A model generated the notes under the pieces. The model was given only the letters and a program-made list of their open reading frames with translations. It made no database searches and was not told the DNA's origin. Positions 1-47,242 of a stretch of DNA of 47,242 bases are shown here, piece by piece. The stretch comes from an uncultured Verrucomicrobiota bacterium (GTDB lineage Bacteria; Verrucomicrobiota; Verrucomicrobiia; Limisphaerales; CAIQOK01), in NCBI GenBank assembly GCA_903873415.1, contig CAIQOK010000037.1, positions 1-47,242 on the forward strand. The letters are read 5' to 3'. The position numbers and the translations under genes are program-made. How positions within the stretch are numbered: position 1 is the stretch's first letter; the number at the start of each line of letters is the position of its first letter.

Positions 1-4
1 ATTA

Positions 5-29
5 TTGAGACTCGCATAATAGAGTGACA
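5..29 (+). repeat. Left terminal inverted repeat of the IS630 element
   Basis: It begins TTGAGACTCGCATAATAG and matches the inverted right end with two mismatches in 25 bp. It is preceded by the TA duplication at 3-4. Confidence 0.88.
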
Positions 30-1030
30 TCAAGGCCACAATTCAGCTTGGGTATAGCAGGCGGCAATAATCAGCCGGCGGCGGCGCATACGGCGCAGTG
101 CGGCTGTGGCTTCAAAACTGAGTTCCCAGGCTTGCGTGGCGACCAGATTGGCAATCTCATGTGTTTTGAGATGCCCCCACATATACTCGACCGGATTGAG
201 TTCGGGCGCGTAAGCCGGCAGCCGTTCGATTACGAGGCGACCTTTGGTGGCGGCCACATGGTTTTTGACCAGCAGGCTCCGGTGGATTGGTGCGCCATCC
301 CAGAGGACCAATATTTTCCCGGGAAGATGGCGCTGAAGATGGCGCAGAAACTCGACGACTTGGAGGCTCTTGATGCTGCCGGCATGAATCTGGAAATAGA
401 ACCGCCAGAGCGCCAGACCCCCGATGATGGAAAGACTTTTCCAGTTAAAGGTCTCATGCAACACCGGGGTTTTTCCGCGTGGAGCCCAAGTGCGGGCGCG
501 CGTGGGGCGGGTGCTCAACCCGCTTTCGTCAATAAAGACGATGGTTCGCCTTTGCTGCCGGGCCTTTTTTTTAATGCCGGCCACTCCGTCCGCTGCCAGC
601 GGCGGATTTTCTGTTCGTCGCGCTCCACTGCCCGGCGTTCGGGACGTTGGCAACTGAAACCACTGGCTCCAAGCAACCGCCAAACATGACCCGGATGATA
701 CCCCACCCCAGTCAGGTCTTCGATGAGCGACGCGACGCGTGGCAAAGTCCAGAGCGCCGTCTTGTAACCGTGAGCGACCGGGCCAGCCAGCAACGCTTCG
801 GTGACTTGCTGAGTTTGCGCCACCGTCAGCTTGGCCTTGGGTCCCGCCGGCCCCTTGCTCGCCAACGCCTGACTTCCGCCTTGATCCCAGGCGCTTTTCC
901 AGCGGTAAGCCACCTGTCGCGCGACGCCGAGACGGCGGGCGACATCGGGGGCGGAACATTCTTTGGCAAACAGCTTGCCAGCCTTTTTACGGCGCTTTTC
1001 CATCGCAGCATGATCTCGCGTCTTCGACAT
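30..1030 (-). CDS. IS630-family transposase, two frames joined by a predicted -1 frameshift
   Basis: DDE transposase for the surrounding element. The first frame (ATG at 1030, MSKTRDHAAM, to the stop at 515) holds the N-terminal helix-turn-helix region (DVARRLGVARQVAYRWK). The second frame, ending at 30, holds the catalytic domain: FIDESG (first Asp), LWDGAPIH (second Asp) and NPVEYMWGHLK (Glu). The frames meet at a run of eight A on the coding strand (565-572), a slippery heptamer A AAA AAG; a -1 slip joins ...ALKK to KKARQQ. Joined, the protein is about 333 residues, normal for IS630. A TTG codon at 1051 is a possible alternative start. The split could instead be a fixed mutation, but the slippery site favours programmed frameshifting. 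Confidence 0.85.
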
Positions 1031-1059
1031 GCCAAAACTATACAGGGACAACCAAGACG

Positions 1060-1084
1060 TGTCACCCTATTATGCGAGCCTCAA
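1060..1084 (-). repeat. Right terminal inverted repeat of the IS630 element
   Basis: Read on the minus strand it begins TTGAGGCTCGCATAATAG, matching the left end. It is followed by the TA duplication at 1085-1086. Confidence 0.88.
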
Positions 1085-1085
1085 T

Positions 1086-1271
1086 AAATCCTGGACCCGG
1101 TTGAATTTGACAATGAGCACGCCCGGAAAAAACGCCGCCAGTGATGGTGATATAGCTCAAATCGTTTGCTGATCCGTAAGCAGGGGTGATGGAGGTTATC
1201 ACCGGTTGAGCAACGGCTGAAACAACAGCCAGAAATGCCGCACTGAGGCAGGAGAATAAGGAGCGTTTCAT
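1086..1271 (-). pseudogene. 5' fragment of a secreted IPT/TIG-like protein, cut by the IS element
   Basis: The gene starts at ATG 1271 and encodes a classic signal peptide (MKRSLFSCLSAAFLAVV, then AVAQ) followed by PVITSITPAYGSA...ITITGG. That pattern resembles the opening strand of an IPT/TIG immunoglobulin-like domain of cell-surface proteins. After about 60 residues the frame runs into the right end of the IS630 element and stops. The rest of the gene should lie left of position 1, outside the window. No strong Shine-Dalgarno sequence precedes the start. The signal peptide is clear; the TIG assignment rests on a short segment. Confidence 0.6.
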
Positions 1272-1427
1272 GCTGGCAGGGCTGCGCTTAAACTTTCCTC
1301 CCCGGTCATTTCCACAGAATAGGTTTCTCCCAAGCACTTGCGATTTATAACCGAAAGCGTCTTGGAATTCAATTTGTGCGCGAAACCACTTGCCTCCCTT
1401 TTCCATCTCCCGGCACATTAGCCCCCG

Positions 1428-2009
1428 ATGTCTCTGCCTTATAAAATCGCCACGCTGCTCTACTGCTTCAACGAACGCGATGAAGTGCTGCTTTTGGAAC
1501 GGCTTCAGGCACCCAACCAAGGCCTCTGGAGCCCTCCCGGTGGAAAATTAAAGACTGAGACAGGGGAATCACCTCATGCCTGCGCCTGCCGCGAGGCGGA
1601 GGAGGAGATGGGGCTGAGCCTTGCGCCCACGGATCTGCATCTGACCGGATTGGTGAGCGAGCATGGCTATCAGGGGCAAAGCCATTGGTTGATGTTTCTC
1701 TTTGAAGTCCGACCCAAACTGACCGCGGTCCCTCCGCCATGCGTGGAGGGACGCTTCGCCTTTTATTCCCGTCCAATGCTCGCAACCCTTGCGCTGCCGC
1801 GAACCGACCTGGAGAAGCTCTGGCCCTGGTTTTGGGCGCACCGCGGCGGATTTTTCGCCGCACACTGCCGGTGCCAACTGGATGAAACCCATGAATGGAC
1901 CCTCGCGGAGTCCAGGTTTTTGGAGTTGGCACCATCCGCCAATACGCTTTCATCCCCTCCCCTGCACCCTTCGCATCACGACCGATCTTATGGAAGAACC
2001 CATCATTGA
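1428..2009 (+). CDS. Nudix hydrolase
   Basis: A 193-residue protein of the Nudix superfamily, which hydrolyses nucleoside diphosphates linked to another group (damaged nucleotides, sugar nucleotides, ADP-ribose). The Nudix box is visible at about residues 37-62: GGKLKTETGE, then seven residues, then REAEEEMGL. It differs from the consensus by about two extra residues between the glycine and the first glutamate. The metal-binding REAEEE core is intact. The 3' end overlaps the start of tadA by 20 bp, so the two are probably co-transcribed. The specific substrate cannot be predicted. Confidence 0.82.
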   Translation: MSLPYKIATLLYCFNERDEVLLLERLQAPNQGLWSPPGGKLKTETGESPHACACREAEEEMGLSLAPTDLHLTGLVSEHGYQGQSHWLMFLFEVRPKLTAVPPPCVEGRFAFYSRPMLATLALPRTDLEKLWPWFWAHRGGFFAAHCRCQLDETHEWTLAESRFLELAPSANTLSSPPLHPSHHDRSYGRTHH

Positions 2010-2529
2010 TCTGCAGAGTGACGACTATTTCATGGGCGAGGCCTTGCGCCAGGCGGTAAAGGCTTATGAGCGAGAGGAGGTTCCCGTCGGCGCGGTCGTC
2101 GTCCGGGCCGGCCGCATCATCGCCAGGGCTTTCAACCAGGTGGAGTTGCTCAAGGACGCCACCGCGCATGCGGAAATGCTGGCCTTGACGCAGGCCGAGC
2201 AGGCCGTGGGCGACTGGCGGCTGACCGACTGCACTCTTTATGTAACAAAGGAGCCCTGCCCGATGTGCGCCGGAGCAATTGTCCATGTGCGGTTGGCGCG
2301 GGTGGTGTTCGGTGCGGGTGACCCGAAAGGCGGAGCTGCGGGCGGAGCACTGAACCTGTTGCAGTTTCCAACGCTCAATCACCACTGCCAGATCACCAGC
2401 GGGGTGTGTGAGCCGGAGTGTCGCAACCTGTTGCGCGACTTTTTCGCCGAGCAACGGGCCAACCGCAAGCCCCGGGACGCTGGATCCTCCCCGGTCGGCG
2501 GTGCCGGACAACCGGATTCCTCCCACTGA
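1990..2529 (+). CDS. tadA: tRNA-specific adenosine-34 deaminase TadA
   Basis: Converts A34 to inosine in the tRNA-Arg(ACG) anticodon. The 179-residue product has the zinc deaminase signature: HAE at residues 60-62 (His zinc ligand, catalytic Glu62) and PCPMC with zinc ligands Cys90 and Cys93. The ATG at 1990 gives MEEPIIDLQSDDYFM, which leads directly into the family fold. The frame stays open upstream but only as antisense-like sequence within the Nudix gene. The last 25 residues are a poorly conserved tail. The start lies inside the Nudix gene, which suggests translational coupling. Confidence 0.92.
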   Translation: MEEPIIDLQSDDYFMGEALRQAVKAYEREEVPVGAVVVRAGRIIARAFNQVELLKDATAHAEMLALTQAEQAVGDWRLTDCTLYVTKEPCPMCAGAIVHVRLARVVFGAGDPKGGAAGGALNLLQFPTLNHHCQITSGVCEPECRNLLRDFFAEQRANRKPRDAGSSPVGGAGQPDSSH

Positions 2530-2553
2530 CCGGCAAATCACTGCAGATCACCG

Positions 2554-2582
2554 TTGCCTCGTTTCTCCCCCTCACCTAGAAT
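2554..2582 (+). promoter_or_regulatory. Predicted sigma-70-like promoter of the methyltransferase gene
   Basis: TTGCCT (2554-2559), a 17-bp spacer and TAGAAT (2577-2582). Only 9 nt separate the -10 box from the ATG at 2592, and there is no Shine-Dalgarno sequence, so the mRNA would be nearly leaderless. Confidence 0.5.
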
Positions 2583-2591
2583 CGCAAACCG

Positions 2592-3338
2592 ATGCCCGAG
2601 TCTCGCTACATCGCAAAAAAACTCAACCCGGTGCCTTACGGAGGAGAGTCCAAGGCAGGCCTTCCCGAATTGCCACCAGGCCGCCCGCCGGAGTTCGCGG
2701 CGCGCTGGACGGCCCGATCACGTGCGCATCTTTCGAAATTTGTGCCGTATCTGACCAAACGCTGCGGCCTGGAAATCCGCGGCCGCGTGCTGGAGATCGG
2801 CGCGGGGATCGCCTGGTTCAGCGCTGAAATCTCCAAGTTGCCCGCGGTGGTGGAGGTGGTGGCCACCGATGTATCGGCCCGCCGCCTTCAAGAGGAGGCC
2901 CCTCAGATGTTCAAATTGCTTGGAGCGCGCGAAGCCAAAATCACCCGCATGCCGGCGGATTTCTACCGGCTCGACTTCCCCGACAACCACTTTGATTTCG
3001 TGGTCTGCTCCGCGCTGCTCAACCATGGGGTTAATGTGCCGCAAGTCCTGCGTGAGGCCCGCAGGGTGCTCAAATCGGGAGGCCGCTTTATCGCCATCCG
3101 CGAACCGGTCAAACCCCTCGTCAAATCCGCCAGAACACCCAAATCCATTGTTCCGGATCGGAGCAAACCGTTCTATTCACTCGACGAATACAAGCAGTTC
3201 TTTACCGCCGCCGGCTTGGATCTGGGCGTCAAGCGGGTCAACCTCTCCAGCGGATTCAAATATTATTTCAATCAGATCGTCAACGGCTTGACCCATGTCC
3301 GTTGTGCCTTGGTAGGAACCAAAGTCGGAAAACTTTAG
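2592..3338 (+). CDS. Class I SAM-dependent methyltransferase
   Basis: A 248-residue methyltransferase of the Methyltransf_11 type. Motif I (VLEIGAGIAWFSAEI, about residues 66-80) binds SAM. An acidic motif II (VVATDVSARRL) and motif IV (FDFVVCSALLNH) follow, then the post-motif LREARRVLKSGGRFIAIREP. The N-terminal ~55 residues (KLNPVPYGGESKAGLPELPPGRPPE) are unusual and precede the Rossmann fold. The substrate is unknown. It is a single gene with its own predicted promoter. Confidence 0.8.
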   Translation: MPESRYIAKKLNPVPYGGESKAGLPELPPGRPPEFAARWTARSRAHLSKFVPYLTKRCGLEIRGRVLEIGAGIAWFSAEISKLPAVVEVVATDVSARRLQEEAPQMFKLLGAREAKITRMPADFYRLDFPDNHFDFVVCSALLNHGVNVPQVLREARRVLKSGGRFIAIREPVKPLVKSARTPKSIVPDRSKPFYSLDEYKQFFTAAGLDLGVKRVNLSSGFKYYFNQIVNGLTHVRCALVGTKVGKL

Positions 3339-3541
3339 CCCTTTCCCACACACCCCATCGGTGCGGCCTTGGATTGAGTGGCCTTCTGTTCGCACCCGTT
3401 TGGCCGCCGGAAAACCGCGGGAACATTGATACCGCAACTCCACATGGTGGGACGCCGGCTTTGAACCCCTTTGCAAAGCCAGCACTCGGGTTTCCAGCAA
3501 ACTCCCGTTGGCCGGACGTCGGAATGTTTCCAACTTCGACC

Positions 3542-3569
3542 TTGCCAGACAGTAGCGACCTCTTAGATT
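3542..3569 (+). promoter_or_regulatory. Predicted promoter of the small membrane protein and ROK kinase genes
   Basis: TTGCCA (3542-3547), a 16-bp spacer and TAGATT (3564-3569). It lies 36 nt before the ATG at 3606, in an otherwise featureless stretch from 3339 to 3605. Confidence 0.4.
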
Positions 3570-3605
3570 GGCATTTTAACCAAACAACCGATCCAGACCA
3601 ACAGT

Positions 3606-3842
3606 ATGATAACAACCCCAGCATGGCCGATAGAGGCCCTTCTTTTTGCTGTTCTTCCAACGGATCGAAGTTCTTTCTGGTTTGTTTGTGCGGGGCTTGG
3701 CGCCGTGGGCTTGAGTTGTCTGGATCTCATTTTGCGGGATTCATGGCTCCGTCGCAAAAAGTTGAGCTGGTTAATGAAGTCTGTGGAAAGATCCCGCAGG
3801 CACGCCAGACAAGCCGCCCCCAAGAAAACCTTCAACTCATGA
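3606..3842 (+). CDS. Small single-span membrane protein, unknown function
   Basis: I do not recognise this 78-residue protein. It has one hydrophobic stretch (WFVCAGLGAVGLSCLDLIL, about residues 25-43) followed by a very basic tail (RRKKLSW, RSRRHARQAAPKK), as expected of a single-span protein with a cytoplasmic C-terminus. Its TGA overlaps the ATG of the next gene (ATGA, 3839-3842), a strong sign of translational coupling with the ROK kinase. No upstream start gives a better product and no clear ribosome-binding site is seen. The gene could be spurious, but the overlap and the promoter at 3542 argue for it. Confidence 0.5.
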   Translation: MITTPAWPIEALLFAVLPTDRSSFWFVCAGLGAVGLSCLDLILRDSWLRRKKLSWLMKSVERSRRHARQAAPKKTFNS

Positions 3843-4762
3843 TCCCGCCGCCCATCCACCCCCATTCAGCGACCGCTGTTTATGTCGGTCTTGACGTGGG
3901 AGGCAGCAAGTTGCTGGTGGCCAGTGCCGACGGACAAGGCCGGATTTTAAAGAGGGTTCAGGAAGACACGCCCCGGGAATTGGCTGCGGGGCTGCTCGCC
4001 CTGAACCGGATGATTCACTCTGTAGCCGGCGGCCTCAGGCCAGCCGGTATGGGAGCAGCCATCGGAGGACCGCTCGACTGGCAGCGAGGTGTGGTGTCTC
4101 CCCTGCACCAACCCGAATGGCGGGACGTGGAGCTGAAAAAACTGATGGAATCCCGCTGGAACTGTCCCTTCTCTGTGGATGTGGACACAAACGCGGCGGC
4201 ATTGGGTGAATATTATTTCGGAGGCGAACGGGCGGCACGCCTGCTCTACCTGACCCTGAGCACCGGGATGGGCGGAGGGTTCCTCGTGGACGGCTGTATT
4301 TATCGCGGCAAGCAGGGAGGCCATCCTGAGGTTGGGCATCAGAGTGTTAATTTCCAATGCCAATATCCCGACAGAATATCCTGTGCCTGCGGTGCCGCGG
4401 ATTGCCTTGAAGCGCTTGTTTCTGGAAATGGCATCCGCCGCATCTACGGCAAACCGGCCGAGCAACTCAATCCAGCCGCATGGCTGGAGGTGGCCTACAA
4501 CCTCGGGCAGGGGCTGCGCAACCTGGCTGCCGTCTACCTTCCAGATGTCATCGTCCTTGGCGGCGGAGTGTCGATAGGCGGCGGTCAATCGTTGATCGAC
4601 GGGGCCACAGCGGTCATGCGTCAGCACCTGCGCATAATCCCATCCCCCCTGGTGCGCTTGAGCCGGCTGGGTTATGACACCGCTCTGATGGGGGCTTTGG
4701 CATTAGCGCTGCGAAGCCCCGCTGCGGCGATGGCGGAGAAAAAGGATTTCGGCACGCATTGA
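3839..4762 (+). CDS. ROK-family sugar kinase (glucokinase-like)
   Basis: A 307-residue ATP-dependent sugar kinase of the ROK family, probably acting on glucose or an N-acetylhexosamine. The N-terminal phosphate-binding loop is YVGLDVGGSKLLVA. The catalytic Asp region is SVDVDTNAAALGEYYFGG. The ROK signature runs LTLSTGMGGGFLVDG to GGHPEVGHQ, with the zinc-binding CACGAADCLEALVSG after it. The length is typical. The ATG at 3839 overlaps the stop of the small membrane protein; the much longer open frame upstream is not coding. DUF2007 follows 51 bp downstream. Confidence 0.87.
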   Translation: MIPPPIHPHSATAVYVGLDVGGSKLLVASADGQGRILKRVQEDTPRELAAGLLALNRMIHSVAGGLRPAGMGAAIGGPLDWQRGVVSPLHQPEWRDVELKKLMESRWNCPFSVDVDTNAAALGEYYFGGERAARLLYLTLSTGMGGGFLVDGCIYRGKQGGHPEVGHQSVNFQCQYPDRISCACGAADCLEALVSGNGIRRIYGKPAEQLNPAAWLEVAYNLGQGLRNLAAVYLPDVIVLGGGVSIGGGQSLIDGATAVMRQHLRIIPSPLVRLSRLGYDTALMGALALALRSPAAAMAEKKDFGTH

Positions 4763-4813
4763 GCCTCAGCTGACAGCAGTCTTTAATTCGGTTGTCCACG
4801 CCCGTTTATTATC

Positions 4814-5047
4814 ATGAAACCACTCTTCTCCTCTTCCAACAGCGCCGAAATCGGACTGATCCGCAGCCGGCTGCAGGCTGCCGGAATTGACTGTGAACTG
4901 CGCAACGAACATTTGTTTGCCGCCTTGCCCGGCGCGCCTTTTTATCCGGAGCTCTGGATTTTGAATGATGAAAACTTTGACGAGGCCGCTGAACTACTCA
5001 GGATATGGCACGAGACACCTGCCAAATCCGACATGGAAAAAACTTGA
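4814..5047 (+). CDS. DUF2007 family protein
   Basis: A 77-residue protein matching the DUF2007 (putative signal-transducing) pattern. It starts with the segment SSNSAEIGLIRSRLQAAGIDCELRNE, then has a short hydrophobic loop and the segment ELWILNDENFDEAAELL. The ferredoxin-like fold of this family is found in many bacteria, and its role is not established. It follows the ROK kinase gene and lies tail to tail with the peptide synthetase gene. Confidence 0.75.
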   Translation: MKPLFSSSNSAEIGLIRSRLQAAGIDCELRNEHLFAALPGAPFYPELWILNDENFDEAAELLRIWHETPAKSDMEKT

Positions 5048-5265
5048 ACTGCCGGCTGAGAGAGTCCTCCCCAACCTGGCTTTTTCCAATCAAGGTTGAC
5101 CGAAAGACCTGACAAATATGAAGGGGGGGGGACAGACCTGGTTTGGAGCGCTTTATAACCATGCCCGATCGGCAGCCCTCTTTTGGCATGAGCCTGTTGC
5201 ACAGGTCAAACCAACGTGCGCTGATCCGGCACCCACCGGTTGGCGGCTGTTTTCGGTTCGCGAAT

Positions 5266-8200
5266 TCAGGAACGCCGGCCCGAGGCCGCGGGGGCCCCTT
5301 CCCAAGCGGTGCCGGGTGGCAGTTCTTCGCCCTTGACCACAAGAGATAACGGCCCCAGTCGGACTCCGTCACCCACACGGGTGTTATAAAGAATAATGCT
5401 CCGGGCGCCTACGGTGACCCGCGCCCCAATATCCACACGTCCGATTTTCATCACCCGGTCTTCAAACAAATGGGTTTGCGGACCGCACCAGGCGTTGAGT
5501 TCCGCTTCATCCCCAATCCGGACGCAATCAAATTCCGTCAGATCGGTGGTGTTGAGATAAACACCCCGTCCGATTCTCGCGCCGAGCAGGCGCAGGGCCC
5601 AAGGCAGCAGCGGGGTGCCGCGCAACATGTCCAGAAAGTTGCGGACGGCGAGCGATTCATACAGATTCGTCACCGCTTCACTGATCCACACAAACGGGGT
5701 CCACATCGGAGCGGCATGCGGGCGGTAACGGCCGATAAGAAGCCATTTCAAAGCGACAACGACGAGAAAAGAGGTCAGCCCATAAAGGCAGCCGGCCAAA
5801 GCCAGGGCCCCGGCCACCGCCAGACCCCAGCCTTCACGCGCTGCCAGCGGCATGATTAAAATCACGATCAGGTAACCGGTGGCGATGACTGCGGCGAGCG
5901 GCAGAACGATTCGCAGGGCTTCGATGGTAGCCCGCGCCGCGCGCCGTCGGCGGGAAGGACGGAAGGTGAGTCGCTCTGCAAAACCCTCCAGTTGTTCCCG
6001 GGCCGGCAACAGCAATGGGGGCGAGCCCATCCAGATCTGGCCGGATTGAAGTCGGGCGTTGGCCGGAACTCGGGTTTGCACGCCGATCAGAACATCGTCG
6101 GGCACCATGGCGCCATCAGATACGTAGGCACCGTTGCCAACAAAAGACCGGTTCCCGATCCGGGTCGGCTTCAAAATCATCCAACCACCACGCACCTCTT
6201 CATCGCCCAGCAGTGCGCCATCGGCCACAAAGCTGTCCGCGCCCAGACTCAGGAGTTCGGGGATCATTCCCTCCGCCGTGGAAACCTCGGCGTTGGCACC
6301 GACCTTGGCACCCAGCAACCGCAACCAGAGCGGCGCAAAAACCGAGGCATAGAGGCCGTGCAGCACTTGCAGGCTGCTGTCCAGAATCAGGGCCATGAAT
6401 TTTTTCCGCCAGAACGCCGGGCTGTGGATGGAAAACATCCCCGCCGTTTGCTTCGGCAACCCCCACCGCAATCCCGCCGTCAGGCACAAAGTCAGTCCCA
6501 CAAACAGGGTGGCGGCCGGAACGGCCAGCAGGAACACAAGACCAAAGGCGCTCAGCGGCTGCACATTGGCCTCAAAAATATCCAGCCAATGCGCATCCAG
6601 CCAGTCGATCAACATGAAGGCGGGAAAAGTGGGAAGGAAAAAGAGCACGGCGACGACGACTGCGCTGGCGGCAAATCCCAACGCGTGCACAGCGTGCCTC
6701 AGGGGTGTGATTTCGGGCCGGGCCGGCAAAGGTTCCACCATCTCCAATGATTGGCGGGCGGGCGACCCCTCCCAGATTTCACCTGCAGGGATTTCCCGGC
6801 CCGCTGCCAGCGCGGATAACCCGCCCAACCGCGCCCCCAGCCCCAGCCGTGTGTCATTCTCCAGAACCGCATAAGAATCCACCACCGCATTGCGCTCCAG
6901 ATGGACCGGCCCGAGAATGAGCCAACCGCCTTCAACGCGGGCATTTTCAATATTCACAAACGAACCAATGCTCACCCCGTCATCGATCCTCAACAATTCT
7001 GGCGCGCCCAGAGTCAGTGTATCTACCATCACATCCCGGCCCACCTTCGCGCCAAGAGCGCGAAGATACAGCGGCATCCAAGGTGTGGCGGCCAGCCAGT
7101 GAAGATCGGGCAATTCGGAAAACTTTCCGGCCAGCCACCAACGAAAATAAGTCACGCCCCAAAGGGGAAAACGTCCGGCAGGCAGCGACCCGGCCAGCCA
7201 CCGCTTGCCCGCCACCGCAATGGCGAAGTTGGCCAACTGCGCCAGCAGAAAAGTGCCCAGTGCCCACATCACGGCCCTCCCGATACTGTCGCTCGGATCC
7301 CCGGTCAGATAATGATAGACAAAAAACGGGGCCAGCCAGTCAGCCATGTGCATCAAGATGAAGAACGGAATCACCGCGGCCTGAGCCAGACCGCACAGAA
7401 GCCGGCGGCACAGCGGTGTTTCCGCACGCGGTGCCCCATCCGCCTCCGGCTTCTGGAGCCGGACCTTGGACATGGCTCTGGCGATGCCGTCCAGTCGCCG
7501 TTCGCGGTAAATTTCCTGAACACTAAATCCGGCGTAAAGGCGGTCGCCGCGCAGGTTCGAAACCAGCCGCGCGGCCAATAGCGAGTGCCCCCCCAGATCC
7601 GCAAAGAAGTCCGCTTCCGGCCGGAGTTGATGTCCGGGAAAGAGCCTCCTTAACGCCGCAAAGAGAAACGCCTCGTCCTGGTCGCGCGGCTCCAATTCTT
7701 CCTCTGTGGGGGGCGCAGCGACGGTCAGCGGCAGCCCGCGCAGAACGGCATGATCCGCCTTCCCGGAGAGGAGCCGCGGCAAATCGGCCACCAGCTCAAC
7801 ATGAACCGGCACCATATAGGGCGGCAGCTCCGCAGCCAGCCTCTGACGCAAGCCCCCAGGCGTCAGCCTGTGATTCTCCGGAACCACGGCAAAACCGACG
7901 ATTTGATCCAGCCCACCCAGCGAACGGATGACTACGGCCGCCGCGGTCACACCGGATTGCCTGGTCAGCACGGCGGCGATTTCGTCCAATTCCACCCGGA
8001 ACCCCCGGATTTTAACCTGATTATCGGCGCGACCCAGGCAATATGCCGGCCCGCCGGGCTCGATCCGGGCCAGATCACCCGTGAGATACATTTGCTCCTC
8101 GTCGCTGTTTTGGGCTGCGGGATTGTCGACAAATTTTTCCGAAGTCAAATCGGGCCGTCCCAGATAGCCCAAAGCCAGACCCGGTCCGAAAACGCACAAT

Positions 8201-9288
8201 TCGCCCACCCGCCCCGCGGGTAAAACCCGGCGTTGCTCATCGACCACCAGCAAACCGTAATTGGGGAGCGGATAACCGATGCTGACAGGTTGGCCTGGAT
8301 GCAACTCCGCCAAGCTCGCAGAGACGCAGGCTTCCGTGGGACCGTAGGTGTTAAAAACCCTAACACCCGGACGGCTCAGACGTTGCGCCAATGCGGACGG
8401 GCAGGCCTCGCCACCCAGGTTCACAAGCCTTACGCCCCGCGGCAGTTCCGGCAGAATCCCCATCAATGTTGGCACGGCGTGAATCACGCTAATGCCCTGC
8501 TCCAAGAGCGCCTGAACCACTTGATCAGGATCTCCGACCACCTCGGGTGGCGCCACCCAAAGCGTGGCGCCGACAAGATAGGCTATCCAAATTTCCTCAA
8601 ACGACATGTCGAAGGCGACGGAGAATCCCTGATAAACCCGGTCCTCTTCCCGAACTCCGAGCAGGGTGTTTTCCGCCCGCAGGAAATGACAGATGCTGCG
8701 GTGGCTAATGACGATGCCTTTGGGCTGCCCCGTGGAACCAGATGTGTAAATCACGTAGGCCGGGTCGTCCGAAGCTGCGCGGGGGCCCGACGGCAGATCC
8801 TCTTCCATCTGCAAATCTTCCAAAGCCCAGACCGGCACGGATATTTGTTTGAGTCGCGGCAGCCATTGGCGGCAGGTGACCAGGCCACGCGCTTGAGCTG
8901 ACTTCAGACAGGTCTCAATCCGGTCCACGGGAGTATCGGCATCAAAGGGCAGCCAGGCGGCGCCGCTTTTGGTGATGCCAGCCTGCGCGATCAGCAAATC
9001 CGCCCCACGGGGAAGAAACAGCCCGCAAACCGTCCCGGGCCCCGCTCCACGGCTTGCCAGAGCCGCACCCACAATGTCGCTGCCGGAATCCAGTTCGCCG
9101 TAAGTCACGACCCGCCCCCTCCAAATCAAAGCGGGCTGCAAGGGCCGCCTCCGTGCGGTGAACGCTAAAACATCAGAGAGACACTCGCTGAGCAGAAGAT
9201 TCGGCCGCCGGGATCCGCGCAACACAGATGGCTCAAGCGCAGCCGCAATCAGGGGCGGGGCGGGCGGGGTTGAATCGCAATTTTTCAC
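5266..9288 (-). CDS. Pls-like nonribosomal peptide synthetase: adenylation, carrier and membrane acyltransferase-like domains
   Basis: A 1,340-residue single-module synthetase. The adenylation domain (about 1-520) has A3 YTSGSTGQPKG (181-191), A4 FDMSFEEIW (226-234), A5 NTYGPTE (313-319), A7 LTGDL (402-406), A8 GRADNQVKIRGFRVELDE (419-436) and the A10 lysine K510. A carrier domain follows, with the phosphopantetheine serine in LGGHSL (Ser569). There is no condensation or thioesterase domain. The C-terminal half has six hydrophobic segments separating three left-handed beta-helix (hexapeptide) domains, the architecture of epsilon-poly-L-lysine synthetase and TIGR02353-type proteins. It probably makes an isopeptide-linked amino-acid oligomer or transfers one amino acid. 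The GTG start at 9288 has a predicted promoter just upstream. Confidence 0.87.
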   Translation of the reverse strand: MKNCDSTPPAPPLIAAALEPSVLRGSRRPNLLLSECLSDVLAFTARRRPLQPALIWRGRVVTYGELDSGSDIVGAALASRGAGPGTVCGLFLPRGADLLIAQAGITKSGAAWLPFDADTPVDRIETCLKSAQARGLVTCRQWLPRLKQISVPVWALEDLQMEEDLPSGPRAASDDPAYVIYTSGSTGQPKGIVISHRSICHFLRAENTLLGVREEDRVYQGFSVAFDMSFEEIWIAYLVGATLWVAPPEVVGDPDQVVQALLEQGISVIHAVPTLMGILPELPRGVRLVNLGGEACPSALAQRLSRPGVRVFNTYGPTEACVSASLAELHPGQPVSIGYPLPNYGLLVVDEQRRVLPAGRVGELCVFGPGLALGYLGRPDLTSEKFVDNPAAQNSDEEQMYLTGDLARIEPGGPAYCLGRADNQVKIRGFRVELDEIAAVLTRQSGVTAAAVVIRSLGGLDQIVGFAVVPENHRLTPGGLRQRLAAELPPYMVPVHVELVADLPRLLSGKADHAVLRGLPLTVAAPPTEEELEPRDQDEAFLFAALRRLFPGHQLRPEADFFADLGGHSLLAARLVSNLRGDRLYAGFSVQEIYRERRLDGIARAMSKVRLQKPEADGAPRAETPLCRRLLCGLAQAAVIPFFILMHMADWLAPFFVYHYLTGDPSDSIGRAVMWALGTFLLAQLANFAIAVAGKRWLAGSLPAGRFPLWGVTYFRWWLAGKFSELPDLHWLAATPWMPLYLRALGAKVGRDVMVDTLTLGAPELLRIDDGVSIGSFVNIENARVEGGWLILGPVHLERNAVVDSYAVLENDTRLGLGARLGGLSALAAGREIPAGEIWEGSPARQSLEMVEPLPARPEITPLRHAVHALGFAASAVVVAVLFFLPTFPAFMLIDWLDAHWLDIFEANVQPLSAFGLVFLLAVPAATLFVGLTLCLTAGLRWGLPKQTAGMFSIHSPAFWRKKFMALILDSSLQVLHGLYASVFAPLWLRLLGAKVGANAEVSTAEGMIPELLSLGADSFVADGALLGDEEVRGGWMILKPTRIGNRSFVGNGAYVSDGAMVPDDVLIGVQTRVPANARLQSGQIWMGSPPLLLPAREQLEGFAERLTFRPSRRRRAARATIEALRIVLPLAAVIATGYLIVILIMPLAAREGWGLAVAGALALAGCLYGLTSFLVVVALKWLLIGRYRPHAAPMWTPFVWISEAVTNLYESLAVRNFLDMLRGTPLLPWALRLLGARIGRGVYLNTTDLTEFDCVRIGDEAELNAWCGPQTHLFEDRVMKIGRVDIGARVTVGARSIILYNTRVGDGVRLGPLSLVVKGEELPPGTAWEGAPAASGRRS

Positions 9289-9650
9289 GTCTTCCGTCTG
9301 TTAATCCGGCTCCGGAGATTCGAACAACGCCAAACTCAATCACTGGCATCGATCCCTCGGGTGTTAAAACCAAGACGCCTACAATTGGAGGAAGGTTACG
9401 GGGCGATATGTGAAACTTGAAGACCGGCGGTGGAGTTCGACAACAGGTCAGATGACCTTTGATCAGTGTTCACGAGGAAAAACCACCTTCTTCCCGATAC
9501 GGTTGAACCGACTGAACACGCCAATGACACCCGCTTTGCGCAGCGCATTGCCCCACTTTTGGAACAACCCGCAGACCGGACTGACCGGGGACAAACCAAG
9601 GTGATTGGAATCCGGTGATCAACAAGGCCCGGCGGAAGAATGATTTTTTA
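9289..9650. other. Intergenic region between the Pls-like gene and lepB
   Basis: No credible gene was seen on either strand. It contains the predicted promoter of the Pls-like gene at 9299-9327 and a perfect 6-bp inverted repeat, AGGTCA-GA-TGACCT, at 9445-9458 that could be an operator. A segment with a TTCGAA-like core at 9319-9324 does not fold as a tRNA. Confidence 0.5.
9299..9327 (-). promoter_or_regulatory. Predicted promoter of the Pls-like synthetase
   Basis: On the minus strand: TTGTTC (9327-9322), a 17-bp spacer and TTAACA (9304-9299), then 10 nt to the GTG start at 9288. This is another case of a -10 box almost touching the start codon. Confidence 0.4.
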
Positions 9651-10223
9651 CTACCGGATAACCAAGCCCAGCAAATTAGCACGAGGCACCGGACCGTAAA
9701 CACGGCTGTCGAGACTCTGCCACCGGTTGTCGCCCATGACGAAAAACTGTTCCGGACCGCATGTGAATTTCTCCTCATGAATCCGCCTTCCAGTGAAAGT
9801 CGACATCCGGGGTGCCAGGTAAGGCTCGTCCAAAGGCCGCCCGTTCACATTCACTTTCCCCTCATTTAAATGCACCGTCTCTCCGGGCATCGCGATGATG
9901 CGTTTCACGGCGATGACCCCATCCGTGGGGTCCTTAAGCACAACAATGTCTCCTCGGTGCGGCGAGTGCATATGAAGAATCCAGCGGTTGAGAAAGTAGT
10001 GATCCGCGTTCCTGAGCGTGGGCAGCATACTCACGCCTTGAACCTCCACGGTCTGGAGAAAATAGTGGCTGATCACCAGATAACTGCCCACCGCCAAGGC
10101 GGCAACCACCAACGCATGGCAGATCTGCGAAAACCAGGGAACCGGGCGGGAACGAATCTGAGCACCGACATTGTCGGAACTGGGAGCCACAACCTTTTCG
10201 CCGGGAGCAATGTATAATTCCAT
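9651..10223 (-). CDS. lepB: Signal peptidase I
   Basis: Membrane-anchored serine-lysine protease that removes signal peptides of exported proteins. From the ATG at 10223 the product has 190 residues: one membrane segment (ALVVAALAVGSYLVISHYF, about 37-55), the catalytic serine in GVSMLPTL (Ser65), the general-base lysine in AVKRIIAMPGE (Lys107), and the conserved MGDNRWQSLDSRVYGPV box. The frame extends upstream to 10286 (MWLFFAWRSLAKEQ...), a possible longer start, but the shorter form fits the family better. It is divergent from clpB. Confidence 0.9.
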   Translation of the reverse strand: MELYIAPGEKVVAPSSDNVGAQIRSRPVPWFSQICHALVVAALAVGSYLVISHYFLQTVEVQGVSMLPTLRNADHYFLNRWILHMHSPHRGDIVVLKDPTDGVIAVKRIIAMPGETVHLNEGKVNVNGRPLDEPYLAPRMSTFTGRRIHEEKFTCGPEQFFVMGDNRWQSLDSRVYGPVPRANLLGLVIR

Positions 10224-10391
10224 ATCGTCAATGTCTTGCCTGCTCTGTTCTTTAGCCAAACTACGCCACGCAAAAAACAGCCACAAGCATTGGGTCTTAG
10301 GGGGAGTTACGGAACCGGATCAGGGATTCCCCCGGGATCTGGGCCGCGGCTTGACCCGGGGATGCAGGCTGGGAGCGGCACCAAACTTCAC

Positions 10392-10419
10392 TTGACGAAG
10401 CAGGCCGACAGACTATGAA
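10392..10419 (+). promoter_or_regulatory. Predicted promoter of clpB
   Basis: TTGACG (10392-10397), a 16-bp spacer and TATGAA (10414-10419), then only 6 nt to the ATG at 10426. Transcription would start at or next to the A of the start codon. I saw no CIRCE or other heat-shock operator. Confidence 0.45.
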
Positions 10420-10425
10420 GTAGTC

Positions 10426-13023
10426 ATGCAACTGGAAAAGCTCACCCTAAAATCACAAGAAGCCTTGCAGGAGGCTCAACGACTGGCCCGGGCGTCTTCA
10501 CATCAGCAGATGGATGGCGAGCATTTGCTGCTGGCACTCCTCAGCCAGGATCAAAGCCTGGTCCCTGCGGTGCTGGGCAAATTGGGTGTTCAAACCCCCG
10601 CCCTGACGGGCGAACTGGAACGCGAACTGGGCCGCCGGCACAAGGTCCAAGGCACCACCGATGTTTTCCCCAGCGCCGCTTTGCGCCAAGCACTGGAAAC
10701 GGCCCAGGCCGAAGCCGCCAAACTCAAGGACGATTATGTCAGCACTGAGCATCTGCTTCTGGGACTCCTGGCCAAACCCGATGCGTCGCTGGAAAAAATC
10801 CTCCAAACCCACGCGTTGAAGCGGGACAAGGTTCTCAAAGCGCTCGCGGACCTGCGGGGCAACCAGCGGGTGAGCGATCCGGAGCCCGAAGCCAAGTTCC
10901 AAGCACTCGAAAAATATGGCCGCGACCTCACGGCTCTGGCCCGCCAGGGAAAGATCGACCCGGTCATCGGCCGCGACGAAGAAATCCGCCGCGTGATGCA
11001 GGTGCTGACCCGGCGCACAAAGAACAATCCCGTGCTCATCGGTGAACCGGGCGTGGGCAAAACCGCCATCGCCGAGGGCCTGGCCCGGCGCATTGTCAGC
11101 GGCGACGTGCCCGAATCTCTCAAAAACAAACAGCTCGTGGCCATGGACCTGAGCGCCATGATCGCCGGGGCCAAATACCGCGGAGAGTTCGAGGACCGCC
11201 TCAAAGCCTTCCTCAAAGAGATTTCTTCCAGCGAACGCCGCATTTTGCTGTTCATCGACGAACTGCACACTCTGGTCGGGGCGGGTGCGGCCGAGGGCGC
11301 CACCGATGCGGCAAACATCATGAAACCCCAACTGGCACGAGGCGAACTGCGCTGCGTCGGCGCCACCACGCTTGATGAATACCGCAAACACATCGAAAAG
11401 GACCCGGCCCTCGAGCGCCGCTTCCAGCCCGTCCCGGTGGCGGAACCGACCGTGGAGGCCACCATCGCGATCCTCCGCGGCTTGAAGGAACGCTACGAGG
11501 TGCATCATGGAGTCCGCATTCAGGACGCCGCCCTCGTGGCCGCCGCCACCCTCTCGCATCGCTACATCGCCGACCGTTTCCTGCCCGACAAGGCAATCGA
11601 CCTGGTCGACGAGGCGGCCTCGCGCATCAAAATGGAACTGGATTCCAAGCCGACCGAGCTGGACCAACTGGACCGGCAGATTCTGCAACTGGAGATTGAA
11701 CGCGCCTCGCTTGCGAAGGAAAAAGACACAGCCAGCCGCGAGCGCCTGCACAAAATCGAAGTCGAACTGGCCAACCTTAAGGACAAATCCAAAGCCCTCA
11801 CTGCCCAATGGCAGAATGAAAAAGCAGCGGTCAATGCGGTGAGCATTGTCCAGTCCCAGCTCGAACAGGCAAAGCTCGAACTTGAACAGACCCGGCGGCG
11901 TGGCGACCTTTCCCGCTCGGCCGAGATCCAATACGGCCGCATTCCAGATCTGGAAAAGAAACTCTCGGCCATGGAAAAACAGCCCGCCCAGACTCCCCGC
12001 GCATCCCTGCTCCGCCAAGAGGTGACCGATGAGGACATCGCCCGGGTGGTAGCCGCCTGGACGCGCATTCCAGTGGCACGGATGCTGGAGGGCGAGCGGG
12101 AAAAGCTTGTGAACATGGAGCTGAGGCTCTCCCGGCGCGTCATCGGCCAGCGCCAGGCCCTCGCCGCCGTGGCGAATGCCGTGCGCAGATCCCGCAGCGG
12201 GTTGCAAGAGCCCGACCGCCCCATGGGCTCGTTCATCTTTCTGGGGCCAACCGGCGTGGGCAAGACCGAGACCGCCCGCGCCCTAGCCGAATTCCTCTTC
12301 GATGATGAAGCAGCGATGGTGCGCATCGACATGAGTGAATACATGGAGAAACACACCGTGGCCCGGCTCATTGGCGCCCCGCCGGGCTATGTGGGCTATG
12401 AGGAGGGCGGACAACTCAGCGAAGCGGTGCGCCGGCGCCCCTACGCGGTGATACTCTTCGACGAAATCGAAAAAGCCCACCACGATGTTTTCAACGTGCT
12501 CCTTCAGGTGCTCGACGACGGCCGGCTCACCGACGGCCAGGGCCGGACAATCGATTTCAAAAACACTCTTATCCTCATGACCAGCAACCTCGGTTCGCTG
12601 ATCATTCAGGACTATTTCATGGAAGGAAAAACCTCCGCCGGCTCGCGCCAGTCGATGGAAGACAAGGTTCTGGCCGAACTGAGACGGCATTTCCGCCCGG
12701 AATTTCTCAACCGCGTGGACGACACCATCCTCTTCCAAAGCCTCGACGAGGCGGAGTTGGGACAAATCGTGGATCTGCAGTTGGCGCGGGTGAAAAAACG
12801 GCTCGGCCTCCAAGGACTGGAAATCGCTATGGACGAGTCTGCCAAAAAACTCATCGCCAGCGAGGGTTACGATCCGCAGTTCGGTGCCCGTCCCCTCAAA
12901 CGGGCCATCCAGCAACATCTGCTCGACCCGCTGGCCAGCCGGCTTCTGGCCGGCCAATTCAAACCGGGCGATACCATCCAAGTGAGCACCGATGGCACCG
13001 GCCTGATCTTCAAGACCAATTAA
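10426..13023 (+). CDS. clpB: ATP-dependent chaperone ClpB
   Basis: Hexameric AAA+ disaggregase that works with DnaK to recover aggregated proteins. The 865 residues show the double Clp N-domain (1-145), a first ATPase with Walker A GEPGVGKT (206-213) and Walker B LLFIDELH, the coiled-coil middle domain (about 405-525, rich in Leu/Glu/Lys) that distinguishes ClpB from ClpA/C, and a second ATPase with Walker A GPTGVGKT (607-614) and [11 protein letters not shown]. The C-terminal domain carries the sensor-2 motif [11 protein letters not shown]. Full length with no defect. A 569-residue open frame on the opposite strand is a codon-usage shadow. Confidence 0.97.
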
Positions 13024-13032
13024 TGGATGAGG

Positions 13033-13061
13033 AAAAACACCGCCTACCTGCCCGAAGGCGG
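13033..13061 (-). terminator. Possible rho-independent terminator of the TIM-barrel gene
   Basis: On the minus strand CCGCCT (13061-13056) pairs with AGGCGG (13045-13040), followed by TG and five T (13037-13033). It overlaps the last codons of the gene that stops at 13044 and lies in the narrow convergent gap with clpB. Confidence 0.45.
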
Positions 13062-14321
13062 CAGCAGAAACAAACGGCCTTGGCCTGCATCCATCGAAAG
13101 TTGAAGTCCAGGCATGTCCGGGCTGTCATCCAAAACAGGAGCTTCCATCCCGGTCTTGGGATCAACCTCTCTGACCGAGGCAGTTGCAGCGTCAAAGACC
13201 ACGGTGGGCCAGGCACTATAGGCAAAATGAAAGTTGTTGATCAACACCGCGCGGCGTCCGTCCTCGTGCACGAAATTGCCCACCAGATATTCCCCTTCGC
13301 TCAGCCCCTTCAAACCGCCGCCCCGCAAAAAGACAGCGGCATCCTGACCGGGCCGAATGCGAACAACCCCGGTGCTCCTGAGCCGCATCAGGGTCGGGCC
13401 GAAGTTCTTCAGGGTTCCATTAATCCTCCGAGCCTCGGCATAATGACGGGTCTTCCGGCCATCACGCGTGATGATCGCCCCCCCTTTTGGGAACTCAGCC
13501 CCGGCGGGAGTCCAATAGCAGAAATACATCACACCCCTCGCTCCGTAGGCCAGCGATGTGTAAACCTGCCAGCGAAGTTGCGCCTCGGTTGGATCGGTGT
13601 GCGGGCCGTAGGGCATCGCATTGAAAAAATTCCAGAAGGGAATCCCCGCAGCCAGTGAATGACGCCGCATCACCTCCAGATTCCGGCAGTAACCGTCCCG
13701 CCCGTCGGCGTCTGGACTGAATTGCGGATAGTGATCCATGCTCAACACGTCCGGCCCAACCTCGCGGATAAAACGGCCGACATATTCCTCGTAGTTGGTG
13801 GTGCCTAGCGCACCGGGGAAAGCAATGTCGGGAAACAGGTTGATGTAGCCCAGCTTTCCGGGACGGGCGGCGCGGATGGCATCGGTGGTTTCGCGCAAAC
13901 CGGCGAAGGCACCGACCTGAGGCTCATCCCCAAGAAAATAACCCCAGCAGGCACTGTTGGTGGGCAGGCGATCAGGTCTTTGTCCACCCAAGGAAACCAA
14001 CGCCTTGAGCTGATGCTTTTCACACAGTTCGAGCTGCCGGGCGATGGAATTGGAATTGTTCGCCCCGAAGATCCCGATGAGACAGGTGAAATTGGCCTGG
14101 GCGATTTCAGCATACCGTTCATCCAGATCCGGCGAGGCGGGCGGATCCACCCAAAGCCCAATGGCGAAGCGGTCCTGCACAAAACGGGCGGACCCGGCGG
14201 CCAGCGCTTGACCAACCAGAAGCCCAAAACAACCGATGAACAAAACAACACTCCCCACCCAATCGAGGCGGAAAGATTTCAGGGAGGCTTTGACCTTTCT
14301 TTTCAGGCTCAGGAGTGGCAA
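13044..14321 (-). CDS. Predicted exported TIM-barrel glycoside hydrolase-like protein
   Basis: A 425-residue protein with a basic N-terminus and one hydrophobic segment (VGSVVLFIGCFGLLVGQALAA, about 22-42), either a signal peptide or an anchor. The body resembles TIM-barrel glycosidases common in Verrucomicrobiota and Planctomycetota: CLIGIFGANN, a GYFLGDEPQ motif in which the Glu is a likely catalytic acid, VLSMDHYPQF, and GARGVMYFCYWTP. The last ~110 residues look like a beta-sandwich. I cannot assign a GH family or a substrate. It is convergent with clpB and there is no obvious partner gene. Confidence 0.6.
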   Translation of the reverse strand: MPLLSLKRKVKASLKSFRLDWVGSVVLFIGCFGLLVGQALAAGSARFVQDRFAIGLWVDPPASPDLDERYAEIAQANFTCLIGIFGANNSNSIARQLELCEKHQLKALVSLGGQRPDRLPTNSACWGYFLGDEPQVGAFAGLRETTDAIRAARPGKLGYINLFPDIAFPGALGTTNYEEYVGRFIREVGPDVLSMDHYPQFSPDADGRDGYCRNLEVMRRHSLAAGIPFWNFFNAMPYGPHTDPTEAQLRWQVYTSLAYGARGVMYFCYWTPAGAEFPKGGAIITRDGRKTRHYAEARRINGTLKNFGPTLMRLRSTGVVRIRPGQDAAVFLRGGGLKGLSEGEYLVGNFVHEDGRRAVLINNFHFAYSAWPTVVFDAATASVREVDPKTGMEAPVLDDSPDMPGLQLSMDAGQGRLFLLPPSGR

Positions 14322-14390
14322 TCAGGACCTAACTTAACCAGCCTTGCAGGCGCGTCAATATTTTCCAGACGGCGTTCCGTCTCTCCAGCC

Positions 14391-14419
14391 TTTTCATTAT
14401 TGCCGCCGCCCGCTTTAAT
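14391..14419 (+). promoter_or_regulatory. Predicted promoter of the TrmH-family gene
   Basis: TTTTCA (14391-14396), a 17-bp spacer and TTTAAT (14414-14419), then 6 nt to the GTG at 14426. Confidence 0.45.
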
Positions 14420-14425
14420 CGGAGT

Positions 14426-15244
14426 GTGGCGATTTTACAGATCAAGCCGGTTCAAGTCCTCGATGCGCCGGAACTGGCGCTGTACCTGACGCTCCGCCGA
14501 GTCGACGAACACGAACGGGCCGGAGTGCTGGTGGCGGCCAACGCGAAGGTAGTCAAACGCCTGCTTGCCAGCCGGTTTGCGGTCGAGTCAGCCCTGCTCA
14601 CCCCGGCCTGGCTGGAAAAACTCGCCCCTCTGCTCCGCGCCCGGCCCGAATCCGAAATCCCGGTCTACGTCGCCGAGCAAAAAGTGCTCGAAACCATTAC
14701 CGGCTACACCCTGCATCAAGGCGCTCTAGCCGTCGGCAAAATCCCGCCCCGGCCGGATTTGGAAACGCTTTTACAAAACTCTCCCCGTCCCCTGCTGCTG
14801 GCCGCCGTGGAAGGTATTGCCAGCGCCGAAAACCTCGGTGCCATTGTGCGCGGCTGCGCCGCCTTCGGCGCCCATTTCCTGATCATCGGCGAAACCTGCG
14901 GCAGCCCCTACCAGCGCAGGGCCGTTGCGGGCTCAATGGGCACCCTCTTTGAACAACCGGTCGTGCAAGTGGAAAGTCTGACGGCGACACTGACAGACTT
15001 GCGGTCCCGGGGCATTCACTGCCTCGCAGCCCACCCTCGCAAGGATGCCAAGAAACTCTCGGCGGTGGATCTGCGAAGCGACTGCTGCCTGGTGTTCGGC
15101 GCCGAAGGGCCGGGCCTTACCCCCGCCGCGCTGGCGGCCTGCGACGACATGGTGGAAATCCCGATGCCCTCGCATATGAATTCACTCAACGTGGCGGCCG
15201 CCTCGGCGGTGTTCCTCTATGAAGCCACCCGGCAACGGGGCTGA
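14426..15244 (+). CDS. SpoU/TrmH-family RNA 2'-O-ribose methyltransferase
   Basis: A 272-residue SPOUT enzyme methylating tRNA or rRNA ribose. All three SpoU motifs are present in the C-terminal half: motif 1 EGIASAENLGAIVRGCAAFG with the conserved Asn and Arg, motif 2 LVFGAEGPGL, and motif 3 IPMPSHMNSLNVAAASAVFLYE, which form the trefoil-knot SAM site. The N-terminal ~110 residues form the usual substrate-binding domain. Translation appears to start at GTG 14426. It is a single gene between two gaps. Confidence 0.88.
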   Translation: MAILQIKPVQVLDAPELALYLTLRRVDEHERAGVLVAANAKVVKRLLASRFAVESALLTPAWLEKLAPLLRARPESEIPVYVAEQKVLETITGYTLHQGALAVGKIPPRPDLETLLQNSPRPLLLAAVEGIASAENLGAIVRGCAAFGAHFLIIGETCGSPYQRRAVAGSMGTLFEQPVVQVESLTATLTDLRSRGIHCLAAHPRKDAKKLSAVDLRSDCCLVFGAEGPGLTPAALAACDDMVEIPMPSHMNSLNVAAASAVFLYEATRQRG

Positions 15245-15443
15245 AATGGTTTAATTCCGCCTTTCCACCGGCATCATCCCACCATCAAAAAGAACCCGGG
15301 CAAACGACCACTCCTAAAAATCAAGACCCTCTTCCATTTTCACGCCCCGTGACATGGAACTCATTGACTGTTGATGCCGGGTTCCCAACAATCAACCCAA
15401 TCAATTTGATTTTTGAACCAAAGCCGGCCCGCGCCATCCTGAA

Positions 15444-16577
15444 ATGACCCACGCACTGCAGATCGAGTCTTGCCCTCAGACCCCACGCCATATCAACCGG
15501 TTTCTAAAGGTCAGCTACAACATCTACCGCAAAGACCCGCATTGGGTCGCGCCACTGCTCATTGACTCGAAGCAAATCTTCTCCCCGGCCAACCCGCTGT
15601 TCCAGCACGCCGACATCCAACTCTGGATCGCCCGCCGAAACGGGCGCGATATCGGCCGGATCGCCGGCATCGTGGACCATCACCATAACTCCACCCATCA
15701 GGACCGCTGCGCGTTTTTCGGATTTTTCGAATGTGAAAACAATTCGCACACCAGCCGGCAGCTCTTTGCGGCCGCCCTGGATTGGGCCCGTAACAAAGGC
15801 ATGCAGCGCGTGCTCGGCCCGATGAACCCGACCAGCAACGACGAATGCGGACTGTTGGTGGATGGATTCGACAGTCCGCCGCAGTTGATGATGACCTACA
15901 ACCCGCGCTACTACGAAGCGCTGGTGACTGCCGAAGGGTTTACGAAAGCCAAGGACCTTCTAGCCTACCATGTCGATGTGGGCGGCTGTCCGCGCGAGCG
16001 GCTGAATCGCATCGCGGCCAAGACCCGCCGAAAAAACCCCGGGTTCAGCTTCAAAACCGTCTGCCGCAAATCGCTCGCCACCGACCTGCCCAAGATCAAA
16101 GAGATCTATAACGCAGCCTGGGAAAAAAACTGGGGGTTCGTCCCCATGACGGACGGGGAAATCGACTTCCTGGCCGACCGCCTCAAACCCCTCTTGACCA
16201 AGGGGTTGGTCTGGATAGCGGAGACAAAGGAAGAGCCCGTGGGTTTCCTGCTGGCTCTGCCGGATTTCAACGAGGCCCTCAAACCCCTGCGCGGCAGGTT
16301 GTGGACAAAAAACGTCCTTAGCCTGATCCCCTACGCCCTCGGGCTCAAGCTGCCGGCCGGCTGCCGCATCGTAACCCTCGGCGTCAAAGAAGCGTATCGG
16401 AACCGCGGCATCGAGGCGGTGATGCTGGCAGAATGCCTGACCACGTGCCTGCGACTCGGGTTCAAACAGGCGGAAGCCTCTTGGGTTCTGGAGGACAACC
16501 TCATGATGCGCCGCTTACTCCACCCCTTCGGCGGCCGGGTCTACAAGACCTACCGGATTTACGAGCGCGGAGTTTGA
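15444..16577 (+). CDS. GNAT-like protein of the YghO type
   Basis: A 377-residue protein resembling the YghO family of GNAT-related proteins. Recognisable parts are YRKDPHWVAPLLIDSKQ near the N-terminus, RCAFFGFFECENN, MQRVLGPMNPTSNDECGLLVDGFDSPPQLMMTYNP, and a C-terminal acetyltransferase-like segment (VTLGVKEAYRNRGIEAVML) in which the Arg-rich loop may bind acyl-CoA. The family's reaction is not well established. It is convergent with a PAP2 phosphatase gene, overlapping it by 19 bp, so a shared role in lipid metabolism is only suggested by position. Confidence 0.65.
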   Translation: MTHALQIESCPQTPRHINRFLKVSYNIYRKDPHWVAPLLIDSKQIFSPANPLFQHADIQLWIARRNGRDIGRIAGIVDHHHNSTHQDRCAFFGFFECENNSHTSRQLFAAALDWARNKGMQRVLGPMNPTSNDECGLLVDGFDSPPQLMMTYNPRYYEALVTAEGFTKAKDLLAYHVDVGGCPRERLNRIAAKTRRKNPGFSFKTVCRKSLATDLPKIKEIYNAAWEKNWGFVPMTDGEIDFLADRLKPLLTKGLVWIAETKEEPVGFLLALPDFNEALKPLRGRLWTKNVLSLIPYALGLKLPAGCRIVTLGVKEAYRNRGIEAVMLAECLTTCLRLGFKQAEASWVLEDNLMMRRLLHPFGGRVYKTYRIYERGV

Positions 16578-17584
16578 CGTGATTGCTTCAGCCGGGCTAC
16601 GGCAGCGGGGGAATCGGCAGAAAGCACTGCCAACCCAGCCCCCCCTGCTTCCTCCGCCAAGCGCCGGGCACGGGACCTGTTCTCAAAGTTGAAATAAAGC
16701 CGGTTGCCCAGCGGAATAAGCACCCCCGCAGCAAACATCCCGGCCGCCACATCCACAACGTAGTGGTAACGGCCATAAACGGTCGCAATACACAGCAGAC
16801 CAGTCACGGTCAAAAAAAGATGCCGGATCCGGCGAAGATAAAGGAAGGAGAAATAGACCGTGCAGATCACCACCGCCACATGGCTGCTCGGAAACGCCGC
16901 TCCGGCCGCTTCAAAGTGGTCATAGATCCATTCCATGATCCGGAAAAAAACGGCGTGCTGCGCCGAATCCGGGGGGGCGAAACTCCGCACCGGAAGACAC
17001 TCCGGCGGAAGCACCTGACCCGGCAAGCCAAGGAACACGATGCGAGGCCCCACCACCGGCATGAAAATATAAATGAGGTAACAGACGTAAAAAGTGAACG
17101 AAACCACCGCAATGTAATGGGCAAACTGGCGCCGGTCCCGGCGCAGCAACAAAACCAGCCCCGCCCCGGCAATCATCAGGTAATAAGAGAAATAAGCGCC
17201 AAAGAGCAACTCAGCCAGCCAAGTCGCCGGAAACCGCTTCATCAACTCCAGCCCGGGTTGCAGCCCGAACCACGATTGCTCCAACCTTAAAAAATGGAGG
17301 TCCAGATAACCGGTTTGAAACAGCTGGTTCAGCTCCCCCGTCTCCCGATAAAAAAGGGCAAAAAGGGGAATAGGATAATACTGGCGCAACCGCTCGAGCA
17401 AAGCCGCCGGCGAAGAACGTGCGCAAAACCGGATCAATCCATGGATCAGGAACAGGGTGGTGCCGTGGGCCAGCAGCAGCCACGGCCAGGCCGGCAGCCG
17501 CGCTCCGTGAAAAAACAAAATCAGCAGCCCCACCACCGCCACATATCCCTGCGTAGCATAATCAACAAAAGTGTAACGATTCAT
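16559..17584 (-). CDS. PAP2-superfamily membrane phosphatase (Aur1-like)
   Basis: A 341-residue integral membrane protein with several hydrophobic segments. The PAP2 phosphatase motifs are present as FPSSHVAVVICT and YGRYHYVVDVAAGMFAAG, each with its catalytic histidine. The fold and spacing resemble inositol-phosphorylceramide synthase-like and lipid phosphatase proteins. Likely substrates are lipid phosphates or phospholipid head groups at the inner membrane; the exact one is unknown. A basic tail (RSRARRLAEEAGG) follows the last membrane segment. Confidence 0.78.
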   Translation of the reverse strand: MNRYTFVDYATQGYVAVVGLLILFFHGARLPAWPWLLLAHGTTLFLIHGLIRFCARSSPAALLERLRQYYPIPLFALFYRETGELNQLFQTGYLDLHFLRLEQSWFGLQPGLELMKRFPATWLAELLFGAYFSYYLMIAGAGLVLLLRRDRRQFAHYIAVVSFTFYVCYLIYIFMPVVGPRIVFLGLPGQVLPPECLPVRSFAPPDSAQHAVFFRIMEWIYDHFEAAGAAFPSSHVAVVICTVYFSFLYLRRIRHLFLTVTGLLCIATVYGRYHYVVDVAAGMFAAGVLIPLGNRLYFNFENRSRARRLAEEAGGAGLAVLSADSPAAVARLKQSRQTPRS

Positions 17585-18024
17585 TAATTTTTAATAGCAT
17601 CCCGGCACCCCAGCAACCGCCTCCGGATCCGCAGGCCGACAAAAACCCGGCCTCGACTCCCTTGAGGAAAAACCGGATGAGGCCGCCGCCCGCGGGCGAT
17701 GCCGCTGCGGGATGGATCTGACATCTTTCCGCAAAACCCCTGCCCTGATTCCTTTCAGTATGATCCACGCCATACCCGATAAATCCAACCATGTGCTTTG
17801 ATGTGAGAGTATTTAAAAGCACCCCGACCCGCACAGGTTTTATTCAAGCCCCATCAATATGCCGTCCGAACCCAAGCGGAACCGGATGCCGAAATTGGAT
17901 CAGGCAGGGATTGGCGGTATTTCGCGCTTTGATCTGCTAAAATGCGACCGGGGCTTCCAAATTAAGCCGGCCCTGAAAACGACGGTTCGTTGACACCCAT
18001 GCGGCGGGCGTTTAGCTTCCGCCC
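17585..18024. other. Divergent intergenic region between the PAP2 gene and lolC
   Basis: 440 bp without a supported gene. It holds the lolC promoter at 17990-18018. A 44-codon open frame at about 17855-17992 (MPSEPKRNRMPKLDQ...) has no similarity I recognise and no ribosome-binding site. GGGCG (18007-18011) and CGCCC (18020-18024) can form a small hairpin just before the lolC start codon. Confidence 0.5.
17990..18018 (+). promoter_or_regulatory. Predicted promoter of lolC
   Basis: Consensus TTGACA (17990-17995), a 17-bp spacer and TAGCTT (18013-18018), then 6 nt to the ATG at 18025. There is no Shine-Dalgarno sequence. Confidence 0.55.
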
Positions 18025-19293
18025 ATGTCTCGACTGCCCTTCGAACTGCTGCTGGCGCTGCGTTATCTGCGGCCCAAGCGGACGTTCGTTTCCATCATCA
18101 CCCTTATCTCCGTGCTGGGCGTTGCTCTGGGCGTGGCCGTGCTGATCATCGTCATCAGTGTCATGAGCGGGTTCGACACTCAAATGCGCGAAACCGTGCT
18201 GGGGTTCAACGCCCACCTGACCGTCACACCGGTCAACTCCACCCTCAAAAACTACGCGGCGGTCGGGGCAATGCTTTCCACCAACCGCCACGTCAAATCC
18301 GTTTCCCCCACTGTCATGGAACAGGTGTTGCTGGAAACCCAACCCAAGTCCGGTCAGGCCCAAACCAGCGCCCCCTATGTCCGTGGAATCGACGCGCAGG
18401 CGGAAAGACAACCGGGATTTCTGGCCACGCATCTCGTGGAGGGCAAATTCGATTTGCACGGGCACGGCCTTGTCATCGGCAGCGTCCTGGCCGGCACGCT
18501 CCGCCTGCAGGTCGGTGATCATGTCAGCCTCTTCTCCCCCAGGGAAATCCAAAAGCTGCGGGCCCAACGGGGCAAGGCGGTTCAAGAGGCCGTGCTGCCG
18601 GACGATTACGAGGTGCGCGGCGTTTTCGATGTCGGCTATTACGAGTTCAACGCCACCATGATCGCCGTCTCCCTTGAAAACGCCCAGGACATGTATGAAC
18701 TGGGCGATGCCGTGCATTACCTGGCGGTGATGCTGGATGACCCCTTCATGGCGGACCCGATGCGGTCCCGACTGCAACGACTGCTCGGCGGTGAGTTTGA
18801 AACCAAAACCTGGCTGGAACAGAGTCCTCTGCTGGCCGCTGTCACGGTGGAGAAAAACGTCATGCTCTACATCCTTTTCTTCATCGTCATCGTCGCTTCC
18901 TTCGGGATCACCTGCACCACAATCACCTTCATCGTTATGAAAACCCGCGAGATAGGCCTGATGAAGGCCCTGGGCGCCTCGAACCGGCAGGTGCTCTGCG
19001 TCTTTATCGGCCAGAGTGTTTTCGTCAGCTTCTTCGGCATCTTCACCGGACTGGCGGGCGGTTTGTTGGCAATCCATTATCGCAACGAATTCCTCTCCTT
19101 CATGCGGCACGCAACGGGTTGGCAGCTCTTCCCGGCGGAGGTCTACGGATTTGCGCAACTCCCGGCGCTGATCGTCCCCGAAGACATTGCGATCATCTGC
19201 GGCGGATCGCTGGTGATCTGCCTGGCGGCGGCGGCGTTCCCGGCGCGCTACGCCAGCAAACTCAACCCCGTGGAGGCGCTGCGCTATGAATAA
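18025..19293 (+). CDS. lolC: Lipoprotein-releasing ABC transporter permease, LolC/LolE family
   Basis: Inner-membrane permease that extracts outer-membrane lipoproteins and hands them to LolA. The 422 residues show the LolC/E start FELLLALRYLRPKRTFVSIITLISVLGVALGVAVLI with the first membrane helix, then a ~230-residue periplasmic domain, then three C-terminal helices (MLYILFFIVIVASFGITCTTI, VFVSFFGIFTGLAGGLLAI, IICGGSLVICLAAAAF). The family's coupling helix region FIVMKTREIGLMKALGAS is intact. One permease gene plus LolD suggests a homodimeric LolF-like arrangement rather than a C/E pair; no second permease is present here. Confidence 0.9.
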   Translation: MSRLPFELLLALRYLRPKRTFVSIITLISVLGVALGVAVLIIVISVMSGFDTQMRETVLGFNAHLTVTPVNSTLKNYAAVGAMLSTNRHVKSVSPTVMEQVLLETQPKSGQAQTSAPYVRGIDAQAERQPGFLATHLVEGKFDLHGHGLVIGSVLAGTLRLQVGDHVSLFSPREIQKLRAQRGKAVQEAVLPDDYEVRGVFDVGYYEFNATMIAVSLENAQDMYELGDAVHYLAVMLDDPFMADPMRSRLQRLLGGEFETKTWLEQSPLLAAVTVEKNVMLYILFFIVIVASFGITCTTITFIVMKTREIGLMKALGASNRQVLCVFIGQSVFVSFFGIFTGLAGGLLAIHYRNEFLSFMRHATGWQLFPAEVYGFAQLPALIVPEDIAIICGGSLVICLAAAAFPARYASKLNPVEALRYE

Positions 19294-19392
19294 AAGTTTC
19301 AACCACAGTTTTCCGACCGGCTGGCCCCGGGGCAGAGCGGCATTGGAAATGATCAACGGCCCATTTCACCTCGGGCAGGGTGGAGGCTTGAA

Positions 19393-20070
19393 ATGAGCGA
19401 CTTTCTGGCCTCAGCCCGCGCCGTGAGCAAAACCTACTCCCTGGGCAAACGATCGCTGACCGTTCTGCACGCGCTGAATTTCGAAGTGGCCCGCGGGGAA
19501 TTCGCCGCGCTGCGCGGCGCCTCCGGCGCAGGCAAGAGCACCCTGCTCCATCTCCTCGGAGGACTCGACACCCCAAGCACCGGCGAAATCTGGTTTGCCG
19601 GACAGAATCTGGCCCGGCTCTCGGCGGCCGAGCTGGCACATATCCGGAATTTCAGGATCGGCTTCGTCTTCCAAGCCTACCACCTCCTCCCGGAACTCGA
19701 CGCTCTGGAAAACGTCTGCCTGCCAGCCCGCATCGCCCGCGTCGACGCCCCCACCGCCGCAGCCCGCGGCCGGGAACTGCTGGAACGGGTCGGATTGAAG
19801 GATCGGATGGATCACCGCCCCCCTGAACTGTCCGGCGGGGAACGCCAGCGCGTGGCCATCGCCCGGGCCCTGATCAACCAACCCGATCTCGTGCTGGCTG
19901 ATGAACCGACGGGAAATCTCGATTCACGCACCGGCGGGGAAATCATCGATCTGCTCTGCTCGCTTCGGGAAGAAAGAAAAGTGACGCTCGTGGTGGCCAC
20001 CCACGACGCCAGCGTGGCCGCCCGCGCTCCAAAAGTTGTGCATGTCGTGGACGGGCGGATTCAGCTTTAG
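19393..20070 (+). CDS. lolD: Lipoprotein-releasing ABC transporter ATP-binding protein LolD
   Basis: A 225-residue ABC ATPase that powers the neighbouring permease. Walker A GASGAGKST (42-50), Q-loop VFQAYHLLPEL, signature LSGGERQRVAIARAL, Walker B LVLADEPTGNLD and the H-loop VVATHD are all intact. The ELDALENVCLPARIA segment is characteristic of the MacB/LolD group. It starts 100 bp after lolC and is probably in the same operon. Confidence 0.92.
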   Translation: MSDFLASARAVSKTYSLGKRSLTVLHALNFEVARGEFAALRGASGAGKSTLLHLLGGLDTPSTGEIWFAGQNLARLSAAELAHIRNFRIGFVFQAYHLLPELDALENVCLPARIARVDAPTAAARGRELLERVGLKDRMDHRPPELSGGERQRVAIARALINQPDLVLADEPTGNLDSRTGGEIIDLLCSLREERKVTLVVATHDASVAARAPKVVHVVDGRIQL

Positions 20071-20251
20071 CCCGGCCCCTCGATCCGCTGGTGTGCACGC
20101 AAGCTGGAATGATTGAGAGCGAGGGTGTTTTCCACCTCCAGCCACTCTGCCCGGTCTGCTTTGAGAAAATGGCTGTTCAGCCTCATCATCGCGTCTAGCA
20201 GAATCAATCCCCGATTCAGCCCCCCTTCGCTTTTCCGGTTTCGGATCCTCT
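20071..20251. other. Convergent gap between lolD and cysE
   Basis: 181 bp between two tail-to-tail genes. I saw no gene and no convincing terminator hairpin with a T tract on either strand. Confidence 0.4.
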
Positions 20252-21175
20252 TCAGATCTGGAACTCTGCCGCGGCGCTTTCGCCTTTGGCCCGCTTGCGC
20301 ATCACCTTCACATTGGCATCCTCCTGCACCACGATGGAATTGGCTGGAACACTGGCGGTAAGAAAGACATTTGCCCCGATCGTGCTGCCCTCACCCACAA
20401 CGGTGTCGCCGCCCATGATGGTGGCATTGGCATAGACCGTCACGCGGTCCTCCAAAGTGGGATGTCTCTTCTGCCCGCGCAGGGCCTGACCGGCCGCCAG
20501 AGATTTGGCCACAAGCCCGACCCCCTGGTACATCTTCACATGGTTGCCGATGATGGTGGTTTCCCCAACCACGGTGCCGGTGCAATGATCGACAAAGAAA
20601 TGGGAACCGATCTGAGCCCCGGGATGCAGATCCATTCCGGTCCGGGCGTGGGCCCATTCGGTCATGATCCGCGGAATGAGCGGGATGTTGTCGAGGTAGA
20701 GTTCGTGGGCCAGACGCTGCACCGCGATGGCCTCCACAAAAGGATAGGCGACAATGACTTCCTCGCGGCTCAGCGCGGCGGGGTCGCCCCGGTAGGCCGC
20801 CTCGGTATCGGTCTGCAGGAGGTCTCGCACGCGGGGCAGGCTGTCGAGAAACTTAAGTGTGCGGCTGTGGGCGACCTTGCGAAGGTCTTTGCGCGGCACC
20901 TCCGCCGGCGGGCTGTATTCAAGACTCTTGCAAATCTCGTCCTCCAAGCTGCCCAGCAGGGAGTCGAGCCGCGCGGCGGTCTCAACCTTGATCTCGGAGG
21001 AGTGAATGAGTTTCTCGTCGAAAAACCCCGGAAACAAAAGGCGCAGCAAATCGACGGTGATCTCGGCGATGGCGGTCTTGGACGGCAGGTTTTTGCCGTC
21101 CAGATGGTTGATCCCCCCGGAATGGGCGTAAGAGGCGATCAGGCGGTCCGTGATATTGGTGACGGTCAACTGCAC
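20252..21175 (-). CDS. cysE: Serine O-acetyltransferase
   Basis: Makes O-acetylserine from serine and acetyl-CoA, the first step of cysteine synthesis. The 307-residue protein has an alpha-helical N-terminal half and a C-terminal left-handed beta-helix of hexapeptide repeats: HPGAQIGSHFFVDHCTGTVVGETTIIGNHVKMYQGV, then LEDRVTVYANATIMGGDTVVGEGSTIGANVFL. The catalytic His of the DHCTG motif is present. It is the longer EpsC-like form rather than the E. coli length. Translation starts at GTG 21175, with a strong predicted promoter directly upstream. No cysK is in the window. Confidence 0.88.
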   Translation of the reverse strand: MQLTVTNITDRLIASYAHSGGINHLDGKNLPSKTAIAEITVDLLRLLFPGFFDEKLIHSSEIKVETAARLDSLLGSLEDEICKSLEYSPPAEVPRKDLRKVAHSRTLKFLDSLPRVRDLLQTDTEAAYRGDPAALSREEVIVAYPFVEAIAVQRLAHELYLDNIPLIPRIMTEWAHARTGMDLHPGAQIGSHFFVDHCTGTVVGETTIIGNHVKMYQGVGLVAKSLAAGQALRGQKRHPTLEDRVTVYANATIMGGDTVVGEGSTIGANVFLTASVPANSIVVQEDANVKVMRKRAKGESAAAEFQI

Positions 21176-21180
21176 GCCCC

Positions 21181-21209
21181 ATTATTTCGCAGGGGGAAGG
21201 CAAAGGCAA
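21181..21209 (-). promoter_or_regulatory. Predicted promoter of cysE
   Basis: On the minus strand: TTGCCT (21209-21204), a 17-bp spacer and AATAAT (21186-21181), then 5 nt to the GTG at 21175, implying a leaderless transcript. Confidence 0.5.
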
Positions 21210-21267
21210 GTGCGGGGGCGGCATCAAGAGACTTGTCAGGGCGCGCAATGCAGTTCAATTTTGGCGG

Positions 21268-22572
21268 GTGACTGTTGAATTAAAAAACCCATTCCTGTCC
21301 CGCTGCCGGCTGGTTTTTCTGGCACTTCTTTGCGCCCTCTCTGCTTCAGCCCAACCGGCCACCAACATCGCAGCAGCCACAGGGCAGGCTGGCGCCCGCA
21401 CCAACCAGGTTGGTGCGTTGGTCCAAAAAATCGGCAGCTTCAACAAGGAACTGGGGGATCACGACCTGACCTTCCACCTCGACAAAATCGAGGTCCTCCG
21501 CGACAACACGCTCGGTGGGCAGCCCTTGTGGAAATACCTCGCCTCGCTCATCTACATTGTCCTAGCGTTTTACATCTCCAAACTGCTCGACTTTGTCGTC
21601 AACGCCTGGTTCAAGCGCTGGGCGGCCAGATCCGAAACAAAACTCGACGACCTGATTCTCGCGCTGCTGCACGGACCGGTCAAAGTGATCACCTTCGTGG
21701 TCTTTCTGCACATTGGACTCAATGTGTTCCGCTGGCCTCTTGCCGTGGAGCAATATTTGAGCAAGGGGTTGATTGTCACCGTGTCCTTTTCTCTGACGTA
21801 TGCGGCACTGAAGGTGGTGGACCTGATGATGGGCATCTGGCGCCAGCGCACGGCGGCCGGCACCGACAAGTCCTTCGACGACCAACTCTTTCCCGTCATC
21901 CGCAAAGCCATCAAACTGGCGGTCGTAGTGGTCGCCGTAGTGGCCACCTGGCAAAACCTCTCGGAAAAACCCCTCACCGCCATCCTCGCATCCCTTTCCA
22001 TCGGCGGCCTGGCCATCGGCTTGGCCGCCCAGGACACCTTGGGCAACCTCTTCGGTGCCATCGCCGTCTACATCGACAAACCCTTCCGCATCGGGGACCG
22101 GATCCAGCTCGATTCCGTGGACGGCGAAGTGGAGAACATCGGCCTGCGCAGCACCCAAGTCCGGAGCCTGGCAGGACATCATGTCACCATCCCCAACAAA
22201 ACCGTGGGCAACGCCACCATCACCAACATCAGCCGCCGTCCCGGCATCAAAACCGAGATGAACTTCGGCCTGACCTACGACACCCCGGCACCCAAAGTGC
22301 GCCGCGCCCTAGCCCTACTACAAGAGATCTACGGGGCCCACCCGCAGACCGGCGAATTGTTGATCAGCTTCAACAAGTTCACCGACTCCTCACTGAACCT
22401 GATCGTTGTCCACCTGTGGACCGGAACCGAGAACCGGGATTATCTGGCTGGGATGCAGGAGTTGAACCTGCAGGTCAAGGAGCGGTTTGACGCCGAAGGG
22501 ATTGGCTTCGCCTTCCCCAGCCAGACGCTCTACCTGAAACAGGATTCGGCCTGGCGGATGGGGACGAGCTGA
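21268..22572 (+). CDS. MscS-family mechanosensitive ion channel protein
   Basis: A 434-residue protein with an apparent signal peptide (LVFLALLCALSASAQ) and several membrane helices (about 88-107, 130-150, 165-185, 215-232). The pore-lining helix and beta-domain carry the MscS signature: SIGGLAIGLAAQDTLGNLFGAIAVYIDKPFRIGDRI, then VENIGLRSTQVRSLAGHHVTIPNKTV. It likely releases solutes on osmotic downshock. The signal peptide and periplasmic N-terminal segment make it slightly longer than E. coli MscS. The GTG start at 21268 is divergent from cysE. Confidence 0.9.
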   Translation: MTVELKNPFLSRCRLVFLALLCALSASAQPATNIAAATGQAGARTNQVGALVQKIGSFNKELGDHDLTFHLDKIEVLRDNTLGGQPLWKYLASLIYIVLAFYISKLLDFVVNAWFKRWAARSETKLDDLILALLHGPVKVITFVVFLHIGLNVFRWPLAVEQYLSKGLIVTVSFSLTYAALKVVDLMMGIWRQRTAAGTDKSFDDQLFPVIRKAIKLAVVVVAVVATWQNLSEKPLTAILASLSIGGLAIGLAAQDTLGNLFGAIAVYIDKPFRIGDRIQLDSVDGEVENIGLRSTQVRSLAGHHVTIPNKTVGNATITNISRRPGIKTEMNFGLTYDTPAPKVRRALALLQEIYGAHPQTGELLISFNKFTDSSLNLIVVHLWTGTENRDYLAGMQELNLQVKERFDAEGIGFAFPSQTLYLKQDSAWRMGTS

Positions 22573-22590
22573 TTTTTCCGCGCTTCAGGG

Positions 22591-22619
22591 TTTCACGCCA
22601 TGCGTCCGTAAGGTAAACT
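22591..22619 (+). promoter_or_regulatory. Predicted promoter of the LAB_N/zinc-ribbon gene
   Basis: TTTCAC (22591-22596), a 17-bp spacer and TAAACT (22614-22619), then 9 nt to the ATG at 22629. Confidence 0.4.
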
Positions 22620-22628
22620 CCGTCCCGA

Positions 22629-23027
22629 ATGCAACCGCTGATGAATCACCTCTGGCCTGACGGAAAATTGCTGGGGATTGAATGGAGCGTATGGAAGATG
22701 TTGGGCTGGGCCGGCAACGCCACGTTTTTCTCCCGCTTTCTGGTGCAATGGTATGTCACCGAGAAGCGCAAACAGGTCGTCGTGCCCCAGGCTTTCTGGT
22801 GGTTGAGCCTCTTCGGCTCCCTGACCTTGGTGTGCTATTCACTGCACCAGCGGGATTCCGTTTTCATCTTCGCCTATGCCTTCACTCCCATACCCTATCT
22901 GCGCAACCTTATCATCCACCGGCGTTACAAGGACGCTCATCAGGACTGCGCCGGATGCGGGCGGAAGATCGCGCCGCAGGCAAACTTCTGTCCGGCCTGC
23001 GGCGTGCAGGTGCCGAAACCAGATTGA
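22629..23027 (+). CDS. Lipid-A-disaccharide synthase N-terminal-like (LAB_N) membrane protein with zinc ribbon
   Basis: A 132-residue protein. The first ~95 residues form a three-helix LAB_N domain (WKMLGWAGNATFFSRFLVQWYVTEK, then VPQAFWWLSLFGSLTLVCYSLHQRDSVFIFAYAFTPIPYLRNL), the module found at the N-terminus of some LpxB proteins and as a free-standing gene elsewhere. The last ~25 residues are a C4 zinc ribbon, CAGCGRKIAPQANFCPACG. No glycosyltransferase domain follows. The role is unknown; a lipid-related membrane function is inferred from the domain only. Confidence 0.82.
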   Translation: MQPLMNHLWPDGKLLGIEWSVWKMLGWAGNATFFSRFLVQWYVTEKRKQVVVPQAFWWLSLFGSLTLVCYSLHQRDSVFIFAYAFTPIPYLRNLIIHRRYKDAHQDCAGCGRKIAPQANFCPACGVQVPKPD

Positions 23028-23167
23028 ATCCGCGAAAAACAGACGACCACCCCCTCGACTGCACGAGCCGCCTTCATTCCGTCACTCTCAGAAACGTTCG
23101 AAGCTGTAAGCTTTCCAGACAACCCACAGCACCGGACCCGATTCATCCGCAGCGGTGGTATAAAAAA

Positions 23168-23194
23168 GGCCCGCCGCAAAGCTGCGGTCGGGCC
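23168..23194 (-). terminator. Rho-independent terminator of the small membrane-protein pair
   Basis: On the minus strand GGCCCG-A-CCGC, a 6-nt loop and GCGG-CGGGCC form a 10-bp stem with one bulge. Six T follow at 23167-23162. It lies 23 bp after the stop of the gene ending at 23218. Confidence 0.88.
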
Positions 23195-23217
23195 CTGAGA
23201 ATCCGGGGGGAGGGCTC

Positions 23218-23562
23218 CTACTTCTTCGGTGCCGGAGCGGAGGTGGCACTCAGTCCATACTTCGCGGCGATCTCCTTGAAATCAGGGTGGAGTTTGGTGT
23301 AGTCCTGCAACTGCTTGACGAAGGCGTCCATCTTGGGGCCGCTGGTCTGCTGGTATTCGGCGATCTGGGCGGCGGCCTGCTGGCGCAACATGTTGAGATC
23401 AGCCCGGGTGTAATGCACCTGGCGCCAGAGGAAGATGTTCAGTGTGACGCTGACGCCAACCAAGCAAACCAAGACTGTGAAGAGGGTTTTGCTCAAGGCG
23501 GCCACTTGCGCGCGGAGGTTGACGGACTCCTCGGTGCCGGAATTGGGAGAAATAGATTCCAT
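23218..23562 (-). CDS. Small membrane protein with N-terminal helix and coiled-coil tail, paralogue of its neighbour
   Basis: A 114-residue protein I do not recognise by name. One membrane helix (LFTVLVCLVGVSVTLNIFLW, about 27-46) is followed by a Gln/Ala-rich, probably coiled-coil segment (RADLNMLRQQAAAQIAEYQQ). The ending DYTKLHPDFKEIAAKYGL matches EYSKTHPAIDPVLVSVGL in the upstream gene, so the two look like diverged paralogues. They lie 26 bp apart in one operon with a clear terminator. The tail should be periplasmic or cytoplasmic depending on helix orientation, which I cannot settle. Confidence 0.75.
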   Translation of the reverse strand: MESISPNSGTEESVNLRAQVAALSKTLFTVLVCLVGVSVTLNIFLWRQVHYTRADLNMLRQQAAAQIAEYQQTSGPKMDAFVKQLQDYTKLHPDFKEIAAKYGLSATSAPAPKK

Positions 23563-23588
23563 AATAATATGAGGGAAAGGGCTGCGGT

Positions 23589-23861
23589 CTAGCGGGCGCC
23601 GTTCTTCAAATTGCCGGCGGCGGGTTTCAAACCGACCGAGACCAGAACCGGGTCGATAGCGGGATGAGTCTTGCTGTATTCGACTGTTTCGTTGACCAAA
23701 GCGGTGATGGCGGCGCGGCGGGTGTTGATGAACATCATCTGCATCTGCATGTCGCGGAGCTGGCGGGAGTTGCCTGCATACATAAACAAGAACACAACGG
23801 ACACCACGGTGCTTAATGCAAGCACCCCTACCAACGTGGAGGTGAGAGAATCAGTTTTCAT
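23589..23861 (-). CDS. Small membrane protein, first gene of the paralogous pair
   Basis: A 90-residue protein with an N-terminal helix (LVGVLALSTVVSVVFLFMYA, about 11-30), a Met/Gln-rich stretch (SRQLRDMQMQMMFINTRRAAI) and a C-terminal YSKTHPAIDPVLVSVGLKPA. The last motif (Y-x-K-x-H-P, then GL) recurs in the next gene. Function unknown. It is the promoter-proximal gene of a two-gene operon. Confidence 0.72.
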   Translation of the reverse strand: MKTDSLTSTLVGVLALSTVVSVVFLFMYAGNSRQLRDMQMQMMFINTRRAAITALVNETVEYSKTHPAIDPVLVSVGLKPAAGNLKNGAR

Positions 23862-23909
23862 AAATCGCCCTTGAAACTAGCCGGTTGGCTCCAATTGTCC
23901 ACAGTGTTT

Positions 23910-24560
23910 TTAAGCCGGCACGGCATCCAAGCGGCGCCGGAAAAGAGCGCAGGCAACTGAAATCTCCGGGGCGTTCAAAATGGCTGAGACCACGCAAATC
24001 CGCCTCGCCCCCGCAGCGAGCACCTCGTCCAGATTTCCCGGATGGATGCCGCCTATGGCGAACCAGGGCATCGACACATTCGCAGCCGCCCACCGGACAT
24101 AATCCAGCGTGACCGGCCGGGCGCCGGGCTTGGTGCCTGTGGCGTATACCGGCCCGATGGCTACATAGTCAGCGCCGGCTCCCGCAGCCCTCGCCGCCTG
24201 ATCGGGGGCGTGGGTGGAAAGCCCGATTTTCAAAGCGCTATTCCGCATCGGAAGCTCCGAGACATGCCGATGCCCTGCATCGAAAAAATCCTCCTGCCCC
24301 AGATGGCAGAACTCGGCGCCAACCGCCCGGGCGATTTCAAGATGGTCGTTGATTACCAGCCCGACTCCAGCCCGGCAAGTGACGGGGGCGATTTTTTCCG
24401 CCAGTCGTAAAACATCCTCGTAGCCGGCGTTTTTGGCGCGGAGTTGGATCAGGTCGGCGCCGCCATCGCAGAGCTGTTGAGCAATAGACTGCGGCGCGCG
24501 GCCATTCAAATAAGCCGTGTCGACAAAGGCATAAAGCCGGCAATCAGAGAGGGGTTTCAT
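23910..24560 (-). CDS. thiE: Thiamine-phosphate synthase
   Basis: A 216-residue TIM-barrel enzyme that joins hydroxymethylpyrimidine pyrophosphate and thiazole phosphate. Motifs are QLRAKNAGYEDVLRLAEKI, VGLVINDHLEIARAVGAEFCHLGQED, KIGLSTHAPDQAARA, GADYVAIGPVYATGTKPG and FAIGGIHPGNL, the standard ThiE set. The ATG at 24560 overlaps the stop of the FAD oxidoreductase gene (ATGA), so thiE is the last gene of the polyketide operon. I saw no TPP riboswitch. Placement of a vitamin gene here may be coincidental coupling or may mark a ThiE-like enzyme used in the pathway. Confidence 0.88.
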   Translation of the reverse strand: MKPLSDCRLYAFVDTAYLNGRAPQSIAQQLCDGGADLIQLRAKNAGYEDVLRLAEKIAPVTCRAGVGLVINDHLEIARAVGAEFCHLGQEDFFDAGHRHVSELPMRNSALKIGLSTHAPDQAARAAGAGADYVAIGPVYATGTKPGARPVTLDYVRWAAANVSMPWFAIGGIHPGNLDEVLAAGARRICVVSAILNAPEISVACALFRRRLDAVPA

Positions 24561-25600
24561 CGCGTTTTTCGGAACATCCTCTGCCAGATCCAGTCGGAAT
24601 TCAACGCCATGGTGAAAGGCCCGCTGCGGGGCGCCCCCACCAACACCAGCCATTGCAGCACCCGCGCCCAGAACAACCGTCGCCCAAAAACCCTGTCACA
24701 CCGTCCTGCGACCGCCTTCTGCGCCTGCTCCCAAGACACCACGCCCCGACTCCACGCCGTCAGAGGATCGAGCGCCAGCTCGGCGGATTCAAAGGCCATC
24801 GACATCCCATTGCCTGTGACTGGCGGCGTCATTGTGACACTGTCACCAACGGAAAAATCGCCCTGACCCGAGGCGCGGCGGGGACTCAGGCTCAGACCGG
24901 CGACCGAACAAAAAGTATCCGGCTCAAAAACCGCGTTGCCAAGCCGCTGCCATAATACGGATCCGGGTTTACCCCGCAACAACTCCAGACCGCCTGCCGC
25001 GGTGTCCGCAGCACCGGCCCGTCGGCGAAAGAGACCGCAGACATTGACGGCACCGCCGCTGGTCACCCCCACGCCCACATAGCCGCCGCTGGCAACGTGC
25101 ATCTCGAGATCAGCCGTGAGCCGGACTCCCCGCGCGTGGACTTTGAGTCCAAACCAGCGCCAGCCCTTCTCCGCGGGCTGCGGGCGGCGACCGGTGGCGC
25201 GAAGCACCCCCTCCTCGAAACCGGGGCCCGCCCAGCGGGAACTCACACGCAATTCGCCGCCCAAACGCCGGAACTCGGCGGCCAACAGGGCGTCCATGGC
25301 ATAACGGGAAAGACAGAGCGCGGACCGGGGTGTCCGATGCACCGGAAAAGTCCGATGCAATGTGGAAAACACCACCGTGTCCGCCAAAACGGCACCGGCA
25401 TGCTCGAACAAAGAATTCAATCCCAACCGGATAAGAACGTCCTGTCCACGGCCACTGATGAATTCGCCGCAGACCCGGTGACGCGGGTAGTTGCCCGCCT
25501 CCCAAATCGTGACCGGCACACCACGCTGACGCAGCCCGATCCCGGCGGTTAACCCGGCCAATCCCCCGCCAACGATGGTGATGGATTTGGAAGGGATCAC
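24557..25600 (-). CDS. FAD-dependent oxidoreductase (monooxygenase/geranylgeranyl reductase-like)
   Basis: A 347-residue flavoprotein. The dinucleotide-binding motif GGGLAG lies near the N-terminus (SITIVGGGLAGLTAGIGLRQRG), followed by RVCGEFIS and, late in the protein, the flavin-binding GDSVTMTPPVTGNGMSMAFESAELA. This is the layout of aromatic hydroxylases and geranylgeranyl reductase-like enzymes. The GTG at 25600 overlaps the stop of the methyltransferase (GTGA); the longer open frame upstream is inside that gene. By position it is a likely tailoring oxidase or hydroxylase acting on the product of the type III polyketide synthase. Confidence 0.82.
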   Translation of the reverse strand: MIPSKSITIVGGGLAGLTAGIGLRQRGVPVTIWEAGNYPRHRVCGEFISGRGQDVLIRLGLNSLFEHAGAVLADTVVFSTLHRTFPVHRTPRSALCLSRYAMDALLAAEFRRLGGELRVSSRWAGPGFEEGVLRATGRRPQPAEKGWRWFGLKVHARGVRLTADLEMHVASGGYVGVGVTSGGAVNVCGLFRRRAGAADTAAGGLELLRGKPGSVLWQRLGNAVFEPDTFCSVAGLSLSPRRASGQGDFSVGDSVTMTPPVTGNGMSMAFESAELALDPLTAWSRGVVSWEQAQKAVAGRCDRVFGRRLFWARVLQWLVLVGAPRSGPFTMALNSDWIWQRMFRKTR

Positions 25601-26292
25601 GATTTGCTTTTGGGCCGCGCAACAAACAGGTGACTGAAAAGTCCGGCTCTCCGTTCGCTCAACTCCCAGTTTTGCGCCGCGGGCCATAGACCGGAAAGTT
25701 CCCATCCCCAAAATCCCGCCCGGACACTGGCCGTTGCATCGTGGCGGGTCACCGGCCCGCAGCCGACCAGGCCGACCAAACGGCTGAAGATCAAGGGCAG
25801 AGCTGCGCGGCGCGGTTCGACGGCGACAAACGCCCAACCAGCCCGGGCGGCGAGTCCGAAAACCTCTCCCAACTGCTCCCGGGTCAAATGATGAAGAAAC
25901 AAATTCACCACCACAACGTCCGCGTCGCCGGCTGCTGCCTGCCGCATCCAGCTCAAAGCATCAGCAACAACTGGATCAACCTGCCAGCCCCGCGCCTGAA
26001 AGGCGGCGCGGTGAACAGGATCAAACACGGCCGCACGATCAACCAGCGTGGCTTTCGCGTTGGGCCAGGACAAGCGCCGTGCGGCACGCAAGAGACAGCC
26101 GCCATCCCCCGAACCCAGCTCCACCAATCGCGGCGCCGGCTGGCCATTCGAGATATCGGCCAGCGCCCCGGCCAAAATACGATCATGTCCCATAAGGACG
26201 TTCAAGCGCCTCAGATCGCGCCGGGAACGAACCGCCTGCGGATCCTCCGGCAGCAGTTCATCAAGTAATTCTGGAGTCAGGCACCGATCCAT
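25597..26292 (-). CDS. Class I SAM-dependent methyltransferase of the polyketide operon
   Basis: A 231-residue methyltransferase. Motif I is LVELGSGDGGCLLRAARRL, followed by ATLVDRAAVFDPVHR and DADVVVVNLFLHHLTREQ. The ATG at 26292 comes 2 bp after the stop of the type III PKS gene, with GGAGGTGGA about 8 nt before it as a plausible ribosome-binding site. A GTG 6 nt earlier is an alternative start. Lying between the PKS and the flavoprotein, it probably O- or C-methylates the aromatic product. Confidence 0.78.
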   Translation of the reverse strand: MDRCLTPELLDELLPEDPQAVRSRRDLRRLNVLMGHDRILAGALADISNGQPAPRLVELGSGDGGCLLRAARRLSWPNAKATLVDRAAVFDPVHRAAFQARGWQVDPVVADALSWMRQAAAGDADVVVVNLFLHHLTREQLGEVFGLAARAGWAFVAVEPRRAALPLIFSRLVGLVGCGPVTRHDATASVRAGFWGWELSGLWPAAQNWELSERRAGLFSHLFVARPKSKS

Positions 26293-26294
26293 GT

Positions 26295-27350
26295 TCACTC
26301 CACCTCCAAGAGTGCGCCGTGACAAGTAAACCCGGCCCCGAAAGCTGACATCCACCAGTGGCCACCGGGTGCTCCGCCGGCAAGGGCCTGCTGCAGCACG
26401 AATAAAACCGAGGGACTGCTCATGTTCCCATGGTCACGCAGCACCGACTCACTCCAACGGGTGTCATGATCGGTTAGCTGCAGACCTTGGCGAAGTGCCG
26501 CCAGGACATCGCGGCCGCCCGGATGAAACATCCATCCACCTATCTGCGATCTCGCCACTCCGGCCAGCGAGAGGGCGTCTTGAAGGACTCTGGCGGCATG
26601 AGCGGCGGCCAGCAGCGGCACCTCAGGCTTGAGAATATTGCGCAACATGCCGTCCTTCTGTTCGAACCGCAGCAGATCGCGCTCGGCAGGCTGGAGAATC
26701 GATGCCGCCGCCTGCCATTTCACCCGGCGGTTGCCATTGGCCGAATGGGAAAGAACCGCAGCACCCGCACCGTCACCAAAAAGACAGGCGCTGATCAGGA
26801 CACCGGTGTCGTCATCGAGATAAAACGCGGCGCTGCAGACCTCCACGCAAATGGAAAGCACTTGGCGGCTGCGGCCCGAAGCCAGCAGCGCTTCGGCCGT
26901 GCGAAGATTGGGCAGGGCGGCACCGCATCCCTGCCCCACCAGATCAAGTGCCAGAACATCCGGCCGCAAGCACATCCTCTGTGAAACATAGCTGGTCAGG
27001 CCAGGACAGAGGTAACCAGTGCAGGTGCTGATGAGCACGGCATCGATGTCGGAGGCCTGAATCCGCGCGTCGGTCAGGGCGCGGTGCGCCGCCTGCGCCG
27101 CCAAATCCGGCGCCGCATCGAGAAAACGGGCGTGCAGGACGTCAGGCGTCAGGTCGAAGGCGTGGTTCAAATCCGCCAGCGCCAGGTGACGGGTGGCGAT
27201 GCCGTTGTTGCCGGAGAGAACTTTTCTGAGGATAGCCCGGGAGCGCGGCAGCAGCTTGGGGAACCGGGCGGCCGCCTGCATTGCCTCCCAGCACTGAGCT
27301 TGGGTGTAGCACCGGTCCGGCACGGCTGTTCCCAATCCAGTTATGAACAT
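26295..27350 (-). CDS. Type III polyketide synthase (chalcone/stilbene synthase family)
   Basis: A 351-residue homodimeric ketosynthase that extends an acyl-CoA starter with malonyl-CoA without a carrier protein. The catalytic triad is complete: Cys142 in DLVGQGCGAAL, His276 in GWMFHPGGRDVL and Asn309 in LRDHGNMSSPSVLF. Other family marks are TCTGYLCPGLTSYV and LFGDGAGAAVL. The start at 27350 (MFITGLGTAVPDRC) matches the family N-terminus. It is the first gene of a minus-strand operon with a methyltransferase, a flavoprotein and thiE. Likely products are alkylresorcinols, alkylpyrones or small phenolics; the starter unit cannot be read from sequence. Confidence 0.9.
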   Translation of the reverse strand: MFITGLGTAVPDRCYTQAQCWEAMQAAARFPKLLPRSRAILRKVLSGNNGIATRHLALADLNHAFDLTPDVLHARFLDAAPDLAAQAAHRALTDARIQASDIDAVLISTCTGYLCPGLTSYVSQRMCLRPDVLALDLVGQGCGAALPNLRTAEALLASGRSRQVLSICVEVCSAAFYLDDDTGVLISACLFGDGAGAAVLSHSANGNRRVKWQAAASILQPAERDLLRFEQKDGMLRNILKPEVPLLAAAHAARVLQDALSLAGVARSQIGGWMFHPGGRDVLAALRQGLQLTDHDTRWSESVLRDHGNMSSPSVLFVLQQALAGGAPGGHWWMSAFGAGFTCHGALLEVE

Positions 27351-27479
27351 GCGCCACTTTAGACGCCATCGAGCCCAAGGGCCAGAACTGTCTAAAAGCG
27401 CAAGACAGATTTTCAAATCACGCTTTACAAGACTCCAAATCGGAATAAGCTGCGGTTGAACTAAAGAACCGAAAAGAAT

Positions 27480-27935
27480 ATGCGAAAGACCCTCTCCTAT
27501 TTTGCCGCCCTAGCCCTGCTCGCTGCGCTGGCTTCGGGATGCGCCAACATTGAAAACAAGCTCGGCCGCGGCTTGGCTAACACTTTTGAAGTCGTGCGCG
27601 GCGGCGAATTCCGCCGAACCTCCGAAGAAGCCGCCCTTTTTGAGTCGCCCGACACTTCCTACAGCACCGGCTTTGTGCGGGGCATCGACCGCACTCTGGC
27701 CCGCACAGGCATCGGCCTGATCGAGATCGTAACCGCCCCGATTCCGTTGCCAGGCGTCGGCTACGGCCCGATGTGCACCGATTACCTCTCTCCCACCCCG
27801 GTGTATCCCGACAACTACACGCCCGGCATGATGGCCGGATCGATGTATGAGACGGACACCTACCTGGGTTACGGCGGCGGAGATGTGGCGCCGTTTGTTC
27901 CCGGCAGCCGGTTCAGCGTGTTCGACACGCACTGA
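27480..27935 (+). CDS. Lipoprotein of the exosortase-associated TIGR04073 type
   Basis: A 151-residue protein with a lipoprotein signal peptide (LLAALASGC, lipobox cysteine at about residue 21). After it comes a segment typical of the TIGR04073 family (NKLGRGLANTFEVVRGGEFRRTSEEAALFE), then GFVRGIDRTLARTGIGLIEIVTAPIPLPGVGYGP. The rest is Pro/Tyr/Gly rich. Members occur mainly in Verrucomicrobiota and related phyla alongside exosortase systems; none of the sorting genes are in this window. It is a single gene, divergent from the PKS operon and ended by a terminator at 27959. Confidence 0.75.
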   Translation: MRKTLSYFAALALLAALASGCANIENKLGRGLANTFEVVRGGEFRRTSEEAALFESPDTSYSTGFVRGIDRTLARTGIGLIEIVTAPIPLPGVGYGPMCTDYLSPTPVYPDNYTPGMMAGSMYETDTYLGYGGGDVAPFVPGSRFSVFDTH

Positions 27936-27958
27936 TCGCCTATTCTTTCAATCAAGCC

Positions 27959-27988
27959 TGCGCCAACCTCACCCGTTGGCGCATTTTT
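27959..27988 (+). terminator. Rho-independent terminator after the TIGR04073-like gene
   Basis: TGCGCCAAC (27959-27967) pairs perfectly with GTTGGCGCA (27975-27983) across a 7-nt loop and is followed by five T. It ends only 3 nt before the ispE start codon. Confidence 0.85.
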
Positions 27989-27991
27989 ATT

Positions 27992-28870
27992 ATGACCCTC
28001 GATAAAAAATCCCCCTGCAAGGTAAACCTGATCCTGAACATCCTCGGCAAGCGCGCTGACGGCTTTCATGAACTGGAAACCCTCATGCACCCCGTCGCCG
28101 CCTGCGACGATCTGAGCTTCGCCCGGGTGCCCCGGGGATTACACCTTACCTGCAACGATCCTCAACTGCCGGTGGACGGGGGAAACCTGGTGCACCGGGC
28201 GGCAACCTCCTTTCTGCAGGCCACCGAAATCCGCGACGGCGTCCGGATCCATCTCGAAAAGAAGCTCCCGCTTGCAGCAGGATTGGGCGGCGGCAGCGCC
28301 AATGCCGCCATCACCCTGCTTGGCCTGAATGAGATCTTCGGCAAACCCCTGACAACGCAGGCGCTGAACCGCATCGCCGCGTCGCTGGGATCGGATATCC
28401 CGTTTTTTCTGCAACCAAGACCCGCCCTGGCCACCGGCCGCGGCGAACAGGTCCAGTCGCTCGACTTTTTTCCGGCACTGCGCGGCTCGTCGATCCTGCT
28501 GATCCATCCTGGATTCGGCATCTCCACCGCCTGGGCCTACCAGACCCTGACCAGATTTCCTGCCGCCCTGAACGGCATTCCGGGCCGCGCGCAAAAACTT
28601 GTCTCACTGCTCCAAACTTCCGATTTGAACAACGCCGGAGCGCAATTCTACAACTCGCTCGAGGCGCCGGCTCTTGAGAAATATCCCATCCTCGCCCTCT
28701 ATCAGGAATTTCTGCGGGAACAGGGCGCCGCAGTGTCATTGATGTCCGGCAGCGGGTCCACCACCTTTGCCATTTTCGATACCGCAACCGCAGCCGAATC
28801 GGCGTTGGAAAAATTCAAAGCCAAATTCGGCAGCCAGGGATGGACCACCATTGTCCCCATGGAAGGCTAA
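27992..28870 (+). CDS. ispE: 4-diphosphocytidyl-2-C-methyl-D-erythritol kinase
   Basis: GHMP kinase of the non-mevalonate isoprenoid pathway, phosphorylating CDP-methylerythritol. The 292 residues show the N-terminal KSPCKVNLILNILGKRADGFHELET, the ATP loop PLAAGLGGGSANAAITLLGLN and the C-terminal SLMSGSGSTTFAIF. Length and motifs are standard. It starts right after a terminator, so it needs its own promoter or read-through; none was clear. It supplies precursors that could also feed the hopanoid branch implied by hpnH. Confidence 0.94.
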   Translation: MTLDKKSPCKVNLILNILGKRADGFHELETLMHPVAACDDLSFARVPRGLHLTCNDPQLPVDGGNLVHRAATSFLQATEIRDGVRIHLEKKLPLAAGLGGGSANAAITLLGLNEIFGKPLTTQALNRIAASLGSDIPFFLQPRPALATGRGEQVQSLDFFPALRGSSILLIHPGFGISTAWAYQTLTRFPAALNGIPGRAQKLVSLLQTSDLNNAGAQFYNSLEAPALEKYPILALYQEFLREQGAAVSLMSGSGSTTFAIFDTATAAESALEKFKAKFGSQGWTTIVPMEG

Positions 28871-28876
28871 ACGGAT

Positions 28877-30691
28877 TTACTGGGACGGATATTTCCAGAC
28901 CCAATCCCCGCGATCTCGATCGACCTTCCCGGTTTTCGGATTTAGCACGATTTCGCCGCCCCCATCCTTCTCATTCCAGCCAACGGAATAGAGGACAAAC
29001 TGTCCGTCTTCCCTGCGGCGATAGTGGAATGGCTTGCCATTGATAAGATCATGCGGAACCTGCTCGATCAATCCAGGCGACAGAAAAGCCAGAGCATCGG
29101 GATACTGGCCTTGGGCGAGGCGATAGCGTTCCAGGGCACAGGCGACCCGGGCTAAATCCAGCCCGGACTGAATGACGACAAAGCGCCTGTTGAGCAACTC
29201 AAGGGAGGGGTAGAAGAGACGAACCAGTGGATTGAATACCGAGCTTTTCCGCATCTCCCGGCGCGATCCCTCCGCCAGTCGGGCATTCGCATGGGGTAAA
29301 ACCAACCTTTGTGGCAAATCCACCGCCGGGAAATTCCAATGCTGGAACATCTGCGCGAAGCTCAATTCGGTCCAATGAAACCAACCGTCTGGGGCAAGGA
29401 GGAACCAGGCCGTAACGGCTAACTCCGGATTTTCGGTGGGTGAAACGACGAAAAAATTATGACAGATATCCAAATTTCGAATATCCCGATGACGCCGCCA
29501 GAATTCCAATGCGGAAATCTTGGCCGCCAGTTCTCCCCGCATGGCCCGGTGGTAATCCGCCAGATAATCCTGTTTGCCGAGTTGAGCTTGCAGATCGGCG
29601 ATCTGGCGATGCGACCATTCGTGCCGTGCCAGCCCCTGCCAAATCGGTTGCATCAAAAGTTCTTGGCAAGAGATTCGGACGAGCTGTGACATGAGAAACG
29701 GCTCGTCGCGGACAGCATCGCAACAACGTAAGGCCAGTTTAACATCTGCCAGAGCTTTTTCCGGCTGAGCCGCCTCCAGTTCGGCCAGGGCACGAAGGCT
29801 CAAACACTGGACGACCTGTTTGATGGTGGAAAGGTGAGGCAGCACCGCTCTGGCCAGATCCTCTCGATCATACTCCAGCGGAAAGCGGGAATAAGTCCTT
29901 GGGGCGGCAACCCGCAACTCATTTATGGCAGAATCATATTTGCTCAAGGCAAGAAGCACATCAGCGGCCGGGGGTGGCCGCTGCGGCGAGTCTGGAAATT
30001 CATTGGCAGCCAGGTGGTTTGGCTTGCGGGAATCGGCTCGGGGTTGTCGATAATACTCCTGCCAGGACTTCAAATCCTCGAATAAACCTTGTTCCCAAGA
30101 TTCAAACGGCGGAGGAACCGAATGATCCACTCCTTCGCGGTCCATTTTCAACGCCAACCGATTCACCACATTGGTGTCATAGTGTGCACGGCGATGCCCG
30201 GCTCCATCCAGCCATGCTCCATAGCTACTGGCAACAATCGGGGCCAAGGCGAAATTTTGCTCATCCGGGACCGGAGGAGGAACGAGGCTTGCAAAATCGA
30301 ATCGTTCGCCTTTCGCCTCCCATTCCTGTCGATACGAATCCCAGGCACGCTTGCCACGCCAGTTTTCCTCGGCATAGAACAAAGCCACCAGCGTGACCAG
30401 GCACGCCAATACAAAGAAACGACGCTGCAACAACCGCCCCACCCGCTGTCTAAAAAGCGGTATCCACGCAAGCAAAAGACAAGCAAAACCGAGCGCGAAG
30501 CTTAGCAGCAAAATCGGACCGATAATAACGGCCGCCTTTTCCAACCACTCAGCGGAGTTATACGGTGGACAGATGACAAAAATTCCATATTCAATCGCCA
30601 GTCCAAGGATCGACAGGAGGGCAAGCCCACCGAAGAAATGGCGCGGCTCGTTCCACCAGGTTTGCAAAATAAATTTCAGACGTGGGTTCAT
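28877..30691 (-). CDS. Large membrane-anchored protein of the ECF sigma operon, unknown function
   Basis: A 604-residue protein with three predicted membrane helices near the N-terminus (FFGGLALLSILGLAIEYGIFVI, VIIGPILLLSFALGFACLLLAW, FFVLACLVTLVALFY) and a long soluble region. The last ~75 residues (ACALERYRLAQGQYPDALAFL, then DLINGKPFHYRRREDGQFVLYSVGWNEKDGG) resemble the C-terminal strand region of pseudopilin-like proteins frequent in Verrucomicrobiota. Function unknown. The ATG at 30691 lies 4 bp after the putative anti-sigma gene and 6 bp separate its stop from ispE, so it is the last gene of the sigma operon. Confidence 0.68.
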   Translation of the reverse strand: MNPRLKFILQTWWNEPRHFFGGLALLSILGLAIEYGIFVICPPYNSAEWLEKAAVIIGPILLLSFALGFACLLLAWIPLFRQRVGRLLQRRFFVLACLVTLVALFYAEENWRGKRAWDSYRQEWEAKGERFDFASLVPPPVPDEQNFALAPIVASSYGAWLDGAGHRRAHYDTNVVNRLALKMDREGVDHSVPPPFESWEQGLFEDLKSWQEYYRQPRADSRKPNHLAANEFPDSPQRPPPAADVLLALSKYDSAINELRVAAPRTYSRFPLEYDREDLARAVLPHLSTIKQVVQCLSLRALAELEAAQPEKALADVKLALRCCDAVRDEPFLMSQLVRISCQELLMQPIWQGLARHEWSHRQIADLQAQLGKQDYLADYHRAMRGELAAKISALEFWRRHRDIRNLDICHNFFVVSPTENPELAVTAWFLLAPDGWFHWTELSFAQMFQHWNFPAVDLPQRLVLPHANARLAEGSRREMRKSSVFNPLVRLFYPSLELLNRRFVVIQSGLDLARVACALERYRLAQGQYPDALAFLSPGLIEQVPHDLINGKPFHYRRREDGQFVLYSVGWNEKDGGGEIVLNPKTGKVDRDRGDWVWKYPSQ

Positions 30692-30695
30692 AGAT

Positions 30696-31100
30696 TCATG
30701 CTTTGAGGAATGGCAAGCTACGCTCGCTGTGCGGCCGGGGCGAGGGCTGCTTGGGTTCCTCGGCGTCACCCGAAACCGGCTGTTTCCCAAGGCTCAGTTC
30801 GGTTAAAAGCCGCCGCTGCTCGAGCAGAGCCATGCGAAGCTCCGGCGTCATCGGCACGGACTTGAATATGGCCCTAGGCGATAGCTCGCGATTGGCAAGA
30901 TTCAGTGCCAGAATGATCACCCAGACAGCCGCCAGAGCGGTCCACGCCAGCCGATCCGGTTTGGAAAACGGGACTGGAAAAATGGATGCGACTGCCTTGG
31001 GCGATTCCGGGCGGGCGGCAGTGAGAATATCCATGCGCCATGCCGGTGGAATTTTGCGTGGCGGCTGGCGGAGGATGCGTTGTTCCAAATCGTCGTTCAT
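30696..31100 (-). CDS. Putative anti-sigma factor, single membrane span
   Basis: A 134-residue protein with a soluble N-terminal part (MNDDLEQRILRQPPRKIPPAWRMDILTAAR), one membrane helix (LAWTALAAVWVIILALNLA, about 51-69) and an external tail with MTPELRMALLEQRRLLTELSL. Its ATG overlaps the stop of the ECF sigma factor (ATGA). Position and topology suggest an anti-sigma factor, but I do not see a zinc-binding HxxxCxxC motif, so this is inference from context. Confidence 0.65.
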   Translation of the reverse strand: MNDDLEQRILRQPPRKIPPAWRMDILTAARPESPKAVASIFPVPFSKPDRLAWTALAAVWVIILALNLANRELSPRAIFKSVPMTPELRMALLEQRRLLTELSLGKQPVSGDAEEPKQPSPRPHSERSLPFLKA

Positions 31101-31603
31101 TTGATTTCCTCGTAAAGCGGACGCAGCGCGGCGCGCAATTTGTCTAGCCCGTAGCGATAGCGACTGGCGGCGGTATTGGGCGAAATCTCCAGCACCACGC
31201 CAATCTGCTCAAAAGTCAGATCCTCCCAGAGTTTCAGATGCACCACAGCCCTCTGGTCGGCGGGCAATTCCGCCAGCGCACCGGTGAGAGCCGCCCGGAA
31301 CGCCGGCTCATCAGCCTGATTTTCCGGATCAAAAATCCCGGGTTGATCCGATCCGAACTGTTCATGGTAGCGATCGCGAGCGCCGCAGCGGCGGATCTGG
31401 TCAATGGCTGCATTATGCGCCAGGCGCATCAGGAAGGACCTCTGATCTCGGATAGCCAGAAAAAGATCCGGCTGGCGTGCGATCCGGGTGAACACTTCCT
31501 GAAGCACATCGCGGGTATCCGCTTCGTTGCGGGTCAGGTTCAGGAGAAAGGCGAACAAGGACTGGGCGTGCTGATCGTAAATTATTTCAAGGTCGTCGGG
31601 CAT
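31097..31603 (-). CDS. ECF-type RNA polymerase sigma factor
   Basis: A 168-residue sigma-70 family factor. Region 2 is IYDQHAQSLFAFLLNLTRNEADTRDVLQEVFTRI followed by RSFLMRLAHNAAIDQIRR. Region 4, with its helix-turn-helix, is LPADQRAVVHLKLWEDLTFEQIGVVLEISPNTAASRYRYGLDKLRAAL. ATG 31603 gives MPDDLEIIYD; a GTG at 31615 is possible. It is coupled to a single-span putative anti-sigma factor and a large membrane protein, which suggests a response to an envelope signal. I found no copy of a candidate autoregulatory promoter. Confidence 0.88.
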   Translation of the reverse strand: MPDDLEIIYDQHAQSLFAFLLNLTRNEADTRDVLQEVFTRIARQPDLFLAIRDQRSFLMRLAHNAAIDQIRRCGARDRYHEQFGSDQPGIFDPENQADEPAFRAALTGALAELPADQRAVVHLKLWEDLTFEQIGVVLEISPNTAASRYRYGLDKLRAALRPLYEEIK

Positions 31604-31659
31604 CTGGCTTACCACAATGACGCACGCGCCAAAGTGATTTGTCTAGTCCGCGGCAAAAA

Positions 31660-32520
31660 TCAATATCCGGAACGATCCTTCTCAAGCGCCCGCAGGCGGG
31701 TCCGAAGTCGACCGCGACGTCGCTCCCAATCGACCCAACTGAACTGCCAACGCTCGCCGTTGAATTGAATGCGGGCTCCGGGCCAGAGCTGCTCAAGGGC
31801 GGCCATCTGGTGTTGGAACAACAACTTATCATTCCACCGGCTATAGGCTTCGGCGAGGTTCAACCTGTTTTCCGGATAATCCGGAGCCAATTTCAGCGCC
31901 CGCTCCAGATGTTGCAGCGCCAGGCTCCGGCTGCCGATGCTGATCAGCACGGGCGCCTCGCCATAAAGCAGACCCAGATTCCGATCCGGACCGGCGAAGT
32001 CAAAATGCTCGTCCAGATCGCGGGCGTGGTTGAACTCACGCTCCATGTCATAAACCAATTGAAGTCCGGCGAAGTTGCGCTTGGTATCGGCAAGCTGACC
32101 GAGGTTCATGCCGAAATAATAATGGACCGGGGCGGCATTGGTGGCGAAGGCCAGAACCTGCCGACAGATGCCGATTCCTTGCAGAGCGTAGGCCGCGCGG
32201 GCCGATTTGTTGGTGACGGCTGCAGAGGCATCAAAACAGGCCCGGGCCAACTCCCAGCCTGCCCGGACATTGTTGCTGTCGGATTGGAACCGGATGAGGG
32301 CGAGGTCAACCTGCTGCGCCGCGCGGCTTGGAGCGGCATCGACGACCGCGAGGCTGTTGGTATTTTGAATGGCTTGCAGGGAAAGGACTGCGGCGCAGCA
32401 GGCGGTAATGACAACCGACTGCCATGCCCATTTGGCCAAGCAGCTCAGGGGACGCGGGGCGCTGGTCCCGGAGGCCTTGGTCGCCGGGCTGCCGGACAAC
32501 GAATTAGGGATTGCACGCAT
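31660..32520 (-). CDS. Membrane-anchored TPR-repeat protein
   Basis: A 286-residue protein with one N-terminal hydrophobic helix (WAWQSVVITACCAAVLSLQ) followed by helical repeats. One repeat (SRSLALQHLERALKLAPDYPENRLNLAEAYSRW) fits the TPR consensus well, and earlier helices (ARAAYALQGIGICRQVL, PVHYYFGMNLGQLADTK) are degenerate repeats. Probably a periplasm-facing scaffold. ATG 32520 or GTG 32526 may be the start. It has a predicted promoter that overlaps the promoter of the divergent lipoprotein gene. Confidence 0.7.
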   Translation of the reverse strand: MRAIPNSLSGSPATKASGTSAPRPLSCLAKWAWQSVVITACCAAVLSLQAIQNTNSLAVVDAAPSRAAQQVDLALIRFQSDSNNVRAGWELARACFDASAAVTNKSARAAYALQGIGICRQVLAFATNAAPVHYYFGMNLGQLADTKRNFAGLQLVYDMEREFNHARDLDEHFDFAGPDRNLGLLYGEAPVLISIGSRSLALQHLERALKLAPDYPENRLNLAEAYSRWNDKLLFQHQMAALEQLWPGARIQFNGERWQFSWVDWERRRGRLRTRLRALEKDRSGY

Positions 32521-32538
32521 CGCCACCCGTCATATACT
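32511..32538 (+). promoter_or_regulatory. Predicted promoter of the lipoprotein and hpnH genes
   Basis: TTGCAC (32511-32516), a 16-bp spacer and a near-consensus TATACT (32533-32538), then 9 nt to the GTG at 32548. It shares bases with the opposite-strand promoter at 32529-32557. Confidence 0.55.
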
Positions 32539-32557
32539 GCGGCCAGAGTGAGATCAA
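32529..32557 (-). promoter_or_regulatory. Predicted promoter of the TPR gene, overlapping the plus-strand promoter
   Basis: On the minus strand: TTGATC (32557-32552), a 17-bp spacer and TATGAC (32534-32529), then 8 nt to the ATG at 32520. Its -10 box shares positions 32533-32534 with the -10 box of the divergent gene, so the two promoters should compete. Confidence 0.5.
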
Positions 32558-32757
32558 ACGGCAAATGGCTCAAGTTGGTTGTTTTCCCGGCCCTGACTAT
32601 TTTAGTCGCGGGTTGCGGGGGGATTTCGGCCTCCAAGAGCGTGTCGCCCCTAGACTTTTTCATGCCCGGCCTGCTCCGGGCGGAACCGTCAACCCGATCC
32701 AACTCGGTTCCTGTCGGGCCTTTCCTTGGCCCGGTCAAGCAGGTCGCTCAAAACTAA
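32548..32757 (+). CDS. Small lipoprotein upstream of hpnH
   Basis: A 69-residue protein starting at GTG 32548. A short basic N-terminus (MRSNGKWLKLV) leads into a hydrophobic stretch and a good lipobox, ILVAGCGG, with the acylated cysteine at about residue 21. The mature part has only ~49 residues (SPLDFFMPGLL, PVGPFLGPVKQVAQN) with no domain I know. A longer open frame in the same phase extends far upstream but is antisense to the TPR gene. It lies 4 bp before hpnH and shares its promoter. Confidence 0.65.
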   Translation: MRSNGKWLKLVVFPALTILVAGCGGISASKSVSPLDFFMPGLLRAEPSTRSNSVPVGPFLGPVKQVAQN

Positions 32758-32761
32758 TTCT

Positions 32762-34186
32762 ATGCGATTCCCCCTCGCTCTTTCGGCGAAAATCGCCGGG
32801 CATATCGTCAAACACAAGGTCAAGCGAACCCCCAAGTTCGCCATGGTGCTCCAGCTCGAACCCCTGCACACCTGCAACCTGACCTGCACCGGTTGCGGCC
32901 GCATCCGCGAATATTCCACCAACCTCAAGGACATGGTGCCGCTTGAGAAATGCCTCGCGGTGGCCCGGGAATGCGAGGCTCCCATGGTCTCCATCTGCGG
33001 GGGCGAACCTCTCATTTATCCGAAAATCGAGGAGTTGATCGCCGGCCTGCTCGAACAGGGTCGTGTCCTCTACATCTGCACCAACGGCGTTTTCATGCGC
33101 AAGAAAATGCGCGACTACCTGGCCGCAGTTTATTCGCCTGCTCTCGAACCCAAGCTGGCCAAGCTGCTTGAGACCAAACTCATTTCCGAAAAGGAAGCCG
33201 AGACCATCCGCAAGTCCGACGAAGCGGCCCGCAAGAAAACCGTCATCCGCCCCACAAAGTGGATGTATTGGAACGTCCACGTGGACGGACTGGAATTCAC
33301 CCACGACCTCATCGTGGAACGGGAAGGCGTCTTCAAAGAATGCGTCGAGGCCATCAAGATGGCCAAGATCATCGGCTACCAGGTGGCCACCAACACGACG
33401 GTTTACAAGGAAACCGACGTGCAGGAAATCGAGGACATGTTCAAATATTTGAGCTCGCTCGAAGTCGACGGCCACACGATCTCTCCCGGTTACGAATACG
33501 ACGCCGCCAAGAAGGACATGGTCAAGCGTCTGGGCAAACAGCCGGAAGACTTCTTCCTGACTCGCAAGATGACCCGGCAGAAATTCGCCAAAATCCAGGA
33601 TTGGGGCAAGGCCTTCACCATCTTCGGCACCCCGGTCTATCAGGAATTTCTGGCCGGCAAGCGTGAGTTGACCTGCACCGCTTGGGCCATCCCCACCTAT
33701 AATGTCAAGGGCTGGAAAGCCCCGTGCTACCTGATGACCGACGGCCATTACGACGGCTATCAGGAGATGCTCGCGAAGGTGAACTGGGAAAAATACGGCG
33801 TGGTGGACGGCATCGCGCGCGATCCCCGCTGTGAAAACTGCATGGTCCACTGCGGCTACGATCCCAGCGGCGCCTTGGGCACCAATTATAAGTCGGGCGA
33901 CAACTGGAAGAACTTCAGCTACAACTTCGGCACGAAACCCAAACCGTATCCCTTCACCCCGGTGCTGGCCGAACGAGCCTTCAACGGGGTCAGCATCGGA
34001 AAGGGCCACCTCTCACAGGCCAAGGCTGCGATCAACTCGCCCCGGGCTGCCATGAACGGGGCGCAGGCGGCATTCTCCCGCAAGGAGGAGGCCCACGACC
34101 ACGCTTCAGGCGGCTCCTGCGGCAGCGGCGACTCGACCCAGCGGGACGAGTTACTGGCGAAGATCGCAGAATCCAAGAAATCCTGA
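32762..34186 (+). CDS. hpnH: Radical SAM adenosylhopane synthase-type protein HpnH
   Basis: HpnH adds the 5'-deoxyadenosyl group to diploptene, starting extended-hopanoid synthesis. The 474-residue product has the iron-sulphur triad CNLTCTGC (Cys38, Cys42, Cys45), the SAM-binding SICGGEPLIYP and YICTNGVF. Cys106 of the last motif sits at the position of the essential cysteine that I recall being reported for HpnH. Two features are unusual: an insertion of about 45 residues at roughly 120-165 (LEPKLAKLLETKLISEKEAE...) before WNVHVDGLEFTHDL, and a ~70-residue Ala/Ser/Gly-rich C-terminal extension. No squalene-hopene cyclase is present in the window. Confidence 0.85.
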   Translation: MRFPLALSAKIAGHIVKHKVKRTPKFAMVLQLEPLHTCNLTCTGCGRIREYSTNLKDMVPLEKCLAVARECEAPMVSICGGEPLIYPKIEELIAGLLEQGRVLYICTNGVFMRKKMRDYLAAVYSPALEPKLAKLLETKLISEKEAETIRKSDEAARKKTVIRPTKWMYWNVHVDGLEFTHDLIVEREGVFKECVEAIKMAKIIGYQVATNTTVYKETDVQEIEDMFKYLSSLEVDGHTISPGYEYDAAKKDMVKRLGKQPEDFFLTRKMTRQKFAKIQDWGKAFTIFGTPVYQEFLAGKRELTCTAWAIPTYNVKGWKAPCYLMTDGHYDGYQEMLAKVNWEKYGVVDGIARDPRCENCMVHCGYDPSGALGTNYKSGDNWKNFSYNFGTKPKPYPFTPVLAERAFNGVSIGKGHLSQAKAAINSPRAAMNGAQAAFSRKEEAHDHASGGSCGSGDSTQRDELLAKIAESKKS

Positions 34187-34208
34187 GGGCGGGTTTCACG
34201 TGAATGTG

Positions 34209-34245
34209 AGCCGTTGCTTGGAGTCGAGCAGCGGCTTTTTCTTTT
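34209..34245 (+). terminator. Rho-independent terminator after hpnH
   Basis: AGCCGTTGCT (34209-34218) pairs with AGCAGCGGCT (34227-34236) over 10 bp with one G-T wobble and an 8-nt loop. TTTTCTTTT follows. It ends 6 nt before the MFS gene. Confidence 0.88.
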
Positions 34246-34251
34246 GCAGCC

Positions 34252-35463
34252 ATGCCTCTCAAACACCCTTCCGAACGCACCCTGCTGCTGCTCCTCGCAG
34301 CCGTGCAGTTCACCCATATTCTCGACTTCATGGTGGTGATGCCGCTCGGACAACAGTTGATGCGGGAACTGAGCCTGACGCCCGCCGGGTTCAGCCGTCT
34401 GGTGGCGGCCTACACCATGAGCGCGGGAATTGTCGGTTTGCTCACCGCGCCGTTCATGGACCGGTTCGACCGGCGCAAGGTATTGCTATTGGCCTATGGG
34501 GGATTTCTGGCCGGCACACTGGCCTGCGGGTTGGCACACACAGCGGGCCTGCTGCTTGCCGCCCGGATCCTGTGCGGTGCCTTCGGCGGCATCTCCGGTT
34601 CCGTCCTCATGGCCATCGTCGGCGACGTGGTCCCCCCCCAACGGCGCGCATCGGGAATGGCGGTAATCATGGGGGCCTTTGCGCTGGCTGCCTCGTTAGG
34701 GGTGCCCTTTGGGCTTTTTCTGGCGCATCGGTTCAGTTGGGAAATGCCCTTCTTTCTCGTGGCCGGACTGGGGGTGGTGATCTGGGTGTTGCTCTATCTC
34801 AACCTGCCGCCGGTCCGGGCACATTTGCAAGACACACCGCAGCACCGCTTGTCGGCTTTCTTGGAACTACTGCGCGATCCCAACGCGGGCCGCGGCCTGA
34901 TCTTCATGTCGGCCCTGGTGATGGGGCATTTCAGCATTATCCCCCTACTGGCCTCCTTCATGGTGGCCAACATGGGATTGCCGGAAGAGAAATTGTTCCT
35001 GATTTATCTGGTGGGCGGGCTCTGTTCGGCCGCGACAGCGCCTCTCTGCGGCCGGTTGGCGGACCGGTTTGGACGCTTGCGCGTCTTCAGGGTTTTGATC
35101 GTTGTGGCCTGTGCGGTCACCCTGTGGATTTGCAACTCCGGCCCGCTCCCGGTCTGGGCGGTGCTTGTATCCGCGGGGCTCCTGTTCATATTTGCCAGCG
35201 GACGATTTATTCCGGCGCAGGCCATTCTGTCTCTGGCGGTGCCGGCGCGGAGGCGTGGATCTTTTATGAGCCTGACCAGCTGCACACGCGACCTGACCTC
35301 GGGCCTGACGGCTAGTCTGGGTGGATTGATGGTGACCAAATCGTCCGCAGGCCCTCTGCTCAATTTCGATAAGCTGGGCTGGATGGCTGTGGCACTGAGT
35401 CTGGTGAGCTTGTGGCTGGCAAGCCTCGTGCGAGTGGGGGAATTTCATGAATCACGAAAATAA
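34252..35463 (+). CDS. Major facilitator superfamily transporter
   Basis: A 403-residue protein with about twelve hydrophobic helices. The MFS loop-2 signature appears as TAPFMDRFDRRKVLLL, and its repeat in the second half is CGRLADRFGRLRVFR. An Asp-containing first helix (FTHILDFMVVMPLG) and the motif GDVVPPQRRASGMAVIMGAFALAASLGVPFG fit the DHA1 drug/metabolite exporter group. The substrate cannot be read. It is a single gene isolated by the terminator upstream. Confidence 0.85.
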   Translation: MPLKHPSERTLLLLLAAVQFTHILDFMVVMPLGQQLMRELSLTPAGFSRLVAAYTMSAGIVGLLTAPFMDRFDRRKVLLLAYGGFLAGTLACGLAHTAGLLLAARILCGAFGGISGSVLMAIVGDVVPPQRRASGMAVIMGAFALAASLGVPFGLFLAHRFSWEMPFFLVAGLGVVIWVLLYLNLPPVRAHLQDTPQHRLSAFLELLRDPNAGRGLIFMSALVMGHFSIIPLLASFMVANMGLPEEKLFLIYLVGGLCSAATAPLCGRLADRFGRLRVFRVLIVVACAVTLWICNSGPLPVWAVLVSAGLLFIFASGRFIPAQAILSLAVPARRRGSFMSLTSCTRDLTSGLTASLGGLMVTKSSAGPLLNFDKLGWMAVALSLVSLWLASLVRVGEFHESRK

Positions 35464-35717
35464 GGAAACGGCCGCCGCCACTCTCGGATCAAATGCCTAA
35501 TCCTCAAACAGGACCGGCAAAAAAGCGCGGCCCCACGTCTGCTGATTTCATCCACCTCCTCACGCGTCCTAGACAAGACCAAGGCTGAAATCCGTAATCC
35601 GGCCACCCCAGAGTTTCACCGCTTTCCGCCTTTATTCCCCCCTGCCCTTTTCCGCGCTCTAAATCAAACACTCAGGAAAATCATCGTCCGATCCCTAACA
35701 GGAAAAAATGGAGGAGA

Positions 35718-37004
35718 TTATCCCCCACCCCCTCCAGCCCACTTGGGCTGTTGCCTCAAATGATAGAGCATCTCTCCGGCTTTACGCACCAGCAACACAC
35801 CCTCCTCCTCACGACCGGCATAGGATTCCAGATCGATGCTCTTGGGATCAAGGTAGCCAAGGTTAATCCTCCTGCAGATGACTTCTGGAATACCCGTGGC
35901 AAGAGTGACCCGGATGCGGCACTTCTCCACGCCGCCTTCCATCTTGCCGATGCCTCGGACATGGGTTGAATGAGCCAGCACACCCCAAGGTTGGTGCTTG
36001 AACAAATCCCATTGAGTCAGAAAATAATCGCGGCAATGATAGCCGATCTCTTCGATCACCTTTCCGTGCGTGACGGAAATCTCGGTGACATGGGGCGCAT
36101 AGATGATGAGTTCCCCGTCATCGGCCACCACCGGCTCCAATTTATACATCCCCTTGCCCGCAACCCAGAGGTCGTCATACATCGGCGGCATGCAGGAGAG
36201 GACTGTGTTGAAAGGCTTCTCCTTGTAAACGATATGGACCTGCCTGGAAATTTCACTCGCAGCGTCCCAGGCGGCTTCAGGCGTGCCAAAGGAAAGTCCG
36301 ACCAGGGAGTTGTCCGGAGCGACCACCATGCTGAAACAGGCCTTGCCGACCTTCACCAACCCGCCAGCCCGGTCCACCACCTTGCGGACGGCCGTCCATT
36401 TGTTGCCGATAATCATCGGATTGGTTACAACCGCGCCTAGCCAGTGAAAAAAATTAAGGATTTTCGGACCGCCCACGCCGGGGAACAGATATTTATTGCC
36501 GCCGGAAAACCCGACAACCTCATGGGGAAAAACCGGACCCACAATGATGACTTGGTCGTAGTTGAACACAAGCCGGTTGATCTCGACGGGAACATCCAGA
36601 GAGAACAGGCCTCCGGTAAGTTCATGCACCTCGCTTGCGGCAAGCGAGCCGATCTCCCGCAGCGCCGCCGGATTGTCCCATTCATGATTGAAGAAGCGAA
36701 CCTTGCTGTAATGGCCGCTGTGCTCCTCGGGGGTGATCTCCAACCGCTGACAAATGGCATCCTCGCTCATGGCCGGGTGGGTGCCGAGGGCGACAAGAAC
36801 ATCCAATTCCCGGGTGACCGCACCGATCTGTTGGAGGATGGTTTTGAAGAGCAGCCCCACCGGCGCGGTGCGGGTGTGGTCCGGAACGATGAGCAGGATT
36901 TTCCTGTCGCGATAGTCCTCAGGCGGCAGCGCGGAGGCGACCAGTTCAAACACCTGCGCGTCGGTGAGCTTGCCGGGAAATGCGCACTGAGAGATGGTTT
37001 CCAT
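35718..37004 (-). CDS. LarA-type nickel-pincer racemase/epimerase family protein (DUF2088)
   Basis: A 428-residue homologue of lactate racemase LarA. The four key residues of LarA (H108, H174, K184, H200 in Lactiplantibacillus numbering) align as His76 in ALGTHPAMSE, His161 in PHEVVGFSGGNK, Lys171 and His187. The 10- and 16-residue spacings are exact, so it should bind the nickel-pincer nucleotide. The N-terminal IVPDHTRTAPVG loop is also typical. LarA homologues act on several 2-hydroxy acids, and the SDR gene 69 bp upstream suggests a sugar-acid or hydroxy-acid pathway. No larB, larC or larE is present here. A TTG at 37013 is an alternative start. Confidence 0.85.
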   Translation of the reverse strand: METISQCAFPGKLTDAQVFELVASALPPEDYRDRKILLIVPDHTRTAPVGLLFKTILQQIGAVTRELDVLVALGTHPAMSEDAICQRLEITPEEHSGHYSKVRFFNHEWDNPAALREIGSLAASEVHELTGGLFSLDVPVEINRLVFNYDQVIIVGPVFPHEVVGFSGGNKYLFPGVGGPKILNFFHWLGAVVTNPMIIGNKWTAVRKVVDRAGGLVKVGKACFSMVVAPDNSLVGLSFGTPEAAWDAASEISRQVHIVYKEKPFNTVLSCMPPMYDDLWVAGKGMYKLEPVVADDGELIIYAPHVTEISVTHGKVIEEIGYHCRDYFLTQWDLFKHQPWGVLAHSTHVRGIGKMEGGVEKCRIRVTLATGIPEVICRRINLGYLDPKSIDLESYAGREEEGVLLVRKAGEMLYHLRQQPKWAGGGGG

Positions 37005-37073
37005 AAAAATCAACGACGTGGAATCGACAAAACATGCAGGCCTTTGACCGATTCAAATCCCACCATGACACGG

Positions 37074-37880
37074 CTAAATCGTCTGTGACAGATACCCCCC
37101 ATCCACCCGGATATCCGTGCCGGTGACAAAGCTGCTGGCCTTGTGTGCCGCCAAAAACACGGCCGCTCCCGTCAATTCCTGCGGCTCCCCAAACCGGTTC
37201 ATCGGCGTATGCCCCCAGATCGCCTTGGTCCGCTCACTGGGAGACCCGTCTTCCTTGAAAAGCAGCTTGCGGTTCTGTTCCGCCGGAAAGAAGCCGGGAG
37301 TGATGGTGTTGACGCGGACACCTTGAGACGCCCATTCACGGGCAAGAAACTGGGAGAGATTGAGCACAGCCGCCTTGGCCGCCGAATAACTCACCACCCG
37401 GGAGAGTGGCAGATGCGCCGAGACGCTGGCGATATTGATGATGCTGCCCCGACCGCGCCTGCACATGGCCGGCCCGAATTCCTGGCAGGGCAAAAGAACA
37501 CCCCCCACCAGGTTCAAGTCGAAGTTCGCCTGCCACGCCTCCAACGGAATTTTCTCAAAAGGATGCTCGGCCGTCACGGTCACTTTGGGATCATTCCCGC
37601 CAGCGGCATTGACGAGAATACTCGGCGCGCCCAGACGGGCCTCGACCTGCTCATGCACCTCGATCAGGCTGCAGCGTGAGAGAGCGTCCGCACTGAAAAA
37701 CGCCGCGCTGCCTCCGCGCGCCTCAACGGCCTTGACCCGTGCCTGCCCCCGATCCGTGTTGCGGCCGACTATGGCGACTTTGGCCCCCGCCTCAGCCAGC
37801 CCCTCGGCAATGGCACCGCCCAAGGCCCCCGTGGCACCGATTACCACAGCAACTTCTCCGGAAAGATCAAACAGCTTCAT
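37074..37880 (-). CDS. SDR-family oxidoreductase (mannonate/gluconate dehydrogenase-like)
   Basis: A 268-residue classical short-chain dehydrogenase. The NAD(P)-binding motif is VIGATGALGGAIA (14-26), followed by LVNAAGG (89-95). The catalytic residues are Ser152, Tyr165 and Lys169 (SVSAHLPLSRVVSYSAAK). A long loop after PGFF (LLFKEDGSPSERTKAIWGHTPMNRFGEPQE) resembles the D-mannonate (fructuronate) oxidoreductase and gluconate 5-dehydrogenase group, but the substrate is inferred. It is the first gene of a two-gene operon with the LarA-type racemase. Confidence 0.82.
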   Translation of the reverse strand: MKLFDLSGEVAVVIGATGALGGAIAEGLAEAGAKVAIVGRNTDRGQARVKAVEARGGSAAFFSADALSRCSLIEVHEQVEARLGAPSILVNAAGGNDPKVTVTAEHPFEKIPLEAWQANFDLNLVGGVLLPCQEFGPAMCRRGRGSIINIASVSAHLPLSRVVSYSAAKAAVLNLSQFLAREWASQGVRVNTITPGFFPAEQNRKLLFKEDGSPSERTKAIWGHTPMNRFGEPQELTGAAVFLAAHKASSFVTGTDIRVDGGYLSQTI

Positions 37881-38008
37881 AAAATCCGATTGTGCTCAAA
37901 GCCTTGCCGGGCCTGAAGTAAAATTTTTCAGCCTGGCTAAGCCCCGGCTCCGATTATTCCCGGATTTCAGTTTTCCTCGCGCGCCAAATCAGCGCACCAT
38001 GTCGCGGC

Positions 38009-38815
38009 ATGAGAAAATACTGGCACGTCATCAATCTGGGCATCCAGAACAACCTGACGTACCGCTTTAATTTCCTGGCCCGGGCACTCTTTGGCCTGGT
38101 CCCGCTGGTGGCGATGCTCTATGTCTGGAAATCGATTTACGCGGACAAAGGTTCCGGCGGGATGGTCGGACCCTACGGTTTTGCCGAAATGGTCTCCTAC
38201 TACATCCTGGTCACGGTGGTCGATGCTCTGACGGCTGTGAACGAAGATGATTGGCAAATCGCGGCGGACATCAAGGACGGCAACATCAGCCACTTTCTGC
38301 TCAAGCCCATTGATTTCCTGTGGTACCGGCTCTGCCTGTTTCTTGCGGGGCGGGCGACCTATCTGGCGGTAGCCGCCCTGCCTCTGGCGCTGTTCATTGT
38401 TTTTCTGCGCCACTACTTTGTCTTACCGCCGGACCTCGCCACACTGGGCTGTTTTCTGGTCTCGGTGCTGCTCACCGCGCTGCTTCAGTTCTTCATGTCC
38501 TACACCATGGCTATGCTCGCCTTCTGGGTGATGGAGGTATCGACCTTTATCTTTATCCTCTACGCCTTGGAATATCTGGCCAGCGGCCACCTGTTTCCGT
38601 TGAATGTTCTGCCCCCGTTGGCCCAGCGCGTGCTTTCCTTCACGCCTTTTCCCTATCAGCTCTATTTTCCAGTCAGCATTTATCTCGGCAAAAACACGGG
38701 CACCGAAATCGTCCACGGCCTCCTGATTCAGGCGGCTTGGGTGATGGCGGCTTGGGGCGTGGCGCGCTTTGCCTGGAACCGGGGCATCAGAAAATACGCC
38801 GCGGCAGGAGGTTGA
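38009..38815 (+). CDS. ABC-2 type transporter permease
   Basis: A 268-residue membrane protein with six predicted helices, including FLARALFGLVPLVAMLYVWKSIYA and YLAVAALPLALFIVFLRHYF. Short motifs EDDWQIAADIKDGNISHFLLKPIDFLWYR are characteristic of the ABC-2_membrane (DUF990-like) permeases that come in pairs. It is followed 1 bp later by a second permease. The matching ATPase is not adjacent, and upstream there is only the divergent SDR gene. Cargo unknown. Confidence 0.8.
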   Translation: MRKYWHVINLGIQNNLTYRFNFLARALFGLVPLVAMLYVWKSIYADKGSGGMVGPYGFAEMVSYYILVTVVDALTAVNEDDWQIAADIKDGNISHFLLKPIDFLWYRLCLFLAGRATYLAVAALPLALFIVFLRHYFVLPPDLATLGCFLVSVLLTALLQFFMSYTMAMLAFWVMEVSTFIFILYALEYLASGHLFPLNVLPPLAQRVLSFTPFPYQLYFPVSIYLGKNTGTEIVHGLLIQAAWVMAAWGVARFAWNRGIRKYAAAGG

Positions 38816-38816
38816 A

Positions 38817-39674
38817 ATGAGCCGGAACCCTAAAACAGAACAGCCGGGACCATTGGAACCGGACCGCACCGCGCCTGGCACCCTGGCCCGCTACGGGCTG
38901 ATTTACGCGGCCTTGTGGAAAAACTCCGTCATGCGCGAAACGATGTTCAAGGGCAATTTCCTCCTCTGGATCCTCGTCGAGGTGCTCTGGTTCGGCCTTC
39001 AACTCTGCTTCATCGGCGTCCTCTATCTGCACACCGACCATATCGGCACCTGGACGAAATGGCAGGTGATCATGCTCATCGGAACGAGCCATTTCATTCA
39101 GCAGATGTTCCAGGCCTTTTTTCTGGTCAACTGCACGAACCTTTCCGAGCTGATCCGGACGGGCAAATTCGACTTCCTTCTCCTGCTGCCAATAAACACG
39201 CGCTTTGTCGTCTCCTTGCGCCAGGTGGATTTGGGGGCCTTCGTCAATGCCGCTTCCGCACTGGGAGTCATCGGCTATGCGGCGCGGCAGATGCATTTCG
39301 TCCCGGGCCCGGTGCAGGTCCTGGTCTTTTTCGGACTCTGCCTGGGCGGAATCCTTGTCCACTACTCATTAATGTTTCTGCTGGCATCGATCAGTTTCTG
39401 GACCGTGCGGGCTCAGGGTATTGTCTGGGGCTATTACAACCTCTTCCAGATCGCCCGGTTGCCGGACGAGGCTTTTCACGGCTTGTTCAAGGCTTTCTTC
39501 ACCTTTGCCCTCCCAATGCTGCTGGTTTCCAATGTCCCTGTGCGTGTCCTGACCAACAAGTGTGATGAACCCGGACCCGTTCTCCTGCTGCTGGGCATGA
39601 GCGGGCTCTGCTTTCTCCTCTCGGAACTGGGCTGGCGGGTGTCTCTGCGACGCTACACCAGCGCCAGTTCCTAA
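38817..39674 (+). CDS. ABC-2 type transporter permease, second subunit
   Basis: A 285-residue six-helix membrane protein of the same family. The section NCTNLSELIRTGKFDFLLLLPINTRFVVSLRQVD corresponds to the GNISHFLLKPI region of the first permease, as expected for heterodimeric ABC-2 pairs. An N-terminal cytoplasmic extension (SRNPKTEQPGPLEPDRTAPG) precedes the first helix. ATG 38817 follows the upstream stop by 1 bp. There is no ATPase downstream either. Confidence 0.8.
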   Translation: MSRNPKTEQPGPLEPDRTAPGTLARYGLIYAALWKNSVMRETMFKGNFLLWILVEVLWFGLQLCFIGVLYLHTDHIGTWTKWQVIMLIGTSHFIQQMFQAFFLVNCTNLSELIRTGKFDFLLLLPINTRFVVSLRQVDLGAFVNAASALGVIGYAARQMHFVPGPVQVLVFFGLCLGGILVHYSLMFLLASISFWTVRAQGIVWGYYNLFQIARLPDEAFHGLFKAFFTFALPMLLVSNVPVRVLTNKCDEPGPVLLLLGMSGLCFLLSELGWRVSLRRYTSASS

Positions 39675-40087
39675 GACTGCCGAGCGCCCCTCAGCCTGAA
39701 ATCCAGACGCGCAAAGGACCAGCTGCCCTGCGGCATCCCTCGCCCCGCACCTCAGGATCTTCAGCCCCATCATTAATGACTTGCACCTCTTGCAGGTTAC
39801 AGGGACTTAACTCGGTGGGATGATTTCGGGGATTGAGCTTCGCCCTTTCTAAACCGGCATTCAAGGACACATCCGAATCGGATTGCCAGGGGGGAGGCGC
39901 AAAACCATAAGTCGGTGGAAAAGCTTTTTCGGTGCTCCTAGGGCGACGCTTTTAGCCTTTTACCTCCAACCAAACGAATTATAATCAGACCCTTTTGCCC
40001 AATGGGAATCGAAAATGGAGCGAGGTTAAATCCGTGACCAACCCATTAGGCGACAATCACATCCGAAAAAACCGGCCCGGACCCGTT
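39675..40087. other. Convergent intergenic region
   Basis: 413 bp between the ABC-2 operon and a minus-strand secreted protein. I see no gene. It has an AT-richer stretch around 39980 (CGAATTATAATCAG) and a short inverted repeat ATCCGA-A-TCGGAT near 39870, neither with an evident role. Confidence 0.4.
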
Positions 40088-40537
40088 TTATTCCACCTCC
40101 AGGCCCTTGATCGTCATCGTCCCGAGAACCAGATCCACCACGCTGCCGGATTGAATGACCTGGTCCGGGTTGGAGAACATCAACACATAGGTCCGCGCGG
40201 GATTGGCATGAATATCCATGGTGCGCAGGCTGCCTGTCTTGGCGTTGGAAAGCAATGCAACCGCCTGACCGGTGGCTTTATCCCTCAACAGCGGCTCCAG
40301 ATTGGCTTCATGGAGAAGCGTGACACCTTTGGGGTCGACAACTTGGTATCGGACATCCACGAGCCGGTCACGGGCTGTGAGGCGGATTTGTTTGATATGA
40401 ATCCAGGCGGACGGATCGGAAACCGCAGCCGGAGCCCCGGAGGGCTTACCTGAAACCTGCTGTGCCGCCAGCTTTTGAGCCAGAGCCAGGACAAGAACCA
40501 AAGGAAGGACAGCGAGAATTCCAAGCTTGTTTTTCAT
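40088..40537 (-). CDS. Small secreted protein, unknown function
   Basis: A 149-residue protein with a signal peptide (MKNKLGILAVLPLVLVLALA, cut near AAQQ). The mature part (WIHIKQIRLTARDRLVDVRYQVVDPKGVTLL, TYVLMFSNPDQVIQSGSVVDLVLG) looks all-beta, and the region DVRYQVVDP is reminiscent of small extracellular domains of unknown function. I do not recognise a family. The upstream ATG at 40549 is a less likely start. Confidence 0.6.
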   Translation of the reverse strand: MKNKLGILAVLPLVLVLALAQKLAAQQVSGKPSGAPAAVSDPSAWIHIKQIRLTARDRLVDVRYQVVDPKGVTLLHEANLEPLLRDKATGQAVALLSNAKTGSLRTMDIHANPARTYVLMFSNPDQVIQSGSVVDLVLGTMTIKGLEVE

Positions 40538-41510
40538 GTGTTGAGGCACTGGGCCACGCCGGCGTTTAATTGCCGAAAATTTATCGGCTTAGCAGTTGGT
40601 TGAGTCTGACGCGAACGGGCGGGCCGGGTCAACTGGATTCAACGGAATATTTGCCCATTCTGCCCAGCTATGGTTAGGCCGTGCCCCTAATTCCGCCCGG
40701 TCTCAGCCGCTTGTGACTGCAACCCTCGGCGGGCGGGGCTGCTATCACTGCTGTGAAAGTTGGCTGCTTTTGGGATAGTCCTTGCCCTCCCATTCCACCG
40801 GCATCCCCGAATATCCTGGGAAATGGAAAAGACGATCCGCATAGGATTTTGCGCGGCCCCTTCTGCGCCTCGACTGCGGCAGCCCCACACCGATCAACAC
40901 GACAGGCAGACGGTGCTGTGCCGCGCGATACAACCCATGATGAGCGCCGCGAGGTCGTATTCTTCGACGTGTTGCAGCTCATTGACAAACATCACCAGCC
41001 CCTTTCCTGCTTTTTTCGCCGTCACCCCGGCAGCCTCCGGCAAATCCTGCTAAACATGCTCCAAATCTCCGTTGTCGGCCAAGTCAGGTTTCCGCTCAAG
41101 GTCAAAACCAACCTCGGTGTCGCTCTATTTCATTTTCTTGCGCCGGCGGATACAGGGCGGAAACGGTGTTCCTGTGGCGCACAACGCAAGGGCATGGCGT
41201 GGAATTAATTCATCAAAACAACCGGGGCTATGACCGGACGGGTCAGACTACCGCGCTCCAACCGTGCCCCCCTGCGGGGCTGGGGAAATTTTTTGGATGG
41301 ATGCGGATCTATACACAGGTCGCTCCTGCGGCGCTGGAAAGGCAAATCAAAAAGGACATGGGGCGGGGTTGAAGTCCGATTGCCGGGCTGTCCGCCGCCC
41401 GCTGTCCGCCGCCCGCCACAATCGGACCTCTTCTGCTTTGCCATCCATCGCCTTCCCACGACGGCGGCCGCAGACGTTTTTTGGAAAAAAGGGTGCGGTG
41501 CGATTCAGCC
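40538..41510. other. Long region without an intact gene
   Basis: 973 bp between a secreted-protein gene and khpB. The only recognisable content is the decayed AAA ATPase at about 40745-41160. The remaining parts (40538-40744 and 41161-41510) hold no credible frame. A 14-bp unit CTGTCCGCCGCCCG is repeated in tandem around 41388-41416. Confidence 0.5.
40745..41160 (-). pseudogene. Remnant of an AAA ATPase (COG1672-like), broken by a stop and a frameshift
   Basis: On the minus strand, pieces of one ATPase family occur in order but in two frames. The first runs GFDLERKPDLADNGDLEHV, an in-frame TAG at 41050-41052, then QDLPEAAG and LVMFVNELQHVEEYDLAALIM, which corresponds to the Walker B segment FIDEIQ...ELAALIM. 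The second, after a shift near 40930, is LYRAAQHRLPVVLIGVGLPQ followed by GRAKSYADRLFHFPGY. The Walker B Asp/Glu region is changed to VNELQ. The Walker A part is missing. These are clear signs of decay; the family assignment is by pattern memory. Confidence 0.65.
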
Positions 41511-41960
41511 CTAGTGCTTGGGTCGAAGCAGAATCACTTTGCGATCCGTGCCCTCGACCTCAACGCTGTGCGTCTCGATATGGGGATCATCGCGGAGCGC
41601 CTGATGGATGATGCGGCGATCGAAAGCCCCGAGCGGTTCGAGTTCGACCACATCCCCCCAGCGCCGCACTTTTTCGGCGGCCTCCAAGGCTTTTTTCACG
41701 AGCACCTCGCGGGCTTGAGCGCGATAGCCCCCGACATCCACGAGAACTTTGGGTGCGGCAGGGTCTTGCTGGAAGATCAGTCGATTGGTGACATACTGGA
41801 GATCGGACAGAGTCTGGCCCTGACGGCCGATCAAACGGCCGGAGTCCTGCATTTTAACATCCAAAAGAACCCCGTCCTCCAAAGAATGATCTTCCACCGT
41901 GGCGTCGAAACCTAGAAGGTGAAGGATTTTTTCCAGCGTGGCTTTGGGTTGGGCAGACAT
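41511..41960 (-). CDS. khpB: KhpB/Jag-type RNA-binding protein (KH and R3H domains)
   Basis: A 149-residue RNA-binding protein. The KH domain (about residues 1-80) has the GXXG loop within GRLIGRQGQTLSDLQYVTN. The R3H domain follows with EPLGAFDRRIIHQALRDDPHIETHSVE, containing the Arg-x3-His core. The N-terminal Jag domain of Gram-positive homologues is absent. It lies 49 bp downstream of yidC, its conserved place. Homologues take part in RNA regulation and cell envelope control. Confidence 0.88.
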   Translation of the reverse strand: MSAQPKATLEKILHLLGFDATVEDHSLEDGVLLDVKMQDSGRLIGRQGQTLSDLQYVTNRLIFQQDPAAPKVLVDVGGYRAQAREVLVKKALEAAEKVRRWGDVVELEPLGAFDRRIIHQALRDDPHIETHSVEVEGTDRKVILLRPKH

Positions 41961-42009
41961 CGGATGTGCGCAAGTTTTCGGGTTGCAGTTGTTGTCGGTT
42001 GTCAGTCCG

Positions 42010-43794
42010 TTATCTTCTGGATTTAGAGACCGGAGTCAAGCGTGTAACAACGGGTCCTGATTGGGCTTTGGTCAATTTAGTCTGCGCGATGGTCAGCAGA
42101 TTGTTAATTGTCCAGTAGAGGGCCATGCCCGCGGAATAATTGTAGAGGAAGAGCATGAACATCAACGGAAGATAGCGCATCATTTTCTGCTGGGCAGGGT
42201 CCACACCCGGGGTGGGCGGCGTGAGGTGCGACTGCCAAAGCATCGTGCCCCCCATGATGATGGGCAGCAAATTGAAGGGGAGATTGAGCCCCGGGATGAT
42301 GAAAAGAGTGTCGGGCTTGGAAAGGTCAAGGATCCACAGGAAGTGGGCGCCGCGCAACTCGATGGCGCTGCGGATCATGTTAAGAAATCCAATGAAAACA
42401 GGAATCTGGATGAGCATTGGGAGGCATCCGCCCATGGGGTTGACCTTGTTGTTGCGGTAGAGCTCCCACTGCTTTTGAGAGAGCTTCGACATGTCATCCT
42501 TGTATTTTTCCTGCAGGCCCTTTAGCTCCGGGGCCAGCGCCTGCATTCGTTTCATGGAGCGGGTGCTTGCGGCGGTGAGCGGCCAGAAAACCACCTTGAT
42601 GAGCACCGTGATGCCAACGATGGCCCAACCGTACGAAAACCTCAGACCGTCATGCAGCCAGTTCATCCCCAGCAGAAGACCCTTGGAAAAGAAGCTTAGG
42701 GTCTCCATGCCCCAGACGCTGAATCCCATCACACGATCCAACCCCTTGCCAAACTGCGCGCCCAGCCGGGCCAGCAACTGGTATTCCTTGGGGCCGGCGA
42801 ACAAGGTGAAGCGCTGCTCCACCACCTCGCCCGCCGCGAGTGTTTGGGGCGGGTAACTCAAGGCACCCTCCAAACCCTTCGGTGCGGCGATAGTGCCGGC
42901 CGCCTCCACAAGCTCCTGACGGCTGGGGGGGGGCAAATCCACCATGCGCACAGTGACGGCCGGTGCGCTGGTCTGGGGCATGAGGATGAGGGCGAAATAC
43001 TGGTTCTGGGCCGAGACATAAGCGACATTGCCGCTGCCCGCGCGATATTCGGTCTTTGGCACGCGGGGAAAGATTCCAAGGGTGGAGGTGTTGGTGTTGA
43101 AATAGGGCACTCCGGTCGAAGTCGTCTTGGAACCATCATCCCATAAAACGCTCACGGTGGTCATCCAATCGTGATCCTGGGCATTCATGGGCGATGCCGT
43201 GCCAACCATCCATTCCTGCCCCGGCAGCACCAGAGGCCGGGACGAACGGTTTTCCAGCCGCACCACCGCCTGCACGATGTAGTTGGAGCTGATGGAAAAA
43301 TCTTTGACTATCACCAAGCCATTGGTGAGGTTTTTTTCCGCCCGAACGCCCGAGCCGGTTCGGGTCAGGGAAAAAACGCCATCCCCCTGCGGTGCGCCGT
43401 CGCGGAGCGTCAGGCTGGGCTGGGCGGAATTAAGAACGGAGGGGCGGTTTTTGGGGGCGTTTTTATCGCGCCTCCAAGCCACCGTCTCCGGATATTTCAG
43501 GAGTTCCACAACCTTCAACCCTCCGCCGTAAGACGAGAAAGTGTAGTGGGCGTTGTTATTGGTAATCTCAAGGAGGGTCTCGGCGGCACCCGAAGCGACG
43601 GAGCCTCTGGGCTGAGCGGATTGTGAAACCTCATTGCCGCCCGGCGCGGACAAGCTGGAGGCTGCGGGCGCCGAGGCGCGGGGCAGGCCGGCTGGCAGCG
43701 GTCTGGGCGGATACATTTTCGGCACAATGAACGAAGACCATAAAAACAGCATGCCGATGCAGCTGACGATGACGACGATTGATTTTCTATCCAT
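42010..43794 (-). CDS. yidC: Membrane protein insertase YidC
   Basis: Inserts and folds inner-membrane proteins, alone or with SecYEG. The 594-residue protein has the Gram-negative layout: an N-terminal helix (IVVIVSCIGMLFLWSSFIVP), a large periplasmic domain (about 60-350), then the conserved core of five helices with YGWAIVGITVLIKVVFWPL, SMKRMQALAPELKGLQEKYKDD and PMGGCLPMLIQIPVFIGFLNMI. The positive residue in the groove (GITVLIKV region) and a basic tail (TPVSKSRR) are present. Its start overlaps yidD by 8 bp. Confidence 0.95.
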   Translation of the reverse strand: MDRKSIVVIVSCIGMLFLWSSFIVPKMYPPRPLPAGLPRASAPAASSLSAPGGNEVSQSAQPRGSVASGAAETLLEITNNNAHYTFSSYGGGLKVVELLKYPETVAWRRDKNAPKNRPSVLNSAQPSLTLRDGAPQGDGVFSLTRTGSGVRAEKNLTNGLVIVKDFSISSNYIVQAVVRLENRSSRPLVLPGQEWMVGTASPMNAQDHDWMTTVSVLWDDGSKTTSTGVPYFNTNTSTLGIFPRVPKTEYRAGSGNVAYVSAQNQYFALILMPQTSAPAVTVRMVDLPPPSRQELVEAAGTIAAPKGLEGALSYPPQTLAAGEVVEQRFTLFAGPKEYQLLARLGAQFGKGLDRVMGFSVWGMETLSFFSKGLLLGMNWLHDGLRFSYGWAIVGITVLIKVVFWPLTAASTRSMKRMQALAPELKGLQEKYKDDMSKLSQKQWELYRNNKVNPMGGCLPMLIQIPVFIGFLNMIRSAIELRGAHFLWILDLSKPDTLFIIPGLNLPFNLLPIIMGGTMLWQSHLTPPTPGVDPAQQKMMRYLPLMFMLFLYNYSAGMALYWTINNLLTIAQTKLTKAQSGPVVTRLTPVSKSRR

Positions 43795-44068
43795 GAAAAC
43801 AGTTGGCTACCTTGATTGATTGGGGGGGAACCGGGGGGACGGGATCAAAACCGCCGCCACCCCACGGGTGGCAACGGCAAATACGGCGGACAGCCAAGCC
43901 CGTGCCGGTAAGAGAGCCGTGGGCTTGGAGGGCGGTCAGCGCGTATTGAGAACAACTGGGAACAAAGCGGCATTGCGCGAAAGGACCGCAGACGAAGGCC
44001 TTTGCGGGCGAAAGGATGCATCGGTAAAAACGCAGGCCGCCGATTAAAATAAGTTGGATCGGGTTCAC
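43787..44068 (-). CDS. yidD: Membrane protein insertion efficiency factor YidD
   Basis: A 93-residue protein helping YidC-dependent insertion. The family signature is intact: GGLRFYRCILSPAKAFVCGPFAQCRFVPSCSQYALTALQAHG, then RRICRCHPWGGGGFDPVP. Its ATG overlaps the stop of rnpA by 4 bp and its end overlaps yidC. Confidence 0.93.
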   Translation of the reverse strand: MNPIQLILIGGLRFYRCILSPAKAFVCGPFAQCRFVPSCSQYALTALQAHGSLTGTGLAVRRICRCHPWGGGGFDPVPPVPPQSIKVANCFHG

Positions 44069-44457
44069 CCGTTTTTCGGCGGGGCAGACGGCTTGAGCAG
44101 TCCCGCCTTACGCAGTGTTGTAATAAAATCTTTTTCCACCGAGGCAAACCCCTTTCCCGCGATGGATGGGCGCGCCACAAGAACCAACTCAAGGGGCTGG
44201 GCCAGATCATGCTGGTGAAGGCGGAAAGCCTCCCTCATCAATCTGCGGGCGCGGTTCCTTACCACTGCCGGGCCGATCCGACCGCTGGTGACAACCCCCA
44301 GTCTGGAGAGAGACCCGGCTGGGAGGCGGCACCAGTTGGTGATCAAACAACCGAAAACATGGCGCTGGCCATCCTGTTTTAGGCGCGAGAAATCACGTCC
44401 CTGCTTCAGGCGCATGGCGGCCGTGAAACGGAGTGACGGAGCGAAGCTCGGGGCCAT
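44065..44457 (-). CDS. rnpA: Ribonuclease P protein component
   Basis: A 130-residue basic protein that assists the RNase P RNA in maturing tRNA 5' ends. The signature RNRARRLMREAFRLHQ is present, preceded by SRLGVVTSGRIGPAVVRN. The start at 44457 (MAPSFAPSLRF) lies 14 bp after rpmH; ATG 44415 (MRLKQGRDF) is an alternative giving the more usual N-terminus. The order rpmH-rnpA-yidD-yidC-khpB is the conserved bacterial block. Confidence 0.93.
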   Translation of the reverse strand: MAPSFAPSLRFTAAMRLKQGRDFSRLKQDGQRHVFGCLITNWCRLPAGSLSRLGVVTSGRIGPAVVRNRARRLMREAFRLHQHDLAQPLELVLVARPSIAGKGFASVEKDFITTLRKAGLLKPSAPPKNG

Positions 44458-44471
44458 ACCGGCCTCCCAGA

Positions 44472-44609
44472 CTACACCGGCGTCAACCGTTTACGGCCCA
44501 CGCGGCGGCGGTTGGCGAGGGTGGCCTTGCCGTTTTTGGAACTGTTTCTGGCCAGAAAACCATGCTGGCGTTTACGACGCATTTTTGACGGCTGATACTG
44601 TCTTTTCAT
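44472..44609 (-). CDS. rpmH: 50S ribosomal protein L34
   Basis: A 45-residue, highly basic protein too short for most ORF callers. It reads [20 protein letters not shown], then a middle part, then the ending [12 protein letters not shown]. The pattern of Q-P-S and R-R-x-R-x-H-G-F is unmistakable for L34. It is the first gene of the rpmH-rnpA-yidD-yidC-khpB operon. The usual neighbour dnaA and DnaA boxes (TTATCCACA) are not found in the 200 bp upstream. Confidence 0.95.
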
Positions 44610-44812
44610 AAAAGTTTAAAGTCTGCCTCGGCAAATTTATTGCCGGCAGCAGCGGACCGGAGTTTTTCCATGGCCCGGAACGTGGGAAAGTATCAGTGAT
44701 CCTTCCCATGTCAAGAACCTGCGTGAATTATGAAAAGCATTGCGCCCGGCACCCGCCCCCCTTTAGGCTCCGGCACGACGACGAGGCCGGAACTCAGGTT
44801 TATGTGCGCCCA

Positions 44813-45583
44813 ATGAAATCCAACAATCCGTCCGCCACCGATGTGCCGGCAGCCTTGGCCGACCAACCGCCCGCCCGTCCCCAGCCACCTCCGACCCCCA
44901 TCCCGCCCATTCTGCTGGAAGGCGACGAACCTTTGTTCCCTCCATTATCAGGTAGTGTTCCGGTCCCGCGCCCCGCGCCTCTTCTCAACCTCGGATCCGA
45001 GAGTTTGCAAACTGAGGGGGATCTGCCCGAAACTTATGGGGCCTGCGATTTGTTCCTCGCCGCCCGCGACCCCCACTGGGTCTTCGCCCACTGGGATATG
45101 CCCCCTCAAAATCCGGGCACCGGACCCGAGTCTTGGGCGGACCGGCAGTTCGTCTTGCGCCTGCACCCGGAGAAAACAGTCCCCCACCCAGTATCGGAAA
45201 CCCGCCTGCAACCGGAATCCAGACATTGGTTCATCCACGTGCCCGAGGCGGGCCGAAACTACCACACGGAACTGGGCTACTACCGCCCGGACCGGCACTG
45301 GGTGAGTTTGGCCATCTCCAATTGGGCATCCACACCACCCAATCGCTGGTCCTCCGACACCTCGGCCCGCTTTAGAACCCTTCCTCCAAACTTCCCGCAT
45401 CCCGGGATCGACCCGGCACTGACTAGCCGGGGCGGCGGGGAAGAAACCTGTCCAGTCGGGCCGACAAGAACCATGCCCGGCCCCGATCTGGCGGAGACCT
45501 TGGCCCGGCTTGCGGGTATTGAAGCGGAATCAAGCCGCAGCCTGAGCTCGCTGGAACTGGGAACACCCCCATCCCCCCCATGA
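44813..45583 (+). CDS. DUF4912 domain protein
   Basis: A 256-residue protein. After a proline-rich, probably disordered N-terminal ~75 residues (ADQPPARPQPPPTPIPP) comes the DUF4912 domain: TYGACDLFLAARDPHWVFAHWDM, then RHWFIHVPEAGRNYHTELGYY and SLAISNWASTPPNRWSSD. The strands resemble carbohydrate-active enzyme accessory modules. It is coupled by an ATGA overlap to a small membrane protein and then to a GH57 branching enzyme, so a role in glycogen or alpha-glucan handling is likely. ATG 44813 was chosen because sequence further upstream lacks family features. Confidence 0.78.
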   Translation: MKSNNPSATDVPAALADQPPARPQPPPTPIPPILLEGDEPLFPPLSGSVPVPRPAPLLNLGSESLQTEGDLPETYGACDLFLAARDPHWVFAHWDMPPQNPGTGPESWADRQFVLRLHPEKTVPHPVSETRLQPESRHWFIHVPEAGRNYHTELGYYRPDRHWVSLAISNWASTPPNRWSSDTSARFRTLPPNFPHPGIDPALTSRGGGEETCPVGPTRTMPGPDLAETLARLAGIEAESSRSLSSLELGTPPSPP

Positions 45584-45807
45584 ATCGCGCCTACGGCAGT
45601 CTCCTGCGACTTATTGCCGCCGGGCTGGTTTTCTTGGGTGTTATCGGATTGGCGGTGGACGCGGCCCGCTGGATGCAACACCGCACAGGCGGCCCGGCAC
45701 CAGGCTTCTGGGCAGTCGCGCTGGACGCGGCCCTGCTGACCGGCGGAATGGGGCTGTTCGCTGGCGGCAGACGGCTGGCTAAACACCTGATCGACGACGA
45801 CGAATGA
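45580..45807 (+). CDS. Small two-span membrane protein
   Basis: A 75-residue protein with two hydrophobic helices (LLRLIAAGLVFLGVIGLAVDAA, about 8-29, and FWAVALDAALLTGGMGLFAGG, about 43-63). Its start overlaps the DUF4912 stop and its stop overlaps the GH57 start (ATGA at both ends), so it is translated between them. No family recognised; it may anchor the operon's products at the membrane. Confidence 0.65.
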   Translation: MNRAYGSLLRLIAAGLVFLGVIGLAVDAARWMQHRTGGPAPGFWAVALDAALLTGGMGLFAGGRRLAKHLIDDDE

Positions 45808-47242
45808 GGCAGTGCGCTTCGGGCTCTGTCAGCCAACCCGGGTATCTCGCGCTACTGCTGCACGCACACCTGCCGTTTGTGCGCCACCCTGAGCGCGAAA
45901 AATTCCTGGAGGAAAGCTGGCTGTTTGAAGCCATTACTGAATCTTATCTTCCACTGCTCCAGATCCTCCAAGGCTGGGAACACGACGGACTGCCGGCACG
46001 GTTAACCCTCACGTTGACGCCCACGCTCTGTTCGATGCTGCTCGATCCACTCTTGCAGGAGCGCTATCAGCGGCATCTCAAAGCGCTGACCGGTCTGGCT
46101 GAAAAAGAAATCCTCCGCACCCGGAACGAGCCGAAATTCAACCGGCTGGCCGACTTTTATCTCAAACGCCTTTCCGCTCTAAGCGACTTGTACCTTAACT
46201 GTGAAGGGGATCTGGTCGGGGCCTTCCGGAGGCTGCAAAATGGCGGGCGGTTGGAGATCATTGGCTGCGCTGCCAGCCACGCCTTGCTACCCCTGCTGCA
46301 ACACCCGCCTTCGGTCCGGGCTCAAATCCTCACCGGCTGCAGCCACTACCGGGCCTGTTTCGGCCGCGATCCCAGCGGGTTCTGGCTTCCCGAATGCGCC
46401 TACCAGGCCGGAGTGGAACCGGCGCTGGCCGAGGCCGGAGTGAGCTGGTTCGTTACCGAGTCACAGGGGATTCTTCATGCAAATCCGCAGCCCAGACGCG
46501 GCGTTTTTGCCCCAATCCACACCCCCCTAGGCTTGGCGGCCTTCGGACGCGATCAGGCATCGTCCAAACAAGTCTGGAGCCGGCAGCATGGCTACCCGGG
46601 AGACCCGCGCTACCGTGATTTTTACCGTGATATCGGTTTCGATCTGGATTTGGATTACGTCCAAGCCTGTCTGCCAACACCTGAAATCCGAGGCTTCACA
46701 GGCATCAAATATCATCGAGTCACCGGCAAGGAGGGCGCAAAAGAAATCTATGATCGGGCGGCTGCGCTACAGGCCGCCGCCGATCACGCCCGGCATTTTT
46801 TGGAATCCCGAATTGAACAGATCCGCCAAGTCTCGGGCCTGTTGGACCAGCCGCCGATATTACTTGCGCCGTATGACGCGGAACTCTTCGGGCATTGGTG
46901 GTATGAGGGGCCAGAGTTTCTGGATCATCTGGTGCGAGCTGCTGCAATCGGGCCGACACCCCTGAAGATGCTCACGCCCGGCGACTATTTGCAGCGGCAC
47001 CCCGCCGGGCAGCTGGCCCAACCCGCCGCCTCAAGCTGGGGTGAATCCGGCGACTGGCGGGTCTGGCTTAATGAAACCAATGCCTGGATTTATCCGCATC
47101 TGCGGGTGGCCCAGCAACGCATGACGCAGCTGGCGCAGCAATTCCCCTCCCCCCCACCCTTGGAAAAACGGGCCCTGCAACAGGCGGCACGGGAACTACT
47201 CTTGGCCCAGTCAAGCGACTGGGCATTCCTCCTCCGGACCGG
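45804..47242 (+). CDS. GH57 1,4-alpha-glucan branching enzyme (DUF1957 type), 3' end outside the window
   Basis: The open frame runs from ATG 45804 to the window edge without a stop, giving 479 residues. It shows GH57 motifs in order: LLLHAHLPFVRHPE near the start, GFWLPECAY with the likely nucleophile Glu197, and LLAPYDAELFGHWWYEGP with the likely acid/base Asp358. C-terminal helices ending QSSDWAFLL are typical of the family. GH57 branching enzymes create alpha-1,6 links in glycogen-like glucans. Usual length is about 520-560, so roughly 50-80 residues are missing. It is coupled to a membrane protein and DUF4912. Confidence 0.9.
   Translation, partial: MRQCASGSVSQPGYLALLLHAHLPFVRHPEREKFLEESWLFEAITESYLPLLQILQGWEHDGLPARLTLTLTPTLCSMLLDPLLQERYQRHLKALTGLAEKEILRTRNEPKFNRLADFYLKRLSALSDLYLNCEGDLVGAFRRLQNGGRLEIIGCAASHALLPLLQHPPSVRAQILTGCSHYRACFGRDPSGFWLPECAYQAGVEPALAEAGVSWFVTESQGILHANPQPRRGVFAPIHTPLGLAAFGRDQASSKQVWSRQHGYPGDPRYRDFYRDIGFDLDLDYVQACLPTPEIRGFTGIKYHRVTGKEGAKEIYDRAAALQAAADHARHFLESRIEQIRQVSGLLDQPPILLAPYDAELFGHWWYEGPEFLDHLVRAAAIGPTPLKMLTPGDYLQRHPAGQLAQPAASSWGESGDWRVWLNETNAWIYPHLRVAQQRMTQLAQQFPSPPPLEKRALQQAARELLLAQSSDWAFLLRT

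Follow-up and report, generated by a model that had tools for sequence, protein, structure and literature searches.

A conserved type III polyketide synthase, methyltransferase and flavoprotein operon with an adjacent thiE gene in an uncultured Verrucomicrobiota bacterium

The window, that is the whole stretch of 47,242 nucleotides analysed here (contig CAIQOK010000037.1), carries a four-gene operon whose first three genes probably encode a dedicated biosynthetic pathway. A type III polyketide synthase (PKS), a methyltransferase (MT) and a FAD-dependent oxidoreductase (FAD) would in turn build, methylate and oxidise an aromatic core, much as in the srsABC, pkqABC and hidABC systems, with a PKS that belongs to a separate clade and with thiE as a passenger.

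Organization of the operon

The genes and their junctions are listed in Table 1. On the minus strand, they follow each other in the order PKS, MT, FAD and thiE. The first-pass annotation had described four closely packed genes with one 2-bp gap followed by GTGA and ATGA overlaps, and this arrangement matches the sequence base for base. It had also reported an intact catalytic triad, and residues 142, 276 and 309 of the PKS are indeed C, H and N. In Pfam and NCBIfam searches, the PKS matched type III PKS and FabH-like domains, MT matched Methyltransf_25 and the third product matched FAD-binding proteins. For all three, these matches are to general families or lie below the curated cut-offs for named enzymes. 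No tRNA was found within the window, promoter and terminator scans gave no clear excess over shuffles, and PADLOC returned weak partial matches only.

Table 1. Genes and junctions of the operon in the window
Feature	Position	Strand	Basis or remark
Type III polyketide synthase (PKS), ATG start, 351 aa	26295..27350	-	ORF, Pfam/NCBIfam, residue check
Class I SAM-dependent methyltransferase (MT), 231 aa	25597..26292	-	2 bp behind PKS
FAD-dependent oxidoreductase, GTG start, 347 aa	24557..25600	-	Profile and fold matches
thiE, thiamine-phosphate synthase, 216 aa	23910..24560	-	Pfam/NCBIfam
GTGA stop/start overlap, MT to FAD	25597..25600	-	Sequence
ATGA stop/start overlap, FAD to thiE	24557..24560	-	Sequence
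PKS-MT gap, 2 bp	26293-26294	-	Sequence

The PKS-MT-FAD trio recurs in three phyla

When 97 genomes of the window's order were searched for relatives of the PKS, clear ones were found in 39 of them, the window's genome included (hand count from the search table); the remaining matches were mostly weak and FabH-like. The succession PKS, MT, FAD is kept in 33 of the 38 usable related loci from the window's order (hand count), where the genes mostly overlap or lie a short distance apart. The relatives are draft genomes, in which contig ends conceal some neighbours. A mixed alignment, used as the query of a genome scan, gave 506 candidate relatives, of which the best 80 were examined. Among these 80 loci, MT and FAD genes lie beside the PKS gene in 72 and a KS gene lies downstream in 53 (hand counts). 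Because the same order recurs in both samples, the arrangement is more than chance, and PKS-MT-FAD is a genuine biosynthetic unit.

Nearly all of the best 80 of the 506 candidates come from Beta- and Gammaproteobacteria, with two from Nitrospirota and two from Verrucomicrobiota, a ranking that reflects likeness to the Caballeronia protein and is thus a poor guide to the true spread in other phyla. The trio recurs in three bacterial phyla, Verrucomicrobiota, Nitrospirota and Proteobacteria. In the mostly proteobacterial loci of the scan, it is usually followed by ACP and KS genes, as on plasmid pSBC2-3 of Caballeronia sp. SBC2. Beside the loci of the window's order, a single weak KS match, in L032, was the only trace of ACP or KS. 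Between the order and Proteobacteria, identity reaches 55-61% for the PKS, about 40-48% for MT and 22-27% for the FAD protein. The FAD protein is much less conserved across phyla than the PKS, so the lineages may not share one and the same oxidation step.

The PKS belongs to a separate clade

In an alignment of 55 family members, Cys and His of the triad are invariant and Asn is present in 54, the remaining one having a gap. As seen in a 72-row tree, the family forms a single clade on a long stem (support 100/99), whose members come from Verrucomicrobiota, Nitrospirota and Beta/Gammaproteobacteria. Outside this clade lie THNS, PKS11 and the synthases partnered with ICMT, as well as the PKS18 group, to which the Deinococcus and Psychrobacter enzymes belong.

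The relation to SrsA, HidC and PkqA was assessed with proxies in all tree and residue tests; PKS11 and three ICMT-type/bcsA synthases stood in the trees for SrsA itself. With these proxies, a single clade of the PKS with the ICMT-partnered and PKS11 synthases was rejected in the reduced tree (AU p 0.013), and so was one with the Deinococcus and Psychrobacter synthases, the stand-ins for HidC (AU p 0.025). Identity of the PKS to PKS11 and the ICMT-partnered synthases is about 26-30%. The nearest characterised enzyme is DpgA (about 32% identity), which is also the nearest reference in the 72-row tree (95/89) and in the reduced tree (91/90). As support drops in the reduced tree, and as both trees carry the program's long-branch warning, by which the join may be false, this apparent kinship is treated as a lead of which we are unsure. 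The DpgA model NF042429 was likewise the best NCBIfam match of the PKS, at 178.2 bits and thus below its cut-off of 425.

The product-determining residue also differs. A tryptophan of the Trp281 type is reported to be conserved in ArsB, SrsA, FtpA, PKS10 and PKS11, of which FtpA, SrsA, PKS10 and PKS11 form resorcinols (PMC5916927), and the same residue served as a criterion for the Streptomyces PkQ synthase (PMC9927152). At the site of ArsB Trp281 and PKS11 Trp230, the window's PKS has Phe229, and 54 of the 55 family members have Phe there. In the same alignment, PKS18-like enzymes have Leu-Gly, and DpgA has Phe together with a two-residue insertion. Phe at this site weakens the inference of a resorcinol product.

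Methyltransferase and FAD enzyme

The product of the second gene gave generic class I methyltransferase matches only, and none to the ICMT family PF04140 (Pfam). Its predicted model is confident (pLDDT 95.3). The nearest solved folds are all SAM methyltransferases; because C-, O- and N-methyltransferases are all among them, the methylated atom cannot be told. Sequence and model place MT among the soluble class I enzymes and not in the ICMT type. In comparison, two PKS11-related synthases (Alloyangia, Sphingomonas) are followed by MT genes of the ICMT family. SrsB, too, is said to be a membrane-bound methyltransferase of the ICMT type.

In the FAD protein, the PF01494 match covers residues 7-120 only. 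The predicted model (pLDDT 90.2) resembles flavin halogenases and aromatic monooxygenases to a similar degree (Z about 28-32), and in the profile search the halogenases CmlS, ChlB4 and PltA ranked first, with monooxygenases close behind. In spite of these top matches, a flavin halogenase was rejected. Among 31 sequences of the order, no conserved Lys was found at the positions aligned with the catalytic lysine (CmlS VKK/PltA PKK region), and the WxWxI motif occurs in none of the aligned FAD rows. Since the halogenase lysine is absent, a putative monooxygenase or other oxidase is favoured.

thiE looks like a housekeeping passenger

The thiE product scores above the TIGR00693 equivalog-domain cut-off (165.9 vs 145.1 bits, NCBIfam). 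In a genome-wide search, it was the only match to the TMP-synthase family, and a ThiC match lies on another contig of the same genome. The relatives nearly always have a single copy of thiE, usually away from the trio. A survey of whether thiE is always the last gene of the operon had been proposed, and the answer is negative: thiE follows the trio in only 9 of the 34 trio loci of the order (window, L033, L034, L035, L037, L040, L045, L048 and L058), where pfkB usually comes behind it. Elsewhere, thiE is preceded by the biotin carboxylase gene accC, with a histidine kinase gene taking this place in two cases. In a genome of the same genus that has no PKS, a malate-dehydrogenase-like gene (mdh), read from the sequence, precedes thiE. 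In L046, a 28-aa thiE match is found behind FAD and the intact thiE is on another contig.

On the PKS tree, the trio-thiE linkage is clustered: it takes 5 changes, compared with a mean of 8.2 after shuffling, and only 1 of 500 shuffles was as low. Despite this clustering, a single-clade origin of the linkage was rejected (AU p 0.0001). These data fit an old association of neighbours, broken or re-formed on several occasions, and give no hint of a common function. Because it is a single housekeeping copy whose upstream neighbour varies between genomes, thiE looks like an ordinary housekeeping passenger and an optional neighbour of the trio.

The alternative, that thiE is tied functionally to the pathway, for instance by supplying thiamine diphosphate or by acting on the product, is highly improbable. 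The tight ATGA overlap in the window speaks for it, as does the clustered linkage in nine loci from several families of the order. None of the three trio enzymes has a known requirement for ThDP. Against a functional tie, most genomes with the trio have thiE at another place, where it follows accC or a histidine kinase gene. The mdh-like neighbour in the genome without PKS and the short remnant in L046 argue in the same direction. Rfam gave no match in the window, hence no TPP riboswitch. These variable upstream neighbours and the absent Rfam match weaken functional coupling.

Proposed pathway and possible products

In the proposed pathway, the type III PKS would condense a starter with malonyl-CoA extenders and cyclise the chain to an aromatic core of the resorcinol or resorcylate type. 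The soluble class I MT would methylate this core, and the FAD enzyme, a monooxygenase-fold flavoprotein, would then carry out an oxidation whose most likely outcome is a hydroxylated product or a quinone, with thiE co-transcribed as a passenger. We infer the aromatic product, the order of the tailoring steps and the type of oxidation by analogy, since operons with enzymes of these three classes have been characterised (PMC10896814, PMC8086630, PMC9927152). For the operon of Planctomycetota, co-expression of PKS, MT and FAD genes in Corynebacterium glutamicum gave C-methylated alkylresorcinols; MT and FAD together led to a single C-methylation, and the role of the FAD protein was left unresolved (PMC10896814), which is a warning for reading the FAD step in the window's operon. 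Comparable actinobacterial operons lead to polyketide quinones (PMC9927152). By this analogy, a methylated, oxidised aromatic of the resorcinol type is the most likely product. The genome also has matches to the MqnA/D family (futalosine-type menaquinone) and to the UbiA family, so that a polyketide quinone would add to menaquinone and not replace it. For the members of the PKS clade, no product was found in the open-licence literature, and we know of none whose product has been established.

The first-pass annotation had suggested phenolic lipids or quinone-like compounds, and the trio may make such products. It is unlikely, however, that the operon is a true srsABC/pkqABC-type system that uses fatty acyl-CoA starters to make quinones of long-chain methylated phenolic lipids. 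The PKS-MT-FAD order is shared, and the Streptomyces and Mycobacterium operons so ordered make alkyl benzoquinones (PMC9927152), but the PKS falls outside the PKS11/ICMT-partnered group used as proxy for SrsA, it has Phe and not Trp at the diagnostic site, its MT is not an ICMT, and a polyketide quinone would not be the genome's only quinone, given the MqnA/D and UbiA-family genes. A synthase that uses malonyl-CoA only, as DpgA does, and yields a small dihydroxyphenyl-type aromatic for later methylation and oxidation would account for the position of DpgA in both trees, for the best NCBIfam match and for the Phe that DpgA shares at the Trp281 site. Against it stand a score far under the cut-off, the two-residue insertion of DpgA at this very site and the long branches on both sides, which may have produced a false join. 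Moreover, the Streptomyces dpgA locus has dpgB and dpgC adjacent, neither of which is among the operon's four genes, and the ACP and KS genes behind the proteobacterial trios point to acyl-ACP supply there. A DpgA-like route is therefore improbable as well. Even less probable is an alkyl-pyrone synthase with an O-methylating MT, as in the bpsAB pair of Bacillus. The PKS does lack the Trp associated with resorcinol formation (PMC5916927), but its bulky Phe differs from the small or aliphatic residue of PKS18-like enzymes (Leu-Gly), and simple pyrone ethers need no conserved FAD enzyme. The dedicated pathway with an oxidised, methylated aromatic product is the preferred reading.

Significance

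Annotation reads type III PKS operons of this gene order as phenolic-lipid or resorcinol clusters. The window's synthase, its MT class and its product-determining residue all depart from the phenolic-lipid model, and if the PKS clade makes a product of its own, the current product predictions for this clade are wrong. It is conceivable, though short of an even chance, that the trio represents a widespread unstudied pathway, found in Verrucomicrobiota, in Nitrospirota and, joined by ACP and KS, in Proteobacteria, in which a separate PKS clade with its own MT and flavoenzyme makes a class of methylated, oxidised aromatic not made by the SrsA, HidC, RppA and DpgA lineages. At about 2.8 kb, the trio is small enough for direct expression and testing.

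Comparison with known systems

The srsABC operon of Streptomyces griseus and the pkqABC operons of Mycobacterium smegmatis and Streptomyces sp. MNU77 share the three-gene order of PKS, methyltransferase and flavin oxidoreductase. The likeness to srsABC proposed in the first-pass annotation thus extends no further than gene order and the general class of enzyme; membership of the SrsA type is not supported, as the tree (in the PKS phylogeny it had called for, run here with proxies), Phe229 in place of Trp281 and the soluble class I MT all differ. The ICMT-type methyltransferases lie instead beside PKS11-related synthases.

The same three enzyme classes are found in the hidABC hierridin clusters of cyanobacteria and in the MT-FAD-PKS operon of Planctomycetota (PMC8086630, PMC10896814). 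In these, the PKS gene is usually last, whereas it is first in the window; the order hidC, hidA, hidB has also been found in cyanobacteria (PMC8086630). Neighbours of the Psychrobacter and Deinococcus PKSs are remotely similar MT and FAD proteins. DpgA, a 3,5-dihydroxyphenylacetyl-CoA synthase, is the nearest reference PKS in the tree, but the window's PKS has MT and FAD partners and not DpgB/C. Burkholderiales and Gammaproteobacteria carry an uncharacterised PKS-MT-FAD-ACP-KS cluster, which has the same PKS family, an orthologous MT and the same gene order, and which differs from the window's operon in its dedicated ACP and KS and in a longer FAD protein.

Gene neighbourhood of thiE

In many relatives, pfkB occupies the place held in the window by two short ORFs behind thiE (Table), and neither of these ORFs had a match among the Limisphaerales loci compared. 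At locus L046, a 28-residue thiE match lies behind the FAD-dependent oxidoreductase gene. The intact thiE of this genome is located on a different contig from the PKS-MT-FAD trio, and the short match is likely a remnant of a lost trio-thiE linkage. No relative of the window's PKS family was found in the same-genus genome G001, where thiE (locus L208, contig C403) is incomplete, being cut by the contig end, and is preceded by a malate-dehydrogenase-like gene.

Elsewhere in the window, the 1340-aa ORF seems to begin with a putative adenylation domain, behind which come membrane regions and regions similar to hexapeptide-repeat acyltransferases. The left-end ORF looks like a putative IS630-type transposase.

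Table. Coordinates of the features discussed
Feature	Location	Strand	Remark
Short ORF	window 23600-23862	-	3' of thiE
Short ORF	window 23218-23562	-	3' of thiE
1340-aa ORF	window 5266-9288	-	read from sequence
Left-end ORF	window 30-959	-	read from sequence
thiE match	L046 2826-2909		counted from PKS start
Example of ACP and KS genes behind the trio	L086 9194-10707		proteobacterial

Related PKS loci

In genome G011 there is also a second PKS gene whose product belongs to the same family but is less closely related (ca. 49% identity; L068, contig C4), with no MT or FAD matches adjoining it. No description of the PKS-MT-FAD-ACP-KS cluster of Beta- and Gammaproteobacteria was found in the open-licence papers searched. 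In these bacteria, among the best 80 of 506 relatives, an ACP gene and a FabF-like KS gene usually follow PKS-MT-FAD (L072, L077-L153), forming a compact cluster of five genes with a dedicated ACP.
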